Shown in pieces: positions 1 through 64,000 of a stretch of DNA of 64,000 nucleotides. Location of the stretch: the NCBI RefSeq assembly GCF_001684965.1, contig NZ_MAYG01000001.1, forward strand, positions 1,364,001-1,428,000, read 5' to 3'. A program made the position numbers and the translations under genes. Positions within the stretch are counted from its first letter, which is position 1. Every line of letters begins with the position of its first letter. The stretch is from Chryseobacterium arthrosphaerae. Its GTDB lineage: Bacteria > Bacteroidota > Bacteroidia > Flavobacteriales > Weeksellaceae. The notes beneath the pieces are model-generated. The model saw only the letters and a program-made list of their open reading frames with translations, ran no database searches and was not told the DNA's origin.

Positions 1-1
1 G

Positions 2-898
2 ATCAGCGAACCTGTTCCTGTAGCCCAAACCTTTACCTATATTGATGAGGAAAGCGGAATTGATCTTTCCCGTTTCAGCTATATAGATACCATGGTAACG
101 GTGGTGGACTGTCTTAATTTTATGAAGGATTTTGGCTCGAATGAATTGCTTGCAGACCGTCATCTTACCGATATGGAAGGGGATTACCGGACCATTGTGA
201 ACCTTCTGACTGACCAGATTGAGTTTGCCAATGTTATCATCCTCAACAAAACTGATCTGATTGATGCTGAAACACTGGGCTTTTTAAAAGCTGCTGTCAA
301 AAAACTGAATCCTGATGCTGTCATCCTTCAGTCAGAGTTTGGAAAGGTTGACCTGCAAAAGATCTTAAATACAAAACTTTTTGATTTTGATAAAGCCCAG
401 GCTTCTGCCGGTTGGCAAAAAGAGCTTCAGGCCGGGCACCATACTCCTGAAACAGAAGAATATGGAATCGGCTCACTGGTGTTCAGAGATCAGAGACCTT
501 TTCATCCTATGAGATTATGGGAATACCTTAATGACCGGTATCCTGAAGGAATCATCAGAGCGAAAGGCTTATTCTGGCTGGCTTCAAGACCGGATGATGC
601 CCTGAATTTTTCTCAGGCCGGAGGATCTTTCCGTTTGGAAAAAGCAGGAGTGTGGTGGTGCAGTATGCCAATGAGCCATAGGATACGGTATGTTTCATTT
701 ATAGAAAATCAGAAACTGATAGAAAACAGATGGGATAGGAAGTGGGGAGACAGGATCAACGAGCTTGTCTTTATCGGGCAGAATCTGGATAAAGATCAGA
801 TCGTAGCCGATCTTCAGGGTTGTCTAATCAATGACCGGGAAAAAGAGCTGTTTGATAAAAAACAGAGTTTTGAAGACCCTTTTCCCCAAAATATTTAA
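2..898 (+). CDS. CobW/COG0523 family GTP-binding protein (5' partial)
   Basis: The reading frame is already open at base 2 and carries ISEPVPVAQ before the first internal ATG at 92, so the N-terminal part with the P-loop lies outside the window. The visible part has the NKTDLID guanine-specificity motif of the CobW G domain. A CobW C-terminal domain follows (IGSLVFRDQRPFHPMRL... and a WLASRP stretch). COG0523 proteins are GTP-dependent metal chaperones, often for zinc. The DLSRF/TVVDCLNF segment is typical of the zinc-related branch, but the metal is an inference. It ends in an intrinsic terminator at 1001. Confidence 0.85.
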   Translation: MSEPVPVAQTFTYIDEESGIDLSRFSYIDTMVTVVDCLNFMKDFGSNELLADRHLTDMEGDYRTIVNLLTDQIEFANVIILNKTDLIDAETLGFLKAAVKKLNPDAVILQSEFGKVDLQKILNTKLFDFDKAQASAGWQKELQAGHHTPETEEYGIGSLVFRDQRPFHPMRLWEYLNDRYPEGIIRAKGLFWLASRPDDALNFSQAGGSFRLEKAGVWWCSMPMSHRIRYVSFIENQKLIENRWDRKWGDRINELVFIGQNLDKDQIVADLQGCLINDREKELFDKKQSFEDPFPQNI

Positions 899-1000
899 AA
901 TAAGTTTAATGCCAGAGACATATAATAATGAAAGCTATTCATAGATAATAAAAACACATTTTTTTTCATACACATATTTTACATTTTTAACAGGTTTGAG

Positions 1001-1034
1001 ACAAGGCGGATATTTTTTTCCGTCTTGTTTTTTT
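1001..1034 (+). terminator. Intrinsic terminator after the CobW gene
   Basis: A 10-bp stem ACAAGGCGGA/TCCGTCTTGT (one G-U pair) with a T-rich loop is followed by seven T. It lies about 100 bp after the CobW stop and just before the 3' end of the convergent response regulator gene. Confidence 0.75.
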
Positions 1035-1042
1035 CTGAAAGC

Positions 1043-1753
1043 TCACAGCGTATTGCTTTTCAGTGTCTGAAAGACATATTCTTTGTAATTGGTTCCAATC
1101 GGAAGTTCCTGCTTTCCGATTTCTATATCATTCACTGTAAAAGCGGTTATTTTCTTTTGATTGATAATAAAAGATCTGTGAATACGTAAAAAATGATAAG
1201 GTTTCAACTCCTGTTCCATATCACTAATCTTGTGTTTGGTGACTATTTTTTGCTGGGCACAGTGAATGGTTATATAATCTTTGAAACTTTCCACATATAA
1301 GATATCATCAATACAGAGTTTATGGAATTTCCCACCGGATTTGATATAAATATACTGTTCTGCAACGGAAGCTGCCGGTTGTACTGGCTGTAATACCTGA
1401 ACGGTTCTCAGATAACGGTCTATAGCTTTGAAAAAACGGTCAAATGTAATAGGCTTTAAAAGATAATCTACAATATCAAGATCGTATCCTTCCAAGGCAT
1501 ATTCACGGTAAGCCGTGGTAATAACCACCGCCGGCGGTTTTTTGAGTGTTTTTAAAAAATCAATTCCGGAGATTTTGGGCATTTTAATATCCAAGAAAAC
1601 AAGATCTATGGGTTCTGTTCTCAGTACTTCCAGTGCTTTGATGGCATTATTGCAGGTAGCGGTCACTTCAAACATATCCAGTTTTTCAAGGTGTCCCTTC
1701 AACAACTGAATAGCCAAAGGTTCATCATCCACTAAAAGACATTTTATTTTCAT
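1043..1753 (-). CDS. LytTR-family response regulator
   Basis: This is a 236-residue two-domain regulator. The receiver domain (about 1-115) has the acidic pair D9/D10, phospho-acceptor D55 in FLDIKMP, and K100 in LLKP. The C-terminal half (about 130-236) is a LytTR DNA-binding domain (ILYVESFKDYITIH, HFLRIHRSFIIN). It starts 3 nt after the stop of the upstream histidine kinase gene, so the pair is translationally close and almost surely one operon. Such pairs in Bacteroidota often control nearby envelope genes. The divergent outer-membrane receptor gene at 3018 is an obvious but unproven target. Confidence 0.9.
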   Translation of the reverse strand: MKIKCLLVDDEPLAIQLLKGHLEKLDMFEVTATCNNAIKALEVLRTEPIDLVFLDIKMPKISGIDFLKTLKKPPAVVITTAYREYALEGYDLDIVDYLLKPITFDRFFKAIDRYLRTVQVLQPVQPAASVAEQYIYIKSGGKFHKLCIDDILYVESFKDYITIHCAQQKIVTKHKISDMEQELKPYHFLRIHRSFIINQKKITAFTVNDIEIGKQELPIGTNYKEYVFQTLKSNTL

Positions 1754-1756
1754 CCT

Positions 1757-2827
1757 CTAAGTTTTATTGATTCTAAGGTCCGTTATTGACAGTAAAGTTA
1801 CAAAAGTACTTTCATAAATAAAGGTTTTAAATTCATGGTTCCCGGGATAAACAAGCTCCAGCTGTTTATAAATATTATCCAGACCGATTTTATCACCTGA
1901 ATCATTATGTTCTTTAGCGGTAAATGTATTGCAAACCCTGAAATGAAAGTTTCCTTTATTCAGCAGAAGCTCTATATTAATAACCGGATTCCCGATATCT
2001 TCACCGGCACCATGCTTGAATGCATTTTCTACGATAGAGAGCAGAATGAGAGGTACAATATCCAGATCTTCATCAATAGTATGTTTAAAATTGATTATCA
2101 GACGTTCATCATACCTTAACTTTTCAAGCTCAATATAATTTTCCAGCAGCTTAATTTCTGTGGAAACCGGAACAAAACTGCCGTTACACCGATATAATAC
2201 ATGGTCTAAAATTTCTGACAAACCGGCTATAGAAGGGGATGTTACAGGCGAATTGGCCAATGACAGGGCATAGATATTATTCAGGGTATTGAATAAAAAA
2301 TGAGGATTGAGCTGGGCCTTCAGAGTGGCAAGCTCGGCTTTGGTCTTTTCTTTCTCCAGCCACAATGTTCGCTGCTTTACTACATACTGATCTTTCACCA
2401 GTTTAATGAACCCGAAGATCCAGGCCAGCGAGAAGTTCTGAAGAAAATAAATGACCACCAGCTTTCTGATATCTGTAAGGATTTCCAGAATAGATTCCTG
2501 CTCAAATGGTGGTTTTCTTATAAGCGGCTCCATAACATGCACCACCATAATCCTTGAAAAAGCACTGATTGCATAACTCCCGATGATAAACCAGAGGATG
2601 ACAACAATATAATTATCACCCCTGAGCAACTTTGGAATAATGATATATGCCACAAAATAGGAAGCCATCATATAGAAAGACAGATAAAATGTATTCTCAA
2701 TGAGCATATCCCGCAAGCTTGTTCCTTCCTGGTACTGAGGAACAATAAACACCACCAGCCAAAAAAGGATATGACTGGAAACACGGTAAACCGTACTGTA
2801 ACGTATTGCTTTTTCTAAAATCGACAT
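1757..2827 (-). CDS. LytS/YehU-type sensor histidine kinase
   Basis: The protein has 356 residues. The N-terminal ~150 contain four hydrophobic segments (around 18-30, 45-65, 75-97 and 123-142), a membrane sensor region without a recognisable ligand-binding domain. A short coiled linker precedes the His_kinase domain with LNPHFLFNTLNNI, where H176 is the likely phosphorylated histidine. The ATPase domain has the N-box VENAFKHG and a IGLDNI glycine box. This architecture matches the LytS/YehU family that partners LytTR regulators, here encoded immediately downstream. The signal sensed is unknown. Confidence 0.9.
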   Translation of the reverse strand: MSILEKAIRYSTVYRVSSHILFWLVVFIVPQYQEGTSLRDMLIENTFYLSFYMMASYFVAYIIIPKLLRGDNYIVVILWFIIGSYAISAFSRIMVVHVMEPLIRKPPFEQESILEILTDIRKLVVIYFLQNFSLAWIFGFIKLVKDQYVVKQRTLWLEKEKTKAELATLKAQLNPHFLFNTLNNIYALSLANSPVTSPSIAGLSEILDHVLYRCNGSFVPVSTEIKLLENYIELEKLRYDERLIINFKHTIDEDLDIVPLILLSIVENAFKHGAGEDIGNPVINIELLLNKGNFHFRVCNTFTAKEHNDSGDKIGLDNIYKQLELVYPGNHEFKTFIYESTFVTLLSITDLRINKT

Positions 2828-3017
2828 TTCGCATCAAATATACCATTTCATTGAAATAATATTCACCAGTAAAGATGAATACTCTGAATCTGAATACCAA
2901 TACCTCAAAACTGAAGACGAAACAGCTTTACACCGTTACAGAAACCATCAGCACGCCAATGGAAGCTATCCGGCATCAGCAATAATTTTGGAAACAACAA
3001 TAGCACATCTTCGCAGC

Positions 3018-5405
3018 ATGAAATTCTTAAATATGAAAGCTACAAAGATTACAATAATGATTGTCCTGATGTTTTGTATCCTGCAGAATACAGTAACTGC
3101 CCAGACCATTAAAACAGTCACCATTAAAGGCAGGGTATTGAACCAGCAAACTCAGTTACCGCTGGAAAATGCCATAATAAGCCTGTCTTCAACACAGAAT
3201 CCGGATAAAAAACAAGAGAGCAAAACCAATAAAAAAGGAGAATTTGAAGTACAGACAGAAACAGGTGAATGGAATATCTCCATAGATTTCAGTACTTTCA
3301 ACCCTGTTATACTGGCAAACCGATCGGTAACAGATGATCTCGATCTTGGAGATTTATTTTTAAATGAAAATTACCAGCTCCTCGAAACGGTAACAGTTTC
3401 AGGAGAAAAGTCCAGTCTCTCCCTGAATCTCGATAAAAAGGTATTCTATGCCGGCAAAGACCTTATGGCTAAGGGAGGAAGTGCCAATGATGTATTAAAC
3501 AATGTTCCATCAGTAAGCGTAGACGTCAATGGTGCTGTCAGCCTCAGAGGAAATTCAGGAGTAAATATACTGATTGATGGTAAACCTTCTGTGATCTCCC
3601 TGAATAACGGTCTGGAACAAATCCCGGCCAGCCAGATAGAAAAGGTGGAAGTGATTACCAATCCTTCGGCAAAATATCAGGCCCAGGGCAATGCAGGAAT
3701 CATCAATATTGTATTGAAGAAAAACACCTTATCAGGCTTAAACAGTTCTGTACAGGCCGGAGTAGGAGATCCTGCCAACTATAACGGAAATATAAATTTC
3801 AGCTATAAAAAAGAAAAATTCAACCTGTTCGGTAATATAGGAACCCGTTTCAGAAATCTTCACATTAAAGAAGACAGAAACCAGACCACACTGAAGAATG
3901 GGGTGAAAAATCTGCTCCTCCAGAACAATATGACCGACAGACGTGACCAGGCTTATAATTTCTATGTGGGCGGAGATTATTACATCAATGATAAAAATAC
4001 ACTGACCGGAAGTTTCTATCACAGCACCCTGATCATCAACAATCATATTGATTATGTATATAACTACTTTAACCAGTCGAATGTACAGGACAGCCTGATC
4101 CACCGTTATGAGCATTACAGAGAACCTAAAAAGTACAACCAGCTGGAACTGAATTATGTGAAAAACTTCGAACAGAAAGGAAAAAGCTGGACCACAAGCC
4201 TGCGCTATGATTTCTGGAATGATGATGAAAACCAGGATATCAGTCAGTACAGATTATTTCCTTCCCGGGTTTCATCACCTGAGCTGGTTACCCGAAATAT
4301 AGAAAGCAGCAATGATATTTTCGTTCAGAGTGATTATATACAGGAAAAAAACGACAGTAAGCTTGAAATAGGAATGAGAGGAGATTTCCGGGCTATAAAA
4401 AGTGATTATCAGACTGTATCAGACGAAGTTTTATTACAGCAGTATAATAATAAATTAAATTACAGTGAGAATTTACTGGGAGCTTATATGCAATGGGGAA
4501 ATAAAATTAATAAATGGCGTTATTTATTAGGGTTACGTTCAGAACTTTCCATGATCAGAATCTATGACCGGGCTGGGATTTTTACCAATAATAAGCAGTA
4601 TATAGATTTTTTTCCTACGGCTCATTTAGGATATGCATTAAAGGAAAATACGACTTTACAGCTCAGCTACAGCCGTAGAATAGACAGACCCGGGTTCTGG
4701 CAGCTGAACCCTTTCGGAGGACTTTCAGACCTGCGGAACCTTACCATTGGAAATCCGGACCTGAATCCCACTTATACCCATTCATTAGAATTTTCAGTGC
4801 TCAGTAAAATCAATAAATTTACGATTACTCCTTCCGTTTATTACAAAAACACCGCCAATTACTTCCAGTATGTCCTGCAGCAGACGGAGGACGGAAACTT
4901 CCTTCGTACTCCGGTCAACCTGGATCATGAAGAAAGATATGGACTGGAAGTGTCTTCTACTTATAAACCGTTCAGCTGGTGGAATCTGGCACTCAATTTC
5001 AATTATTACGGCTTCAGCCAGCAAGGACAGTTTGAAGGGAAAGAGTATGGTTCGAAAGATGAAATGTGGACAGCACAGCTCAATTCCCGGATGAAGCTGC
5101 CCAAAAATCTCGCAATAGAATCTGTATTTACTTACAGAAGCGGCTTCCGGGATATACAGTCTGTGAATAGACCGGTATATAAACTGAATATAGCTGTGAG
5201 CAAAGACCTGTTTAAAGAGAAAATGACCCTCAGTATTGCTTTTAACAATATATTCAATTCTCTGATTGAAAGACAGGAGCTTAATACACCGGATTATCAG
5301 TTACAGTCCACAGCATATGGAGTAGGAAGGATAATCAACCTGACCGCCACCTACCGTTTCAATAGAAAAAAGGGCGATAAGGACCGTTTGCCGGAAGAAA
5401 ATTAA
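3018..5405 (+). CDS. Outer-membrane beta-barrel (TonB receptor-like) protein
   Basis: A signal peptide (residues ~1-29, ending TVTAQ) is followed by a carboxypeptidase-regulatory-like beta-sandwich (TIKGRVLNQQTQLPLENAII). A plug-like domain comes next (VLNNVPSVSVDVNGAVSLRGNSG, VEVITNPSAKYQAQGNAGIINIVLKK), then a barrel of ~550 residues with aromatic-rich strands. This is the OMP_b-brl_3 type of receptor. I chose the ATG at 3018: the longer frame from 2988 begins with TTG and would bury the signal peptide behind ten extra residues. The gene diverges from the kinase-regulator pair at 1043-2827. No substrate can be read from the sequence. Confidence 0.85.
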   Translation: MKFLNMKATKITIMIVLMFCILQNTVTAQTIKTVTIKGRVLNQQTQLPLENAIISLSSTQNPDKKQESKTNKKGEFEVQTETGEWNISIDFSTFNPVILANRSVTDDLDLGDLFLNENYQLLETVTVSGEKSSLSLNLDKKVFYAGKDLMAKGGSANDVLNNVPSVSVDVNGAVSLRGNSGVNILIDGKPSVISLNNGLEQIPASQIEKVEVITNPSAKYQAQGNAGIINIVLKKNTLSGLNSSVQAGVGDPANYNGNINFSYKKEKFNLFGNIGTRFRNLHIKEDRNQTTLKNGVKNLLLQNNMTDRRDQAYNFYVGGDYYINDKNTLTGSFYHSTLIINNHIDYVYNYFNQSNVQDSLIHRYEHYREPKKYNQLELNYVKNFEQKGKSWTTSLRYDFWNDDENQDISQYRLFPSRVSSPELVTRNIESSNDIFVQSDYIQEKNDSKLEIGMRGDFRAIKSDYQTVSDEVLLQQYNNKLNYSENLLGAYMQWGNKINKWRYLLGLRSELSMIRIYDRAGIFTNNKQYIDFFPTAHLGYALKENTTLQLSYSRRIDRPGFWQLNPFGGLSDLRNLTIGNPDLNPTYTHSLEFSVLSKINKFTITPSVYYKNTANYFQYVLQQTEDGNFLRTPVNLDHEERYGLEVSSTYKPFSWWNLALNFNYYGFSQQGQFEGKEYGSKDEMWTAQLNSRMKLPKNLAIESVFTYRSGFRDIQSVNRPVYKLNIAVSKDLFKEKMTLSIAFNNIFNSLIERQELNTPDYQLQSTAYGVGRIINLTATYRFNRKKGDKDRLPEEN

Positions 5406-5481
5406 AATAGGATAAGAAACGGATCATAAGTTTATCCTGTATGGATATTTTATTGACCATATCTGATTTTACCTGGAACCT

Positions 5482-5512
5482 GCAAGGTGGATCGTGCCCG
5501 CCTTGCTTTTTT
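5482..5512 (+). terminator. Intrinsic terminator after the beta-barrel gene
   Basis: Stem GCAAGGTGG/CCGCCTTGC (9 bp, one G-U pair) with a 7-nt loop is followed by TTTTTT. It lies in the gap between this gene and the convergent anti-sigma gene. Confidence 0.8.
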
Positions 5513-5527
5513 GATTCATGGAAGATT

Positions 5528-6331
5528 TTAAATTTCTCCCATTACAAACATATTTTCCATAGTTGGAACTTTGCTTCCGCCTTCTTTTTCGAGGGTGATG
5601 GCAAAGGCCTGCGCTTTCGGGATATTAGCCAGAGCAGTCCTGCTGTCTTTATCTTCAGTATACATTCCTGCACTTACAGGCTGGCCGTCTTCAATAGCCC
5701 ATAGCTGATACTGCATTCCCTCAGGAGCTTTGGGAAGCTTTTCTGCATTCAGATAAACCTCTTTTGTTTTTTTGTCCCAGAAAACCATGGCTTTAGCTTC
5801 TGTATGTTTTTCCACGCCCTTCAGTATCACCATCTGCATATCAGGATTGGAAAACATATCGATCTTCCGGTTCATTTTTTCCATAGCCTGGTCCTGTTTC
5901 TTTTTATCTGCCATCATTACAGCCATTTCTTTCTGACTGTCAGATTGGATATTCATCCAGTACAAGTTGCCGGCAACACTTACGAGAAACAGTACAGATG
6001 CAGCAATTGCATACGTTTTCCAGGAGGTGTTCCTCTGTACTTTCTCCTGTTGTTTGGGTTCAGAAATATCTGCTGAAAGAGCAGGAGGAACTTCTTCAAC
6101 AACCTGTTCCTGCTGAATTCTGTTCCATATCTTGGATTTCAAATCTCCCGGAGGGGTTACAGCCTGTGCTGTAGCAAGGTCTTCCAGAGTTTTCTGTGCC
6201 TCCTCAAAAGCTGCTTTTACCTCAGCATTGTTTTTCATCACACACTCCAAAATCCCTGCCTCCTCGGGAGAAGCATGGCCAAGAATATAAGATTCTATAA
6301 TTCCGGATGATATGTATTCTTTAGTGTTCAA
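5528..6331 (-). CDS. Anti-sigma factor, RskA-like
   Basis: A 267-residue protein with a cytoplasmic N-terminal region (about 1-100, including the ESYILG...PEEA segment usual for RskA-type anti-sigma factors). A single membrane segment spans about 106-126. The periplasmic C-terminal domain carries LPKAPEGMQYQLWAI and a VPTMENMFVMGEI end, the 'anti-sigma-K factor' signature. The start codon is TTG at 6331, one nucleotide after the sigma gene stop, which implies translational coupling. It should sequester the ECF sigma factor encoded upstream and release it on an envelope signal. The inducing signal is not visible. Confidence 0.85.
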   Translation of the reverse strand: MNTKEYISSGIIESYILGHASPEEAGILECVMKNNAEVKAAFEEAQKTLEDLATAQAVTPPGDLKSKIWNRIQQEQVVEEVPPALSADISEPKQQEKVQRNTSWKTYAIAASVLFLVSVAGNLYWMNIQSDSQKEMAVMMADKKKQDQAMEKMNRKIDMFSNPDMQMVILKGVEKHTEAKAMVFWDKKTKEVYLNAEKLPKAPEGMQYQLWAIEDGQPVSAGMYTEDKDSRTALANIPKAQAFAITLEKEGGSKVPTMENMFVMGEI

Positions 6332-6332
6332 T

Positions 6333-6845
6333 TTATTGATAGTCTTTTAGCAAATCTTTTAATTTCATCAGTGCATTCCGCATTTTCGTTTTTACCGTTC
6401 CCAGCGGTATCTTCAGTTTTTCGGATATTTCATTCTGGGTATATCCCTGATAATAAGCAAGATTCAGGAGCTCCTGTTTATCTTCTTCCAGACTTTCAAG
6501 CACATTATTAAACCCGATATAATCAGATGTATTATTAACCGTTGAAAGTTCTGCAGTATTATATACGAAATCCGGAAGTGATTGGTTTTTAAGGGTATTC
6601 TGAAAGCTTTTGGATTTTAAATAATCAATAGCCGTATTTCTTGCAATATTGATCATCCATGTATAGAATCTTCCTTTTGAAGCATCATACTGATGAATAG
6701 AATTCCATATTTTAACAAAAACATCCTGAATAACTTCTTCAGTATATTCTTTAGACTGGACGATCCGGAGAATGATTCCGTACAACGCACCGGAATAGTG
6801 GTCATACAGATAATGAAAACCAGTTTCGTTTTTTTCTTTTAGCAA
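6333..6845 (-). CDS. ECF-type RNA polymerase sigma-70 factor
   Basis: Region 2 (FHYLYDHYSGALYGIILRIV...YTEEVIQDVFVKIW...GRFYTWMINIARNTAIDYLKS) and region 4 (LAYYQGYTQNEISEKLKIPLGTVKTKMRNALMKL) are complete for an extracytoplasmic-function sigma factor. The start is uncertain. TTG at 6845 is the only ATG/GTG/TTG codon near the N-terminus, yet the frame stays open upstream and reads TTYSEDELIV, a helix that such factors normally have before LLKEKN. A non-standard ATT start at 6881 would give KTTYSEDELIVLLKEKN. It is coupled to the anti-sigma gene and diverges from the MsrB-fasciclin-ferritin genes, its likely regulon. Confidence 0.85.
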   Translation of the reverse strand: MLKEKNETGFHYLYDHYSGALYGIILRIVQSKEYTEEVIQDVFVKIWNSIHQYDASKGRFYTWMINIARNTAIDYLKSKSFQNTLKNQSLPDFVYNTAELSTVNNTSDYIGFNNVLESLEEDKQELLNLAYYQGYTQNEISEKLKIPLGTVKTKMRNALMKLKDLLKDYQ

Positions 6846-6992
6846 AACGATAAGTTCGTCTTCCGAATAGGTTGTTTTAATAGCTTTTATTTTTCAGTTC
6901 AAATGTAATAAAATAAATCATATACCCATCAAAATCCGGAACATCTTTTATTTCGTACATGTTTTTAGGGAAATAATTAAAAAAAATCCAAT

Positions 6993-7508
6993 ATGAAAAA
7001 TTTCATTTCTAAGGCCATATTCACTTCTTATATTGCTTTATCAATAGGCGCATTGAATGCCCAGGCACGGCTTTTTAAAACTGAAAATCCTTACTACTCC
7101 CGTACTGCAGAAAATCACCTGAAAGTAAGCAACACCGAATGGAAAAGAATTCTAAAGCCGGAACTCTACCAAGTGGCCAGGGAAGGAGCTACGGAAACGG
7201 CTTTTACAGGAAAGTATAATGAATTTGATGAGAAAGGAACTTATTATTGTGCTGTCTGCGGGAATACTCTTTTTTTTTCTACCTCCAAATTTGCCACTAC
7301 CTGCGGATGGCCCTCATTTTATCAGCCTGTTCGTAAAAACAGTGTAAAATACCGGAAAGACAACTCTTATCACATGGAGCGCACTGAAGTGCTGTGCGGA
7401 AGATGCGATTCCCATTTGGGTCATGTTTTTGATGATGGCCCGAAACCCACAGGAAAACGGTTCTGCATGAATTCCATATGTCTTGAATTTGTTCCGGATA
7501 AAAAATAA
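6993..7508 (+). CDS. msrB: Exported peptide-methionine (R)-S-oxide reductase MsrB
   Basis: The first ~24 residues form a signal peptide (ending ALNAQA), so the enzyme works in the periplasm or on the surface. The MsrB domain (about 45-168) has two zinc CxxC pairs (C86/C89, C135/C138), the CGWPSFYQP motif and the catalytic cysteine C158 in RFCMNS. It reduces methionine-R-sulfoxide in oxidised envelope proteins. It is divergent from the ECF sigma/anti-sigma pair and the first of four same-strand genes for exported or stress-type proteins, which fits an oxidative stress role. Confidence 0.9.
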   Translation: MKNFISKAIFTSYIALSIGALNAQARLFKTENPYYSRTAENHLKVSNTEWKRILKPELYQVAREGATETAFTGKYNEFDEKGTYYCAVCGNTLFFSTSKFATTCGWPSFYQPVRKNSVKYRKDNSYHMERTEVLCGRCDSHLGHVFDDGPKPTGKRFCMNSICLEFVPDKK

Positions 7509-7626
7509 TTAATTGAAAATCAAACAGATATAATAATTTCTTGTTTTTTTTAATCCAAAATAAAACCTATCTCGTAAATGACATTAAAAGCACAATTAAA
7601 TATAATTAATTAAAAAAATCAGCACA

Positions 7627-8196
7627 ATGAACACACAATCAAAAATCACAGTCTTAGCAATGGTAGCCTTATCATTTGCTTTCAATGGGAAGGTAACTGC
7701 ACAGACGATGAAAGAAAAAACAGTAATGGTAGGAGGAGCTCCAATGTATCCGTCCAAAAATATTATTGAGAACGCCGTAAATTCCAAAGACCATAAAACA
7801 CTTGTGGCGGCAGTAAAAGCGGCAGGATTGGTAGAAACATTACAGGGAGCAGGACCTTTTACCGTATTGGCACCTACCGACGCAGCTTTTGCAAAGCTTC
7901 CCAAAGGAACAGTTGAAAACCTTGTAAAACCTGAAAATAAGGCAACACTTACCAGCATATTAACGTACCATGTTCTTCCCGGAAGATACAGCGCCAAAGA
8001 AATCTGGGCTGCTGTAAAGGCTGGAAACGGAAAAAGCATGATGAAAACAGTACAGGGTGAAGAACTTACTTTCTGGACTAAAGGTAAAGACCTTTACATA
8101 AAAGATGCTAAAGGAAACAGTGCCAGAGTAACTATTGCAGACGTAAACCAGTCTAATGGAGTCATCCATGTCATCGATACGGTTTTAATGCCTTAA
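7627..8196 (+). CDS. Secreted fasciclin-domain protein
   Basis: A signal peptide (about 1-26, ending KVTAQT) is followed by one fasciclin (FAS1) domain over ~50-189. Typical blocks are FTVLAPTDAAFAKLP, LTSILTYHVLPG and GVIHVIDTVLMP. FAS1 domains mediate adhesion or protein contacts; the precise role here is unknown. It sits between msrB and two ferritin-like genes in the same orientation and is followed by its own terminator at 8208. Confidence 0.9.
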   Translation: MNTQSKITVLAMVALSFAFNGKVTAQTMKEKTVMVGGAPMYPSKNIIENAVNSKDHKTLVAAVKAAGLVETLQGAGPFTVLAPTDAAFAKLPKGTVENLVKPENKATLTSILTYHVLPGRYSAKEIWAAVKAGNGKSMMKTVQGEELTFWTKGKDLYIKDAKGNSARVTIADVNQSNGVIHVIDTVLMP

Positions 8197-8207
8197 TAAT
8201 TGATCAG

Positions 8208-8245
8208 GGTAAACAGCATACTGAAATATGCTGTTTACCTTATTT
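8208..8245 (+). terminator. Intrinsic terminator after the fasciclin gene
   Basis: A perfect 13-bp stem GGTAAACAGCATA/TATGCTGTTTACC with a CTGAAA loop is followed by TTATTTCC. The T tract is interrupted, so partial read-through into the ferritin-like genes is possible. Confidence 0.65.
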
Positions 8246-8277
8246 CCTATTGATCCGAACACTAAAAAAATAATCAT

Positions 8278-8988
8278 ATGAAAAGAACAGTTCAGGTATC
8301 TAACGCGGGAGCAACCCTTGATACCAGCAGAAGAAATTTTCTAAAATTAAGCGGCGTAGGGTTGGCTATCGCAGGCCTTACCATAATAGGCTGTGATGAC
8401 AATGATGACTTTCAGATAATGGAAGAATCAAAGTATGACCTTGGTACGGGAGATGTGGGTATTCTAAATTACGCCTATGCACTCGAACAACTGGAAGCGG
8501 ACTTTTATACGAAAGTAGTCAATAACTTCTACACAGGGATTTCCAGCATTGAAAAGGAAGTTTTTACAGACCTTTATCATCATGAAGTAATACACAGGGA
8601 TTTCTTTAAAGTAGCCATCAGCGGCGCTACAGACCATGTCCTTCCCAAGCTGGAATTTCAGTACCCGAATGTGAATTTTAATGACCGGAATTCAGTACTG
8701 GCTACTGCAAAGGCATTAGAAGATACAGGAGTGGCAGCTTATAATGGTGCCGGAAAATACATTTCCAATCCTACTTATCTGGTGATTGCCGGTAAAATAG
8801 TTTCGGTGGAAGCCAGACATGCTTCCGCAATCAGGAACCTGATCAATCCCGGATCTGCAGATTTTTCAGGAGATGATGTAATAGATGCTAATGGGCTTGA
8901 CCTTGCAAAAGAACCGAAAGATATCGTAATGGCTGCCGGAGCATTCATCAAAACACCTTTTACCTGGAAAGAAAGAGGTATCAACTAA
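8278..8988 (+). CDS. Ferritin-like domain protein with Tat-type leader (first of two)
   Basis: The N-terminus has a twin-arginine motif (SRRNFLKLSG, R18/R19) and a hydrophobic stretch ending in IIGC39, so it may be a Tat-exported protein with a lipid anchor. The rest is a helical ferritin-like domain (DUF4439/ferritin_2 type): AYALEQLEADFYTKV, HHEVIHRDFFKVAI, ALEDTGVAAYNGA and EARHASAIRNL supply the repeated Glu/His ligands of a di-iron site. It is followed 24 nt later by a second ferritin-like gene with the same helix pattern. Function is unproven; metal or oxidant handling is an inference. Confidence 0.85.
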   Translation: MKRTVQVSNAGATLDTSRRNFLKLSGVGLAIAGLTIIGCDDNDDFQIMEESKYDLGTGDVGILNYAYALEQLEADFYTKVVNNFYTGISSIEKEVFTDLYHHEVIHRDFFKVAISGATDHVLPKLEFQYPNVNFNDRNSVLATAKALEDTGVAAYNGAGKYISNPTYLVIAGKIVSVEARHASAIRNLINPGSADFSGDDVIDANGLDLAKEPKDIVMAAGAFIKTPFTWKERGIN

Positions 8989-9012
8989 TCACTCACCTTT
9001 AAAACTCACATT

Positions 9013-9828
9013 ATGAATATTCTTCGATTACTGGATAAGCTTTCCCATGATAAATTCTTCACAACGGAAGCATCAAGACTTGAAACCCTTACGAATATCT
9101 CATTATTCGGAAAAAAAGCAGCAGTTGCAGCAGTACCGCTTGGATTAGGAACATTGATGGCAACTCCAGCCAAAGCAGAAACCACGATAACAGCAACCAC
9201 AGGTGCTGCCTTAAAAAGCACACTTACAGATGCTTTACAGCTGGCACTGGTTCTGGAATATCTGGAAAATGAATATTATGCCATAGGATTATCCACACCG
9301 GGACTTATTCCCAATGGTGACAGAACTGTCTTCATGCAGATCTCTAAACATGAATCAGCCCATGTCAGCTTTCTGAAAAGTACACTGACTTCTTTAGGAA
9401 CCACTCCGGGAAATAAACCTACTTTCGACTTTACCGCCAATGGCAGTTTTACTCCTTTTACAGATTATAGTCAGTTTCTCACTCTCGCACAGGCCTTTGA
9501 AGACACCGGGGTACGGGCTTACAAAGGACAGGCAGGAAATGTAATGTCGAATAAAGTTGTACTTCAGGCAGCCCTTCAGATTCATTCTGTTGAAGCCAGA
9601 CATGCTTCACAGGTAAGAAGAATGAGAGCCAATAAAGGATGGATTGAGCTGGCCAACGGAGGAAATATGCCGTCAGCAACCAATCCTGTGTATGCCGGAG
9701 AGGACAATGTGAATCAGGCAGGGTATAATACAGGAACTTTATTTGGAACAGCAGCAGGTTCTGCAGCTTATGATGAAATTTTAAGTGGAAGTGATGCACA
9801 GGCTATTGCTTCCCTATTCATAGTTTAG
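9013..9828 (+). CDS. Ferritin-like domain protein (second of two)
   Basis: A 271-residue relative of the preceding protein: ALVLEYLENEYYAIGL, ISKHESAHVSFLKSTL, AFEDTGVRAYKGQAGN and SVEARHASQVRRMR match the same four-helix, Glu/His-rich pattern. The hydrophobic AAVAAVPLGLGTLMATPAKA segment (about 37-56) resembles a signal sequence but lies unusually far from the N-terminus and has no clear twin arginine. It is the last gene of the msrB-side module and ends at a strong terminator (9858). The pair probably arose by duplication, since both share DTG(V)xAY and EARHAS blocks. Confidence 0.85.
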   Translation: MNILRLLDKLSHDKFFTTEASRLETLTNISLFGKKAAVAAVPLGLGTLMATPAKAETTITATTGAALKSTLTDALQLALVLEYLENEYYAIGLSTPGLIPNGDRTVFMQISKHESAHVSFLKSTLTSLGTTPGNKPTFDFTANGSFTPFTDYSQFLTLAQAFEDTGVRAYKGQAGNVMSNKVVLQAALQIHSVEARHASQVRRMRANKGWIELANGGNMPSATNPVYAGEDNVNQAGYNTGTLFGTAAGSAAYDEILSGSDAQAIASLFIV

Positions 9829-9857
9829 TTGTGATATGGATGATGGTGAAGTGGTGG

Positions 9858-9892
9858 GTCCATTTTCGGCAAATCCGGAAATGGACTTTTTT
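9858..9892 (+). terminator. Strong intrinsic terminator after the ferritin-like pair
   Basis: A 12-bp stem (9858-9869 with 9875-9886, one T-G pair at 9866/9878) and a 5-nt loop CAAAT are followed by TTTTTT. Confidence 0.9.
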
Positions 9893-10152
9893 CAAAATAA
9901 TCGTCAGACCTTAAAAAAACACACAATCCGATATTCATCAGTCATCCGGGTTCATTTGCTGAAAGGCTGTCTCCTGCATTTGTAAAATTAAATGGAAGGG
10001 ACAGCTCTTTTTATTTCCTGTACGTTCATCATTCCATTATAACAGAAAGAATTCAATACATCATATCATTCATCTGATTAGCAGTTATAATTCCACAGAT
10101 AATATGGAATAATTATTGCCGGAATTCCATACCAGAACCCATTTATTTTACC
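9893..10152. other. Intergenic space before exonuclease III
   Basis: About 260 bp without a credible gene. A weak hairpin (GCTGTC at 9966 with GACAGC at 10000, 28-nt loop) is followed by TCTTTTTATTT and may act as a second terminator. No clear promoter box was found for the next gene. Confidence 0.4.
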
Positions 10153-10926
10153 ATGAAAATAGCCACTTATAATGTCAATGGAATCAACGGCCGTCTTCCG
10201 GTTTTACTGCAATGGCTTAAAGAAGCTGCTCCGGATATCGTGTGTCTTCAGGAACTGAAAGCTCCACAGGAACGTTTTCCTTTAAAAGAAATCAATGCTG
10301 CCGGTTATCAGGCCATCTGGCATGGACAGAAAAGCTGGAACGGAGTAGCCATTCTCTCAAAAAATATGGAAATTACCGAAGTACAGCGGTCACTTCCCGG
10401 TGATCCCGAAGATCTTCAGAGTCGGTATATCGAAGCAATTATTGATCAAATGGTGATCTGCTGTCTGTACCTTCCCAACGGCAACCCTTATCCGGGACCA
10501 AAGTTTGATTATAAACTCTCATGGATCAAAAGATTGAAAAGGCGTGCCCATCAGTTGATCACGATGGAGCTTCCGGCTATTCTTATTGGCGATTTCAATA
10601 TCATTCCGGAACCTGCGGATGTCTATAAGCCTGAGCGATGGGAGAATGATGCCCTGTACCGAACTGAAGTACGGAAAGCCTTCAAGGAACTGCAGAAAAA
10701 AGGCTGGCTGGATTCTATCCGGACACTTTATCCGGAAGAAAAGATCTACACATTCTGGGATTATTTATATAAAGCTTATGACCGTAATGCAGGAATGAGG
10801 CTTGATCATATTTTATTGAGCCCTTATCTCAGTCCGGGATTGGAATCAGGTGGAGTAGATGTGCATGTACGGGGATGGGAAAAGAGCAGTGATCATGCTC
10901 CTGTATGGATTCAGCTGAAAAAATAA
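10153..10926 (+). CDS. xth: Exodeoxyribonuclease III
   Basis: A 257-residue exonuclease-endonuclease-phosphatase protein of normal length for the ExoIII/XthA family. It has NVNGINGR at the N-terminus, DIVCLQELKAP with the metal-binding glutamate, WNGVAILS, the catalytic IGDFNI, RLDHILLS and the terminal SDHAPVWIQL with the catalytic Asp-His pair. It repairs abasic sites and trims 3' ends. No signal peptide, so cytoplasmic. It stands alone and converges on the repressor gene at 10979, with a shared hairpin between them. Confidence 0.92.
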   Translation: MKIATYNVNGINGRLPVLLQWLKEAAPDIVCLQELKAPQERFPLKEINAAGYQAIWHGQKSWNGVAILSKNMEITEVQRSLPGDPEDLQSRYIEAIIDQMVICCLYLPNGNPYPGPKFDYKLSWIKRLKRRAHQLITMELPAILIGDFNIIPEPADVYKPERWENDALYRTEVRKAFKELQKKGWLDSIRTLYPEEKIYTFWDYLYKAYDRNAGMRLDHILLSPYLSPGLESGGVDVHVRGWEKSSDHAPVWIQLKK

Positions 10927-10930
10927 AAGA

Positions 10931-10951
10931 GACTGGTAATATTTACCAGTC
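10931..10951. terminator. Shared terminator hairpin between convergent genes
   Basis: A perfect 9-bp stem GACTGGTAA/TTACCAGTC with a 3-nt loop. On the minus strand it is followed by TCTTTTATTTTTT, a good terminator for the repressor gene. On the plus strand the T tract is poor. Confidence 0.75.
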
Positions 10952-10978
10952 CTTGTAATATATTATAGATCCGGATAG

Positions 10979-11764
10979 CTAAGACTTCTTTCTGCGGCCT
11001 GAAACCTTACGGTCCAGATCTTTGATGTCCTGTCTCAATTCCCGGAACATTTCTTTAAAATTATAGCTTTCATAATCTCCCGGTTCAAAGTCTTCCGGGA
11101 AAATTCCTGAAGCATACTGCCAGATTTCCACTACTTCTTCGAACGGGATGTCATAAGGCTCATAGAAGGAGTTATCCGCACTTACACAGATAGCATGATC
11201 TTTCCGTTCCTTAAAACGTTTATAGGTGATCCCATCATTTAAAGTAACAAATACATAGGTTTTGCCGGGTTTCAGTTCATTGATTCCCTCTACATATTTT
11301 CCTACAATATAAGAACCGTTTCTGAACGGCGGCATAGAATCTCCGTCTGCCGGGAAAGCTCTGTATTTCCCATTGGTAAGGAAAGGAAGGGCAATTCTCT
11401 GAAGGCCCTCAATATATTCTACATCACTATAACCTTCAAGATACCCCATCGATGCTTTCTGAGGAATAATTTCGATGGTGTCATTTCCATGATGGTCTAC
11501 CGCAACCGGAAGAACAATTCTGTTGTCCGGAAGTTTCAGCATTTCATCCATCGGATATTTCTCAATATCTACCGACAGCAGAAGATCAATACTTACATGG
11601 AAATATTTGGAGATCCTGATCAGAAGCTCGATGGGTGGCTCAGATATTCCGTTCTCATATTTAGAATACCGTACACGGGAAATGGTAAGTTCATCAGCTA
11701 CATTTTGTTGGGAGAGCTTTCTCCTTGCTCTCAGGAAGCGTATATTATTTGAAAAAATTGACAT
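10979..11764 (-). CDS. XRE-family repressor with S24/LexA-like C-terminal domain
   Basis: The N-terminal helix-turn-helix (about 5-60: IRFLRARRKLSQQNVADELTIS...YSKYENG) is joined to a LexA-like S24 peptidase fold (about 135-235). That fold has a serine in PADGDSMPP and a lysine in YKRFK, the usual Ser-Lys dyad spacing, so self-cleavage on DNA damage is possible. I chose the ATG at 11764 because it begins directly at SIFSNNIRFL; the longer frame to 11812 adds 16 unrelated residues. Repressors like this occur with prophages but also as stand-alone chromosomal regulators; no phage genes flank it. Confidence 0.85.
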   Translation of the reverse strand: MSIFSNNIRFLRARRKLSQQNVADELTISRVRYSKYENGISEPPIELLIRISKYFHVSIDLLLSVDIEKYPMDEMLKLPDNRIVLPVAVDHHGNDTIEIIPQKASMGYLEGYSDVEYIEGLQRIALPFLTNGKYRAFPADGDSMPPFRNGSYIVGKYVEGINELKPGKTYVFVTLNDGITYKRFKERKDHAICVSADNSFYEPYDIPFEEVVEIWQYASGIFPEDFEPGDYESYNFKEMFRELRQDIKDLDRKVSGRRKKS

Positions 11765-12199
11765 TGATAAAAGTATGTCAGCAAAAATACAAAATTTGAT
11801 TTTCGTGATCAATGATCAGAGCAGGTTTTATCTTAATCAATGGAAAATTGACCCGATATTTTAAAATTTTTAGGATTTGACGAATTTTCCGGGGTAAATT
11901 TTTGTGGGAGAGAAGGCTTTTTATACCCTTTAAGATCATTTTTTTAAGACATTGAAGATTAATCATAAAAAAACAATATTTGGTGTAAAATATTAACTCC
12001 AATTTTGGCAAATTGAGTTATGTTTTTTAACATTTAGAAAATCAAACAGATATACACAATAATGATATTTTCATAAAAATACCTTTATATTAATGAAATA
12101 TTAAATTATAAAAATATTTAATTATTTTATTCGAAATAATATGTAGTTATTATAATTATTCATATATTCGTGATGTAATAATCATATAAAATTATAGTT
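11765..12199. other. AT-rich divergent intergenic region
   Basis: About 435 bp of very AT-rich sequence between the divergent repressor and leader-peptide genes. The stretch 12040-12190 is nearly all A/T. I see no tRNA, no repeat unit and no convincing protein; promoters for both flanking genes must lie here. Confidence 0.5.
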
Positions 12200-12484
12200 A
12201 TGAAAAACTTAAAAAAATTAGACAGAAACGAGCTAAAAACTATTTCAGGTGAAGGACTTCTTGATCCAATCGGAGGATTGATCGGAGGACTAGGTGGAGT
12301 AGTTGGCGGTGTATTAGGTGGTGTAGGAACAATCGTTGGCGGTGTAGTTGGCGGTGTAGGTTCTACAGTAGGTGGAGTAGTTGGCGGTGTAGGTACCGTT
12401 GTAGGAAACGCTCTTTGCCAGACACAGTGTGTAATCAACGGTGTGATCCACATCAGATTACTGGAGTGTGGTACTACTTGCTAG
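12200..12484 (+). CDS. Bacteriocin-like peptide with Gly/Val-zipper core
   Basis: A 94-residue peptide. The first ~18 residues (MKNLKKLDRNELKTISGEG) match the leader shared by many small Chryseobacterium bacteriocin-like proteins, with a double-glycine-like end (GEG in place of GG). The core (about 23-70) is nearly pure Gly, Val and Ile in repeated GGVVGGVG units, a membrane-seeking glycine zipper. The last 25 residues hold four cysteines in two pairs (CQTQC near the core and a terminal ECGTTC), which could form disulfides. No maturation peptidase, transporter or immunity gene is recognisable next to it. Toxic, signalling or structural function is unknown. Confidence 0.75.
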   Translation: MKNLKKLDRNELKTISGEGLLDPIGGLIGGLGGVVGGVLGGVGTIVGGVVGGVGSTVGGVVGGVGTVVGNALCQTQCVINGVIHIRLLECGTTC

Positions 12485-12514
12485 TCGGCAGACCCATTAA
12501 AGTTAAAAAAGTAT

Positions 12515-12540
12515 ACCGCTCTTTTCAGAGCGGTTTTTTT
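12515..12540 (+). terminator. Intrinsic terminator of the leader-peptide gene
   Basis: Stem ACCGCTC/GAGCGGT with a 6-nt loop, followed by seven T, 31 bp after the stop codon. Confidence 0.9.
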
Positions 12541-12573
12541 GTGGAGTGATAATTGATTACAACTCCTATGAAA

Positions 12574-12600
12574 AATGCCGGAAATGAAAGTCCCGGCATT
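12574..12600. terminator. Bidirectional terminator before the secreted paralogue
   Basis: An 8-bp stem AATGCCGG/CCGGCATT is flanked by TATTTTTGTTTTTT on the right and AAAAA on the left, so it can end the minus-strand gene at 12627 and stop read-through from the left. Confidence 0.75.
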
Positions 12601-12626
12601 TATTTTTGTTTTTTAACAGAAAGGTT

Positions 12627-13355
12627 TTATAGCCTGAATACTGTAATAATGTATGCTTTGCCAACATTTCCGTTATTGGTAATCGTATAAGTATCAGCAG
12701 CGGTCTTTACCAGGGTATAGTCAAACTGGGTTCCATTTCCTCCATCTGCACAACCGGTTACATTGGGAAATTTCACCCCCCAGCTTACCGATGCACCGGC
12801 TCCTCCTGAAGAACTGGTGACAACTCCTACTTTATCTCTTGCGACCGAACTTTGGTGTCCTAATGACATATTGGAGTAAATATAGGTGGAAATCATCGTT
12901 CTTCCACATGAATTACCTGCTCTGATGATGAGCATTCCGGATGGAATATTAATGTTAGAAGGTATCGTCACTGTACCGGTGCCCCCGGCAGGTATACCGG
13001 CACTGGTTACAGTGTAGCTGTATTTAGCCGAAAGAACATCTCCGGTGATTTCATCCCGGACAAGGATATTATGATCCGCAGGTACCTGATGCAGTAAATT
13101 CTGAATGCTCAAAGGCTGGTTGTCAGCTTCTACATCCAATTTTCTCTGGGGATTCGTTTTCCCGATTCCCACATTCCCCGCCGATGTTGCCACAAAGTCG
13201 TTGAGCTGCTGGGCCGCTGAAGGATTTCCTGAAGCAGGATTATCTTTCCCGGCATCAACATGAAATACTCCCTGCACCCTCGTTGTATTAATCCCCAACT
13301 GGGCATAGCCGGCAGTAAAGAGAAATCCGTAAAATATTATAAATAATTTCTTCAT
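12627..13355 (-). CDS. Secreted protein of the VGINT/VGIG type (paralogue 1)
   Basis: A 242-residue protein with a signal peptide (about 1-18, ending GYAQ). Next come LGINTTRVQGVFHVDAG and VGIGKTNPQRKLDV. These short beta-repeats resemble those preceding chaperone or tip domains in tail-fibre-like and other secreted Flavobacteriia proteins. The C-terminal ~110 residues are Ser/Thr/Gly-rich with three cysteines and end in TVFRL. It is a clear paralogue of the gene at 13410: same length, same block order, same C-terminus. No enzymatic motif is visible and the function is unknown. Confidence 0.7.
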   Translation of the reverse strand: MKKLFIIFYGFLFTAGYAQLGINTTRVQGVFHVDAGKDNPASGNPSAAQQLNDFVATSAGNVGIGKTNPQRKLDVEADNQPLSIQNLLHQVPADHNILVRDEITGDVLSAKYSYTVTSAGIPAGGTGTVTIPSNINIPSGMLIIRAGNSCGRTMISTYIYSNMSLGHQSSVARDKVGVVTSSSGGAGASVSWGVKFPNVTGCADGGNGTQFDYTLVKTAADTYTITNNGNVGKAYIITVFRL

Positions 13356-13409
13356 AATTTAATTTTTTAATCGGTCATTGTAAAAAATGATCCTTTAAAC
13401 ATCAGGAGA

Positions 13410-14138
13410 TTAGAGACGGAAAAGAGTTAATGAATAAGTCCGGTCTACATTTCCATTATTGACAATCAGATAGCTGCTTGCCGTAGGTTTGGATACTGTA
13501 TAATCAAACTGAGTGCTATTGCCCGTACCACAGGTAGCTACTCCCGCGAACTTAACCGACCACACTCCGGAACCGCCTCCGCCACCAGGAATAGGTGCAA
13601 TAGAGGAGGTGCCTACAACACTTCCTGCAATAGCTGTGGCATACCCCAGCGAAATGTCTGAATAAATAAAATTCGTGATCATATTGATCCCGCAGGTGTT
13701 ATTCGATTTAATTACCAACATTCCATTAGGGATCGTTGCGCTGGAAGGGACGGTAACAGTACCGCTGGTTCCGGCCTGTATTGTAATACTTGCTGTATAA
13801 ACATATCTTGCCGCTACCACATCACCATTCACGTTATTAATTGTCAGGAAATCCTGATCATTAGAAATTTGCTCGGGAAGGTTGGTGATTCTCAAACTCG
13901 CATTGTTGGCATTAATATCCAATTTCTTTTGGGGAGCAATAGTCCCAATCCCTACATTTCCAGTTGACGTGACAACAAAATCATTCAGCTGCTGTGCTGC
14001 CGTAGGAGCACCTGTTGCAGCATTATCTTTAGCCCCGTCTACATGAAGTACAGTTTGGGGATTAGTGGTGTTAATACCAACCTGAGCAAAACTCATAGCA
14101 GAGATTAAGAAACCAAAGGCCGAAATTCTTTTTTTCAT
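13410..14138 (-). CDS. Secreted protein of the VGINT/VGIG type (paralogue 2)
   Basis: Also 242 residues, with a signal peptide (about 1-18, ending SFAQ). VGINTTNPQTVLHVDGAKDN, AAQQLNDFVVTSTGNVGIG and IAPQKKLDI blocks precede a Gly-rich C-terminal part ending in LTLFRL. It shares roughly half its residues with the neighbour at 12627 by eye, so this is a tandem duplication. The two genes are 54 bp apart and on the same strand. Role unknown; exposure at the cell surface or in the periplasm is an inference from the leader. Confidence 0.7.
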   Translation of the reverse strand: MKKRISAFGFLISAMSFAQVGINTTNPQTVLHVDGAKDNAATGAPTAAQQLNDFVVTSTGNVGIGTIAPQKKLDINANNASLRITNLPEQISNDQDFLTINNVNGDVVAARYVYTASITIQAGTSGTVTVPSSATIPNGMLVIKSNNTCGINMITNFIYSDISLGYATAIAGSVVGTSSIAPIPGGGGGSGVWSVKFAGVATCGTGNSTQFDYTVSKPTASSYLIVNNGNVDRTYSLTLFRL

Positions 14139-14711
14139 AATTTTTTATTTAAGGAGATTTTTAATTTGTGTTTGTAGAACCTGTATATGAGACAGGTACA
14201 TGTGAATTATCCTGTTGCCGTTATTCTCAGCAAGACATAGATAAGAGCATACTTCAGGGGTTTCGGGAGACAGATTTGTCCAGACGCATCCCGGGGTTGG
14301 GATAGAAATAATATTTTTCCATTGTGTAATTTTAATGCAAATCTATTGATTTATTAAAATTTAACCAAATTATTGTTAACCAAATTATAAAATATTATAC
14401 AAATACTAAATATGTTATATTGATTTTAATTTATAAAGACTATTAATTCTATAATCCTAAGGAATAATGATATATGAGTAATTATAGCCGTATGGAGACA
14501 GATGTCAATAGTATAAGTTTAAAATCAATTTCAGATTTAAACCTAGTAAAAAGCTTTATTTCCCGCAAACAGTGGATCAAGGTCAATCATTTTATATAAG
14601 AATTAATAGAAGTCATAATATACCACAAAAGGGTTATTTCACATTATAGTTTTTGATTTTACCTTTAACAACATGATAACGTAAATAACCCAACCTATTA
14701 AACTTAAAAAA
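14139..14711. other. Divergent intergenic region, no gene
   Basis: About 570 bp between the paralogue pair and the tail-collar-like gene. AT-rich, with a small inverted repeat ACCTGT/ACAGGT near 14180-14200. I see no RNA gene or protein. Confidence 0.5.
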
Positions 14712-15935
14712 ATGATTAAGACTAAAAAAACAATTTTGAGCTTGCTTATGATGGTAAGCCTTAATGTATTTTCACAAGATTGTAACAGACTTCTTCAAGA
14801 CGGACTTTACTCATTTACAAAAATGACTAAGACAGAATCCTTTGGGAAAGACTTGCGAACCTACTATTTATCAGAAACATTTAAATCAGATATGAGAAGT
14901 GGCAAGTGGGGTGGGTCGTTGTCAATTCCTATTGAAGGTATTCCGTTTTCCATCGGGGCAAATGATAGTGAAGAAAAATTTACTGAACTAAGAACCAAAT
15001 TACTTTCTGTCTCCGAACTGAAAGTTGAAACCAACTATGTTCAGGTATTATTACAATCTATACCTAATACCAACCTTTACGAAGCATATATTAAATGTGT
15101 TGATATTAATGATAGAAAAGGGGTTTCCGGATTTGTTCAAGGAACTAATATTGAAACTGAAGATGCGGTAGTTTTTACTATATATTACCGGCCTTCTTCT
15201 CCAACAGACCCAATGCCAAAAGTTACAGAATTTAACGTAGTTCCAGAAGGAAATATTATAAGTGGCGGTTTGAAAGTTGGGGATCATTTAAGCGGATTTA
15301 CAACATTAATAACGTGCAAAAGGCCATTAGAAAAAGATTTAATTTTGACAATTCAGACTGATAGAGGTGGAATATCAAGCAAGGCATCAGCACAGGATAA
15401 CTTTACATCTAATAAAGAATTGCCATTAGGAACAATTATTTCGTCTTTCCTGAATTTTGAACAATTCAATACAGTAACAAAAAATAATGAAAAAAGTCCA
15501 GGTGGTATCTGGACATCCAATAAAAGTAAATGGGCACCTGCTGACGGAAGACCTGTGCCCAATTCAAAGTTTCAGACTTTAACATCACAAACCCAAGTTC
15601 CTGATCTGCGAGGTATGTTTCTCAGAGGACTTAATATATTTGACCCGTTCCAACCTGTTCCAAATATTACTGTTCATAAGGGTGATCCTGATAATCGTAT
15701 TGTTGGAAGTTTTCAACCTGATGCCTTTCAAGGACATAGGCATATAAACAGCGACAATTTAGCTGAAAATATTGGCAAAGAATCACCAAATACACCCAAA
15801 CAAAGAATGAATGTAACCGGTGCCAGCCCTCAAAATTCAGCCGGTAAATTTGACGCAGGTTTTGGAACTCCAAGAATAAGCAGCGAAACAAGACCGAAAA
15901 ATATTTCAGTTTTTTACTATATTAAGATTAATTAA
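14712..15935 (+). CDS. Secreted protein with phage tail-collar-like C-terminal domain
   Basis: A 407-residue protein with a signal peptide (about 1-22, ending NVFSQ). Residues ~25-240 match nothing I recognise. The C-terminal ~165 residues read like a phage tail-fibre collar/tip: GTIISSFLNF, WAPADGRPVPNS, VPDLRGMFLRGLN, a DPDNRIVGSFQPDAFQGHRH block with the His-x-His metal-type motif, and RPKNISVFYYIKIN at the end. No phage structural genes are nearby and the leader makes it an exported host protein. It may be an adhesin or surface-binding protein. Lower GC and a long unshared N-terminus suggest horizontal history. Confidence 0.75.
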   Translation: MIKTKKTILSLLMMVSLNVFSQDCNRLLQDGLYSFTKMTKTESFGKDLRTYYLSETFKSDMRSGKWGGSLSIPIEGIPFSIGANDSEEKFTELRTKLLSVSELKVETNYVQVLLQSIPNTNLYEAYIKCVDINDRKGVSGFVQGTNIETEDAVVFTIYYRPSSPTDPMPKVTEFNVVPEGNIISGGLKVGDHLSGFTTLITCKRPLEKDLILTIQTDRGGISSKASAQDNFTSNKELPLGTIISSFLNFEQFNTVTKNNEKSPGGIWTSNKSKWAPADGRPVPNSKFQTLTSQTQVPDLRGMFLRGLNIFDPFQPVPNITVHKGDPDNRIVGSFQPDAFQGHRHINSDNLAENIGKESPNTPKQRMNVTGASPQNSAGKFDAGFGTPRISSETRPKNISVFYYIKIN

Positions 15936-16127
15936 GCTTATTAAGACTCAAACATATTTAAGGTTATAATTAAGATACTTTGGATATCGTTTATTCAGGG
16001 TATCTTAAATTATTTATGCAGCAGATATAAATGAGCAAAATTTACGATCATTTACAATTTAACATAATATAAATTATAGGAAAAATAATACGCCCATTAT
16101 GGAGTATACCTAATCGCTCAGAATCCG

Positions 16128-16721
16128 TTATTTTCTATATTTTTCTTCCAGATATGTTTTAACGACTTCCTGGAACTCTTCTTTGGTCATGAACCGGTCT
16201 AAAAAATTCTCAAGGCTTCCTTCATTTTCAATCTCCTGAAAATACACTTCATGATCCGTACTGTAAACGGTTGGATTAGACGGATCAGGATCTGACCGGC
16301 AAACAAAGAAATGATCCGGATAGCCATAGGAATAAAATAAACAGATAAATTCCATCTCAGTACCTTCTACAACTTCACGGATTTCATTTTCTTCTACAAG
16401 CCCGTCAAGCTCTTCATAATCGTCTGTATTTTCTTTAAACGGCGTGAAAATCCAGTTTCTGAAAAAATATTGCCCGTATGGCAGCTCATGATCAGAAAAA
16501 TAATGCTCCAGCAAATTTTCATAAAACTTTCCTGCATCATTATAATATACATCTTTGTGCAATTCGTAAAATGCGTCAATCCCGTATACATCCCAATCTT
16601 TATCATAAAGATGATGATCAAAACGGATGCCCTGCCAGTTTTCTGCAAAGCTTTTATCAGCACTTACGGCTTCTGCATTTCCTCCTAAAATATTGATTTT
16701 CTTTATAATCTGTTCGTTCAT
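16128..16721 (-). CDS. Hypothetical acidic protein, SMI1/KNR4-like feel
   Basis: A 197-residue acidic cytoplasmic protein, no signal peptide or membrane segment. WDVYGIDAFYELHKDV and the segment FFVCRSDPDPSNPTVYSTDHEVYFQEIENEGSLENFL recall the SUKH/SMI1-KNR4 fold, in which such domains often neutralise toxins, but I cannot align it with confidence. It is 32 bp downstream of another acidic unknown (16754) on the same strand, probably one operon. No toxin gene is adjacent, so an immunity role would be as an orphan. Confidence 0.55.
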   Translation of the reverse strand: MNEQIIKKINILGGNAEAVSADKSFAENWQGIRFDHHLYDKDWDVYGIDAFYELHKDVYYNDAGKFYENLLEHYFSDHELPYGQYFFRNWIFTPFKENTDDYEELDGLVEENEIREVVEGTEMEFICLFYSYGYPDHFFVCRSDPDPSNPTVYSTDHEVYFQEIENEGSLENFLDRFMTKEEFQEVVKTYLEEKYRK

Positions 16722-16753
16722 TTTACTGTTTTTTCTAATATCCTTTTAGTGAA

Positions 16754-17275
16754 TTATTTCCCATTCCACAGCTGATCTGTAATTTCTTCCTGACTGAATT
16801 CAAAATAGTTTCCGTTTTTATCTTTATGACGCTGAAATAACTCGATTTTATAAGCTAATCCATTCACTTTCAGAAATTTGGGATAAAAACCACTCCCAAA
16901 GCATAAATAATTGTAAAACAGTGACTTAAAGGTTTTATCTTCAGCATCGGGGATTTCAAAAGTCTTCAGTCGCCGCACAATTTCAGCCACTTCATCTCTT
17001 TTGAGATCTTTTACGATTTCCGGTTCAGGCAGGCTGATGCTAAATGCCAGATTTTCCGCTCCATCACCTTCCCACCATTCCCAAAGATCAAACTGAGACA
17101 TCTCTTTCCCGGTTATTGTATGAAGCCTTGCTTCCAGTTTTTTATATTCAACAGAATCCTCATCTCCATGCGCATCACACCAGTCTGTATAGTCTAAAAT
17201 AAGTTTTAAAACTTCCGGATACCGTTTTTCTGCCGTTTCAAAATCAGCTTCTATCTCATCTCTTAATTTCATCAT
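16754..17275 (-). CDS. Hypothetical acidic protein
   Basis: A 173-residue, Asp/Glu/Trp-rich cytoplasmic protein (LWEWWEGDGAENLAFSISLPEP). Several aromatic residues near the C-terminus (FKSLFYNYLCFGSGFYPKFLKVNG) suggest a compact alpha/beta domain. I do not recognise a family. It is the first gene of a two-gene unit with 16128-16721. Two in-frame ATGs at the start make the exact first residue uncertain by one codon. Confidence 0.55.
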   Translation of the reverse strand: MMKLRDEIEADFETAEKRYPEVLKLILDYTDWCDAHGDEDSVEYKKLEARLHTITGKEMSQFDLWEWWEGDGAENLAFSISLPEPEIVKDLKRDEVAEIVRRLKTFEIPDAEDKTFKSLFYNYLCFGSGFYPKFLKVNGLAYKIELFQRHKDKNGNYFEFSQEEITDQLWNGK

Positions 17276-17456
17276 ATCAATATCACTTCAATATATTATG
17301 TTAAATTACCTGATAATAGTTTTTTAAAAGCCCTAATATCTCAAGTATTTTTCCATTCATTTCTTTCTGCCTATTAAAAATACAAAATCTTGTCACATGG
17401 CAATCTTTATCTTTTTAAAAGGAACTAATTTTACCCTAACCAAAAAATAGAATTAT

Positions 17457-17852
17457 ATGAAACCAAAAATGATCTGGGCCAATCTGGCAGTTGCCAACCT
17501 GGAACGCACCCAAAAGTTTTATGAAGCGATAGGATGTACTCCCAATAATCCCCACACTTCTAATGAATTAGTAAGTTTCTTTTTCGGAGAGAATAATTTT
17601 GTGATTCATTTCTTTCTGAAAAATATCCTGGAAACCAATGTAAAAGGTGTTTCTTTCGGTGATTCCCAAACCTCCAACGAAATTATATTTACCGTTTCTG
17701 CAGAAAATAGCGAACAGGTAGATCAATGGGCTGAAGAAGTTAAAAATGCAGGCGGAACCATAGTTTCAGAACCCGAAAGTTTTGGCAACAACTATTATGG
17801 CTTTGTCTTTGCAGATCCGGACGGACATAAATTTAATGTCTTTAAGATGTAA
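17457..17852 (+). CDS. VOC-family (glyoxalase/bleomycin-resistance fold) protein
   Basis: A 131-residue single-subunit VOC protein. IWANLAVANLERTQKFYEAIG begins the first beta-alpha-beta-beta-beta module and NYYGFVFADPDGHKFNVFKM closes the second. Metal ligands of true glyoxalases are only partly evident, so it may be a ring-cleaving enzyme, a binding protein or an uncharacterised member. It stands alone, diverging from the unknown pair at 16128-17275 and converging on the YdcF-like gene. Confidence 0.8.
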   Translation: MKPKMIWANLAVANLERTQKFYEAIGCTPNNPHTSNELVSFFFGENNFVIHFFLKNILETNVKGVSFGDSQTSNEIIFTVSAENSEQVDQWAEEVKNAGGTIVSEPESFGNNYYGFVFADPDGHKFNVFKM

Positions 17853-18014
17853 AAATTCTGAAATTTGTTTAAAATTCATTTTTGCCGTTAAAACCACTTT
17901 GTTTTCAACAAGATAGCATAGGTTGAGAATGAAAAAACATAGCTTTTTTGGGCTTTTATCAACTTTTTGAACTTTAAAGCCTTTTCATTATTTTTTTGCA
18001 GGGTTTTCAAAAAA

Positions 18015-18053
18015 ATGGAACACTTAGATTAAATTTTAGGTGTTTCATTTTTA
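18015..18053. terminator. Bidirectional terminator between VOC and YdcF-like genes
   Basis: A 12-bp stem (18015-18026 with 18037-18048, two wobble pairs) is flanked by A7 on the left and TTTTTA on the right, serving both convergent genes. Confidence 0.65.
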
Positions 18054-18083
18054 TAATAGGTTACACAGCAAACTGTAAAAATA

Positions 18084-18866
18084 TTATTTATTCATTCCCA
18101 GGCTGTTATATAACTGTACCTGCCATATTCCTACGACCTCTTTCAGCATAACGAATGTAAATGCAGCATTATAGCTATTGGGAAATACAGTGATTTCAGT
18201 ATCTATAAAATCAGATGCCTTTGGAATTGGTTTCACCCCAAATGTCTGAAACAGCGCTACAGATCTCTTCATATGAAACCCGGAAGTAACCAGATATATA
18301 TGGGAAGGAGCCATCTTATTTAATATCCCGCTGGAGTATTTTGCATTCTGATACGTATTCATGCTCTGATCTTCCCTGATCATATCAGAATCCGGCACGC
18401 CCATCTTTTTAAAATCCTCACTGAATAATTCCGCTTCACTTTTATGTCCTCTTCCTTTTCCGGAAATTACTATTTTACAGGGTTGGTTATTTTTCCTGTA
18501 TTCATGATACAATTGATAAGCAGTGACCATCCTGGAATACGACATGGTGTGTAATTTCTCTGTATTGTCAATGTCCACAACTCCACCGCCCAATACTACA
18601 ATAACAGGATTCTGAACAGCTGTATTCTTCACCTCAGAAGTACTGATATAATTTTTCTGCAGATATCCGGCGATCAGTTTTCCCAGAAAACCGTTCCCTA
18701 TAAGGATAACCATGAGAATTGCTGATATCAAAATTCCTGTTCTCAGATGCTTCCTTTTATTTTTTCTTTTCAATAGCGCAATGCTGACTACTGCAAGAAA
18801 TACTAAAAAATACGGTTCTGTAAAAAGCTGTAAAACACGAAATAGAAAGTCCAGTACAAATTTCAT
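18084..18866 (-). CDS. YdcF/SanA-like DUF218 membrane protein
   Basis: Two N-terminal membrane segments (about 10-28 and 38-58) anchor a DUF218 domain: PVIVVLGGGVVD, YSRMVTAYQLYHEYRK, ISGKGRGHKSEAELFSEDFKKMGVP, NTYQNAKYSSGIL and IYLVTSGFHMKRSVALFQTFG. Members of this family act in the envelope and are linked to wall or surface-polymer metabolism, without a settled reaction. The start was set at ATG 18866; the longer frame to 18908 begins with TTG and adds residues unlike the family. Single gene. Confidence 0.8.
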   Translation of the reverse strand: MKFVLDFLFRVLQLFTEPYFLVFLAVVSIALLKRKNKRKHLRTGILISAILMVILIGNGFLGKLIAGYLQKNYISTSEVKNTAVQNPVIVVLGGGVVDIDNTEKLHTMSYSRMVTAYQLYHEYRKNNQPCKIVISGKGRGHKSEAELFSEDFKKMGVPDSDMIREDQSMNTYQNAKYSSGILNKMAPSHIYLVTSGFHMKRSVALFQTFGVKPIPKASDFIDTEITVFPNSYNAAFTFVMLKEVVGIWQVQLYNSLGMNK

Positions 18867-19096
18867 CGGTGATAATTGATTGATGTTGAAAAAATATTGG
18901 GGCTTCAAAGATAAGGTAATTTCATGATTACTGCTTTTATCAATACGTTTTTAACCATTAGGAGAATATTAAGTATAGATTATTAAGGAATATCCAAAAA
19001 TATTTTTTAAGCGAATGCCAGATGCAAATTGATTTAAATTTTATCTGTATTTAAAATCTTTGAATAAAACAAAAACAAAATACTCATAGCACATAA

Positions 19097-19178
19097 TAGG
19101 GAGTTTCGGCGGCCTCCGGCCGCCGAAACTTTACCTTCTCCTTCATCAGGCAAGAACTTGCCCACTCTTAGCTCCCTA
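19097..19178 (-). ncRNA. Candidate three-stem structured RNA or small mobile element
   Basis: Terminal arms TAGGGAG (19097) and CTCCCTA (19172) pair perfectly. Inside lie a GC-rich 11-bp hairpin (19104-19114 with 19118-19128, TCC loop) and a 5-bp hairpin GGCAA/TTGCC (19149, 19158). The unpaired part is purine-rich when read on the minus strand, which favours that strand for an RNA. The GC-rich stem stands out in an AT-rich spacer. Equally, the terminal inverted repeats could mark a miniature mobile element. No known RNA class is claimed. Confidence 0.4.
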
Positions 19179-19220
19179 AAATATGAAAGCCTTACTTATA
19201 AACTTTGCGTTAAAATAAAT

Positions 19221-19250
19221 CTCCCGCAGATCAGGCTGATTTCGCAGATT
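19221..19250 (-). repeat. ATCTGCG-family dispersed repeat, copy 1
   Basis: Read on the minus strand it begins AATCTGCGAAATCAGCC and ends GATCTGCGGGAG. It matches degenerate copies at 19404 (opposite strand) and 51847. Confidence 0.5.
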
Positions 19251-19403
19251 TTTTGCCATGAATACATCAATGAAAGAGTTTGCTGATTTCAAGATATACA
19301 GGAAACTTCTATTTTTTACCTCAGAATTTTACAAAATATCTTGTTCGTACATTAGTAAATATTTTTCACCAATCGTATAGATTACAAAACCTTCATCTTT
19401 TAT

Positions 19404-19433
19404 GATCTGCGTAATCTCCGAAATCAGCGAGCG
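19404..19433 (+). repeat. ATCTGCG-family dispersed repeat, copy 2
   Basis: Reads GATCTGCGTAATCTCCGAA then ATCAGCGAGCG, inverted relative to the copy at 19221. Confidence 0.5.
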
Positions 19434-19462
19434 ATTAAAAAGAAACAACTGTTTTCTTTACC

Positions 19463-19705
19463 CTATTCATAATTCATTTCCTTTTCTAAAATAATCTGAT
19501 TCCTCCGAACCGTCACCAGCACTTTATCTCCCGGTTCAAAACCACTATCCAGCAGCCACTTCCCTGCCAACCGGATTTCCGGGAAGAAAACCAGCCTTCT
19601 GTATGCTCTTCCAAACACTTTATGGGAAACCGTAAGGTTCCTGATGGACACTATTTTATATTTGCCCCGGATAACTATTTCTTTCATTTTGTTGTTTTTC
19701 ATCAA
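19463..19705 (-). CDS. SymE-like toxin (AbrB-superfamily fold)
   Basis: An 80-residue basic protein whose second half, FFPEIRLAGKWLLDSGFEPG followed by DKVLVTVRRNQIILEKE, matches the SymE toxin family. In Escherichia coli SymE is an SOS-induced inhibitor whose mRNA is silenced by the antisense RNA SymR. The start could be any of three nearby ATGs (19705, 19702, 19687). An XRE regulator gene diverges from it across 130 bp, so a protein repressor may act here in place of or along with antisense RNA. No antisense promoter could be confirmed. Confidence 0.7.
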   Translation of the reverse strand: MMKNNKMKEIVIRGKYKIVSIRNLTVSHKVFGRAYRRLVFFPEIRLAGKWLLDSGFEPGDKVLVTVRRNQIILEKEMNYE

Positions 19706-19766
19706 GCAAGAAATATCCGGCAGGCTAAACCAGTTATAAAGAGGATATTTTATGCTAAAAAGCAGC

Positions 19767-19793
19767 TATTTTAGAAGATAATTTATTTTAGAA
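19767..19793. promoter_or_regulatory. Direct repeats in the symE-like/XRE divergent spacer
   Basis: Two identical 10-mers TATTTTAGAA start at 19767 and 19784, 17 bp apart (close to two helical turns). They are candidate sites for the XRE protein encoded at 19836. Confidence 0.35.
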
Positions 19794-19822
19794 ACAGGCT
19801 TCTTTTTCAAGGCTAAAAACTT

Positions 19823-19830
19823 TATATTTG
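19823..19830 (+). promoter_or_regulatory. TATATTTG -7 promoter box of the XRE gene
   Basis: It matches the Bacteroidota TAnnTTTG -7 consensus. Because it ends 5 nt before the ATG at 19836, the message would be nearly leaderless from that codon, or begin translation at the in-frame ATG at 19851. Confidence 0.45.
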
Positions 19831-19835
19831 TTATT

Positions 19836-20249
19836 ATGAGTTACACAGATATGCAAAATAAAAAAATACATCAGGGTAGAAATATAAAACGTTTCCGTGA
19901 AATGCTGGGCATCAAACAGGAAGCCTTAGCTTTTGAACTGGGTGACGACTGGAACCAGAAGAAAGTTTCTCTTTTAGAACAGAAAGAAACCGTAGAATCT
20001 GATATTCTGGCGCAGGTAGCGAAGATTTTGAAAGTGCCTGCGGAGGCGATTGAGAATTTTGATGAGGAACAGGCGGTGAATATTATTTCAAATACCGTCA
20101 ATAACAATGATAATGCTACAGGTAATTCTTTGTACAGCTATCAACCTACTTTCAATCCTATTGATAAGATGGTAGAGCTTTATGAGCGTATGCTTCAGCA
20201 GCAAAAGGAGATGATTGAGAAGTTGGAGAAGTTGTTACAACAGAAGTAA
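19836..20249 (+). CDS. XRE-family transcriptional regulator
   Basis: A 137-residue protein with an N-terminal helix-turn-helix (about 12-70: IHQGRNIKRFREMLGIKQEALAFELGDDWNQKKVSLLEQKE...ILKVPAEAI). The C-terminal helix is predicted coiled coil (MVELYERMLQQQKEMIEKLEKLLQQK), likely for oligomerisation. Codon 6 is an alternative ATG (19851). It diverges from the SymE-like toxin gene and is followed after 10 bp by the AT-rich three-gene run, so it may regulate both sides. Its own base composition is ordinary for the genome, unlike the genes after it. Confidence 0.85.
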   Translation: MSYTDMQNKKIHQGRNIKRFREMLGIKQEALAFELGDDWNQKKVSLLEQKETVESDILAQVAKILKVPAEAIENFDEEQAVNIISNTVNNNDNATGNSLYSYQPTFNPIDKMVELYERMLQQQKEMIEKLEKLLQQK

Positions 20250-20259
20250 ATATTATAAT

Positions 20260-20904
20260 ATGACACAGATAGAAAGAAATAATAGAACTGAACATCAATT
20301 CAATGCATTTATAGATCAATATCTAAGCTTTACTAGTTACCTTGGGAGTTATAAACGAAGTTTTGATATTTTACTAAATAATGTTGTAAATACCAAATCT
20401 CATGTTGATCATATTGCATATCCAATGCTATTCATTGCTAGACATTGCTTAGAGCTAGGACTAAAAGCAAACATTAGATATTTTTCAAAGTATTCAGAAA
20501 AAGATGATTATACCAATGCAGGAACACATGACCTTGAAAAACTATTCAATGCTTTTAAAATGCATGTTGAAAAAACTATTGAAAATTTAAAAAGCAAACA
20601 TAATATTGATGTTGAGGATGAAGATAAAAAATCTTTCAAACAGCTATGTGACGAGGTTGAAAAATTAAATAATACTCTTCATATTTTAGACAAAAATTCT
20701 GATGCTTTTAGATATCCAATTGATAAAAAACAAAATCCATCATTTAAAAATAATGACCGAATAAATTTAATTGATGTTGCTGAATTACTTGAGAAAAGCA
20801 TGACACTATTTCTATACACAGCTGATGTTTTTGCTAAATATACTGATTATGTGGATGGAATTGAAAGCTTTTACGAAGATATAATGAGAGAACAATACGA
20901 ATAG
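20260..20904 (+). CDS. Hypothetical helical protein, HEPN-like
   Basis: A 214-residue all-helical, Lys/Asp/Asn-rich protein. YPMLFIARHCLELGLKANIR followed by a GTHDLEKLFNAF segment is the layout seen in many HEPN domains (a helix with ARxxLELxLKA, then HDLxKL). It lacks an evident Rx4-6H catalytic motif, so it could be a non-catalytic partner. The ATG at 20260 is chosen over the upstream frame from 20215, which overlaps the XRE gene. It is the first of three AT-rich genes on the same strand and lies 10 bp after the XRE stop. Confidence 0.6.
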   Translation: MTQIERNNRTEHQFNAFIDQYLSFTSYLGSYKRSFDILLNNVVNTKSHVDHIAYPMLFIARHCLELGLKANIRYFSKYSEKDDYTNAGTHDLEKLFNAFKMHVEKTIENLKSKHNIDVEDEDKKSFKQLCDEVEKLNNTLHILDKNSDAFRYPIDKKQNPSFKNNDRINLIDVAELLEKSMTLFLYTADVFAKYTDYVDGIESFYEDIMREQYE

Positions 20905-20935
20905 ATAATAACTAAACCATGATTAAAACTAATAT

Positions 20936-22006
20936 ATGAAATTTATTGCTCGAAAAGAACCTGACTATTTTAAAGATTTTAATTTTAATAAAGATAATTA
21001 TTATAAATACTTTGAAAGAATTCGTCCAGATTTAATTAAAGAATTCAATAATAAATGCGGATATTGTGAAGGAGATTTAAATATAACCAGTTTACCACAA
21101 ATTGATAATTTTTACCCAAAAAATAAATATTCCCAAGAAGCTTTCAAATGGAATAATTTAATATTATGTTGCCAGGTTTGTAATATAGTTAAAATGGATA
21201 AGTTTCCTCTTGATGAAAACAATATGCCATTGCTTATAAATCCTTCAATAGAAGAACCGCAAGAGCATCTTACTTTAGATATTAATTCTGGATTATTAGA
21301 AGGAAAAACAGAGAAAGGGAAAATCACTATTTCTACTTTTGCCTTAAACAGACCAGAATTAGTCGAACTAAGAAGAAAATCTGGAAATCTTCAACAAATT
21401 CAATCATCATTTCCTAATTTAAATATTGAGTTAGATCGTAATAGTATTTTCATAGCTTTTAAAGATAATATCAATAAAATACTGGAGGTTACTAATAAGT
21501 TGAATGAAGATTCTTCCGGAGACAATTTGGTAGCATATCTATTATATGCAAATGTTATTACCTCTCTAGAAACTTATTTAGCTGATATTTTTATAAATAC
21601 TATCTTTCAAAATACTTTATATTTAAAAAAATTTGTGGAAACTTATCCAAAATTTAAAGGCAAAGACAATTCACAAAAATTCGAACTGTCTGAAATTTTT
21701 ATGAAATATAATAAAATTGAAGAGATTGTTACTGATGAAATTTTAGGAATAATATATCATAATCTTTCTACAGTTAATCAAATGTTTAAGGATACCTTTA
21801 CAATCAAATTCCCAAGTGATAAAGCAACTATTTATAAAGCAATTGAAATAAGACATGATATAGTTCATCGAAATGGAAAAACGAAGATTGATAAGGAAAC
21901 AAAAGCATCAACTGAACATAATATAGGAAAGAAGGAAATTCAAGAGCTGATTACTGCAACAACTAAATTTGTTAGTGAAATAAACGAACAAATGATAGAA
22001 CTATAA
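20936..22006 (+). CDS. HNH (PtuB-like) and HEPN fusion protein, putative defence nuclease
   Basis: A 356-residue protein with two parts. Residues ~35-95 resemble the HNH domain of PtuB/TIGR02646 proteins: CGYC (C41/C44), QIDNFYPK, WNNLILCCQVCN (C79/C82, N83) and K86. The usual histidine of the IEHFxPK motif is asparagine 58 here, so the DNase site may be altered. Residues ~195-350 look like a HEPN domain: LYANVITSLETYLADIF and the RNase-type motif R306-HDIV-H311 followed by RNGK. HEPN domains commonly cleave RNA in abortive defence. AT-rich; between a HEPN-like and a DUF4209 gene. Confidence 0.65.
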   Translation: MKFIARKEPDYFKDFNFNKDNYYKYFERIRPDLIKEFNNKCGYCEGDLNITSLPQIDNFYPKNKYSQEAFKWNNLILCCQVCNIVKMDKFPLDENNMPLLINPSIEEPQEHLTLDINSGLLEGKTEKGKITISTFALNRPELVELRRKSGNLQQIQSSFPNLNIELDRNSIFIAFKDNINKILEVTNKLNEDSSGDNLVAYLLYANVITSLETYLADIFINTIFQNTLYLKKFVETYPKFKGKDNSQKFELSEIFMKYNKIEEIVTDEILGIIYHNLSTVNQMFKDTFTIKFPSDKATIYKAIEIRHDIVHRNGKTKIDKETKASTEHNIGKKEIQELITATTKFVSEINEQMIEL

Positions 22007-22065
22007 ACCCAATATTCATACATGTTTATACCTTAGTTTATATTTTACAGCTATCATATTTTGAA

Positions 22066-23667
22066 ATGAAAGAATTATCAAAAGAAATCCTGAACAACAA
22101 GTATTCAAAAGAACTAAGATTTGAATTATTTAACCTTTGGAAAAACAATTCTACAGATAAACAAATAAATAGCTTATATCAGCTCATTAACTGCAACCTT
22201 ACAGAGGACAGCTTTGAAAATCTTTTAAAAGACCCTAAGTTCATTTTACCTGAAATACTTATTGACAATATTGAGATATCAGCTAGGATTAATGATATAA
22301 AATTTATTCTCGGGGACAAGGACAAATTAAACTGTATAAAAAATGCTGTAGACTCTTATATAAGAATATATGAAAGGACTGATGAATTAGATTATCTAAT
22401 TCGTTCCCTAGAATTAATACGAAAAGTAAAATCTATTTTTAAACAAGATCTTACACGATTAGAAGAGAAAATACTACAAATAATTTTTAGATTAGAATCA
22501 TCATATTATCAATTAAAACTTTTAAGTGCTTCCATCAATCTTCTAATTCTAGAAGTTTCTTCAGAAAAGCTTAAAAATTATTTTATAATTAAATTAAAAG
22601 AAAGTTTAAAAGCAAATCAGTATGACGATGCTCTTAATTATATTCAGGGATTAAATAAGTTAGGGTACTTTAATCATAATCAACTCAAAATAGAGACAGC
22701 ATTATGTTTAGAAGAAGAGGCAGATTATTATAAGTCTCAAAAAGACGAAAATACATATAACCCAAACATATTATCAACTTATCTTGATGCTCTAAAACAA
22801 ATAAAAGGAATTGTTGTAGATAAAAGTTTTAAAACTAGACTTGAAAAAAAGATAAAAAAGGAACAAAAAATAGAAGCAGAAATTATATCAATAATTGGCA
22901 CTACTGGCAAATCAAAATTAAATATTCCTCAGCTAATAAAAGAACAAAATATTGACGACTTTTATAGTGGTTTCAATTTTCTATTATGGTATCCTATTTT
23001 TAATCCTACTTTTATTAAAAAACAAGAAAACAATAATTTTTATCAACGATATTTTCCGAAAAGTGTCCACATTACAAATAAAGGAACTGTTAGTGGTATT
23101 TCAAATACAGGAGAGTTTAATTTAAACCAAGAAAGAGAACATTATAGAAATATTACAATTTCATTAATCCAAGAGATTAAATTTATAATGGATTTGGATG
23201 AACAGGTGTCCAGAGATTGGGTGGCAGAAATGATTAGTGAATGTAACAGTCCATTCATTCCAAAAGATAGAGAATATTTATTTATTGAAGGAATTTACAC
23301 TGGATTTCAAAATAATTTTATACTTGCATCACATCTCCTTATCCCTCAAATTGAAAATAGTTTGAAGTACATTATAGAAGCAAATAATAGAAATACTATC
23401 AGACTTTCAGATGATATCCAGAACGACAATACCTTAGGCGGTGTATTAAATACGGAGGAAAACGGGAAGATGCTTGATGGTATTTGTGAAAAAAACTTAT
23501 TATTAGAGTTAAACAGCTTTTTAGTAGACGGTAATAGTGTAAATTTTAGGAACAAAATATCTCATGGATTAATTTCGCCATTAGAAATAAACTATTACGG
23601 TATTTATCTTTGGTGGCTTTCCTTAAGGATGATTGTACAAACTGAAGAATATTTCAAGATAGAGTAA
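22066..23667 (+). CDS. DUF4209-domain protein with RNxxxHG motif
   Basis: A 533-residue protein. The N-terminal ~330 residues are long helices resembling solenoid repeats (paired RLE/YIRIYERT segments). The C-terminal part is DUF4209-like: HLLIPQIENSLKYIIEA, GGVLNTEENGKMLDGICEKN and FRNKISHGLIS, where R495 and H500 form the conserved RNxxxHG. That spacing equals the HEPN Rx4H motif, so a ribonuclease role is plausible but inferred. It is the third gene of an AT-rich run that also encodes an HNH-HEPN fusion. Its stop overlaps the frame of the gene remnant that follows. Confidence 0.65.
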   Translation: MKELSKEILNNKYSKELRFELFNLWKNNSTDKQINSLYQLINCNLTEDSFENLLKDPKFILPEILIDNIEISARINDIKFILGDKDKLNCIKNAVDSYIRIYERTDELDYLIRSLELIRKVKSIFKQDLTRLEEKILQIIFRLESSYYQLKLLSASINLLILEVSSEKLKNYFIIKLKESLKANQYDDALNYIQGLNKLGYFNHNQLKIETALCLEEEADYYKSQKDENTYNPNILSTYLDALKQIKGIVVDKSFKTRLEKKIKKEQKIEAEIISIIGTTGKSKLNIPQLIKEQNIDDFYSGFNFLLWYPIFNPTFIKKQENNNFYQRYFPKSVHITNKGTVSGISNTGEFNLNQEREHYRNITISLIQEIKFIMDLDEQVSRDWVAEMISECNSPFIPKDREYLFIEGIYTGFQNNFILASHLLIPQIENSLKYIIEANNRNTIRLSDDIQNDNTLGGVLNTEENGKMLDGICEKNLLLELNSFLVDGNSVNFRNKISHGLISPLEINYYGIYLWWLSLRMIVQTEEYFKIE

Positions 23668-23669
23668 GG

Positions 23670-24028
23670 ATCGATGTTAATGGCTCTTCTTGCTTAGAGC
23701 TTGATACATGGTATGGTGCTCAATTCAATAATAAAATTGATTTAATTCCTGATGGAATAGTGAAACTGCGTCCACCAATGGATGTTGAATATACATATAT
23801 TTCATCTTTCTTTAGAAATGCATATTCCTTAGATATTAAATGGACTACAAAAATAATATTAAAAGTTTTCAGGCGGAAGAATTTAAAACTGAGGAAATTA
23901 AAATAATAAAAAATAATGTTGAATATTTTCCGGTAAGATATATTCATGCAGAATATGAATATTTTGAAGATAAATATCCTAATCATATTAATGAAATACT
24001 CAAAAAACTAAGACTAAGGAACGAATAA
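23670..24028 (+). pseudogene. Frameshifted 3' remnant of an unknown gene
   Basis: Directly after the DUF4209 stop, one frame reads RIDVNGSSCLELDTWYGAQF and continues to DIKWTTK around 23852. The reading then resumes in the frame beginning at 23840 as NNIKSFQAEEFKTEEI and runs to LRLRNE and a stop at 24026. The two frames join at an A5 run (23849-23853), as expected after loss of one base from a longer A run. The 5' part appears to be missing, replaced by the DUF4209 gene. I do not recognise the family. It may be the scar of insertion of the island, or a sequencing error in one base of a short gene. Confidence 0.5.
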
Positions 24029-24079
24029 ATTTTTATTAAAAAACTTCACTTTATTGTATATTTCTTCCCAAAAACTTGC

Positions 24080-24121
24080 GTAGCTAAATAACTACATATA
24101 TATTTGTAGTCAAATAGCTAC
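24080..24121 (+). promoter_or_regulatory. ArsR-type operator dyad upstream of the ArsR-family gene
   Basis: A 42-bp imperfect palindrome centred at 24100/24101 with 17 of 21 positions symmetric: GTAGCTA...TAGCTAC outside, ACTACA...TGTAGT inside. It ends 3 bp before the ATG, so binding would block expression of the operon, as in autoregulated ArsR systems. Confidence 0.7.
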
Positions 24122-24124
24122 ACA

Positions 24125-24454
24125 ATGAATTTAAGAAGAGATGTTTTTCAGGCGATTGCAGACCCTACCAGAAGATCCATACTGATGCTGGTGGCTGCGC
24201 AATCTATGACTGCAGGAGCCATTGCTTCCAATTTCGATACCGCAAGACCTACCGTTTCCAAACATCTTCAGATCCTTACAGAATGTGAACTTTTGAGATC
24301 TGAACAGAACGGCCGTGAAATTATTTACCACCTCAATCCCAATAAAATGAAAGAAATAGCCGATTTTATAGAGCCGTTCCGCAAAATGTGGGATGAGAAA
24401 TTCAATAAGCTGGAAAGTGTGATGAAAGCCTATCAAAATATAAGTAATAAGTAA
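24125..24454 (+). CDS. ArsR-family winged-helix regulator
   Basis: A 109-residue protein: [20 protein letters not shown], then [18 protein letters not shown] as the recognition helix and [12 protein letters not shown] as the wing. No metal-binding cysteine motif (ELCVC) is present, so it belongs to the non-metal branch that often regulates an adjacent SRPBCC gene. It is followed by an SRPBCC gene, YdeI, DoxX and DUF4256 genes, probably its targets. The 42-bp dyad immediately upstream is its likely autoregulatory site. Confidence 0.9.
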
Positions 24455-24480
24455 TGGCAATGAGTACTCACACCACAACA

Positions 24481-24534
24481 ACTCTTACTCTCCTACTCTC
24501 AAACACCAAAACCCTCAAACCCTCAAACCCTAAA
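24481..24534 (+). repeat. Degenerate octanucleotide array abutting the SRPBCC start codon
   Basis: ACTCTT, ACTCTCCT, ACTCTCAA, ACACCAAA, ACCCTCAA twice and ACCCTAAA follow one another with an 8-bp register and end one base before the ATG at 24536. Confidence 0.7.
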
Positions 24535-24535
24535 T

Positions 24536-24994
24536 ATGGAACTTAAAACAAAAATTCACGCAGAAGACGGAAAACAGGAAATCTTCATCATCAGAGAATT
24601 TGATCTTCCGGTAGAACTGCTTTTCAAAGCCTATACAGAAGCTGAACTTTTCGAACAATGGATGGGAACCAAAGTGACCAAATTTGAAAACAGGCCCCAT
24701 GGGAGTTACCGTTTTGAAACTTCAAATCCTCAGGGAGAAGTCATGTTCAGTGCCAATGGAACCATTCATGATATCGTTCAGAATGAGAAAATTATAAGAA
24801 CCTTTCAGATGGAAAACACGCCTTTTCCGCCTCAGATCGAGTTTTTAGAATTTGAAAAACTAACCGATACGACCAGCAAAATCACCATTCAAACCATCTA
24901 TAAATCTGTAGACTTCAGAGATCAGCACCTGAAAATGCCATTCGCACAGGGAATTAATATGGCGCATAACCGTTTACAGGAATTATTTAAGTAA
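24536..24994 (+). CDS. SRPBCC/AHSA1-family domain protein
   Basis: A 152-residue START-like (Bet v1 fold) protein: FIIREFDLPVELLFKAYTEAELFEQWMG at the N-terminus and a long C-terminal helix (HLKMPFAQGINMAHNRLQELFK). It should bind a hydrophobic ligand; the ligand is unknown. In many bacteria an ArsR-SRPBCC pair is co-transcribed, as here (82 bp apart). The 5' leader consists mostly of octanucleotide repeats and lacks a visible Shine-Dalgarno site. Confidence 0.85.
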   Translation: MELKTKIHAEDGKQEIFIIREFDLPVELLFKAYTEAELFEQWMGTKVTKFENRPHGSYRFETSNPQGEVMFSANGTIHDIVQNEKIIRTFQMENTPFPPQIEFLEFEKLTDTTSKITIQTIYKSVDFRDQHLKMPFAQGINMAHNRLQELFK

Positions 24995-25148
24995 GGATTT
25001 GTCAGATAATAAACAAAAAGATAAGAGACAATGGACAATGAGGTCAAAGTTTGATCTATGACTGTCAATAGTCAATTTTGCTTCGCAAGTGAATCGTCAA
25101 TGTTTTGCGAATGGATAACAATCTTGAACATTGAACCTTCAACTCCAA

Positions 25149-25236
25149 ACGCTCTTACTCTCCCACTCTATAACTCTATAACTCTATAACTCTATAACTC
25201 TAATACTCTCCAACCCTGGAATCCTAAAACTCAAAA
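25149..25236 (+). repeat. Octanucleotide array with four ACTCTATA units
   Basis: Eleven 8-bp units in strict register: ACGCTCTT, ACTCTCCC, ACTCTATA four times, ACTCTAAT, ACTCTCCA, ACCCTGGA, ATCCTAAA, ACTCAAAA. It ends 3 bp before the ATG of the YdeI gene. Confidence 0.8.
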
Positions 25237-25239
25237 CAC

Positions 25240-25818
25240 ATGAATCCAAAAGTTGATTTTTTCTTCGATAAAGCTACCCAATGGAAAGAAGAATTCGAAA
25301 AATTAAGAACCATTGCCCTAAGTACCGGACTGGTAGAAGATTTAAAATGGGGCTGCCCGTGTTATACCTATGAAGGGAAAAATATTTTCCTGATTCACGG
25401 ATTTAAAGAATATTGTGCCCTGCTCTTTTTTAAAGGGGCTTTGATGAAAGATCCGGACCAGATTCTAATTCAGCAGTCTGAAAATGTGCAGGCGGCAAGA
25501 CAGATCCGTTTTACAGACCTTCACCAGATCAATGATCTTGAAAAAGAACTTCAGGCTTATATGTTTGAAGCTGTAGAAATTGAAGAATCCGGGGCTAAAG
25601 TTGAAATGAAGAAAACCAGGGATTTTGAAATGGCTGAAGAATTTCAAAACAAACTGAATGATGATGCAGTATTAAAAGAAGCTTTTGAATCCCTTACACC
25701 GGGCAGACAAAGGGCTTACCTACTCCACTTTTCCTCCGCCAAACAGTCCAGAACCCGGGAAGCAAGAATTGACAAATGCATTCCACAAATCCTGGAAGGA
25801 AAAGGCCTTAACGACTAA
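25240..25818 (+). CDS. YdeI/OmpD-associated family protein with DUF1801 domain
   Basis: A 192-residue cytoplasmic protein. The N-terminal DUF1801 domain (about 15-110) has LKWGCPCYTYEGKNIFLIHGFKEYCALLFFKGALM. The C-terminal helix pair with ALKEAFESLTPGRQRAYLLHFSSAKQSRTREARIDKCIPQIL is the YdeI/OmdA signature. The biochemical role of the family is not settled. Third gene of the ArsR-led group; 22 bp or less separates it from the DoxX gene, so these two are co-transcribed. Confidence 0.85.
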   Translation: MNPKVDFFFDKATQWKEEFEKLRTIALSTGLVEDLKWGCPCYTYEGKNIFLIHGFKEYCALLFFKGALMKDPDQILIQQSENVQAARQIRFTDLHQINDLEKELQAYMFEAVEIEESGAKVEMKKTRDFEMAEEFQNKLNDDAVLKEAFESLTPGRQRAYLLHFSSAKQSRTREARIDKCIPQILEGKGLND

Positions 25819-25835
25819 CCACAAAACTTAATAAT

Positions 25836-26231
25836 ATGGAAACATCTAACCGATCAGAAAAAAGAACAAAGATCATCTATTGGATCTTTACCCTCTGGAT
25901 GGCACTAGGCATGGTCTCTACAGCCATCGTTCAGCTTATGAAAAATAAAGATGAGCTTGCCAATTTTACCAATCTTGGCTATCCGGCATATCTTATGACC
26001 ATCATCGGCGTATGGAAACTGCTGGGCGTTATTGCCATTCTCATCCCGAAACAATTACTGTTAAAAGAATGGGCTTACGCTGGATTTTTCTTCGTAATGT
26101 CCGGAGCTGTTATATCTCATCTTATTGTTGGTGATACTGCCGGAAGAACCTTTCCTGCTGTTTTACTGCTTGCTCTGGTCATTATTTCATGGTATTTCAG
26201 ACCTGCTGACAGAAAAATTTCCATTCAATAG
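25836..26231 (+). CDS. DoxX-family membrane protein
   Basis: A 131-residue protein with four membrane helices (about 13-32, 47-67, 75-95, 103-120). NLGYPAYLMTIIGVWKLLGVIAILIP is the conserved DoxX core. Members are small integral membrane proteins of uncertain redox-related function. It follows the YdeI gene by 17 bp and precedes the DUF4256 gene by 40 bp. Confidence 0.85.
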   Translation: METSNRSEKRTKIIYWIFTLWMALGMVSTAIVQLMKNKDELANFTNLGYPAYLMTIIGVWKLLGVIAILIPKQLLLKEWAYAGFFFVMSGAVISHLIVGDTAGRTFPAVLLLALVIISWYFRPADRKISIQ

Positions 26232-26271
26232 TAGTAACTTTATCCTAAAATCAACCACTTAAAAATTTGAT

Positions 26272-26829
26272 ATGAAAAAGAAATCATTAACCCCGGAACA
26301 AAGCGAAAATCTTTTAAAAGTACTCCAAACCCGTTTTGAAAAAAACATGAACCGCCATAAGGGCCTGAAGTGGGAGAAAATACAGGCCAAACTGAAAGCC
26401 AGTCCTGAAAAGTTATGGTCTTTAAACGAAATGGAAGAAACTGAGGGTGAACCTGATGTGGTAGATTACAATCAAAAAACAGATGAATACCTCTTTTTCG
26501 ACTGCTCCCCGGAAAGTCCGAAACGCAGAAGCCTTTGTTACGACTATCCCGCCTGGGAATCAAGAAAAGCCAACAAACCGGAAAGCAACGCTATTGACAA
26601 AGCTTCAGAAATGGGAATTGAGATCCTAACCGAAGAACAATACCGCCAGCTTCAGGAATTGGGAAAATTCGATCAGAAAACTTCAAGCTGGGTAAAAACA
26701 CCTGTTTCTATCAGAGAACTGGGTGGCGCTGTTTTCTGTGACAGACGTTACAATACCGTTTTCTATTATCATAATGGTGCAGATTCTTATTATGCAGCGA
26801 GAGGGTTTAGGGGGAGTTTGAAGGTTTGA
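26272..26829 (+). CDS. DUF4256-family protein
   Basis: A 185-residue soluble protein. LLKVLQTRFEKNMNRHKGLKW, EETEGEPDVVDYN, YLFFDCSPESPKRRSLCYD, LTEEQYRQLQELGKFD and SSWVKTP are the conserved DUF4256 blocks. Function unknown for the family. It is the last gene of the ArsR-led set. Its final codons (RGSLKV) overlap the start of an octanucleotide array of TTTGAGGG type, so the natural C-terminus may have been altered by repeat growth. Confidence 0.85.
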   Translation: MKKKSLTPEQSENLLKVLQTRFEKNMNRHKGLKWEKIQAKLKASPEKLWSLNEMEETEGEPDVVDYNQKTDEYLFFDCSPESPKRRSLCYDYPAWESRKANKPESNAIDKASEMGIEILTEEQYRQLQELGKFDQKTSSWVKTPVSIRELGGAVFCDRRYNTVFYYHNGADSYYAARGFRGSLKV

Positions 26830-26848
26830 GGGTTTGAGAGTGTTAGGG
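26809..26848 (-). repeat. Octanucleotide array at the 3' end of the DUF4256 gene
   Basis: Units AGGGGGAG, TTTGAAGG, TTTGAGGG, TTTGAGAG, TGTTAGGG in 8-bp register. On the minus strand these read CCCTCAAA, the same family as the array at 24481 but inverted. Confidence 0.6.
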
Positions 26849-26853
26849 TGAAA

Positions 26854-27446
26854 ATGAAAATCAGAGATTTTCATGAGACTTCTGTGCGCTTTTCAACGGT
26901 TTGCTTGTCACTAAAAATACTTAAGTGTTCAAAAAACTTTTGTGACTTTTGTGGTTAAGCTATATTTTAATATTCAAATCAAGATTCCTAACGGAATGAC
27001 AAAAAGTGTAATAGGAGTACTATACAATAAGAAAATCAGAGATTTTCAAAACTTAGGTGTACTTTCTATACGCAAAGCTTGTCACTTTAAATAACTTAAG
27101 TGTTCAGACCTTTTGTGATTTTTAAAAAACAATTTAGTTCACTTGAGAAGTTTAAAAATGATCCTACATAAGTTCAGTACACTTAAGATGAAAATCAAAG
27201 ATTTTCATGAGACTTCTGTGCGCTTTTCAACGGTTTGCTTGTCACTAAAAATACTTAAGTGTTCAAAACTTTTGATTTTAAAAAAACACTTTAGTTCACT
27301 TGAGAAGTTTAAAAATGATCCTCCATAAGTTCAGTACACTTAAGATGAAAATCAAAGATTTTCATGAGACTTCTGTGCGCTTTTCAACGGTTTGCTTGTC
27401 ACTAAAAATACTTAATTGTTCAAAAACTTTTGTGACTTTTGCCGTG
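26854..27446 (+). repeat. Tandem array of a ~157-bp unit, four copies
   Basis: Copies start at 26854, 27029, 27188 and 27345 (spacings 175, 159 and 157 bp). Each begins with a small hairpin GAAAATC-N3-GATTTTC. Copies 1, 3 and 4 share the segment CATGAGACTTCTGTGCGC, then CTTTTCAACGGTTTGCTTGT and CACTAAAAATACTTAA; copy 2 is degenerate there. Copies 2 and 3 also share AGTTCACTTGAGAAGTTTAA, AATGATCCT and AAGTTCAGTACACTTAAG. Short open frames inside are repeat-derived. The whole 770-bp space to the next gene (27598) holds nothing else. Confidence 0.85.
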
Positions 27447-27597
27447 TAAAAGCAGAATATAAAATTATACTTTTCTTTCAAAATATAAATTTCAAAACTA
27501 AATCCTCAAATAAAACCTTTTTAACCTGATATCCTATTTTTTATATACAAATACTATTATTAATTTAGCAAATAGAAATTTGATTATAATTAAGGAT

Positions 27598-28098
27598 ATG
27601 AAAAAATTAATCTTACTGGGAGCTGTTTCGGCTTTCTTAATCAACTGTAATAAGAAAACAGAAACTGTAGCTCCAAAAGCTGATACTGACACAATCGCTG
27701 TTAATGAACCGGTAGTAGACACATTAGGACCAAAATCATATTGCTATGTAGGGGCAACCGGAAAAGACAGTGTTTTCGCTTCTATTGACGACAACCTGGG
27801 GACAATTACCGGAAAATTATCTTATAAAAACAGCGAAAAAGACAGTTCTAAGGGAGATGTAACCGGTTTTAAATCCGGAGATACCCTGAAACTGACATAT
27901 GAGTTTACCTCAGAAGGCAAGAAAAGCAAAAGAGATATTTATTTCCTTCAAAAAGACAATGTCCTGACAGAGGGAATTGGCGATCACAAAGAAGAAGACG
28001 GACAGTCTAAATATGCTGACGAAAAAAAGATCAGCTATAAAGACGGACAACAGCTGACCGCAGCCGACTGCAAGGTTGTAGCTAAAGCAGTAAAATAA
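27598..28098 (+). CDS. Small lipoprotein
   Basis: A 166-residue protein with a lipoprotein signal: MKKLILLGAVSAFLINC with a lipobox cysteine at 17, then a Thr/Asp-rich linker and a beta-rich domain (SYCYVGATGKDSVFASIDDNLGTITG). Many paired Ser/Asp/Lys residues, no catalytic motif. The ATG at 27598 is chosen; the longer frame from 27580 starts with TTG. Single gene, closed by the terminator at 28123. Function unknown. Confidence 0.75.
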   Translation: MKKLILLGAVSAFLINCNKKTETVAPKADTDTIAVNEPVVDTLGPKSYCYVGATGKDSVFASIDDNLGTITGKLSYKNSEKDSSKGDVTGFKSGDTLKLTYEFTSEGKKSKRDIYFLQKDNVLTEGIGDHKEEDGQSKYADEKKISYKDGQQLTAADCKVVAKAVK

Positions 28099-28122
28099 AT
28101 ATTCTTCAAAATATTACAATAA

Positions 28123-28158
28123 AAATGCTGTTCCTGAAGTCCGGAAACAGCATTTTTT
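28123..28158 (+). terminator. Intrinsic terminator of the lipoprotein gene
   Basis: Stem AATGCTGTT(CC)/(GG)AAACAGCATT with one bulged A, followed by TTTTTT. Confidence 0.85.
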
Positions 28159-28239
28159 ATAGGTTTAAGTTCTGTAGTAACTTTATATGCAGATCTTACC
28201 TGTTTTTTAATCAGTGATGCCTTAATGGTTTAAGCTCAC

Positions 28240-29271
28240 CTAGAGTTCTGCCTGAATAATTTCAATAAAACGATTTACAGCTTCATCAGCTGTATTCCAG
28301 GAGGTAATAAGACGAATCGCAGAGGAATTTTCATCTACTTTCTTCCACACATAAAACTCAAAATCTTCAGATAATACCTGGATCAGATCATGATGTAAAA
28401 TAGGAAAAATCTGGTTCGTATAGGTATCTGAAAGGAATTCTACTCCTTTTTCCTGCATTGCTTTTTTGATCTTCATCGCCTGCTGGTTGGCATGTTTGGC
28501 CAGATCAAAATACAGGTTGTCTTTCATGAGTTCCAGAAACTGTATTCCCAACAGTCTTCCTTTGGCCAGCAAAGCACCTTTCTGTTTGATATTAAATGCA
28601 AAGTCTTCCTGAAGCACAGGATTATTAATCACGATGGCCTCTCCTATCAATGCTCCGTTCTTAGTACCGCCCAGATAAAACACATCTGTCAGAGCAGCGA
28701 TATTTTCCAGATCAAGATCACTGATCTCAGAACTAAGACCATGCCCAAGCCTTGCCCCGTCCATAAACAGATACAGATGATTTTCCTTACAGAACGCTGA
28801 AAGTTCTTCCAGTTCTTTCTTTTGATATATGGTTCCCAATTCCGTAGAGTTTGAAATATAAACCAGCTTAGGCATTACCTGGTGAGGAACATTTCTATGA
28901 CCTTCCAGTACCGGAATAATATCTGAAGGGCTCAGCTTCCCATCTTCTGTCTGAATACTCAGCACTTTGTGGCCGGTTGCTTCTATCGCTCCGGTTTCAT
29001 TATTCAGAATATGCCCTGAAGCAGCAGAAATCACACATTGATAAGGTTTTAAAATAGCAGAGATCACAATCAGATTCGCCTGGGTTCCACCGGAAACGAA
29101 ATAGATATCAGCATGTTTGCTGTTCATTTTTTCCTTAATTAATGCCTTGGCTTTCAATGAATATTCATCTTCACCATAGCCGGCCTGCTGATCAAGATTA
29201 TATTGTAAAAGTGCTTGTAAGATATTCGGGTGACATCCCTCAGAATAATCGTTTTTGAATGAAAATTTCAT
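28240..29271 (-). CDS. Low-specificity threonine aldolase-type PLP enzyme
   Basis: A 343-residue fold-type I PLP protein of the beta-eliminating lyase/threonine aldolase family. FKNDYSEGCHPNILQAL, YGEDEYSLKAKALIKEKM, VSGGTQANLIVISAIL, FMDGARLGHGL (PLP-binding Asp) and LGGTKNGAL (Schiff-base Lys) are present. It cleaves threonine or related beta-hydroxy amino acids to glycine and an aldehyde. Cytoplasmic, transcribed alone and divergent from the DtxR-type regulator gene. Confidence 0.88.
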   Translation of the reverse strand: MKFSFKNDYSEGCHPNILQALLQYNLDQQAGYGEDEYSLKAKALIKEKMNSKHADIYFVSGGTQANLIVISAILKPYQCVISAASGHILNNETGAIEATGHKVLSIQTEDGKLSPSDIIPVLEGHRNVPHQVMPKLVYISNSTELGTIYQKKELEELSAFCKENHLYLFMDGARLGHGLSSEISDLDLENIAALTDVFYLGGTKNGALIGEAIVINNPVLQEDFAFNIKQKGALLAKGRLLGIQFLELMKDNLYFDLAKHANQQAMKIKKAMQEKGVEFLSDTYTNQIFPILHHDLIQVLSEDFEFYVWKKVDENSSAIRLITSWNTADEAVNRFIEIIQAEL

Positions 29272-29324
29272 AGAGTAAAATTAAAAAAAGTTAAAATAAC
29301 AAGAGTAATCTTTCCATTTTATTT

Positions 29325-29354
29325 TGTTAGATTTGTATTGAAAATCATCTAACA
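29325..29354 (+). promoter_or_regulatory. Dyad and -7 box upstream of the DtxR-type regulator
   Basis: Arms TGTTAGAT (29325) and ATCTAACA (29347) are perfect and 14 bp apart. A TAGATTTG -7 box (29328-29335) overlaps the left arm. This is a good candidate for an autoregulatory operator. Confidence 0.5.
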
Positions 29355-29356
29355 TT

Positions 29357-30010
29357 TTGAAAACAACCCTAACAGAAGAAAATTACCTGAAAGCTTTGTT
29401 TCATTTAGTTGACAATGAAGGAAAGGTGACGATTAATGAACTCAGCAAATTTTTAAACGTAAAAATGCCGAGCGTTAATAATATGATGAAGAAATTTGCA
29501 GAAAAAAAATGGGTCATTTATGAAACCTACAAACCTCTGATCGTTACCGGAAGCGGAAGACGTGAAGCTGCTCTTGTGGTTCGCAAACACAGACTTACCG
29601 AAATGTTTCTGGTGAAAAAAATGAATTTCGGATGGGAAAACGTCCATGAAATTGCAGAACAGCTGGAACATGTACATTCTCAGATATTTTTTGATAAAAT
29701 GGATGAAATTCTGGATTACCCGAAATTCGATCCGCATGGAGAACCTATTCCTGACAAAGACGGAAATATCATTGCTCAGGATCTCCAGAAGCTAAGCAAC
29801 TGTGAAATTGGGGAAACGGTAGTTTTTGCTTCGGTCACCTTGTCTGATGATGCTTTTTTAACCTACCTGAATGACAGGCAACTTCTGCTGAACACCAAAG
29901 TAAAAATTGTCAAAATAGAAAGCTTTGATAAATCGATGACCATTGAGATCAGTGGAAAAAAGGAAGTCCTCAGCAAGAAAGCCACAGAAAAAATACTGGT
30001 AAAAAAATAA
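29357..30010 (+). CDS. DtxR/MntR-family metal-dependent regulator
   Basis: A 217-residue protein: N-terminal winged helix (about 1-60: TEENYLKALFHLVDNEGKVTINELSKFLNVKMPSVNNMMKKFAEKKWV), dimerisation/metal domain (RREAALVVRKHRLTEMFLVKKMNFGWENVHEIAEQLEHV) with His/Glu/Cys ligands, and an SH3-like tail (about 145-217). It should repress metal uptake genes when Mn or Fe is bound. The start is TTG: the next ATG is 36 codons in, inside the recognition region. A dyad lies directly upstream. Confidence 0.88.
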   Translation: MKTTLTEENYLKALFHLVDNEGKVTINELSKFLNVKMPSVNNMMKKFAEKKWVIYETYKPLIVTGSGRREAALVVRKHRLTEMFLVKKMNFGWENVHEIAEQLEHVHSQIFFDKMDEILDYPKFDPHGEPIPDKDGNIIAQDLQKLSNCEIGETVVFASVTLSDDAFLTYLNDRQLLLNTKVKIVKIESFDKSMTIEISGKKEVLSKKATEKILVKK

Positions 30011-30021
30011 TTAAAATAAGT

Positions 30022-30049
30022 GCTGCCTGATGTGAGGCAGCTTTTTTTT
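30022..30049 (+). terminator. Intrinsic terminator of the DtxR-type gene
   Basis: Perfect 7-bp stem GCTGCCT/AGGCAGC with a GATGTG loop, followed by eight T. Confidence 0.92.
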
Positions 30050-30169
30050 GCCACTTATGCACGATATTCTTCTATTTGTACAGTGACGGCTGACGAAACC
30101 CTCCCGTCCAGCAACTGTTAAAAAACGGTTAAACTTCTTTCTAAAAATAACTCCGGGCATTAATTTTAC

Positions 30170-30177
30170 TAGGTTTG
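30170..30177 (+). promoter_or_regulatory. TAGGTTTG -7 promoter box of the beta-lactamase gene
   Basis: It matches TAnnTTTG and is followed by CAAAA. It gives a leader of about 55-60 nt before the ATG at 30240. No clear -33 partner is visible. Confidence 0.5.
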
Positions 30178-30239
30178 CAAAATCTACTATGGAGATTCCA
30201 TATCCCAGCAAGTCCTAACTTTAATTACTGCTTTAAATT

Positions 30240-30959
30240 ATGAAAAAAAGAATTCAGTTCTTTATGGTTTCAATGATGCTAAGTCCATTATTCAGTGCCC
30301 AGGTAAAAGATTTTGTCATCGAACCACCGATTAAAAAGAATTTACATATTTACAAAACTTTTGGTGTATTCGGAGGTAAAGAATATTCTGCCAACTCAGT
30401 ATATCTTGTTACCCAAAAAGGAGTTGTCTTATTTGATGTTCCGTGGGAAAAGGTACAGTACCAAAGCCTAATGGATACCATCCAAAAACGCCACAATTTA
30501 CCCGTAATAGCTGTGTTTGCCACTCACTCCCATGATGACCGTGCCGGAGATCTGAGCTTTTTTAACAACAAAGGAATTAAAACCTACGCTACTGCCAAAA
30601 CCAATGAATTCCTGAAAAAAGACGGAAAAGCAACATCCACAGAGATCATTAAGACCGGAAAGCCTTATCGCATAGGAGGTGAGGAATTTGTGGTTGATTT
30701 TCTTGGAGAAGGGCATACTGCTGATAATGTAGTGGTATGGTTTCCCAAATATAACGTCCTGGATGGCGGATGCCTTGTAAAAAGTAAAGCTGCAACCGAT
30801 CTTGGATATATTAAGGAAGCCAATGTAGAGCAATGGCCCAAGACCATCAATAAACTGAAATCCAAATATTCAAAAGCAAGCCTGGTTATTCCCGGACATG
30901 ATGAATGGAAAGGTGGAGGCCATGTAGAACATACTCTTGAACTTCTTAACAAAAAATAA
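30240..30959 (+). CDS. blaIND: Subclass B1 metallo-beta-lactamase, IND type
   Basis: A 239-residue zinc beta-lactamase with a signal peptide (about 1-20, ending FSA). Zinc ligands are complete for subclass B1: H96, H98 and D100 in THSHDD, H159 in GEGHT, C178 in GGC and H220 in PGHDE. From memory the whole sequence is close to the chromosomal IND enzymes of Chryseobacterium indologenes, which hydrolyse carbapenems. The exact allele cannot be assigned without comparison. It sits alone behind its own promoter box and ends in a strong terminator, with no mobile element nearby, so it looks intrinsic and not acquired. Confidence 0.93.
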   Translation: MKKRIQFFMVSMMLSPLFSAQVKDFVIEPPIKKNLHIYKTFGVFGGKEYSANSVYLVTQKGVVLFDVPWEKVQYQSLMDTIQKRHNLPVIAVFATHSHDDRAGDLSFFNNKGIKTYATAKTNEFLKKDGKATSTEIIKTGKPYRIGGEEFVVDFLGEGHTADNVVVWFPKYNVLDGGCLVKSKAATDLGYIKEANVEQWPKTINKLKSKYSKASLVIPGHDEWKGGGHVEHTLELLNKK

Positions 30960-30997
30960 ATTTTTCAGCCCCGGCGAATGCCGGGGCTGAAAAATTT
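30958..30997. terminator. Bidirectional terminator between blaIND and the aminotransferase
   Basis: An 18-bp perfect stem (30958-30975 with 30980-30997) with a GAAT loop and A/T tracts on both sides. It includes the last bases of the bla stop codon. Confidence 0.9.
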
Positions 30998-31014
30998 AAA
31001 TGATCAATGGATGT

Positions 31015-32181
31015 CTATCGTGCTAAAAGACCGGATACCACTTCAATCTCTTCCGCAGTATTGAAATAATGAGGTGACAGGCGAATAGCATGATCCACAT
31101 TTTTAAACGTAAAATCTATCAATGCATTCGTTTTATTGCTTACCGTAAAAAATACACTGTTTTCATTCAGGACCTTCTGAATTTTATCAATTTTATTATC
31201 CTTCTGACAGAACGTAACAATGCTGCTTAGCTGATTTCCCTGGTCAAGAATCCTGTAACCGCTGTTCTGAAGGTTTACCCGGAGCTTTCCGGACAGTTCC
31301 CGGTTATAATTTTCAATGGCAGCCATTCCAATGGTATTCGCATATCGTAAGGCTTCTTTAAATCCCATCAGCAAAGCGTTAGACCTTTCAAAGAGTTCGA
31401 AACGTCTGGCTGTTCCGTTTAGCTGGTAATGGTCAAATTCTGTCCATTGTGCTCCGTTACTGTCTAAAAACAGAGGTGCCATTTCAGCATGTAAAATCCT
31501 GTCAGAAACATATAAAAAACCGGTTCCTCTTGGCCCTCTCATAAACTTTCTTCCTGTTGCCGTTAAAAAATCACAATTGATTTTCTCCACATCTACTACC
31601 CTCTGGCCTACAGACTGGCAGGCATCTACAAGATAAAGAATGTCATATTGCCTGCATAGCCTACCGACCGCTTCTACATTTTGTACCAAACCTGAATTGG
31701 TAGGAATATGGGTCACGGCAATTAATTTAGGCTGATGCTTTCTGATCAGTTTTTCAAAATCCTCCAGATCCAGCTCATGATCAGGCAAATCCGCAGCTCT
31801 GATAATCTTAATCTGAAACCGCTTTTGTAAAGAAATAAAAGCAATCTGGTTGGAGATGTAATCATTATTGGTAGTAATGATACAGTCGCCTTTTTCAAAT
31901 GGAATGCTGGACAGTGCTTTGGCATAACCGTCCGTTGAACTGTTGACAAAAGCAATATTGGAAGGACGGGTATTGATGAGCTTTGCCGCTTCTTCATAAA
32001 ACTGACCGATTGATTCAGCATTTCTCCCGGCTGCCATATAACCACCGATCTGCTGCTCATGGTATAAATAATTGGTAATGGTTTCCACCACAATTTTAGG
32101 CATCAGGGATGAACCTGCGCTGTTTAAGAATATTTTATCAGAACACCCGATCGTGTCCTGTCTTATTGTATTTAAATCCAT
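31015..32181 (-). CDS. Class V aminotransferase-fold PLP protein
   Basis: A 388-residue NifS/CsdA-like protein: IFLNSAGSSLMP, FVNSSTDGYAKALSSIPFEKGD, DYISNQIAF, VTHIPTNSGLVQNVE, YLVDACQSVGQ (PLP Asp) and TGRKFMRGPRGTGFLYV (Schiff-base Lys). The RGPRGTGFLY segment is typical of the branch with ergothioneine and isopenicillin epimerase-like members. No catalytic cysteine loop of a true desulfurase is evident. The ATG at 32181 is chosen over the TTG-started frame to 32202. Substrate unknown. Confidence 0.82.
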   Translation of the reverse strand: MDLNTIRQDTIGCSDKIFLNSAGSSLMPKIVVETITNYLYHEQQIGGYMAAGRNAESIGQFYEEAAKLINTRPSNIAFVNSSTDGYAKALSSIPFEKGDCIITTNNDYISNQIAFISLQKRFQIKIIRAADLPDHELDLEDFEKLIRKHQPKLIAVTHIPTNSGLVQNVEAVGRLCRQYDILYLVDACQSVGQRVVDVEKINCDFLTATGRKFMRGPRGTGFLYVSDRILHAEMAPLFLDSNGAQWTEFDHYQLNGTARRFELFERSNALLMGFKEALRYANTIGMAAIENYNRELSGKLRVNLQNSGYRILDQGNQLSSIVTFCQKDNKIDKIQKVLNENSVFFTVSNKTNALIDFTFKNVDHAIRLSPHYFNTAEEIEVVSGLLAR

Positions 32182-32234
32182 AGTATGAAATCTGTGGAAC
32201 AAATCTAATGTTAATTTTCCATGCTATTACTCAT

Positions 32235-32260
32235 AAAAAATCCCGAATTTTCATCCGGGA
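32235..32260 (-). terminator. Terminator of the tss gene cluster
   Basis: Read on the minus strand: TCCCG, 10-nt loop, CGGGA, then TTTTTT. It lies 24 bp after the tssK stop. Confidence 0.75.
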
Positions 32261-32284
32261 CCTGTCTTGTAAAAGCAGTTTGTA

Positions 32285-33424
32285 TTAATCCAATACACTC
32301 CATCCTCTTCTAGGATTCGTGTTGGTAGAAACTTCCTGCTCATTAACAATGATATTTTCTTTTCTCTGACCGATATAATCAAGTTCACTCAGTTTAGCGA
32401 AAATAGTTTCAAGGCTTCTCAGCATCTGCTGAATATAAACCAATGGTTCTCCGCAGTTGTGATGGTCATAATTGGTTTCCGCTACAATAGAAAGCTGGTT
32501 CAGTAAAGTATGAGGAGCAATCTCACTCCACTCAAGGCTGTAGTTCAGCATTTCTTCCAGTTCGGCAGGAACAAGAAGCTGAGTGGAATTGTATAAATGA
32601 AGTGCCAGTCTTGCAAAAGATTCGATCAAAAATACAGGTGGCTGCCATGGCGTGATGTTTCTGAACTGGAAATACATATCTCCAAACGTATTGACCATGG
32701 TAGTACATAAGAACTTAACATTCTGTGCAAGAGCTGTGTTCTGATTCTTATGTGATGATTTCTGAATGATTTTGAACGCATACTGCTGAAGATTCCCTAT
32801 AGACTTAGCAAAACTGCTGTAATAATCTACCAGTGCCGGATGACTCTGTATAGAAGTACAGGGCGGAATAAAGTTTGAATCTACCTGGGCAATATTTGCT
32901 TTTAAATCTACCTTTCCGATAATCAGATAATTTCCTCCGGAATAGCTGCTGTTCAGAGAAGTTACAGGTAACAGTTCAATATGGTGATTCGGCTGTGCGC
33001 TTGGATGGCGTGGCGGAATTTCTTCCGGGTCAATATCTCCGAAAGGAACCTTGTCAAAAGGATTTACAGAGATTAAAATATAATATTCTCCGTCTGCCTG
33101 CTCTTCGTTCATGGATTTCGCCAAAGACTTTACGCTGATCCTTCTGTCCGTCAGTTCAATACGGTATCCTGCCATGGTCACGGCACTGCAACGCTTGATA
33201 ACAAGCTGTACATCATTGGTTGCGGTGTTATGAACATCAAAAATCGTTCGGTCTGTAAATTCAGTAGAGATTGGCAGAAGCCCGTAGTTATATGTAGTAA
33301 TCCCAAGTGAATTGGAATCTCTGATGGTATCAATTAAGAAATTATCCTGATCATTAAGGTGTCTTTGGGAAACTTTCATCCCGTCCACCCAGTTGATTGC
33401 AAAATGTTTAATAGGTTGTATCAT
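32285..33424 (-). CDS. tssK: T6SS baseplate subunit TssK
   Basis: A 379-residue TssK-like protein of the Bacteroidota (type iii) system. INWVDGMKVSQRHLNDQDNF at the N-terminus is the counterpart of the W.eGmfl.pqHFq motif, and the body alternates beta-shell blocks (YYILISVNPFDKVPFG) with a helical C-terminal region. TssK links the baseplate to the membrane complex. It is the last of three genes (tssG-tssN-tssK) on one strand, 28 bp after tssN, and ends at a terminator. Confidence 0.8.
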   Translation of the reverse strand: MIQPIKHFAINWVDGMKVSQRHLNDQDNFLIDTIRDSNSLGITTYNYGLLPISTEFTDRTIFDVHNTATNDVQLVIKRCSAVTMAGYRIELTDRRISVKSLAKSMNEEQADGEYYILISVNPFDKVPFGDIDPEEIPPRHPSAQPNHHIELLPVTSLNSSYSGGNYLIIGKVDLKANIAQVDSNFIPPCTSIQSHPALVDYYSSFAKSIGNLQQYAFKIIQKSSHKNQNTALAQNVKFLCTTMVNTFGDMYFQFRNITPWQPPVFLIESFARLALHLYNSTQLLVPAELEEMLNYSLEWSEIAPHTLLNQLSIVAETNYDHHNCGEPLVYIQQMLRSLETIFAKLSELDYIGQRKENIIVNEQEVSTNTNPRRGWSVLD

Positions 33425-33451
33425 GTTAAAATACTTTTAAAGTTTTTGTGA

Positions 33452-34354
33452 TTATGCTTTTCTTGCGACTCCCTCCTCTTCATGCTGAATGACCCTTTTA
33501 CAAATCACCACTTCATTTTCAGAAATGCTGTTTGTAGTGATGTCCTGGTCGAAATCTATATATTTTCTAAAACTGAAAAACGATTTTTTAGTATAAAAGA
33601 TCCAGTAATACGGTTCATTGCCTTCATCGGAAAGATGAATAACAGATCCCGGATTCTTGTGGTTGTAATCATCCACCACTCTGTAGAACCAGTCTCCGAA
33701 AGTAACGCCCGTTGGAAGTGTTTTTGCTTTAATTCTGAAACGGTTGGCATCTTCAAGCTTTTTGCTCAGCTCAACGTTCAAAACCATCAGTCTGTCAAAG
33801 TCTGCTCCTTCAAAATCAGGAAGCTTCTGCTCAGGAGAATATCTCCATGTTTTATAAATATCAAAAGGAATACTGATAAACTGAATATAACAGTAATAAA
33901 ATACCATAGGAACCACAAAGATCAGCATACTTGTCGCTGCCATTACCGGATTTCCCAGCCCTTTACTCATCCAGTTGAAAAGAAGGGTAAACAGGTAACC
34001 TCCCAAAACGATACACGTTACTGAAAGAATAGACTCGAACAAAATGCTCATCGCCAGAGAATCGAAATGCTTTTTGAAATATTTGTGTAATAAATTGACA
34101 TGGATAATCCCCAAAATAAGATAGATCACCTGTGCTACGAGATACCACTCCGGATTAAAAAGATTTCCGGCAAACCCAAAAACACCAGGCAGGGCCAGAC
34201 ACAAACTGCACAGAAGAACGTATACAATAATTACTTTAATCTTTATCGCAGGTTTATTCCGCCTGATTATACCGAGTATAAACATCATAATAATTGCGAT
34301 CAAAGGCATTAAGATATACCTTAAAAAAATACCTTTTACTGAAGAAATTTCCAT
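33452..34354 (-). CDS. tssN: T6SS membrane protein TssN
   Basis: A 300-residue protein with five membrane segments (about 10-28, 38-60, 68-88, 100-128, 138-160) and a soluble C-terminal domain (about 165-300). The layout and position between TssG and TssK match TssN, a protein found only in the Bacteroidota T6SS. TssN, with TssO-TssR, replaces the TssJLM membrane complex of other T6SS. Identification rests on topology and neighbours more than on sequence motifs. Confidence 0.72.
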   Translation of the reverse strand: MEISSVKGIFLRYILMPLIAIIMMFILGIIRRNKPAIKIKVIIVYVLLCSLCLALPGVFGFAGNLFNPEWYLVAQVIYLILGIIHVNLLHKYFKKHFDSLAMSILFESILSVTCIVLGGYLFTLLFNWMSKGLGNPVMAATSMLIFVVPMVFYYCYIQFISIPFDIYKTWRYSPEQKLPDFEGADFDRLMVLNVELSKKLEDANRFRIKAKTLPTGVTFGDWFYRVVDDYNHKNPGSVIHLSDEGNEPYYWIFYTKKSFFSFRKYIDFDQDITTNSISENEVVICKRVIQHEEEGVARKA

Positions 34355-34408
34355 TTGTTTCTTTTCGAATTTATATTGTGTTGGTAGTTGTAAATATAAT
34401 AAAATAAT

Positions 34409-35350
34409 TTAGAGGAATGTAGAGTATCCAAGGCGGCTTGCGTTTCTGTCGTCATCCTCAAGGCTGAATGAATATTCTACCTTTTCTGTAACAAAATTTT
34501 CTTCCACATCTACAGTCACAGGAAGGAAATAGTCATACAAAGCCTGAAGAACTTTTCTGAACGGACTTCCCGGAATGTATTTTTTCATTTCCTCATAAGG
34601 GATAGGTCCTATATTCACTACCCAGTTCCGCTGCCCGTCCATATGTCTTCCGCTTGGAATATAGGTAACGCCCAGCCTTGAATTACCCAGTAGCATAGAA
34701 TCGTCGTTCTTTTCAATTTCATCAATAACATTCGGAGAAAAAGTAACTTCTACCGGTACCTGCAGAAACGCAGTCATACATCTTTCAAACCATCTTTTGT
34801 CTCCTCTGATCTGATGGAAAAACGGTAAGATATGCATAAAGATGTAAGCACTCTGCTTATCCAGCATTCTGACCAGCGGCCATAGCTCACTCACTGTATC
34901 CAGCAATGCATCCGTATTGCTTGTAATATCAAATTCAGATTCTTTCAGTAAAGCACTGATTTCCGTAAAAAAAACTTCCAGCTCAAAAGGACGGAAAAAC
35001 TTACGGGCATCTTCTTCTACCTTTTTCTGTTTCCGGATCTCCCTTACCACTGTATCCACATTCTTTCTTGATGCTCCAAGAGAAGGCGGATGGAAAAGCC
35101 CTTCCGGAAGGTAGTCATAAATCCCCTCCCTGTAGCTTTCTATGGTAAATACTTCCTCGTCAAATCCTAAATAGCTGCTTGAAATACTTTTGATATCCTT
35201 CAGGTAAGCACGGTCGTTCACTCCCACCCTGTCAATAAATATATTGCTTACCGTCCGGTGGTATTTCAAAAGATTAACAGCCACAGCTTCAGCCTTAAAG
35301 TCTGTCTGCAGCTTATTGTAATGCATATCTACAATATTATTCTCATACAT
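34409..35350 (-). CDS. tssG: T6SS baseplate subunit TssG
   Basis: A 313-residue soluble protein. The C-terminal third has SRLGVTYIPSGRHMDGQRNW and NIGPIPYEEMKKYIPGSPFRKVLQALYDYFLPVTVDVE, the TssG arrangement (short loops followed by a region that inserts into TssK trimers). It is the first gene of the unit, with the promoter probably in the 460-bp spacer upstream. The remaining tss genes (B, C, D, E, F, H, I, O-R) are not in the window, so they lie elsewhere. Confidence 0.72.
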   Translation of the reverse strand: MYENNIVDMHYNKLQTDFKAEAVAVNLLKYHRTVSNIFIDRVGVNDRAYLKDIKSISSSYLGFDEEVFTIESYREGIYDYLPEGLFHPPSLGASRKNVDTVVREIRKQKKVEEDARKFFRPFELEVFFTEISALLKESEFDITSNTDALLDTVSELWPLVRMLDKQSAYIFMHILPFFHQIRGDKRWFERCMTAFLQVPVEVTFSPNVIDEIEKNDDSMLLGNSRLGVTYIPSGRHMDGQRNWVVNIGPIPYEEMKKYIPGSPFRKVLQALYDYFLPVTVDVEENFVTEKVEYSFSLEDDDRNASRLGYSTFL

Positions 35351-35809
35351 AGTGTTTCCTCTGATTATGACTTGTAAAGATAATATATCTCGTAAGTTTG
35401 AAAAAATATTTTACTAATAATTTTATCCTAAAAATACTAATTTATTGACATTAAAAGGAATAATTTTAAGTAATTTCCGTAAAAATACGGTAATAAATAA
35501 TTTTCTTCAAGATGTGGAGTTGAAAGTTCCAGGTTCAGTATCAGGATTTTATGAAGAAAGATTCCAAAATTCAAAGTTTACTATCGGAAGTGCATAGCCA
35601 CTACTTTTTATAGTATTCTCTGATTATATTTCCTTTCTATCCCTTATTCCCACAATCTTCCCCCGCATTTCAGCCCCAAACCTAATACAATTCCCCTTTT
35701 TATCTGAATTAAATTTTATTAACATCATCTTTATGGAATAAATTCCGGATAATGTATGCTCATTCGGAAAGCGGGCCGTATCTTTGCAGACTGAAAATTG
35801 TTATTTAAA
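35351..35809. other. Divergent spacer between tssG and the S1/P1 nuclease gene
   Basis: About 460 bp without a gene. A short hairpin CCGTA/TACGG (near 35477) and the nuclease promoter box at 35779 are the only signals seen. Confidence 0.5.
35779..35786 (+). promoter_or_regulatory. TATCTTTG -7 promoter box of the S1/P1 nuclease gene
   Basis: Matches TAnnTTTG and is followed by CAGAC; a leader of about 18 nt to the ATG at 35810 results. Confidence 0.5.
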
Positions 35810-36601
35810 ATGAAAAGTATTTATTCTAAAATTCTGATTTTAGCATTCATTTCCTCTTCACTTTATTCTTATGCATGGGGACTGACGGGTCACAGAGTGA
35901 TTGCAGACATCGCAGAGAACCACCTTTCCGGAAAGGCAAGAAGAGGAATCAAAAAAATAATGGGTAAAGAACGTCTGGCTTACTGGGCCAACTGGCCGGA
36001 TTTCATCAAATCCGACACCACCGGCGTATGGAAGCAGGCTTCTTCATGGCATTATGTAAATATTGATCCTCAGGCAGATTTCAAAGCTTTTGATCAGAAT
36101 CTGAAAATGCAGGCGGGGCCAAGTCTTTATACTCAGGTCAACACCCTGTCCAGCCAGATCAAAGATGAAAAAACTTCTGCAAAAGACAGAAAAATTGCTT
36201 TGATATTCCTGATCCATATCATGGGAGACCTGGCACAGCCCCTTCACGTAGGAAGAGCAGAGGATTTGGGCGGAAACAAGATCAATGTTACCTACTTCGG
36301 GGATAAAACCAATTTACACTCAGTGTGGGACGGGAAATTAGTAGATTCTCAAAAATACAGCTATACAGAATACTCAAAACTTTTAGATATCAAATCTAAG
36401 GAAGAAGTAGCACAGATTCAGTCCGGAACCCTGGAAGACTGGCTGTATGATTCTCATAAAATTGCCAACAGGATCTATGCACAGACTCCTGACGGCTCCA
36501 AGTTATCATATGACTACCAATATAAATTCAACGAAACTCTGGAAAGACAATTGTTGTACGGAGGATTGAGACTGGCAAAAGTACTGAATGATTTATTTTA
36601 G
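35810..36601 (+). CDS. Secreted S1/P1-family nuclease
   Basis: A 263-residue exported zinc nuclease. The signal peptide ends at SYA, leaving tryptophan as the mature N-terminus (WGLTGHRVIADIAENHL), the usual Zn ligand of P1. Further ligands lie in HIMGDLAQPLHVGRAEDLGGN, LHSVWDGKLVD and SSWHYVNID. It hydrolyses single-stranded DNA and RNA and may remove 3' phosphates, likely scavenging phosphate and nucleotides outside the cell. The ATG at 35810 is preferred over a TTG-started frame from 35798. Confidence 0.9.
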   Translation: MKSIYSKILILAFISSSLYSYAWGLTGHRVIADIAENHLSGKARRGIKKIMGKERLAYWANWPDFIKSDTTGVWKQASSWHYVNIDPQADFKAFDQNLKMQAGPSLYTQVNTLSSQIKDEKTSAKDRKIALIFLIHIMGDLAQPLHVGRAEDLGGNKINVTYFGDKTNLHSVWDGKLVDSQKYSYTEYSKLLDIKSKEEVAQIQSGTLEDWLYDSHKIANRIYAQTPDGSKLSYDYQYKFNETLERQLLYGGLRLAKVLNDLF

Positions 36602-36640
36602 GTACCAGCCTACGGTTGATATCACAACTTTAAATGTATA

Positions 36641-36666
36641 AAACGGAACTTCGGTTCCGTTTTTTT
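36641..36666 (+). terminator. Intrinsic terminator of the nuclease gene
   Basis: A 9-bp stem AAACGGAAC/GTTCCGTTT with a stable TTCG loop, then TTTT. Confidence 0.9.
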
Positions 36667-36917
36667 GTTGGAATTTAGAATGACCATCTGTCAAATCTAT
36701 GACACTCTCCGGCGAAGGTGAATGATGGAGGTTGGTTTTTTTAAAAATTATAATAACACAGGTATTAATTTCCATTCTTTTTACGCTGTATGCTTTTCCG
36801 GTCCCCTTCTTTATTCCAGTCCCAATCATAAATTTTACAAAAAAATAAAACTTGTGTAACCTTTTTATGTTTTCAAACGTATATTATATAGTAACTCTTT
36901 TTTGAGGATAAAAATAA

Positions 36918-37784
36918 ATGAGACAATTAAAAATCACTAAGCAGGTTACCAACAGGGAAACTGCTTCATTAGACAAGTATTTGCAGGAAATTGGTAAAGT
37001 AGAACTGATCACTGCGGACGAGGAAGTAGAATTGGCACAAAGAATACGTGCTGGCGACAGAGCCGCACTTGAGAAACTGATCAAAGCCAACCTTCGTTTC
37101 GTAGTTTCTGTATCTAAGCAATACCAAAATCAAGGTCTTTCTTTACCCGATTTGATCAATGAAGGTAACTTAGGCTTGATGAAAGCAGCAAAAAGGTACG
37201 ATGAAACTAGAGGTTTCAAATTTATCTCTTATGCAGTATGGTGGATCCGTCAATCAATTTTACAGGCATTGGCTGAACAATCAAGAATTGTAAGGCTTCC
37301 GCTGAACAAAATTGGTTCCATCAATAAAATCAATAAAGCATACGCTCACCTTGAGCAGGAAAATGAAAGACCACCTTCTCCGGAAGAATTGGCTGAAGTT
37401 CTTGACATGAGCGAGGAAGATATTAAGGAATCAATGAAAAACTCCGGAAGACACCTGTCTATGGATGCGCCTTTAGTAGAAGGTGAAGATTCCAATCTTT
37501 ATGATGTATTACGTTCAGGAGAATCACCAAGTCCTGATAAAGATCTGATGCTTGAATCTCTACAGATCGAGATCGAAAGAGCATTGAACACGCTTACTCC
37601 AAGAGAAGCTGACCTGGTAAGACTATACTTCGGACTGAACGGAAAACACCCAATGACTTTAGAAGAAATTGGTGAGACTTTCGATCTTACAAGAGAGAGA
37701 GTTCGTCAGATCAAAGAAAAAGCGATTAAGAGACTAAAACACAACACCAGAAGTAAGATCCTTAAATCTTATCTGGGTAAATAA
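36918..37784 (+). CDS. rpoD: Primary sigma factor RpoD/SigA
   Basis: A 288-residue sigma-70 protein lacking region 1.1, as usual in Bacteroidota. Region 1.2 ([20 protein letters not shown]), region 2 ([57 protein letters not shown]), region 3 and region 4 ([43 protein letters not shown]) are intact. It directs housekeeping transcription at TAnnTTTG promoters, several of which are visible in this window. Single gene with its own terminator. Confidence 0.95.
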
Positions 37785-37807
37785 TTTTAGCGCAACAATT
37801 GTATAGG

Positions 37808-37837
37808 CGGGGTCTGTTTTCAGGCTCCGTTTTTTTA
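37808..37837 (+). terminator. Intrinsic terminator of rpoD
   Basis: A 9-bp stem CGGGGTCTG/CAGGCTCCG with two G-U pairs and a TTTT loop, followed by a T tract. Confidence 0.8.
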
Positions 37838-37990
37838 TTTTGTATAGCCTTCCCACCTGAACCACAACAGAAGCCCGGAATATTATATTTCTTTCCTTAC
37901 CTTTGATAATTATCCGGTTTTAAAACAATTGGTAACCCATTTTAAAATAATTTTAACTAATACCATTAACACTCTATTTGAAAAATAAAC

Positions 37991-39217
37991 ATGACAACAC
38001 TACCTACAGAAAATAAAATCTCAAAAGATAAAAACGTTCTTCTTGTTTTGCAGAACGCCCCAGATCCCCATGCAGAACTTCAATATCTCACGGATCATTT
38101 TTGCGGATCAGTAACCGGCAATCCGGATGATCTGGGCACCGGCACCGATAAAAAAGTTTACGTTTGCGGAGATCTGAGCTTATTTAAAAGCAATACTCAA
38201 AAGGTACACATCATAAAAGAATTGTCTGTACATTATGATGATCATCTGCAAAATTCAAAAATTGTAAGTCTGGGAGAAGTTCCGGTGATCGTCAGCAATG
38301 CAGGAGTCTATTACAGAAAACTGTTTACCGGTGACCACAACTTTGAGAAAATTAAATCTGAACATGACTTTCAGGAACTCACAGAATCCAATAAAGAAAG
38401 TAAAGCATTCAGAAAAGGAATTTATCTGAGTAAAATTACCAGAGAGACCACAGAAGCAGGTCAGGAAGCTTTTCATTATCATCTTTTGAGATGCTCAAGT
38501 AATCTCACGGGACCTACTGATAACTTCAGGGATGTAGATACGCAGATCGTTCATCTGCTCAATGACTGTGTAAAGGATACTTTTGAATACAGCACAGACA
38601 TGAACCATGCGCTGGTACAGATCTATGAGAACAGAAAGAAAACAGACGAATCTCCAAAGGAGGTAAAAGCAAAGATCAAAGCACATTCTGATAAAACCAA
38701 AGATATGCCCAAAGAAGGGCTCATCGCATTTTGTACGTTCTATGACGACAGCAATACGGAACTGCTGAAACCGTCAGATACAGACAGATTCGATATATGC
38801 TATAAACAGACCAGTGCACTGACAAGGCTTCACTTTAAATTAAAGAAAACAGTTGAGGATGACTCCCTTGAAAAAGAGTTCAGTGTTACCCTGTATCCTG
38901 ATTCCGCATTCCTGATTCCACTTTCTACCAATAGATTATATACTCATGAAATCAGGCCATCTATTCTGGGAGTAGATCAGATTCCTGTCAGAATGGGATA
39001 TGTAGTCCGATGCTCTAATCTTGAAGCCATGCATACAGAAGGCCAGACTTATATCAAAGAAAACGGCCGGTATATTCAGCTTGAAGAAATGACTCCTGAG
39101 CTTCGTGAGCAGCTGCGAAGTTCTTACTATGAAGAAAACAGCACTGAAAATAGTGTGGAATACGGGAAAGTACATTTCAGCATGAATTCAGGAGATTACG
39201 AAAAGCCAATTTTTTAA
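37991..39217 (+). CDS. Hypothetical protein with AlkB-like 2OG-Fe(II) oxygenase pattern (first of two)
   Basis: A 408-residue cytoplasmic protein of unknown family. Residues ~225-345 carry the ordered marks of an AlkB-like dioxygenase: H232-S-D234, then IAFCTFY, LYPDSAFLIPLSTNRLYTHEI with H319, and PVRMGYVVRCS with R334 or R340 for 2-oxoglutarate. The N-terminal ~220 residues match nothing I recognise. The adjacent gene at 39230 shows the same pattern, which supports the reading. Substrate unknown; DNA, RNA, protein or lipid all remain possible. Other explanations: two degenerate cupin-like domains. Confidence 0.55.
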   Translation: MTTLPTENKISKDKNVLLVLQNAPDPHAELQYLTDHFCGSVTGNPDDLGTGTDKKVYVCGDLSLFKSNTQKVHIIKELSVHYDDHLQNSKIVSLGEVPVIVSNAGVYYRKLFTGDHNFEKIKSEHDFQELTESNKESKAFRKGIYLSKITRETTEAGQEAFHYHLLRCSSNLTGPTDNFRDVDTQIVHLLNDCVKDTFEYSTDMNHALVQIYENRKKTDESPKEVKAKIKAHSDKTKDMPKEGLIAFCTFYDDSNTELLKPSDTDRFDICYKQTSALTRLHFKLKKTVEDDSLEKEFSVTLYPDSAFLIPLSTNRLYTHEIRPSILGVDQIPVRMGYVVRCSNLEAMHTEGQTYIKENGRYIQLEEMTPELREQLRSSYYEENSTENSVEYGKVHFSMNSGDYEKPIF

Positions 39218-39229
39218 TTATCTGAAAAC

Positions 39230-40033
39230 ATGACCAGCACAGCATTTCACCCAATAGTTCTTCCCTTAGAAAGAAACCTGTTCCATGAATTGTTTCATTC
39301 TGCTGAATTTGAAACTACCGGCAAAGGCAGACTTGGAAACCACCTCGTAAAATGGGATGGACAGCATATTCCGGTGGTAAGAACCACTACCCGATATACG
39401 ATTCCTGCCACTGCTTTTTCAGGAATTCATCAAAGCCTTGTTGATCAGATTAACAAGGCTCTTTCCGATGAAAAGAAGGATATTCCTTCCCAGGATTTCA
39501 ATAACGCACTGATTGAAGTTTATGATGCAGTGTACTCTAAAATGGGTTTTCATTCTGATCAGGCTTTAGATCTGGAAGACCATTCCTTTATAGCTCTTTT
39601 CAGCTGTTATGAAAAGCCGGATGAACTTGCAGATTTTCAGCTGAGAAAACTTGTTATTAAAAATAAAACTACAGAGGAAGAATCTGAAATAATGCTGCAT
39701 CACAATTCTGTTGTCTTATTTTCACTGGAAACCAACAAAAAATTTCAGCATAAAATAGTCCTGAATTCTTTACCTGATCCCAAAATAAAGGCTGATGACA
39801 ATAAATGGCTGGGCATTACCTTCAGAAAGTCAAAAACTTATATCCGGTTCAGCGATACACTCCCCTGTTTTTCTACCGGGGAATTATTTAAATTAGCTGA
39901 TAAGGAACAGGAATCAGAATTCTTTCAGCTCCGGGGACGGGAAAACCGTTCGTTGGATTTTGTTTATCCGGATTTAAATTATACGATAAGCCAGGGAGAT
40001 CTGCTGATCCCAAAACACAAAAAGCAATTTTAA
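39230..40033 (+). CDS. Hypothetical protein with AlkB-like 2OG-Fe(II) oxygenase pattern (second of two)
   Basis: A 267-residue protein. MGFHSDQALDLEDHSFIALF gives H108-x-D110, followed by LRKLVI, IMLHHNSVVLFSLETNKKFQHKIVL with H174, and DNKWLGITFRKSKTY with R199. The order HxD, H, R and the spacing fit an AlkB-type Fe(II)/2-oxoglutarate dioxygenase better than any other family I know. It starts 13 bp after the preceding gene, so the two are co-transcribed and may act together or as a heteromer. Confidence 0.6.
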   Translation: MTSTAFHPIVLPLERNLFHELFHSAEFETTGKGRLGNHLVKWDGQHIPVVRTTTRYTIPATAFSGIHQSLVDQINKALSDEKKDIPSQDFNNALIEVYDAVYSKMGFHSDQALDLEDHSFIALFSCYEKPDELADFQLRKLVIKNKTTEEESEIMLHHNSVVLFSLETNKKFQHKIVLNSLPDPKIKADDNKWLGITFRKSKTYIRFSDTLPCFSTGELFKLADKEQESEFFQLRGRENRSLDFVYPDLNYTISQGDLLIPKHKKQF

Positions 40034-40044
40034 ACCAAACACTT

Positions 40045-40635
40045 ATGAAAAAAACAATTTTCGCATCCGCATTGATTTTATCTGTAGCTTCCTGCGCAGA
40101 AAATAAGCCTAAGGATGATGATCTTGTGGGAAAGGCGGCTGAAAATACAGAATCCAGTATCCCGATCAAAAGGTTAAGTACGGCTCAGGATATATTAAAC
40201 GGTATTTATGATGAAAAAATTAAAGGTGATGATGGATTGAAAAAACTTGATGAAAAAATTTCTTCCATGCAGACAGATGCTCATAAAATCCAGGATATCT
40301 ATAGCAATGTTATTTCCAATTCAGAAGATTACTATTCAATAGCATACAATGAAGCAAAAGGCATCAATGATTCAGTTTTAAGAAAGGAAATCATTAATAT
40401 TTTAAAGATCAGCTCAGATAAGTATTCTCTGAAAATTCAGAAAATTAAAGATCTTAAACATAAGATCAATCAAAACAGACAATATATCTATAGCTATTAC
40501 AATGCTTTCAAAATCAGAAAAACCCTTCCTGAAATTGAAAAATATCAAAATGCCAATCCTTTAAAAACCGATAGCCTGAACGATTTTATCAATAAGCAGA
40601 ATAAACTGATTGAAGAAATTAAAATTTTAAAATAA
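40045..40635 (+). CDS. Putative lipoprotein, helical
   Basis: A 196-residue protein with a lipoprotein signal (MKKTIFASALILSVASC, lipobox cysteine 17) and a long helical, Lys/Asn/Asp-rich body. LKHKINQNRQYIYSYYNAFKIRKTLPEIEKYQNANPLKTD suggests coiled-coil hairpins. No known domain. It follows the AlkB-like pair by 12 bp on the same strand, so it may be co-expressed with them. Confidence 0.65.
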   Translation: MKKTIFASALILSVASCAENKPKDDDLVGKAAENTESSIPIKRLSTAQDILNGIYDEKIKGDDGLKKLDEKISSMQTDAHKIQDIYSNVISNSEDYYSIAYNEAKGINDSVLRKEIINILKISSDKYSLKIQKIKDLKHKINQNRQYIYSYYNAFKIRKTLPEIEKYQNANPLKTDSLNDFINKQNKLIEEIKILK

Positions 40636-40653
40636 CACTTTACACCATATCTC

Positions 40654-41154
40654 ATGAAATATACAACAAAATGGCTCACCGATAAAGCCCGCATTAAGGA
40701 ACTCGTAGATTTCTTTATTACCCATAAAACAGACTCCTATATTTCCCATGGTGAAATGATGTCCGGCAGAGCACTGGACTCTCATCACTGGAATCCCGAT
40801 CTGGAAGTGATCCTTACGGAGCAGCTGCTCACAGATTTCAATTCCGACGGAAGTTCCAAACTCAATATTTTAATTGCGGAAAATGAACATGGCGAAATTG
40901 TGGGAATGATGGTTTTTAATGTGATCAACGGCCCTTTTAAAAAATATGCCATTTTAGAGGATATGCTTCTGGACCAGTCGGTAAGAGGACAGTCTCTGGG
41001 CAGCCAGCTTTTAGAAAAAGCCATTCTGGAATCCAAGAACTGGAACATCAGTTTCATTCTGCTGGAAAGTGGAGTCAATAATCATGGAGCACATCATTTT
41101 TTCAGTAAATATGGTTTTAAAAAGGTTTCGGAGAGTTATATTTTAACATTATAA
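40654..41154 (+). CDS. GNAT-family N-acetyltransferase
   Basis: A 166-residue acetyltransferase: IAENEHGEIVGMMVFNVI for motif D/A entry, LEDMLLDQSVRGQSLGSQLLEKAI with the acetyl-CoA loop (RGQSLG, in the R/Q-x-x-G-x-G/A position), and FILLESGVNNHGAHHFFSKYGFKKV for motif B. The substrate amine is unknown. It lies 18 bp after the lipoprotein gene, likely at the end of the same transcript. Confidence 0.85.
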   Translation: MKYTTKWLTDKARIKELVDFFITHKTDSYISHGEMMSGRALDSHHWNPDLEVILTEQLLTDFNSDGSSKLNILIAENEHGEIVGMMVFNVINGPFKKYAILEDMLLDQSVRGQSLGSQLLEKAILESKNWNISFILLESGVNNHGAHHFFSKYGFKKVSESYILTL

Positions 41155-41246
41155 AATGATGGTCTCAATACTTTTATAAGATCAGGAAGAACTATCTTTA
41201 GTATAAAAAATATCCGAAATATTAATAACAACTAAAAATTAAAAAC

Positions 41247-43280
41247 ATGAAAAAAATCTTTTATGCGCTGCTCCTGATGATAGGAATCAATACAGCGCAG
41301 GCACAGGAGGTTCCGTTACTGGACAGAGGACTGTTCTTCGGCAACCCTGAGATCTCAGGAGGGCAGCTTAGTCCTGATGGAAAATGGATTTCATTTACAA
41401 AAGAGTACGGAGGAATCATGAATATATGGGTAAAAAAGATTGATGATCCTTTTGATAAAGCCCGTCCGCTCACTGATAGTAAACGTCCTTTGAATGGGTA
41501 TTTCTGGTCAGAAGACGGGAAATATATTCTCTATGTAAAAGATAATAACGGGGATGAAAACATGAATATTTTCGCTGTAGATCCTATGGCTAAAGCAACA
41601 AGCGGAGTTCCGGCGTCAAGGAATATCACCCCTCTCAAAGAAGTTGCTGCCCAGATCTATATGGTAAGCAGAAAAGATCCCGATTTGCTGATGGTAGGTT
41701 TAAATAACAGGGATAAAGCCTGGCATGACCTGTATTCTTTGAAGATTTCAACAGGAGAAATGAAAAAGATCTATGAAAATACAGACCGTGTTACAGGGTA
41801 TGACTTCGACTGGGATGAAAAACTGAGAGTATTGTCCAAAACCGATGATAAGGGAACTACACAATTCCTTTACAAGGATGGAGATAAGCTGACCCCTATC
41901 TATGAAACCCTGGTGACGGAAAATGCCTACATCTCAAACTGGAATGAAGATAATTCCAAATTTTACCTGGTTACCAATAAAGGAGACCTGGATAAGTCTG
42001 CTCTATTCCTGATGGATCCGAAAACAAAGCAAATCTCAAAAGTTGAAGCAGACCCTAAAGGAAAAGTAGATTTCGGAGGCCTTTCTATGGACCGAAATAC
42101 GAGAAAGATCATTTCTACTTCTTACACGGGAGATAAAACAGAATATTACTGGAAAGATAAAACCTGGGAGGATAACTATAAATTCCTTCAGGGCAAATTT
42201 CCGGGAAGAGAGGTTAATTTTGCCAGCTCAACAAAGGATTATTCTAAATTTCTGATCTCAGTATGGGGCGATAAATATGCTTCAGAAGCGTATTTTTTTG
42301 ATGCTAAAACCAGACAGCTGGTCTTCCAGTATACACCGAGAGCAGAATTGAAAAAAGTTGAAAAGTATCTGGCAGCCATGACTCCTGTTTCCTATAAAAG
42401 CAGCGACGGACTTGAAATTCCCGCTTACCTGACTCTACCGGCCGGATCGAATGGGAAAAATGTGGCTGTCGTGGTTCTGGTGCACGGAGGCCCGAAAGGT
42501 CCCAGAGATTATTGGGGATACAATTCAACCGTACAGTTTTTAGCCAACAGAGGATATGCTGTACTGCAGCCTAACTTCAGGGCAAGCGGCGGCTATGGTA
42601 AAAAATTCCAGAACGGAGGAGACCTTCAGTGGGGAAAACTGATGCAGGATGATATTACCTGGGGCGTAAAGTACCTGATCGATCAGGGAATTGCAGATAA
42701 AAATAAAGTTGCCATTATGGGCGGAAGCTATGGCGGATATGCAACACTGGCAGGTTTGGCATTTACACCGGATGTATATGCTGCAGGAGTAGATATTGTG
42801 GGACCAAGCAATCTTTTCACCCTGCTGGATTCTGTACCTGCTTACTGGGAATCAGGCCGGGCCTTCCTCTATGGTATGGTAGGTGATCCGAGAACTGAAG
42901 AGGGTAAAAAAAGAATGCAGGAAGCAAGCCCGTTGTTTAGTGTGGATAAAATCAACAAACCGTTATTGATTGTTCAGGGAGCCAATGACCCAAGGGTAAA
43001 ACAGGCTGAAGCAGATCAGATTGTCATTGCATTGCGTGACAAAGGTAAAAAAGTGAATTATATTCTGGCGGATGATGAAGGCCACGGATTCCGTAAACCG
43101 GTCAACAATATGGCCATGTATGCTGAAACAGAGAAGTTCCTTTCTGAAGTTATTGGCGGAAGATACCAGAAAGATATGCCTGAAAACGTAGCGAAGCGTC
43201 TGAAGGAAATGACCGTAGATATTACAAAAGTAACTTACAAACCAGCTGAAAAAGCAAAAGCAGCCAAAGTTACTCCATAA
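41247..43280 (+). CDS. S9-family prolyl oligopeptidase-type peptidase
   Basis: A 677-residue exported serine peptidase. The signal peptide ends NTAQAQ. A beta-propeller (about 30-390) with repeated [26 protein letters not shown] blades precedes the alpha/beta hydrolase domain. The catalytic serine is in [13 protein letters not shown] (near 495), the aspartate in GANDPRVKQ and the histidine in [12 protein letters not shown]. It probably degrades Pro-containing oligopeptides in the periplasm. Single gene ending at a bidirectional terminator. Confidence 0.9.
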
Positions 43281-43300
43281 AAATACCTTATTAAAAAATC

Positions 43301-43329
43301 AAAACCATCTCAGGAATGAGATGGTTTTT
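43301..43329. terminator. Bidirectional terminator between the S9 peptidase and haem-binding genes
   Basis: A 12-bp perfect stem AAAACCATCTCA/TGAGATGGTTTT with a GGAA loop; A/T tracts on both sides serve the convergent genes. Confidence 0.9.
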
Positions 43330-43341
43330 GTATTTATTCTT

Positions 43342-43803
43342 CTACTGGTTTTCTGTACGGACAGATTCTATCCAGTCAACAATTTCTTTGATCTTTTCAT
43401 CAGACAGCTTCGCATCGTGATGAAGATAAAGGTATGAAGAAAGCGGCATTTTTCTTTGCTTTATCTGATTCCCAACAGCATCCAATTTATTAGACTGTTT
43501 CCTTTGGCTGTAGTGCGCCCACTCATTAAAGTTCAGTTCTTTTTTGCCTTCCCTGATGTGATTTTCAAGAAAAAAACTGAAGGGCTGAATGTATCCGTAA
43601 ACAGGATAATCTGTTGAATTACTATGACAATCGTAGCATGAAGTTCTTAAAATTGACTGTACATTTTCAGGGATCTGATATACTTTTGAAATATCAGAGG
43701 TAGGTACCTGTCCATAATCAATGTTACGGACAGGCTGAATCAACTGCATGATTAAAAAGATAAGAATACCAGCTGAAAATATCCTTGTGAAAGAACGGCT
43801 CAT
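43342..43803 (-). CDS. Haem-binding domain protein
   Basis: A 153-residue protein with an N-terminal membrane anchor (about 8-22) and a periplasmic domain holding the haem c motif CYDCH (near 57). NSTDYPVYGYIQPFSFFLENHI, FNEWAHYS and KMPLSSYLYLHHDAKLSDEK match the haem_bd domain family. It may pass electrons for copper or metal oxidation in the neighbouring cluster. It is the last gene on this strand after the DUF3347 gene, 4 bp downstream of it. Confidence 0.85.
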   Translation of the reverse strand: MSRSFTRIFSAGILIFLIMQLIQPVRNIDYGQVPTSDISKVYQIPENVQSILRTSCYDCHSNSTDYPVYGYIQPFSFFLENHIREGKKELNFNEWAHYSQRKQSNKLDAVGNQIKQRKMPLSSYLYLHHDAKLSDEKIKEIVDWIESVRTENQ

Positions 43804-43807
43804 CTTT

Positions 43808-44437
43808 CTACAGAACCTTTTTTACAGATCCACAGCTGAGCATTTTTGCTCCTTGATAAGGATTTACGATTTCCTTTGTCTCACTGATCCAGGTTCCTCC
43901 TTTTCCATTATTATACATAGGGCAGAAATCCTGATATAATTTTAAGCCACCGGTTCCCACTTCTCCTATCAGATCTGTAATATCATTACTCAACGAAAGC
44001 AAATGTTCTCTCTGGTGTACTATATCATCAGCATTATCCCCAATATGCTCTGCGTTTTCTGATGCACTTTCCAGAATATCACGCAGTTCAGAATTGCTTT
44101 TGGCAACGGTCTTACTGATATCTATTTTCTTTAATACAGAAAACAGGCTTTTAGCAGCATCGGAAGCTTTTTTAGAATCGTCCTGTGCAAGAGCATTTTT
44201 CAGAGGAAGATAGCCGTTAATAATCTGCTGAACAGGAAAAGCTGAAAGCTCAACTGTTTCTTTTTTATTGTCTTCCGGGCTTTCTTTTACCTCTTGGTTT
44301 GAAGCTTGAGCAAGCTCAGTTGTGTCTACAGTTTTGATTTCCTGCTCTGCTGTTTTCTTTTCAGAGACTTTATTTTCGGGTTTATTACAGGAGTATAATG
44401 CAGCTCCTGCCAACAATACGGTTATTATATTTTTCAT
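43808..44437 (-). CDS. DUF3347-domain lipoprotein
   Basis: A 209-residue protein with a lipoprotein signal (MKNIITVLLAGAALYSC) and a Thr/Glu/Lys-rich linker to about 70. The DUF3347 domain has IINGYLPLKNALAQDDSKKASDAAKSLFSVLKKID and DFCPMYNNGKGGTWISETKEIVNPYQGAKMLSCGSV. The conserved CPM and Met/His-rich ends suggest copper binding. It sits between the multicopper oxidase fusion and the haem-binding gene. A second, smaller DUF3347 protein is at 47265. Confidence 0.85.
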   Translation of the reverse strand: MKNIITVLLAGAALYSCNKPENKVSEKKTAEQEIKTVDTTELAQASNQEVKESPEDNKKETVELSAFPVQQIINGYLPLKNALAQDDSKKASDAAKSLFSVLKKIDISKTVAKSNSELRDILESASENAEHIGDNADDIVHQREHLLSLSNDITDLIGEVGTGGLKLYQDFCPMYNNGKGGTWISETKEIVNPYQGAKMLSCGSVKKVL

Positions 44438-44461
44438 TGTTTTTTATAATATGCTTAAAAA

Positions 44462-47176
44462 TTAATACGTTAAGGTTACACCGGCACCCCAGCCCATTTC
44501 ATTATCATAGTTTCCGGAAAGAGATAACCATTTCTGAACAATATATCTTATTCCTGTTGAAAATTCCCCGTCAGAATTGACCGTGAAATTTCCTCTCAGT
44601 CTTCTGGAAAGCGGAATGTCTTCCCTGCTCAGCTCCAGTAAAACTTTACCATTCTGATCAATACTTGCATCCGCAGTAATGAGCATGGGCAGAACGTACT
44701 GCATCCCCACCATGAAAGCCAGTTTATTTTTGGAAGCTTTCTGCTGCCCGAACCAGGTCTTCTTGCCATGAAAATCCCTGCCCATATCTTCCGCCATCTG
44801 TCTTTCCATGATCTCATGATTCTTTTGAACCCTTACTCCTGCATAAGGCAATGCCCATTGGAATTTTCCTAAGAACCGCCCTACTTTTGCACTTCCTTCG
44901 AAATGATCGAAGTTCCAGTTGGAATGAAACTCATTCAGGTTCGCCCATCTTGGTCCGAACATCGTCATGGTTTCTGCATGTATTTTGTTGCTTGCTACAT
45001 CCAGCATAGCCATGGAGCTTACCATTTTATTGTCTTTCAGGAAGTTTTTCCAGGCCAGTTTTCTGTTCGGAAGCTGTGGGTTCGGTTTAGAATTCTCATA
45101 GCTGAAGATTCTGCCCATTCCCGCCATCATATGATACAGGATATGACAGTGGAAGAACCAGTCTCCGTCCTGATTGGCTGCAAATTCAATTGTAACCGTT
45201 TCCATCGGCATGATATCCACCACATTTTTCAGTGGTGAGTATTCTCCTTTTGAATTGATCAGTCTGAAATCATGCCCGTGAAGGTGCATCGGGTGACGCA
45301 TCATAGAGTTGTTGTACAGTTTGATCCTTAGAATTTCACCCTTTTTAATCAGAATTTTATCTGTTTCTGTAACGGTTTTGTTATCTAAGGTCCACAAATA
45401 ATGATTCATATTTCCTTCCAGCGTAAATTTCATATTTCTAACACTGTCTGTTGGGAGAATTGTCTTTTCAGGTGATTTTAAAATATTGTAAGATAACCTT
45501 TTGATCGTTTTCTCCTCCTTCATATCCATTCCGGCATGCTGAGAATGATCTTCAGTCTTTTTCTCTTCCTTCGTTTTTATTCCCATCATTTCATTCATAT
45601 GCTTCATGGTCTGCTTTCTCTGGCTTTCCGGAAGTTCAGGATACATAACTTCGTTCATATCCATCATCTGGTTCCCCATCGTCATATTCATCGGCTTCAT
45701 ATTTCCGCTCATCTCCATCATTCCGTTCATCATTTTCATCCCTTCAAAAAGCATAAGCCTTGGCAGATTGGGAGCTTCTACTTTATCACCTGAACCCAGC
45801 CAAAGGGACGCATGCCCTATTCTGTCTTCCGAAGTTGCTCTGAATTCAAAACTTTTATTTTCAGGAATCGTAACTTCAATATCATAGGTTTCAGAAACCC
45901 CTACAATCAACCGGTCTACTTCTACAGGAACCACATCATTTCCGTCATTACCAACTACTTTTATTTTTCCGCCGCCATAATTCAGCCAGAAATAAGTGGA
46001 TGAACCGCCATTGGCAACCCTCAGTCTTACTTTATCCCCAGCCTTCAGATTTGAATAATCCGAGCTAGGAGCGCCATTGATCAGGAATTTATCGTAATAT
46101 ACATCACTTACATCCATGGCTTCCATTCTTTTCCATTCATTCAGGGCTTTGGTTCCGAAGTTTCCGGATTTAATCGCTTCCCAGTAACTCTGCACTGCAT
46201 TTTTTTTCACAGCATACCAGTCTGTATTGGCCATGTGAAGCCTGCGGGCAATCTGCATAGGATCTTCATCACTCCAGTCTCCCAATAATACCGGTATTTC
46301 TGCATTATATCCGGTTTTTGGCTCACCTTCTCTCTTTTTAAATACCAGGATCCCGTTCATCCCGATCTGTTCCTGCAGCGCTTCATGAGAATGGTACCAA
46401 TAGGTTCCGTTTTGAGAGATTTTAAATTTATACAGGTGCGTTTCCCCCGGTTTTACAGGTTTTGTGGTAAGGTATGGAACACCGTCATGTTCATTGGGAA
46501 GAATTACCCCATGCCAGTGAAGACCTGTATTTTCTTTAAGCATATTGTGCAGATAAATTTCAGCCGTGTCGCCTTCTGTAAAATACAGTGTAGGAGCCTG
46601 AAGCTTACCGTTGATCGCAATTGCTCTTCTGTTTTTTCCTGTAAAATTGACAATGGTGTCTTTTACATACAGATCATAACGAACTGTTTTCCCTCCAAAA
46701 GTAACTTTTCCGTTTTCTGAATTTCTTTTTAAAACAGACTTTTCTCCTTTTGAATTTTCAACTGCAGTATGCTGATGGTTTTCTTTTTCTACCAGCTCCA
46801 TTCCGCATTTAGGACATTTTCCGGGTTTATCCGAAATTACTTCAGGGTGCATAGGACAGGTATAAGCTGATTCCGATTGAGCTGCTGTATTTACTTTCTT
46901 AGGTTCTCCAGCTCTCTCTGCTTTTTTACTGTCAGTTTTGGAGGTATTTATTTTTGCTTCTACCGGTTTTGTTTTCTTCTCTGTTGCAGGTGTTGGTTTT
47001 ACCACAGACTTTGTTACAGCCGTTTTCTTTACCAATGTCATGTTACACTTCGGGCATTCTCCAGGTTTTGAAGAAACTACTTCAGGGTGCATCGGGCAGG
47101 TATAATAGGTCTTTGTGGTTTGTGCGAAGGTAAAAACAGAGAACAAAAGTACCAGAAACATCATTATTTTTTTCAT
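44462..47176 (-). CDS. Metal-binding, multicopper oxidase and CopB fusion protein
   Basis: A 904-residue exported protein. After a signal peptide come two heavy-metal-binding modules, each with YYTCPMHPEV/YTCPMHPEV and a CPKC pair (about 22-52 and 105-135). A CopA-type multicopper oxidase follows (about 160-690): LHWHGVI, YWYHSH, HPMHLHGHDF and FHCHILYHMMAGM give the type 1, 2 and 3 copper sites. A His/Met-rich stretch near 480-560 resembles CopA. The last ~220 residues look like a CopB outer-membrane barrel (NWNFDHFEGSAKVGRFLGKFQWALPYAGVR, terminal GAGVTLTY). CopA and CopB are normally separate proteins. Confidence 0.85.
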   Translation of the reverse strand: MKKIMMFLVLLFSVFTFAQTTKTYYTCPMHPEVVSSKPGECPKCNMTLVKKTAVTKSVVKPTPATEKKTKPVEAKINTSKTDSKKAERAGEPKKVNTAAQSESAYTCPMHPEVISDKPGKCPKCGMELVEKENHQHTAVENSKGEKSVLKRNSENGKVTFGGKTVRYDLYVKDTIVNFTGKNRRAIAINGKLQAPTLYFTEGDTAEIYLHNMLKENTGLHWHGVILPNEHDGVPYLTTKPVKPGETHLYKFKISQNGTYWYHSHEALQEQIGMNGILVFKKREGEPKTGYNAEIPVLLGDWSDEDPMQIARRLHMANTDWYAVKKNAVQSYWEAIKSGNFGTKALNEWKRMEAMDVSDVYYDKFLINGAPSSDYSNLKAGDKVRLRVANGGSSTYFWLNYGGGKIKVVGNDGNDVVPVEVDRLIVGVSETYDIEVTIPENKSFEFRATSEDRIGHASLWLGSGDKVEAPNLPRLMLFEGMKMMNGMMEMSGNMKPMNMTMGNQMMDMNEVMYPELPESQRKQTMKHMNEMMGIKTKEEKKTEDHSQHAGMDMKEEKTIKRLSYNILKSPEKTILPTDSVRNMKFTLEGNMNHYLWTLDNKTVTETDKILIKKGEILRIKLYNNSMMRHPMHLHGHDFRLINSKGEYSPLKNVVDIMPMETVTIEFAANQDGDWFFHCHILYHMMAGMGRIFSYENSKPNPQLPNRKLAWKNFLKDNKMVSSMAMLDVASNKIHAETMTMFGPRWANLNEFHSNWNFDHFEGSAKVGRFLGKFQWALPYAGVRVQKNHEIMERQMAEDMGRDFHGKKTWFGQQKASKNKLAFMVGMQYVLPMLITADASIDQNGKVLLELSREDIPLSRRLRGNFTVNSDGEFSTGIRYIVQKWLSLSGNYDNEMGWGAGVTLTY

Positions 47177-47264
47177 AATATTCCGAACTTTTAGAAGTTG
47201 CAGAGCTTAAAGTTTAAAACAAATTAAACTCCACAACTTATTGTTTTAAAGATTGATACGATAC

Positions 47265-47738
47265 TTATTTAATTTCCGACTTTACACTTCCGCATGAAAG
47301 CATAGCCTTTCCGTAATATGGGTTCATGATCTGTTTTTCATCACTTAGCCAATTCCCGTCAGCCATTGGACAATATTGAACATAAACCGGTTTTTCAGAA
47401 AGCTTGAACTCTTTGGTCAGAGCAATCATATTGTCTGAAAGATTGAAGAAAGTTTCTCTTTGAGCAGCCACATTTCTCGCTTCGGAAATGGCAGAAGCAT
47501 CTTTTCTCAGAATATTAAGGTTTCCTTCTGAAACCAATTTATAATCGATTGTAGAAGCTGTTTTAATGAATTCCGTAGCAGCTTTCGAAGTCTGGTCTGC
47601 ATCATCTGAAGCTAAAGCCGATTTGATCGCAATATAGTTCTGATACAGTTTTGAAACCTGGGCGTCTTTTTTAGACTGTGCTGAAAGTGAAATAATAGAG
47701 AATAAAGACAGCGCTGCTGTAATGATATACTTTTTCAT
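47265..47738 (-). CDS. DUF3347-domain protein
   Basis: A 157-residue exported protein with a signal peptide (about 1-20, ending SLSAQ). DUF3347 blocks are KLYQNYIAIKSALASDDADQTSKAATEF and VQYCPMADGNWLSDEKQIMNPYYGKAMLSCGSV. It is shorter than the lipoprotein paralogue at 43808 and lacks the long linker. Located between the HYC_CC_PP gene and the multicopper oxidase fusion, on the same strand, it is part of the copper cluster. Confidence 0.87.
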   Translation of the reverse strand: MKKYIITAALSLFSIISLSAQSKKDAQVSKLYQNYIAIKSALASDDADQTSKAATEFIKTASTIDYKLVSEGNLNILRKDASAISEARNVAAQRETFFNLSDNMIALTKEFKLSEKPVYVQYCPMADGNWLSDEKQIMNPYYGKAMLSCGSVKSEIK

Positions 47739-47852
47739 TGTTTTAAATTTTAGAATTAATTTTTTATAAAGAATAAAGGTAACGCACAGGTAATGCGTTA
47801 AGACATGTCATTGGTAACGATGTTATCTCACACCGAAAACGACTGACGGATT

Positions 47853-48233
47853 CTAGATTCTAAAATTACAATGATTGATATAGATAGGCACCGGCCTGTA
47901 CTCCGGCGGTGCATTGATCTGAATTTGTGTGAACTTTGTGGCTGAAAACGATTTGTCGATAACGGCGAACTGATGCTTCACCGGAATTTCTGATACAGAA
48001 CTTAAAAAATCAATTTTAAGAAGATCAGATTTCTGGGAATCATCCACCTTTACAACTTTGATCTCTGTTTTGCAGCAGCTTTTTTTATCTTTTACCCCAC
48101 ATTTTCCACAGATATCATCTGTTTTCTGGCTTACAGAAACAAATTCCTGCATACAATAATGAACGCTAAATGCCGCTCCGGAAGAGAATCCGAAGTAGAA
48201 AATAGAAAATAGTATGGCAAGAATCTTTTTCAT
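47853..48233 (-). CDS. HYC_CC_PP family protein
   Basis: A 126-residue protein whose name-giving motifs are all present: VHYCMQEF near 26, KSCCKTE near 54, and NAPPEYRP near 111. A short hydrophobic leader (about 1-22) exports it. Cysteine pairs (CGKCG) could bind metal. Members are usually found beside TonB-dependent receptors and copper or metal genes, as here. Function not established. Confidence 0.8.
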   Translation of the reverse strand: MKKILAILFSIFYFGFSSGAAFSVHYCMQEFVSVSQKTDDICGKCGVKDKKSCCKTEIKVVKVDDSQKSDLLKIDFLSSVSEIPVKHQFAVIDKSFSATKFTQIQINAPPEYRPVPIYINHCNFRI

Positions 48234-48310
48234 TGATAGAGCAAAGATAAAAATATCCGTGAAACCGTTGTTATAAAATTCGGAATTATTGTTATAAAAT
48301 TAAGGTAAAT

Positions 48311-48342
48311 AAAAATCCTCTGAAATAATTCAGAGGATTTTT
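48311..48342 (-). terminator. Terminator of the TonB-dependent receptor gene
   Basis: A 14-bp perfect stem AAAAATCCTCTGAA/TTCAGAGGATTTTT with an ATAA loop, followed by T-rich sequence on the minus strand (and partly on the plus strand). Confidence 0.85.
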
Positions 48343-48375
48343 TATTTTTAATTATTCTCGCTGATTAAGCAGGTT

Positions 48376-50616
48376 TTACAGCTTAAACTCCAGTTTCACA
48401 TTAAAGAAACGCCCTGTAAGACGTACCGGAACCGGATAAAGATTGGTATTGGAAGAGTTATAATCTGTGATCCATTGATTCGCAACTGTATTGTTGATAT
48501 TAAATGCATTGAAAACCTGAACACCTAATGTCAGCTCCTGGAAATTCCCCCAGAATCCAGACCTGCTCTTTTTATCTTTAGGATCAATAAATACTTTGGT
48601 TAATCCGATATCTACCCTTTTATAAGCCGGAAGTGTTTTCTGGAACTTGTAAGCAGAATTAAAATCAGGCTGCCCGTTGCTGTCGAACATTACAGGTGCG
48701 CCTGTTGGCAGACCCATCGCATACACCAAAGTAAGGTTTACCCTCATAGACGGAAACTGCGGCATATAATCCTGATAGAACATGGCAAATCTGAACCTCT
48801 GGTCAGTAGGCCTCGGAATATCTCCCCTTCCGCCAATATTTTCGTACACTCTCGCATAACTCGCAGAAAGCCACGAATCTACTCCCGGAACAAATTCACC
48901 GAATAATCTTGTATCGATACCATATGAATATCCTTTGGCATTATTGGCTCCGGAATAACGGATCCTCACATTATCCATATAATACGGAATCAGGTTATCC
49001 ATTTTCTTATAATAAAGTTCCGTAGTCAGCTTAAACGGTCTGTCATACATCTGGAATTCATAATCATTCGCAAGAATGACCTGAATGGAACGCTGTGATT
49101 TTATATTGGAGTTGAAATTTCCGTCAAGGTCTTTAATCTCTTTATAGAAAGGAGACTGATAATAGATCCCTGCCGAAAGTTTGAACAACATATCATTATC
49201 CCAATCCGGTTTGATGGCAAACTGGGCCCTGGGTGAGAATATGGTTTCTTTATTGAAACTCCAGTTGGCCACTCGCACTCCGGCATTCACAAATACTTTG
49301 CTGGCTCCCCAGTAGAATTTCTGTGAATACTGGGCATATGCTGATAATCTTGAAGGTTCAATATTATTCTGTCCCGCAATATAATAGGCCAGTTTAAGGT
49401 CTCCCGTTGCCCCTGTTCTCGGATCGATATCAGGTCTTGGAATACTGTACCCTGCAGAATCTACCAATCTCCATTCGTTGGTATTATCTTTCAGGTTTTC
49501 TTTTTCATATTTAAAACCTACTTCAAAATCCGTATTGACGTTGGGAGAAAATTTTGCTCTGAACTGGGTTCCGTAAGTTCTTACAAATAAATCGTTTCTT
49601 GCATGATCTATCTGCCCGCCCAGGTCATAGGTTGCAACAGGTTCCTGCGTTTTAGGATCAAAGGTCTGCAGCTCATATGCCGATTGTATGCTATAATATT
49701 CTTTTTCCCTGTTCTGGTAGGCAAAAGCATCCAAGGTAAACTTCCAGTTATCCGCCGGTTTATAATTTACAGAAAATGTTCCCATCATATTTTTATACTG
49801 GTCATTTTCTTTACCTCCATATCCTATATTTACCGTAATAGGCTGCTGAAGGCTTCCGAACGTTACACTTTTCTGCCTTGGAATCATTTCATAATCATTC
49901 TTGGAATAATATCCGATGAACGACATGGAAAGTTTATCGTTGACATGGTAATTAAGGTAAGACTGGAAATCCCAATAGGTAGGGTTAAAATCCGTATCTT
50001 CCTTTAAAGTATTAAGAACAAGGTTGGTATTTCTGTATCTTCCTGAAAATAAAGCGGTAAATTTCTTGTTTTTTGAAGCCAGACCTGTGGTAAGCCTTCC
50101 TCCTATCAGACTCGCTTCTCCTGAAACTTCAAATTTTTCAGGTTCACGGTAATAGATATTTAAAGCAGAAGACATTTTATCACCATATTTGGCTTCAAAT
50201 CCTCCTGCTGAGAAATTCACTGTAGAAACCATATCCGGATTGATGATACTCATGCCTTCCTGCTGAGAATTTCTGATCAGGAAAGGTCTGTAGATTTCAA
50301 TATCATTGATGTAGATAAGGTTTTCATCATAGTTACCACCACGAACCATATATTGGGAAGACAGCTCAGTATTGGAGTTTACGGAAGGAAGTGTTTTGAG
50401 CAATCCTTCAATTCCTCCACTTATGGTAGCAGCAGCTTTCGCATCTTTTGCTGAAATCCGGACATTGGTAATGTCTTTGGTACTTCCTACTGCTTTTTTC
50501 TGGAAGACTACTTCCTCTATATCGGTCACTTTAACGGTCGTTGTATCCTTTTTTCTGTGTTGCGAGAAAATCAGTACAGGGACCATAAGGCTTAGCGGTA
50601 AAACTAGTTTTTTCAA
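48376..50616 (-). CDS. TonB-dependent receptor of the copper cluster
   Basis: A 746-residue outer-membrane receptor: signal peptide (about 1-18), plug domain (TISGGIEGLLKTLPSVNSNTELSSQYMVRGGNYDENLIYINDIEIYRPFL) and a ~550-residue barrel ending in VRLTGRFFNVKLEFKL with a terminal aromatic/hydrophobic motif. There is no carboxypeptidase-like N-terminal extension. The start is TTG at 50616. Neighbouring HYC_CC_PP, DUF3347 and copper oxidase genes suggest a copper or chalkophore role, which is inference. A perfect palindrome lies 8 bp before the start codon. Confidence 0.85.
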   Translation of the reverse strand: MKKLVLPLSLMVPVLIFSQHRKKDTTTVKVTDIEEVVFQKKAVGSTKDITNVRISAKDAKAAATISGGIEGLLKTLPSVNSNTELSSQYMVRGGNYDENLIYINDIEIYRPFLIRNSQQEGMSIINPDMVSTVNFSAGGFEAKYGDKMSSALNIYYREPEKFEVSGEASLIGGRLTTGLASKNKKFTALFSGRYRNTNLVLNTLKEDTDFNPTYWDFQSYLNYHVNDKLSMSFIGYYSKNDYEMIPRQKSVTFGSLQQPITVNIGYGGKENDQYKNMMGTFSVNYKPADNWKFTLDAFAYQNREKEYYSIQSAYELQTFDPKTQEPVATYDLGGQIDHARNDLFVRTYGTQFRAKFSPNVNTDFEVGFKYEKENLKDNTNEWRLVDSAGYSIPRPDIDPRTGATGDLKLAYYIAGQNNIEPSRLSAYAQYSQKFYWGASKVFVNAGVRVANWSFNKETIFSPRAQFAIKPDWDNDMLFKLSAGIYYQSPFYKEIKDLDGNFNSNIKSQRSIQVILANDYEFQMYDRPFKLTTELYYKKMDNLIPYYMDNVRIRYSGANNAKGYSYGIDTRLFGEFVPGVDSWLSASYARVYENIGGRGDIPRPTDQRFRFAMFYQDYMPQFPSMRVNLTLVYAMGLPTGAPVMFDSNGQPDFNSAYKFQKTLPAYKRVDIGLTKVFIDPKDKKSRSGFWGNFQELTLGVQVFNAFNINNTVANQWITDYNSSNTNLYPVPVRLTGRFFNVKLEFKL

Positions 50617-50623
50617 AAGAAAT

Positions 50624-50642
50624 ATTTTAGAATTTCTAAAAT
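50624..50642 (-). promoter_or_regulatory. Palindrome upstream of the TonB-dependent receptor
   Basis: ATTTTAGAATTTCTAAAAT is a perfect 9-bp inverted repeat around one T, 8 bp upstream of the TTG start. It could be an operator of a metal regulator; no regulator gene lies in the copper cluster itself. Confidence 0.4.
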
Positions 50643-50659
50643 TAATGTTTTTTTAACAA

Positions 50660-51469
50660 TTACAAAATCGATTCTCTAATTCTTGTTAATTTTTGTAATA
50701 AATCTTCTAATAAATCCAGTCTTAACATATTGGCTCCATCAGATAATGCTGTTTCCGGTGTAGGATGTGTTTCAATGAAAATTCCATCTGCTCCTACTGC
50801 AATTCCTGCTTTAGCTATGGTTTCAATAAGATCCGGTCTTCCTCCTGTCACTCCTGAACTCTGATTAGGCTGCTGCAGGGAATGCGTAACATCTAAAATT
50901 ACCGGAGCATATTCCCTCATGGTAGGAATTCCCCTGTAATCCACGATCAGATCTGTATATCCGAAAGAATTTCCTCTTTCAATGATCGCTACCTTCTGGT
51001 TATCGGAATCTGTAATCTTCTGAACAGCAAATTTCATCGATTCCGGTGAAAGGAACTGCCCTTTTTTCAAAGAAACACATTTTCCTGTTTTTGCTGCAGC
51101 AACCAAAAGATCGGTCTGACGTACCAGGAATGCAGGAATCTGCAATACATCCACATATTGTGCTGCTAATGCTGCATGCTCGTTCTCATGGATATCCGTT
51201 GTGGTAGGAATGTTGAATGTCTCTCCAACTTTTTTAAGGATTTCGAGTGATTTCTCTTCTCCAATCGTCGTAAAAGAATCTACACGGCTTCTGTTCGCCT
51301 TCTTGAAACTCCCTTTAAAAATATAAGGAATATTATATTTGTCTGTAATGTTGATTACTTTTTCAGCAATCCTAAGTGCCATATCTTCCCCCTCAATAAT
51401 ACATGGGCCGGCAATAAGGAAAAAGTTCTTTGAATCTTTGTGCTGAATGTTATCTAAATACTGAATCAT
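50660..51469 (-). CDS. kdsA: 3-deoxy-8-phosphooctulonate synthase
   Basis: A 269-residue KDO-8-phosphate synthase of normal length: FLIAGPCIIEGEDMALRIAEKV, YIFKGSFKKANRSRVDSFTTIG, TDIHENEHAA, LQIPAFLVRQTDLLVAAAKTG, FLSPESMKF, ERGNSFGYTDLIVDYRG, DVTHSLQQPN and IETHPTPETALSDG. It joins phosphoenolpyruvate and arabinose 5-phosphate for lipopolysaccharide core synthesis in the cytoplasm. The gene stands alone; the 5' spacer carries an 11-copy octanucleotide repeat. Confidence 0.95.
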   Translation of the reverse strand: MIQYLDNIQHKDSKNFFLIAGPCIIEGEDMALRIAEKVINITDKYNIPYIFKGSFKKANRSRVDSFTTIGEEKSLEILKKVGETFNIPTTTDIHENEHAALAAQYVDVLQIPAFLVRQTDLLVAAAKTGKCVSLKKGQFLSPESMKFAVQKITDSDNQKVAIIERGNSFGYTDLIVDYRGIPTMREYAPVILDVTHSLQQPNQSSGVTGGRPDLIETIAKAGIAVGADGIFIETHPTPETALSDGANMLRLDLLEDLLQKLTRIRESIL

Positions 51470-51542
51470 TTTGTTGGTATTAAAAAGTTCAGTAAAAATA
51501 CTGAGAAAGTTTCAGACTTGGAAATTATTTGAGGAGAAGTGC

Positions 51543-51654
51543 GGTTTTGGGGTTAGAGGGTTAAAGTTTTAGAGTTTTAGAGTTTTAGAGTTTTAGAGTT
51601 TTAGAGTTTTAGAGTTTTAGAGTTTTAGAGTTTTAGAGTTTTAGAGTTTTAGAG
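51543..51654 (-). repeat. Octanucleotide array, 11 perfect TTTTAGAG units
   Basis: Degenerate units GGTTAGAG and GGTTAAAG are followed by eleven identical TTTTAGAG units (51567-51654). Read on the minus strand, the sense strand for kdsA, the unit is CTCTAAAA, the same family as the arrays near 24.5 and 25.2 kb. It ends ~75 bp upstream of the kdsA ATG. Confidence 0.95.
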
Positions 51655-51846
51655 AAGATAATTGCTATATTTTGATTAGGCTACATTTTATTGATTAAGT
51701 TTTAATTAAATTTCCAAAGAAAATTCAATGCTAAAATGTTTTTGTGTCTCAGCACCCGGTTTATCATTCTAAAGATCCTTAACATCACATTCAACTGAAG
51801 CCGGATTTCTGATTGAATGACAAAGATTAAGGATGGTTTTAATAGA

Positions 51847-51874
51847 ATCTGCGTGATCAGCAAGATCTGCGAGA
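51847..51874 (+). repeat. ATCTGCG-family dispersed repeat, copy 3
   Basis: ATCTGCGTGATCAGCAAG is followed by ATCTGCGAGA; it matches the copies at 19221 and 19404. Confidence 0.45.
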
Positions 51875-52013
51875 GCATAATACTTAATAAGAACAAAAGT
51901 TGAAATCATTTCACCTCATGCTTTTCAACGTCCGGTTTGTTATTGTACAAGAACCTAAACATAATATAGGAGACAGCTCAGATTTTGGCTAAAGCCAATG
52001 GTATTTGGATTTA

Positions 52014-52037
52014 TAAAAAAACGGGCTAAAGCCCGTT
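52014..52037 (-). terminator. Intrinsic terminator of the DUF1697 gene
   Basis: On the minus strand AACGGGC, loop TTTA, GCCCGTT, then a T tract of six or more. Confidence 0.8.
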
Positions 52038-52067
52038 CCTATTATATTTTTGTACTGTAGATAAAAA

Positions 52068-52595
52068 TTACTCCATCTTTTTCAACACTTTCTCAAACGT
52101 ATTGATATTCCTGCTGGTCATTTGATCCTTAAGGCTTTTCTTCCCTAAAACCTTCCCAAAAGTAGAATCCAAGGTATTACCTTTCGGAACCTGCCAGTAA
52201 AATATATCATTGACAATTTCAGCTTTTTCATTTTCCGCCTGGGTTGCTTTTTGAAATTCTTCCATCAAGACCTTTTCCACTCCCGCCATTCCTACAAAAC
52301 CATAGATATGCAACCCGTCATTTTTTTCAAAGGGAATACTGTTCCAGAGTACCTCCGTTTCTTCCTGAGATCTGATGAACAAAAATGCTTCATAAGAAAA
52401 ATGTTCTGACATTGCTTTTTCCAGCAATACTTTCAAATCTTCAACCTTTTTATCTGAAGAAAAAACAATATTTCCGGAGGCAAGAACAGAACTTACCTCT
52501 GTCATTCCGGCCTCTTGGAAAACCAGGCAGACATCCGCCATTTTCATATTGGTTCCTTTTACGTTGACGCCACGGAGAAAAGCACAGTATTTCAT
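52068..52595 (-). CDS. DUF1697-family protein
   Basis: A 175-residue cytoplasmic protein: YCAFLRGVNVKGTNMKMADV at the N-terminus (the family hallmark LRGiNVGG-like), VLASGNIVFSSDK, and a C-terminal helix ending in NINTFEKVLKKM. Function unknown for the family. The ATG at 52595 is preferred to the longer frame to 52643 because it begins exactly at the conserved block. Single gene. Confidence 0.85.
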   Translation of the reverse strand: MKYCAFLRGVNVKGTNMKMADVCLVFQEAGMTEVSSVLASGNIVFSSDKKVEDLKVLLEKAMSEHFSYEAFLFIRSQEETEVLWNSIPFEKNDGLHIYGFVGMAGVEKVLMEEFQKATQAENEKAEIVNDIFYWQVPKGNTLDSTFGKVLGKKSLKDQMTSRNINTFEKVLKKME

Positions 52596-52689
52596 AGTAA
52601 GGTAATCGATTTTAGTTGTCAGGCTGCAGTGAATGATGAGCATTTGCTGAGCTCACTGTTTCTGTTTTTAAATTCTCTTTATTTAATCT

Positions 52690-54177
52690 TTAATCAACCC
52701 GAATGTACAAATTATAATCTGTTCCTGAAGGTTTCAGATGATAGATTCTTTCAAGGATCTTATTATTGCTGTTCAGGTGATCTTTTACCCTGAATTCCTT
52801 CAGAAGCCTGTAATGGGTTTTATAGTATTCCGCATTTTTCCCTTCTTCTAAATTCTGATAAGAAAGCAGGTATTTGGGTTTTCTGGTTTTTACCGTATTG
52901 ATCCAGTAGTTGGCTTTATCTTTTTTGATTTCTTCCTGAATTTGTTTGTCTACCAGTCCTACTTCATCTATCGTTTTCAACCCTGAAAAGTAAGGTACAT
53001 ATCCGGCCGGCTCCAATAAAATCCACTGTTTTTTATCTTTTTCATACTGATGTAAAAATAAGCCGATGGTTCTTCTGTAATTCCATTCTCCGTTTCCTGT
53101 AGCAATGGAATGCACGGTCTGAAAAGCCAGCATCGGAAGGATATAGAATACAACAAGCAGAGAAAGCCACAAATTTCTTTTCTCTTTCTGCTCCAGAACG
53201 AAAATAAGAACCGGAACAAAAAGTAAAAGCTGTGGTACCCAGTAATACCAGTCGAACAGACTTTTCTGAGAGATAAAAATGATCTGTTTTGCCCATCCGA
53301 AAATAAAGATGATCCAGAGAAAGAAGTTTCTTGTCCCCCTCTGTCTGATCAGGTAAATGAAACAAAGAAGCTCAAAAATCAGGACTACTATGGTAAGCGG
53401 ATTAAAATCCCCGGGAAATTTGAGCATTCCCCAGAAGTTTCCAAAGCTTTTAAGGAAATAACCGATATGCTGCTGAAAGGTAAAATGGTCTTCATAAAGC
53501 AGTTTTTTTGCAGTAATGGTATTATTCACCACTTCACCGAAATAGAACCAGTTGAATGCTAATGTTGATAAAACGCCCAGAATTCCGCCAAAAACATAAC
53601 TCCATCTGATTTTTTTATTCCAGAATACATCTACAAGGAACACAATTCCTAAAAATATAACGGTATCGATTCTTGTAAACATAATGAAAACGGGCAGTAA
53701 GATAAGAACCCATTTTTTTCCTTTATAAAATCCATAATACAGCAAGACCATTTCCAGGAAAAACAGAAGTCCGTATTCCATACCAAGGATTGAAATTTTA
53801 ATGGATGGAGGTAGAATACCGATCAGAAAGATAAAAATAGCTTTATGCCAGGGATTTTTAAGAACCAGATGAGAGAGAAACAGTGTTCCTGTCGTGAATA
53901 ATATGGAATTAAATATCAGAAGCGGCTCTATAAAGTTTTCTTTACCCAAAATAAGGTTGAAAATATAGGACACAAAAACGTACAGATGAGTGGTGGATGC
54001 AGAGATTTTGGTATCTCCGTTGAAACCGATCACTCCGTAATCCAATAAGTTCTGGGCAACTCTCCAGGTAATAAAAGCATCTTCCTGGATATAATGCGTC
54101 AATAAAAAAAGAAGTTTAAAAAGAACCGTAATGATGACGGCATAAATTGGGAATTTGCTATTTTGTGCTTCAGCCAT
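52690..54177 (-). CDS. Polytopic GT-C-type glycosyltransferase-like protein
   Basis: A 495-residue integral membrane protein with about 10 helices. The first periplasmic loop has EDAFITWRVAQNLLDYGVIGFNG followed by ISASTTHLY, which matches the layout of lipid-linked sugar transferases of the GT-C superfamily: an acidic pair followed by an aromatic helix and a loop. A soluble C-terminal domain (about 390-495) follows. The sugar donor and acceptor are unknown. It lies just downstream of the DUF2723 gene, also GT-C-like, with a terminator between. Confidence 0.7.
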   Translation of the reverse strand: MAEAQNSKFPIYAVIITVLFKLLFLLTHYIQEDAFITWRVAQNLLDYGVIGFNGDTKISASTTHLYVFVSYIFNLILGKENFIEPLLIFNSILFTTGTLFLSHLVLKNPWHKAIFIFLIGILPPSIKISILGMEYGLLFFLEMVLLYYGFYKGKKWVLILLPVFIMFTRIDTVIFLGIVFLVDVFWNKKIRWSYVFGGILGVLSTLAFNWFYFGEVVNNTITAKKLLYEDHFTFQQHIGYFLKSFGNFWGMLKFPGDFNPLTIVVLIFELLCFIYLIRQRGTRNFFLWIIFIFGWAKQIIFISQKSLFDWYYWVPQLLLFVPVLIFVLEQKEKRNLWLSLLVVFYILPMLAFQTVHSIATGNGEWNYRRTIGLFLHQYEKDKKQWILLEPAGYVPYFSGLKTIDEVGLVDKQIQEEIKKDKANYWINTVKTRKPKYLLSYQNLEEGKNAEYYKTHYRLLKEFRVKDHLNSNNKILERIYHLKPSGTDYNLYIRVD

Positions 54178-54232
54178 TATGTATTTTTAGTTTCACAAAT
54201 ATAACCTTAAAATTCAGGATTCCCAATAATAA

Positions 54233-54258
54233 AAAAACGGAACCGAAGTTCCGTTTTT
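54233..54258 (-). terminator. Intrinsic terminator of the DUF2723 gene
   Basis: An 11-bp stem AAAAACGGAAC/GTTCCGTTTTT with a CGAA loop, T tract on the minus strand. The stem is the same CGGAAC type as at 36641. Confidence 0.85.
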
Positions 54259-54267
54259 AAAAATATT

Positions 54268-57200
54268 TTATTGTGTTGCTTTGATAATCGCAGAAGTAAT
54301 CTGATCTTCTTTTTCTTTCGAATACGTAGAATCAAAAGGTTCCATGACATCAAATAGATACTGATAGAATGGTGTGATCTTTTGAACTTCTTCAGATTCT
54401 TTCATTGCTTTCTCTTTACCCATCTGCTGAAGATCTTTTACAAAAGCATTGAACTTTTTATCGATCGGCTCAATGGATTTTACCAGGTAAGCATATCCTT
54501 TTTCTTTCTGGCCTATCTTTGTATAAGCATCGGTAACAGCGGCTACTACAAGAGAATATTCCATCGGCTTCGTTCTCATTTGTCTTCTCAGATAGCTTTG
54601 GTCTGCCTTGGAAAGGCTTTGATAATAATCATATTCTTCAAAGATTCCTTTCTTCAGTACTTCTGCCAGCTGAAGACCTTTCTGCTCCTGTCCTGCAATA
54701 ATGTATCCTGATACAATAGAGCTTAATGAACGTGGATCATTGTATTTTTCCGCAGGAATTTCCTTAGCGGCAAGATCAAGGATTTCCAATGCCTTTGCTT
54801 TCTGTCCGCTCAATGCAAGGGCTGCTGCAGCTCTGCTTGCTGACATTCTGTAGCTGATAATATTGGATGTAGCCGTTTCATCAAAGTGAGCATTAAGATC
54901 TTTAAAGTTCCCCCATCTGAAGTTTTTCACTACATTATAAAGGTTGTCGGCATCTACTCTTCCCATATCTCCATCAGCCGTAGGAGGAGTCTGGATCGGG
55001 ATCAGCCTGTAACTGAAGCCGTCAAACTGAAGATAGTCATTCAGATAGAAAATGTTTTCGCTGTCATAAATTCCTCCTGATGAGAAGTTGATCGGACGCT
55101 TCCAGTCGAAGTTCGCCAACAGGTCCATAAGGATCAGGTTATTTTTATAAAGCGTGTTTCCTTTATAGGTAATCATGATCTGATTGGCTACGTTAGGAAG
55201 ATCTGCCTGGTTGATGATTCCAGCTTTCAGTGCATTTTCCTTATTAACGGGAAGAATGAATTTGTTTACCGGAAGAATATTGTATTTCTCATATTTCTCT
55301 TCTCCGAAGTACATTTTCAGGAGCTCATCTTTTTCAGGAGATTTGAATTTGATGAAATTAATCGCCTCTTTCAGTGTTAAAGAATCCTGAGTAAGATATT
55401 TTCTGAACGCCTGGAATTCAGTTTCAGGAGCTCCCTGCTCTTTCAGCATAGAGAATACCCCTTCCCAGTCTTCTTTCTTCATCATATAGATCTGGTCGTT
55501 TACCCCGTCTCTGTAATCATCATGGGTTAACTGACTAGGAATTCCCATTGCGTTGTACGTTCTTCTTTTCACCTGGTCAAGGTTCCAGGGCGTGGAAGCA
55601 AGGGTAAAGTTCACCACTTTTACGTCATCTCTGAATCTTTCCGTTTCCTGGATAGCCCAAACCGGATAGGTATCGTTATCACCATAAACGAACAGGATAT
55701 CGTTTTTCGGTAATGATTTTAATACGGAATATGCATAATCATATGCTGTATATCTGTTACTTCTGTCGTGAACATTATAGTTCTGGAAGCCCATCATAAA
55801 AGGTACGCCCAACAAAACAACTCCTAGTGCAATATTGGCACCGTTGGATTTAATTTTAGACTGTAAGAACCACAGAATAGCTCCGGCGCCCAATCCGATC
55901 CAGATAGAAAAAGCATAGAAAGATCCTACCATTGCATAATCTCTCTCTCTTGGTTCGAAAGGTTTTACTCCCGTATAGAAAATAATTCCGACACTGGTAA
56001 TAATAAATAAGGATAGCAAAGCATAGAATCTTCCGAAATCCCTATTCAGCTGGAAAAAGAATCCGATGAGTCCTAAAATTAACGGAAGGAAGAAGAATGT
56101 AACCGTACTTTCATTTTTAAATTTAGCAGGCATTTTATCCTGGTTTCCTACAATAACATTATCGATGAAAGGAATTCCGGAAATCCAGTTTCCTTTGGTG
56201 CTTTCCATATTACCTTCAAGGTCATTCTGTCTTCCCACAAAGTTCCACATCAGGTATCTTACAAAATAATATCCGTTCTGGAAAGAAATGAAATAATCCA
56301 TATTCTGTAGCAATGAAGGCTTCTGAACATTGATCAGGTTATAAGGCTTCACTTTCAGGTAATCTGAAGCAGTAATCGACTTATCTTCATATTTCGTTCT
56401 CAATTCATCAAAAATCTGCTTAGCCTGTGGATTGTCTGCCACATCTTCATTAGCATAATTAAAGGTAAAATCAGGAGCTCCATACATTGAAATATAGTTG
56501 GCCATTACATCTTTGTCCTCGTTGAACATTCTTGGCATTAAGCTTACCTGAGATTTGTTGAAAACATAGTTGAAACGGTCTCCGGTTTTTCTGTAAGTTC
56601 CGGTTTTTTCATCTTTTTCGTAGATTTCCCCGGTCTTTTTTGTTTTAAAGCTTCCGTCTTCGTTCTTTTCAATTCCGTTGGCATCAAGGAAAGCGGTGTA
56701 ATTCTGCCCGTAGATCGTTGGCCAGTCACCATACTGTTCCCTGTTATAGTAATCCAGCATACCGATTGCAGTATCAGGATCATTAAGGTTCATTGGCGGG
56801 TTAGCATTCGCTCTGATCGGGATCACCATCCAGCAGGAGAAACCGATGATCATGTATACCACAGATAAAGCGATGGTCTGATACAGGTTTCTTTTCGTTT
56901 TTCTGGCATATTTGATGATGAAATAACAGATCGCAGCCATCAGGATAAATGCTGCAATAGTTCCTGAGTGGAAAGGAAGCCCAAGACCGTTTACAAAGAA
57001 AATCTCCAGTCTTCCGAACATCGTCATGATCAATGGGAAAATAATCTTGAAAACTACGATCAGGATGCCCAGTGTTATAAGGTTGGCCCAGATAAAGTTT
57101 TTCCAGGTAAACTTGTAGTTTCTTGCGTAATATACCAGACATACCGCAGGTGTTGCCAGCATACACATCATGTGTACTCCCACAGACAGTCCTAAAATAA

Positions 57201-57753
57201 AGAAAATAAGGATAATCCATCTTTCACTGTCTGCCGCTTTGTACTCATTTTCCCATTTTGTGATCAACCAGACCAAAAGAGCGATAAACATTGATGCCAT
57301 TGAATACACCTCTCCTTCTACTGCAGAAAACCAGAATGTATCTGAGAATGTGAAGCAAAGTGCGCCTATTGCTCCTGCAAATAAAATAGAAATTTCCTGG
57401 TGTTTGGTAATTTCTTCGAAATCTTTGTTTAAGAGTCGTCTCACAAAGTGCGTGATCGTCCAGAATAAAAATAAAATCGTCAGCGCACTGAACAATGCAG
57501 ACATCGCATTAATTACGATGGAGTAATTTTCGCCTTTCCCTAATGCAAAAATGGCTGCCACGGCACCCACTATCTGGAATAAAGCCGCTCCGGGAGCGTG
57601 CGTTACTTCAAGTTTTACTGCAGAAGAAATGTACTCGCCACAATCCCAAAAACTGAAATTGGGTTCTATGGTGGACAAGTACGTGAAAAACGCAATGACG
57701 AAAATCACCCATCCTAAAACGGTGTTCCATTGCCTAAAAGTCCAATTTTTCAT
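54268..57753 (-). CDS. DUF2723-family membrane protein, O-mannosyltransferase-like
   Basis: A 1161-residue protein. The first ~300 residues hold about eight membrane helices beginning with TVLGWVIFVIAFFTYLSTIEPNFSFWDCGEYISSAVKLEVTHAPGAALFQIVGA, the DUF2723 catalytic core (WDCGE acidic loop, HAPGAALF). A second group of helices is around 560-690, and a long soluble C-terminal region with helical-repeat character follows (AAAALALSGQKAKALEILDLAAKEI). DUF2723 is related to eukaryotic TMEM260 protein O-mannosyltransferases. In Flavobacteriia it probably glycosylates exported proteins, which is inference. Confidence 0.82.
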   Translation of the reverse strand: MKNWTFRQWNTVLGWVIFVIAFFTYLSTIEPNFSFWDCGEYISSAVKLEVTHAPGAALFQIVGAVAAIFALGKGENYSIVINAMSALFSALTILFLFWTITHFVRRLLNKDFEEITKHQEISILFAGAIGALCFTFSDTFWFSAVEGEVYSMASMFIALLVWLITKWENEYKAADSERWIILIFFILGLSVGVHMMCMLATPAVCLVYYARNYKFTWKNFIWANLITLGILIVVFKIIFPLIMTMFGRLEIFFVNGLGLPFHSGTIAAFILMAAICYFIIKYARKTKRNLYQTIALSVVYMIIGFSCWMVIPIRANANPPMNLNDPDTAIGMLDYYNREQYGDWPTIYGQNYTAFLDANGIEKNEDGSFKTKKTGEIYEKDEKTGTYRKTGDRFNYVFNKSQVSLMPRMFNEDKDVMANYISMYGAPDFTFNYANEDVADNPQAKQIFDELRTKYEDKSITASDYLKVKPYNLINVQKPSLLQNMDYFISFQNGYYFVRYLMWNFVGRQNDLEGNMESTKGNWISGIPFIDNVIVGNQDKMPAKFKNESTVTFFFLPLILGLIGFFFQLNRDFGRFYALLSLFIITSVGIIFYTGVKPFEPRERDYAMVGSFYAFSIWIGLGAGAILWFLQSKIKSNGANIALGVVLLGVPFMMGFQNYNVHDRSNRYTAYDYAYSVLKSLPKNDILFVYGDNDTYPVWAIQETERFRDDVKVVNFTLASTPWNLDQVKRRTYNAMGIPSQLTHDDYRDGVNDQIYMMKKEDWEGVFSMLKEQGAPETEFQAFRKYLTQDSLTLKEAINFIKFKSPEKDELLKMYFGEEKYEKYNILPVNKFILPVNKENALKAGIINQADLPNVANQIMITYKGNTLYKNNLILMDLLANFDWKRPINFSSGGIYDSENIFYLNDYLQFDGFSYRLIPIQTPPTADGDMGRVDADNLYNVVKNFRWGNFKDLNAHFDETATSNIISYRMSASRAAAALALSGQKAKALEILDLAAKEIPAEKYNDPRSLSSIVSGYIIAGQEQKGLQLAEVLKKGIFEEYDYYQSLSKADQSYLRRQMRTKPMEYSLVVAAVTDAYTKIGQKEKGYAYLVKSIEPIDKKFNAFVKDLQQMGKEKAMKESEEVQKITPFYQYLFDVMEPFDSTYSKEKEDQITSAIIKATQ

Positions 57754-57914
57754 AGTATTAAATCAATTATGCGAAAATAAGGCTTTTATATTATTTTATG
57801 CGGGTTTTAACAAAATTTAAAAATTTTGGAATAGTATTTGCGACGATAGTCGTGATAAAACTATAAATGCCAAAATAGATTTTTACTGAAACACGCCTAG
57901 AAATCAAACAAAAG

Positions 57915-57945
57915 TTTAGTAATTATTTATTTTTTTGTATTTTTG
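57915..57945 (+). promoter_or_regulatory. Promoter of the cysteine synthase-like gene
   Basis: TTTA (57915) is followed by exactly 19 nt and then TATTTTTG (57938-57945), close to the Bacteroidota TTTG-N19-TAnnTTTG consensus. The leader to the ATG is about 25 nt. Confidence 0.65.
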
Positions 57946-57975
57946 CAGTCAGATTTTTATTGAAAATAACAAATA

Positions 57976-59013
57976 ATGAGTAATGTTTACGATAATATCC
58001 TTGGCCTGATAGGACATACTCCTATGGTGAAGCTAAATACTGTTACAAAAGATATTCCAGCAACCGTTTATGCCAAGTTAGAATCATATAATCCTGGACA
58101 TTCCACCAAAGATAGAATCGCACTTCATATTATTGAAAACGCAGAGAAGAAAGGTTTACTTAAAGAAGATTCTGTAGTTGTAGAAACTACTTCCGGAAAT
58201 ACTGGGTTTTCTATTGCGATGGTATGTATCATCAAAGGATATAAATGTATTCTTGCGGTAAGCGATAAAACCAAGCCTGAAAAAATCGCTTATCTGAAAG
58301 CATTGGGTGCAACGGTTTATATCTGTCCTGCCAACGTAGCAGCGGATGATCCAAGATCATACTATGAAGTGGCTAAAAGAATTGCCCAGGAAACTCCAAA
58401 TTCCATTTACATCAATCAATATTTTAATGAGCTGAATATTGATGCCCACTATCAAACCACAGGTCCTGAGATCTGGGAACAGACGGAAGGTAAGATCACT
58501 CACCTTTTTGCATGTACGGGAACCGGAGGTACTTTATCAGGTTCAGCGAAGTTTTTAAAGGAAAAGAATCCGGATATTAAAATTATCGGGGTGGATGCAG
58601 ACGGATCGATACTGAAAAGCTATCACGAGACAGGAGAAATCCATAAAGAAGATGTACATCCTTATCAAATTGAAGGAATGGGAAAAAATCTTATCCCTTC
58701 TGCCCTTCTTTTCGACAAAGTAGATGAGTTTGTAAGGGTAAATGATGAAATGTCCGCCTACAGGACCCGTGAGATTGCTTTGAAAGAAGCCATCATGGGA
58801 GGTTACACCACCGGAGCAGTAACTCAGGGGCTGATACAATATGCACAGTCTCATGAGCTGACTGAAAATGATGTAATCGTTTTAATTTATCCTGACCACG
58901 GCTCAAGATACATTACCAAAGTGTACAGTGATAAGTGGATGGCTGAACAGGGGTTTGTCAACAACTGTGTTCACAACTACGACGAAGTTTTCAAAACGGA
59001 GTTTATCAAATAA
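57976..59013 (+). CDS. Cysteine synthase-family PLP enzyme
   Basis: A 345-residue fold-type II PLP enzyme. IGHTPMVKLNTV, PGHSTKDRIALHIIENAE with the Schiff-base lysine K45, TTSGNTGFSIAMVCIIKGY and HLFACTGTGGTLSGSAKFL with the phosphate-binding glycine loop are all present. It should join O-acetylserine and sulfide, or act as a cystathionine beta-synthase without the regulatory domain. SESYNP is replaced by ESYNPGH, the usual variant of the Bacteroidota branch. Single gene preceding the SPT-like gene. Confidence 0.88.
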   Translation: MSNVYDNILGLIGHTPMVKLNTVTKDIPATVYAKLESYNPGHSTKDRIALHIIENAEKKGLLKEDSVVVETTSGNTGFSIAMVCIIKGYKCILAVSDKTKPEKIAYLKALGATVYICPANVAADDPRSYYEVAKRIAQETPNSIYINQYFNELNIDAHYQTTGPEIWEQTEGKITHLFACTGTGGTLSGSAKFLKEKNPDIKIIGVDADGSILKSYHETGEIHKEDVHPYQIEGMGKNLIPSALLFDKVDEFVRVNDEMSAYRTREIALKEAIMGGYTTGAVTQGLIQYAQSHELTENDVIVLIYPDHGSRYITKVYSDKWMAEQGFVNNCVHNYDEVFKTEFIK

Positions 59014-59040
59014 GAACAAAATAAAATCACGATATAAATA

Positions 59041-59076
59041 AAGCCTTTTGCGTGTTCTACAAGAAAGGCTTTTTTA
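59041..59076 (+). terminator. Intrinsic terminator of the cysteine synthase-like gene
   Basis: An 8-bp stem AAGCCTTT/AAAGGCTT with a 15-nt loop, followed by TTTTT. It lies 19 bp before the next ATG, so it separates the two genes. Confidence 0.7.
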
Positions 59077-59094
59077 CTTAAAAATTACGATACA

Positions 59095-60369
59095 ATGTTG
59101 GATATTTTTGAAAGAATAAAAGAAAATCCAGGACCTCTTGGACAATTTGCAGATTATGGTGAAGGCTATTTTATTTTCCCGAGATTAGAGGGACCTATCG
59201 GCCCGAGGATGCAGTTCCAGGGTAGAGAAGTAATTTTCTGGAGTGCCAATGACTATTTGGGATTGTGTAATCATCCTGAAGTAAAGCAAGCGGATGCGCA
59301 AGCGGCTGCAGAATACGGAATGTTCTACCCAATGGGAGCAAGAGCAATGTCTGGTGAAACAGATCAGCACCTTCAGCTGGAAAGAGAATTGGCAGACTTT
59401 GTACAAAAAGAATCAGCATATTTACTGAATTTCGGTTACCAGGGAATGGTTTCTACTATTGATGCCCTTGTAAGCAGAAATGACGTTATTGTTTATGATA
59501 TGGATTCCCATGCCTGCATCGTAGATGGGGTAAGACTTCATTCAGGAAAAAGGTTTACCTATAAGCATAATGATATGGCAAGCCTTGAGAAAAACCTTCA
59601 GAGAGCGACTAAAGTGGCTGAAGAAAACGGCGGAGGTATCCTTGTGATCACAGAAGGTGTTTTCGGAATGAGAGGACAGCAGGGAAAACTGAAAGAGATC
59701 TGTGACCTTAAATCAAAATATAACTTCAGACTTTTGGTAGATGATGCCCACGGTTTCGGGACGCTTGGTAAAACAGGTGCCGGAGCTGGTGAAGAGCAGG
59801 GATGCCAGGATCAGATCGATGTATATTTCTCCACTTTTGCCAAATCTATGGCCGGTTTCGGAGCATTCCTTGCGGGTGACAAAGAGATCATCAGATACCT
59901 GAAGTTCAATCTTAGATCGCAGATCTTCGCAAAATCTCTGACGATGCCAATGGTAATCGGAGGATTAAAGAGACTGGAATTGCTGAGAACAAGACCAGAG
60001 ATCAAAGCTAAACTTTGGGAGAATGTTTATAAACTGCAGAACGGATTAAGAGACAGAGGATTCAACATTGGTGATACCAATACCTGTGTAACTCCGGTCA
60101 TGATGCAGGGAACTCCTGTAGAGGCTACTCTATTGGTAAAAGACCTGAGAGAGAATTACGGAATCTTTACTTCGGTGGTGGTATATCCGGTAATTCCGAA
60201 AGGAATGATTCTTTTAAGATTAATTCCTACCGCTTCCCACACAGATGCTGAGATCAATGAAACTCTCGCAGCATTTGAAGCAATTCATGATAAATTAGTA
60301 GGTGGTTACTATAAAGAGCAGGAACAACTGATACTGCAGGAACAGGGATTAAGTTTTAAACCGATTTAA
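59095..60369 (+). CDS. Alpha-oxoamine synthase, serine palmitoyltransferase-like
   Basis: A 424-residue fold-type I PLP enzyme of the KBL/BioF/SPT family: WSANDYLGLCNHPEV, MGARAMSGETDQHLQLERELADF, LNFGYQGMVSTIDALV, MDSHACIVDG, LVDDAHGFGTLGKTG (PLP Asp-His) and FSTFAKSMAGFGAFLAG (Schiff-base Lys). The Bacteroidota member is the best candidate for sphingolipid synthesis (serine plus acyl-CoA or acyl-ACP to a 3-keto long-chain base), because a BioF or Kbl would lie with biotin or threonine genes. Membrane-associated step of envelope lipid synthesis. Confidence 0.78.
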   Translation: MLDIFERIKENPGPLGQFADYGEGYFIFPRLEGPIGPRMQFQGREVIFWSANDYLGLCNHPEVKQADAQAAAEYGMFYPMGARAMSGETDQHLQLERELADFVQKESAYLLNFGYQGMVSTIDALVSRNDVIVYDMDSHACIVDGVRLHSGKRFTYKHNDMASLEKNLQRATKVAEENGGGILVITEGVFGMRGQQGKLKEICDLKSKYNFRLLVDDAHGFGTLGKTGAGAGEEQGCQDQIDVYFSTFAKSMAGFGAFLAGDKEIIRYLKFNLRSQIFAKSLTMPMVIGGLKRLELLRTRPEIKAKLWENVYKLQNGLRDRGFNIGDTNTCVTPVMMQGTPVEATLLVKDLRENYGIFTSVVVYPVIPKGMILLRLIPTASHTDAEINETLAAFEAIHDKLVGGYYKEQEQLILQEQGLSFKPI

Positions 60370-60384
60370 TCTTGAAAAAATAAA

Positions 60385-60416
60385 AAAAACCACTGATTCA
60401 TTCAGTGGTTTTTTTG
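60385..60416 (+). terminator. Intrinsic terminator of the SPT-like gene
   Basis: Stem ACCACTGA-type CCACTGA/TCAGTGG with an A tract before and TTTTTTT after. Confidence 0.88.
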
Positions 60417-60448
60417 TTGAAAAAACTATTAAAAACTATATACAACAA

Positions 60449-61327
60449 ATGAAACTCAGAGGCTATATATTGGGCGTTTTGTCGGCTGTTTCATATGGAC
60501 TGATTCCGATTTTTATCCTGCCGATCAAGCAGGCTCATTTTTCAATGGATATCACCCTGTTTTACAGGTTCTTCTTTTCAGCTATCATGGTGGGCGGATA
60601 TCTTATGTATTCCATGCAAAATTTTAAGATTAATAAAAAAGAAGCGCTGATACTGGCTATTCTGGGAATATGCTATGCCCTTTCCTCTGAATTTCTGTTT
60701 ATAGGATATGATTTTCTCACCCCGGGAATTGCCTCTACGGTTTTGTTCATTTATCCCGTAATTGTAGCGTTGATCATGTTTTTCTTTTACAAGGAAAGAC
60801 TTACCAAACTGTCTATTGTTTCATTATTTCTTGCCTTTGCAGGAGTTATTGTATTATGCCTCAAAGAAAGCGGTTTTGAAATTAATTTTGCTGGGTTAGG
60901 TATCGTTATGCTCAGTTCATTGTTTTATGCCCTTTATATGGTCATTGTCAATAAATCAAAATTAAAAGTTTCAGGGTTTAAGCTTACCTTCTACTCGATG
61001 CTTTTTACCTCTTTATTTTTCATGACCAAGTCAGTGATAGGACATGAATCATTCGTAATTCCATCAACAACCCTTTTTATTAATTTCCTCACTTTTGCAT
61101 TTCTTACAACCGTTATTTCCAGCTTGTGTCTGGTGTATGCTATTAAAAGTATCGGCTCAACTCCGGTTGCTATTTTAGGGGCACTGGAACCTGTAGTTGC
61201 TGTGATGGTAAGTGTATTTATGTTTCATGAAAAGTTTACCACCAATTTATTCATTGGAATTACCCTTATTTTGCTGGGAGTTATCCTGAATGTAATTTCA
61301 GACAGAAAAAGTACGGTTCACGCTTAA
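60449..61327 (+). CDS. DMT-family (EamA) transporter
   Basis: A 292-residue protein with ten membrane helices in two EamA repeats: repeat 1 LSAVSYGLIPIFILP...LYRFFFSAIMVGGYLM...FLFIGYDFLTPGIASTVLFIYPVIVALIMF, repeat 2 LFYALYMVIVNKSKL...VISSLCLVYAIKSIGSTPVAILGALEPVVAVMVSVFMFHEK. It exports or imports a small metabolite. Substrate unknown. Single gene. Confidence 0.88.
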   Translation: MKLRGYILGVLSAVSYGLIPIFILPIKQAHFSMDITLFYRFFFSAIMVGGYLMYSMQNFKINKKEALILAILGICYALSSEFLFIGYDFLTPGIASTVLFIYPVIVALIMFFFYKERLTKLSIVSLFLAFAGVIVLCLKESGFEINFAGLGIVMLSSLFYALYMVIVNKSKLKVSGFKLTFYSMLFTSLFFMTKSVIGHESFVIPSTTLFINFLTFAFLTTVISSLCLVYAIKSIGSTPVAILGALEPVVAVMVSVFMFHEKFTTNLFIGITLILLGVILNVISDRKSTVHA

Positions 61328-61432
61328 GTAGTGGAGAATAAGTGATTTATTGTGAAAAGAAAGAGTTCCCACCAATATTTCAATCCTGTTTATAATCAGA
61401 ACAAAAAATTTTTTTCTGAAAAAACTTTAGAA

Positions 61433-61440
61433 TAACTTTG
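61433..61440 (+). promoter_or_regulatory. TAACTTTG -7 promoter box of the radical SAM gene
   Basis: Matches TAnnTTTG and is followed by CAAAA. A TTTT (61410) stands 19 nt upstream in the -33 position. The TTG start codon at 61454 lies only 13 nt after the box, so the mRNA would be nearly leaderless. Confidence 0.6.
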
Positions 61441-61453
61441 CAAAAAATTTCTG

Positions 61454-63649
61454 TTGAAAGACCTGCTTCTTATTACTCCGCCTTTTACCCAGCTCAATAC
61501 TCCTTATCCTGCAACGGCCTATATTAAAGGATTCCTGAATACCAAAAATATTTCCGCTTATCAGGTAGATCTGGGTATTGATGTCATTCTGGAATTATTT
61601 TCAAAAAGTGGATTAGAGAAGGTTTTCGGCAAAAAAACTGATCTTCAGAATGCATCTGAAAATTCCCGGCGGATTTTTGCACTGCGGGAAGAATATCTTA
61701 AAACAATTGATCAGGTTATTCCTTTTTTACAGGGGAAAATTCCTACTCTGGCCAGACAGATCTGCAGTATGAATTTTCTTCCGGAAGCCTCCCGTTTCAA
61801 CCAATTGGATGATATGGAATTTGCTTTCGGGAATATGGGACTTCAGGATAAGGCAAAACATCTGGCAACCCTTTATTTAGAAGATATTTCAGATTATATT
61901 GTTGAAAATATTGATGCTGATTTCGGTTTCAGCAGGTATGCAGAGCGTCTTGGAAAAAGTGCCAATTCTTTTGACGAATTATATTTAAAATTATCCGGTG
62001 AACCTACTTTTATCGATGAATTTACTTTAAAAATTCTCCGTGAAAAAATAGAACAGGTACAGCCCAGGCTCATCTGCTTTTCCATTCCGTTTCCGGGAAA
62101 TTTATATTCCGGTTTCAGATCTGCATGGTTTATCAAAAAGCATTATCCGCACATCAGGATTGCTATGGGCGGAGGCTTTCCGAATACCGAACTTAGAGAA
62201 GTTAAAGATCAGCGGGTATTTGAATTTTTTGATTTTATTACCCTGGATGACGGCGAGCTTCCTATTGAGCTTCTCTGTGAAAATATTTGTCATTCCGCGC
62301 AAACCGGAGAACCGCAATATAAAAGAACTTTTTTACTTGAAGATCAGGAAGTAGTTTATAAAAATAATTCCAAAAGGCATGATTATAAACAAGCTGAAAT
62401 AGGAACTCCTGATTATACGGATCTGAAACTTGACGAATATATTTCTGTAATTGAAATCGCCAATCCCATGCACAGCCTATGGAGTGACGGACGATGGAAT
62501 AAGCTGACTATGGCCCACGGCTGCTACTGGGGAAAATGTACCTTCTGCGATATTTCTTTAGACTATATCAAAATCTATGAACCTATTTCCGCAAAAATAC
62601 TGGTAGACCGGATTGAAGAACTGATCCGGACAACAGGCGAAACCGGGTTTCACTTTGTAGATGAAGCAGCTCCTCCTGCCCTGATGCGGGAAGTTGCATT
62701 AGAAATCCTTAGAAGAAATCTCGTTGTTACCTGGTGGACGAATATCCGCTTTGAAAAAAGCTTTACCCGGGATCTGTGTTATCTTCTGAAGCTTTCCGGG
62801 TGTGTTGCCGTTTCCGGAGGATTGGAAGTGGCCAGCGACCGTTTGCTGAAACTGATTGACAAAGGAGTATCTGTTGAACAGGTTGCCAATGTGACAAGAA
62901 ATTTCACGGAAGCAGGGATCATGGTGCACGCCTATCTGATGTATGGCTACCCTACCCAAACCGTTCAGGAAACCGTAGACTCTTTGGAAATGGTCCGTCA
63001 GATGTTTGAAATGGGAATTCTTCAAAGTGGATTCTGGCACCAGTTTGCCATGACCGCCCATTCACCGGTTGGAATGAGCCCTGAAGATTTTGGAGTGATC
63101 CCGATAAAACAGGAAATACAGTTTGCCAACAACGATGTAGATTTTAAAGATAGTACCGGAATTGATCATAATAAATTCAGTTTCGGATTAAAAAAATCTC
63201 TTTTCAATTATATGCACGGAATTAATTTTGAACTGCCTCTTCAGGAATGGTTTGATTTTAAAATTCCAAGAACAAAAATTCATCCGGACTATATTCATGA
63301 CTGTCTTTTGGACGACGGCCAGTTTAATCTTAAGCTTAACTCAAAAGTGATCTTTTTAACCAAAAATGTAATCGCTGAGAATCGCATAAAAAATAAAAAG
63401 AAATATTCCGGTGCGTATACGCTTCTCACATTCCACTTAAAAACCAATATTGTGAAGGTTGAGCTGGAAGAAGACAAGGCGAAATGGCTGATGGAAATTC
63501 TGGATGAAAATGCTATACAAAATCAGAAAAAACCTACTATTCAACAACTTAAGAATCAATTCGAGGAGAATTTTGAGGATTTCGAACTGTTCTGGTTCTC
63601 AAAACCGATGCAGCAATTGAGAGAAAACGGGGTTATTTTGAGTTTATAA
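61454..63649 (+). CDS. B12-binding domain radical SAM protein
   Basis: A 731-residue enzyme. The N-terminal cobalamin-binding-like domain (about 1-290) has LLLITPPFTQLNTPYPATAY, ICFSIPFPGNLYSGFRSAWFIKKHYP, AMGGGFPNTELRE and FITLDDGELPI. The radical SAM domain (about 330-610) has the cluster cysteines C357, C362 and C365 (CYWGKCTFCD), CX4CX2C in place of the common CX3CX2C. FHFVDEAAPPALMREVALEILRR and GGLEVASDRLLKLIDKGV follow. A ~100-residue C-terminal domain is unassigned. Start codon is TTG. Substrate unknown; methylation or rearrangement is possible. Confidence 0.88.
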   Translation: MKDLLLITPPFTQLNTPYPATAYIKGFLNTKNISAYQVDLGIDVILELFSKSGLEKVFGKKTDLQNASENSRRIFALREEYLKTIDQVIPFLQGKIPTLARQICSMNFLPEASRFNQLDDMEFAFGNMGLQDKAKHLATLYLEDISDYIVENIDADFGFSRYAERLGKSANSFDELYLKLSGEPTFIDEFTLKILREKIEQVQPRLICFSIPFPGNLYSGFRSAWFIKKHYPHIRIAMGGGFPNTELREVKDQRVFEFFDFITLDDGELPIELLCENICHSAQTGEPQYKRTFLLEDQEVVYKNNSKRHDYKQAEIGTPDYTDLKLDEYISVIEIANPMHSLWSDGRWNKLTMAHGCYWGKCTFCDISLDYIKIYEPISAKILVDRIEELIRTTGETGFHFVDEAAPPALMREVALEILRRNLVVTWWTNIRFEKSFTRDLCYLLKLSGCVAVSGGLEVASDRLLKLIDKGVSVEQVANVTRNFTEAGIMVHAYLMYGYPTQTVQETVDSLEMVRQMFEMGILQSGFWHQFAMTAHSPVGMSPEDFGVIPIKQEIQFANNDVDFKDSTGIDHNKFSFGLKKSLFNYMHGINFELPLQEWFDFKIPRTKIHPDYIHDCLLDDGQFNLKLNSKVIFLTKNVIAENRIKNKKKYSGAYTLLTFHLKTNIVKVELEEDKAKWLMEILDENAIQNQKKPTIQQLKNQFEENFEDFELFWFSKPMQQLRENGVILSL

Positions 63650-63801
63650 AATTTTCGGATTTTTTCGCAGGGATTTTGCAATAGTAGATTTTTCCTGTTG
63701 GATAATTTTTTCTCTTGATTTTACTGATGACACAGACTATTTCTGAGTATTCAGATCGGGCTGTCCTTTTTAGGTCTTGGCAACACCTGGAACGATAAAG
63801 A

Positions 63802-64000
63802 TTAATTAGGCGTATCTTTCGTAACCGGTCCTACCGATACCTTTTCCTGAACTTTAATAAAGTTCGGATCCATGATTGCCATACGTTCTGCAAGAGCTTT
63901 ATAAGTGGGAAACTTGAGAATAGATGCTCTTCCGGACATTTCCTTATAAATGGTAAAAGACTTTCCTCCTGCCGTTTTCAACTGTTTGGTCGTGGTAATA
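63802..64000 (-). CDS. C-terminal part of an unrecognised protein (partial)
   Basis: On the minus strand a frame is open from the window edge to a TAA at 63802-63804, about 65 residues. It reads KTAGGKSFTIYKEMSGRA, then SILKFPTYKALAERMAIM and DPNFIKVQEKV, and ends PVTKDTPN. It converges on the radical SAM gene. The rest lies beyond the window; no family can be assigned. Confidence 0.6.
   Translation of the reverse strand, partial: ITTTKQLKTAGGKSFTIYKEMSGRASILKFPTYKALAERMAIMDPNFIKVQEKVSVGPVTKDTPN

Follow-up and report, generated by a model that had tools for sequence, protein, structure and literature searches.

A fixed chromosomal slot of Chryseobacterium with exchangeable, probably defensive cargo that includes candidate HEPN ribonucleases

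Core defence hotspots of Pseudomonas aeruginosa (cDHS1/cDHS2) show features comparable to those described here; according to the available part of PMC10250203, symE is common in one of them, and homologous recombination between the flanks was suggested there. For an E. coli PtuB, the accessible text of PMC13096335 reports that exchanging H75 or N91 of the H-N-H motif abolished immunity. A 2013 study (PMC3710099, available portion) reported both the class of HEPN-HNH/EndoVII fusions and the place of DUF4209 among the HEPN families, and our literature search for DUF4209 together with HEPN or phage found that paper alone. Here we analyzed an AT-rich island of a Chryseobacterium chromosome. We propose, with a probability of about 0.72, that it is the exchangeable cargo of a fixed Chryseobacterium defence slot, in which stacked cassettes are read from an XRE promoter and in which two genes, B and C, encode HEPN RNases.

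Flanks, borders and cargo of the slot

In the window, that is, the whole 64-kb stretch of DNA that was analyzed, we recovered the three co-directional, low-GC genes that had been reported in a first-pass annotation (Table 1). Their GC contents of 0.274 (A), 0.258 (B) and 0.270 (C), or 0.26-0.27, compare with 0.38, and they follow the XRE-type gene X on the same strand at distances of 10 bp (XRE-A), 31 bp (A-B) and 59 bp (B-C). The SymE-like and XRE neighbours named in that annotation were likewise confirmed, SymE with a PF08845 score of 40.8 bits against a cut-off of 29. It was overlooked, however, that the island continues past C up to 24069 and includes what is left of a fourth gene, D, and that its edges are those of a conserved hotspot. 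The GC content of the complete variable region was lower than in all 301 same-size windows stepped through the 64 kb (median 0.381), and ARAGORN detected no tRNA in the 64-kb window.

Table 1. Features of the slot and its cargo in the window
Feature	Position	Strand	Basis
SymE-family gene, conserved left edge of the slot	19463..19705	-	PF08845, 2.3e-10
Candidate operator, inverted repeat CTAAAA-N8-TTTTAG	19755..19774		alignment of loci; putative function
TATATTTG box just 5' of the XRE start	19823..19830	+	alignment; putative promoter
X, XRE-type regulator directly before the cargo	19836..20249	+	HTH_3, E 0.002 (below cut-off); PADLOC HTH_VI, 4.9e-7
Variable cargo, between X and ArsR	20250..24069		homology to relatives breaks off at both ends; GC 0.265
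Gene A, 214 aa, uncharacterised conserved protein	20260..20904	+	ORF
Gene B, 356 aa, HNH (~27-150) and HEPN (~200-356)	20936..22006	+	profile matches, alignments
R306-x4-H311, HEPN motif of B	21851..21868	+	26/26 aligned homologues
Gene C, 533 aa, DUF4209 (HEPN), PADLOC candidate PDC-S39	22066..23667	+	PF13910, 1.5e-6; PDC-S39, 3.5e-44
R495-x4-H500 (RNxxxHG), motif of C	23548..23565	+	5/5 aligned homologues
Remnant of gene D, broken by two deletions	23658..24028	+	comparison with relatives
Conserved right border and ArsR upstream region	24070..24124		identity onset in relatives
ArsR-family gene, conserved right flank	24125..24454	+	comparison with relatives

We searched 108 genomes of the genus for the slot, and because the relatives are the best XRE matches, the slot frequency obtained is a lower bound. 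The architecture SymE/XRE, variable cargo, ArsR was found in 24 genomes, with both flanks on the stretch read in 22; SymE adjoined XRE in all 24 hotspot loci read (window included). X is 78-96% identical in L042 and L196-L215 and 72% identical in L227 and L228, while ArsR is 94-100% identical in the 21 relatives that show it. On the left, homology to the relatives stops no further than 20 bp from the stop codon of X. On the right, the onset of identity falls exactly on 24070 for 13 of 20 relatives, within 24046-24061 for 6, and on 23956 for L042.

Between these flanks we found Gabija, nSTAND3, TIR, AbiH/CHAT, methylase, DzbA, others, or no cargo at all, over lengths of 0.3-6.8 kb (20 relatives) and with a GC content below that of the flanks in 20/20 stretches, almost equal in L210. 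Among ORFs of at least 80-90 aa, 17 of 28 cargo proteins of relatives matched PADLOC at E 1e-5, a collection in which some models are broad (ATPases, methylases) and some candidates unproven (PDC). Such matches were present in 12 of 16 scanned relative loci (11/15 without L042, whose match is C itself) and absent from the other 4; of 10 window genes from the flanks, a control set that was hand-picked and short (131-407 aa), 1 matched. Two slots were empty, and others held a lipoprotein-like, protease-like or unknown gene alone. The locus is thus a core defence hotspot by its flanks, which are the same in 24 genomes for SymE-XRE and in 22 with ArsR; judged from profile matches and base composition, it is one also by its variable, defence-rich cargo of foreign composition. 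This supports, at the level of sequence, the earlier reading as a defence island. A neutral island, or addiction modules of the ordinary kind, without a part in phage defence would fit the SymE toxin-family gene at the edge and the slots that are empty or hold non-defence-like genes, but we consider them very unlikely, as the cargo is enriched in defence families and shows purifying selection, with dN/dS of ~0.06 for A and ~0.09 for B (dS of both window pairs being near saturation) and of ~0.29 for C.

We also read 20 further X matches to see whether paralogues of XRE mark defence cargo in general, and no such rule emerged: two represent the same slot (L227, L228), and the other 18 lie elsewhere in mixed surroundings, none of them with SymE alongside. 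Three of the matches outside the slot (L229, L231 and L232) adjoin type I restriction-like genes, as judged by eye.

Genes of the island

C was confirmed as a DUF4209 protein with an RNxxxHG motif; it scored 28.6 bits against a gathering score of 22.3, R495, N496, H500 and G501 are retained in 5/5 homologues, and the PDC-S39 profile spans residues 46-525, most of the protein. Gene D lies intact (340 aa) behind C in two relatives. At the site in another genome of the genus, G221, C directly follows XRE in the order XRE-C-D, and A and B are absent. The slot of this strain holds a PDC-S39-type C with a decayed D, and A and B lie as additional genes between XRE and C.

B, as previously annotated, joins a PtuB-type HNH to a HEPN domain: the PADLOC PtuB profile matched at 5.2e-34, and R306 and H311 are invariant. 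The C-terminal RiboL-PSP HEPN profile PF18735 matched 13 of 26 B homologues at E 0.01, with the B of the window itself lacking a match. In the HNH half, Asn58 aligns with the catalytic (general-base) His of PtuB, a position held by Asn in 14/26 family members, Gln in 3/26 and His in 9/26. The annotation's idea of a multi-nuclease system is weakened by this Asn58 in place of the general-base His, while its HEPN motifs in B and C stand. With the general-base His lost, the zinc-bearing HNH likely senses or binds nucleic acid instead of cutting it. B as a nuclease with two active domains, the HNH continuing to cut DNA or tRNA in spite of Asn58, would agree with the four invariant zinc cysteines, with Asn74 (25/26) and Asn83 (21/26), and with the His kept in 9 homologues; however, the Asn and Gln residues in the other 17, and the loss of Septu immunity upon H-N-H motif substitution in the available part of PMC13096335, make this improbable.

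A had been described as HEPN-like, a description that found no support. It gave no match at a curated cut-off, only weak matches to unrelated families, and has no conserved R-x4-6-H; a PDB sequence search at E 1 returned nothing, PF05168 touched 1 of 21 A homologues (E 0.046), and profile comparison of A with B and C yielded no match. A as a HEPN RNase is thus not supported by profiles, PDB search, motif conservation or comparison with B and C. The A family numbers 91 proteins in our listing, A itself included. In 4/4 close loci A lies just 5' of nuclease genes, the nuclease being the very next gene in 3, and the nuclease systems behind it are unrelated. Given this position in four loci, A probably has an accessory role and moves together with different nuclease systems, in front of them.

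We considered whether the cargo is phage- or plasmid-borne and rejected this origin; the matches in mobile records were weak, distant, partial or confined to the HEPN half. A gave one weak plasmid match (30% over 68%) and one distant viral contig (22%). B matched 78 plasmid and 7 phage records, in none of which the match reached 80% of the protein, as well as 21 viral-contig loci, all within the HEPN half; an initial scan of genome contigs with B alone gave no match. C matched no phage record; of its 23 plasmid records, one had 87% coverage at 32%.

Probable stacked cassettes and their proposed control

The first-pass annotation had proposed A, B and C as one undescribed system, and had itself named homologues that occur singly as evidence to the contrary, which is what we found. 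In the DNA examined, a second member of the trio was present at none of 11 other A loci (3 close and 8 distant homologues), of 3 loci with full-length B, or of 5 with C (one cut by a contig end), and we rejected the one-system reading because of this lack of co-occurrence. A three-component system would account for the tight same-strand spacing and shared low GC, but short distances behind XRE are a frequent feature of the slot, the G221 site holds XRE-C-D only, and three whole genomes with full-length B contain neither A nor C, so that we regard it as highly improbable. The slot probably holds A, B and C as a stack of separate defence genes.

An alternative that we hold to be rather unlikely is that A and B form a functional pair, in which A would serve the B RNase as partner, inhibitor or antitoxin, with C independent. 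The 31-bp gap and the joint absence of A and B from the G221 site speak for it, and the position of A upstream of nucleases suggests that it may control nucleases in general. Against it, A is missing at 3/3 other loci with full-length B, the nucleases that accompany A are unrelated, and the other 172 genus genomes contain full-length B in 0 and A in 1.

Returning to stacked cassettes, we note that 21 of 22 occupied loci have their first cargo gene on the same strand as XRE, and that in 16 of the 22 it lies within 120 bp of XRE. The TATATTTG box before XRE, which we take to be of the Bacteroidota TAnnTTTG promoter type, is identical in 22/22 aligned loci. The candidate operator, an inverted repeat of the window, sits in an ATATTTTA-rich stretch, and it is this stretch that most of 22 aligned loci retain, with several rows deviating. 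Cargo is probably transcribed from the conserved XRE promoter and repressed by the XRE protein until infection. Judged by their families, B and C are probably HEPN ribonucleases that infection activates; cleavage of tRNA or mRNA at the R-x4-H sites would halt growth of the infected cell (abortive infection). By comparison of relatives, SymE/XRE, cargo, ArsR constitutes a fixed chromosomal slot with exchangeable cargo. A Pfam scan of 18 hotspot cargo proteins gave no integrase or transposase match, and the simplest route for swapping cassettes may be homologous recombination between the conserved flanks.

Taken together, these data make the XRE-ArsR interval a simple address for reading exchangeable Chryseobacterium defence cargo, including several genes without a known family. 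The safe regulation of toxic defence genes after their acquisition becomes directly testable here, with one conserved putative promoter and repressor and ~20 natural swaps. The B family raises the question of what an HNH domain does after loss of its catalytic His, and A hints at an accessory shared by unrelated nuclease systems. A bolder combination, which we hold to be rather doubtful as a whole, is that the slot is a regulated docking bay, A the founder of a group of general restriction-nuclease regulators, and B an HNH-derived sensor that drives a HEPN RNase. If the docking bay is real, the autoregulated XRE promoter and repressor would give any recombined defence cassette ready-made control.

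Comparison with described systems

C matches both the DUF4209/C6orf70 HEPN family and PDC-S39 and retains RNxxxHG; as compared to the former family, it is bacterial and lies within a defence slot. The C-terminal half of B resembles RiboL-PSP-HEPN (PF18735) in its R-x4-H, but the known fusion in the available portion of PMC3710099 is to endoRNase L-PSP, whereas B is fused to a PtuB-like HNH. The type of B may be among the HEPN-HNH/EndoVII fusions of that paper, as far as its accessible text describes them.

The N-terminal half of B is like the PtuB HNH of Septu and retrons (TIGR02646, NF041761) and aligns with solved PtuB chains (4.3e-12, profile). Unlike them, B falls below both NCBIfam cut-offs, has Asn58 for the catalytic His and carries a fused C-terminal HEPN. 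A scan of A, B, C, XRE, SymE and further neighbours gave no PtuA ATPase match. Judged by sequence, the locus is not Septu (PtuAB), in which an HNH with catalytic His and Asn lies adjacent to PtuA.

As a whole, the slot is most like cDHS1/cDHS2 as presented in the available part of PMC10250203, sharing fixed core flanks, hypervariable defence cargo of lower GC and the lack of a single mobile-element type, with symE common in cDHS1. Relative to those hotspots as described there, the Chryseobacterium slot is much smaller (0.3-6.8 kb in 20 relatives), belongs to Bacteroidota, and carries its cargo directly behind a conserved XRE gene, mostly on the XRE strand.

Layout and linkage of the low-GC island

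The three same-strand genes described in the first-pass annotation, here called A, B and C, are present as described, with 10 bp between the XRE gene and A, 31 bp between A and B, and 59 bp between B and C. Their low GC content also held: the value of 0.265 over the 3.8 kb from the XRE stop to 24069 lies below all 301 same-size windows across the 64 kb.

Coordinates of features in the window and in related loci (L, locus handle)
Feature	Position (strand)	Remarks
SymE	19463-19705 (-)
XRE gene	19836-20249 (+)	regulator before A
A	20260-20904 (+)	214 aa
B	20936-22006 (+)	356 aa
C	22066-23667 (+)	533 aa
D remnant	23658-24028	two deletions, first starting at the end of C
ArsR	24125-24454 (+)
Two genes	32285-34354 (-)	presumably resembling Bacteroidota type VI secretion components
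Short glycine-rich peptide	12200-12484	taken by us to be precursor-like, with a bacteriocin-type leader
GajB	L197:4013-5664
HNH-HEPN trio	L052:4983-8993	Algoriphagus zhangzhouensis
DUF4209 gene	L044:5612-7549	another genus of the family

The same annotation proposed that A, B and C form a single multi-nuclease defence or toxin system, and here it was not borne out, as no second co-occurrence was found at the loci examined. No B or C homologue turned up near A at 11 further loci, for each of which 8-18 kb was examined; A is broken in one of these, and some lie at contig ends. Neither A nor C was found around B at three full-length B loci, from Larkinella, Algoriphagus and Minicystis, or anywhere in the whole genomes of these carriers, and five C loci had no A or B nearby, one of them being cut by a contig end and another carrying C split in two frames. 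In G221, a genome of the same genus, A and B are absent: SymE is followed by XRE, C, D and ArsR, and C starts 55 bp after XRE. Since the homologues are unlinked and G221 carries this order without A or B, the trio appears to be no conserved unit within the loci and genomes examined.

Two related loci have neighborhoods of their own. In L052, an OLD/AriA-like ATPase and a SIR2_2 protein precede the HNH-HEPN gene, and the three are possibly a separate defence operon. In L044, a DUF4209 gene lies near a broken Septu-like ATPase/HNH pair, and also near a transposase, AbiE-like genes and an integrase (all named by eye).

The slot between the XRE and ArsR genes

The genus is Chryseobacterium: G238, a genome classed in the same genus as the window, carries 15 kb identical to the Chryseobacterium viscerum contig of locus L082. 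Of the 108 genus genomes searched with XRE, 72 had a match, and we examined the best of these matches. SymE and XRE stand side by side in 24 genomes (the window, L042, L196-L215, L227 and L228), and ArsR and SRPBCC genes come after them in 22 of these, the L212 and L228 stretches stopping short of that point. At the left border, identity to the window stops ≤20 bp from the XRE stop in 21/21 relatives. At the right border, 13/20 relatives regain identity at 24070, 55 bp ahead of the ArsR start, and another 6 do so at 24046-24061; identity extends further only in L042, which shares D. The genes in between, or cargo, vary as follows.

Cargo at the slot of related loci
Locus	Cargo
L196	TIR protein (PDC-S35)
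L197	Gabija GajA + split GajB
L198, L227	unknown genes
L199, L206	none, slot empty
L200, L211, L213	nSTAND3, 69-89% identical
L201	OLD/AriA-like ATPase
L202	CHAT + AbiH
L203	C5 methylase + HSP90-type ATPase
L204	HSP90-type ATPase; second gene protease-like
L205	lipoprotein-like gene (by eye)
L207	Schlafen/HerA genes
L208	Ppl-like ATPase
L209	ORC-like ATPase
L210	protease-like gene (by eye)
L212	DzbA
L214	HNH
L215	CHAT by itself
L228	Vsr + C5 methylase (by eye)

At E 1e-5, PADLOC models matched 17/28 cargo proteins and 12/16 scanned relative loci, the L042 match being C itself, and gave no match in the cargo of L198, L204, L205 and L209. The scan left out five whole loci (L210, L211, L213, L227 and L228), the second L204 gene, which is protease-like, and the 124-aa GajB piece of L197. 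As a control, 1/10 window flank genes matched (a cysteine desulfurase against DndA); the contrast between cargo and flanks is clear, though broad models inflate the counts. GajB of L197 is apparently split over two open reading frames, so this Gabija copy may be inactive.

The first cargo gene lies on the XRE strand in 21/22 occupied loci, ≤120 bp away in 16/22. Before XRE, the TATATTTG box is identical across 22/22 aligned loci, with ATATTTTA-like repeats upstream of it kept in most aligned rows. TAnnTTTG boxes number six in total over 4.6 kb, with none in the XRE-A, A-B and B-C gaps. Together with the conserved box and the cargo strand, this absence fits a single predicted transcript from XRE through A, B and C.

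The slot XRE family has multiplied in the genus, a single genome having as many as 17 matches; elsewhere on the chromosome, its genes were seen in tandem pairs or triplets (L220, L221, L223, L225, L226). The XRE linker (residues ~88-108) occurs in a few discrete versions, seemingly independent of cargo, and it differs between the window and L042, to which C is common. These versions look as if they were shuffled by recombination.

Proteins encoded by the window cargo

C scored over the DUF4209 cut-off and matched PADLOC candidate PDC-S39 at 3.5e-44. With R495, N496, H500 and G501 kept in 5/5 homologues, its description as a DUF4209 protein with RNxxxHG stands. DUF4209 is counted among the HEPN families in the HEPN superfamily paper, which also describes fusions of HEPN with HNH/EndoVII DNases (PMC3710099). 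C matches occur in 6/246 genomes of the family, the window's own counted, and dN/dS between the window and G221 copies is 0.29. D is intact behind C in G221 and a second genome, G072 (340 aa, 98% identical to each other), and matched no Pfam or PADLOC family.

The N-terminal half of B is matched by PtuB models (PADLOC 5.2e-34), although B stays under the cut-offs of NCBIfam PtuB (57.2 of 150 bits) and TIGR02646 (43.5 of 52.15 bits); a B-derived profile matched solved PtuB chains at 4.3e-12. The C-terminal half corresponds to RiboL-PSP HEPN, PF18735 being found in 13/26 homologues (E 0.01) and absent from window B itself, and R306, H307, D308, H311, R312, N313 and G314 are invariant in 26/26. 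The HNH-HEPN fusion with R306/H311 is therefore upheld. All four zinc cysteines of the HNH are likewise kept in 26/26, whereas the general-base position is Asn in 14, His in 9 and Gln in 3, with Asn58 in window B. Because the HEPN residues are invariant and this position is variable, the HEPN site of B is the one under stronger constraint. Asn58/Asn74 are spaced identically to H75/N91 of E. coli PtuB, where substitution of H75 or N91 in the H-N-H motif reportedly abolished immunity (PMC13096335). Full-length relatives of B (proteins P0002-P0012) share 51-77% identity across 94-100% of it; B matches of some kind occur in 31/173 genus genomes, both domains being covered only by the window's own.

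A, with 91 proteins listed including its own, had been called HEPN-like. This assignment was not supported: no curated profile scored above cut-off, no PDB match was obtained, and no R-x4-6-H is conserved in its homologues, 1/21 of which touched PF05168 (E 0.046). Selection on A is strong; dN/dS is 0.06 for the window pair, with dS near saturation, and 0.05 for L254 versus L190 (dS 0.83). Nuclease genes lie just downstream on the same strand in four close loci, the window included, and directly after A in three, a small sample. The partners are B, directly downstream, in the window, two GmrSD_N genes in G210, each carrying PF03235, HsdR in G279 (4.8e-121 to solved HsdR) and, in G788, a membrane-segment protein (by eye) followed by an HNH protein. 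Eight distant A loci (22-34% identity where measured) were examined for B and C alone.

Proposed roles and comparison with known systems

We propose that B and C may be HEPN RNases of abortive infection, with the HNH of B as a putative recognition domain and A as a candidate accessory protein. No paper combining RiboL-PSP, HEPN and HNH was found in the open-access literature, and the available parts of two papers on HEPN, HNH, fusion and anti-phage terms do not describe a B-type fusion (PMC10799925, PMC12839542).

Among known kinds, the slot comes closest to the P. aeruginosa core defence hotspot, which likewise has fixed flanks, low GC and frequent symE, and for which recombination between flanks has been suggested; the Chryseobacterium slot differs in being smaller and in holding its cargo behind a conserved regulator (PMC10250203).
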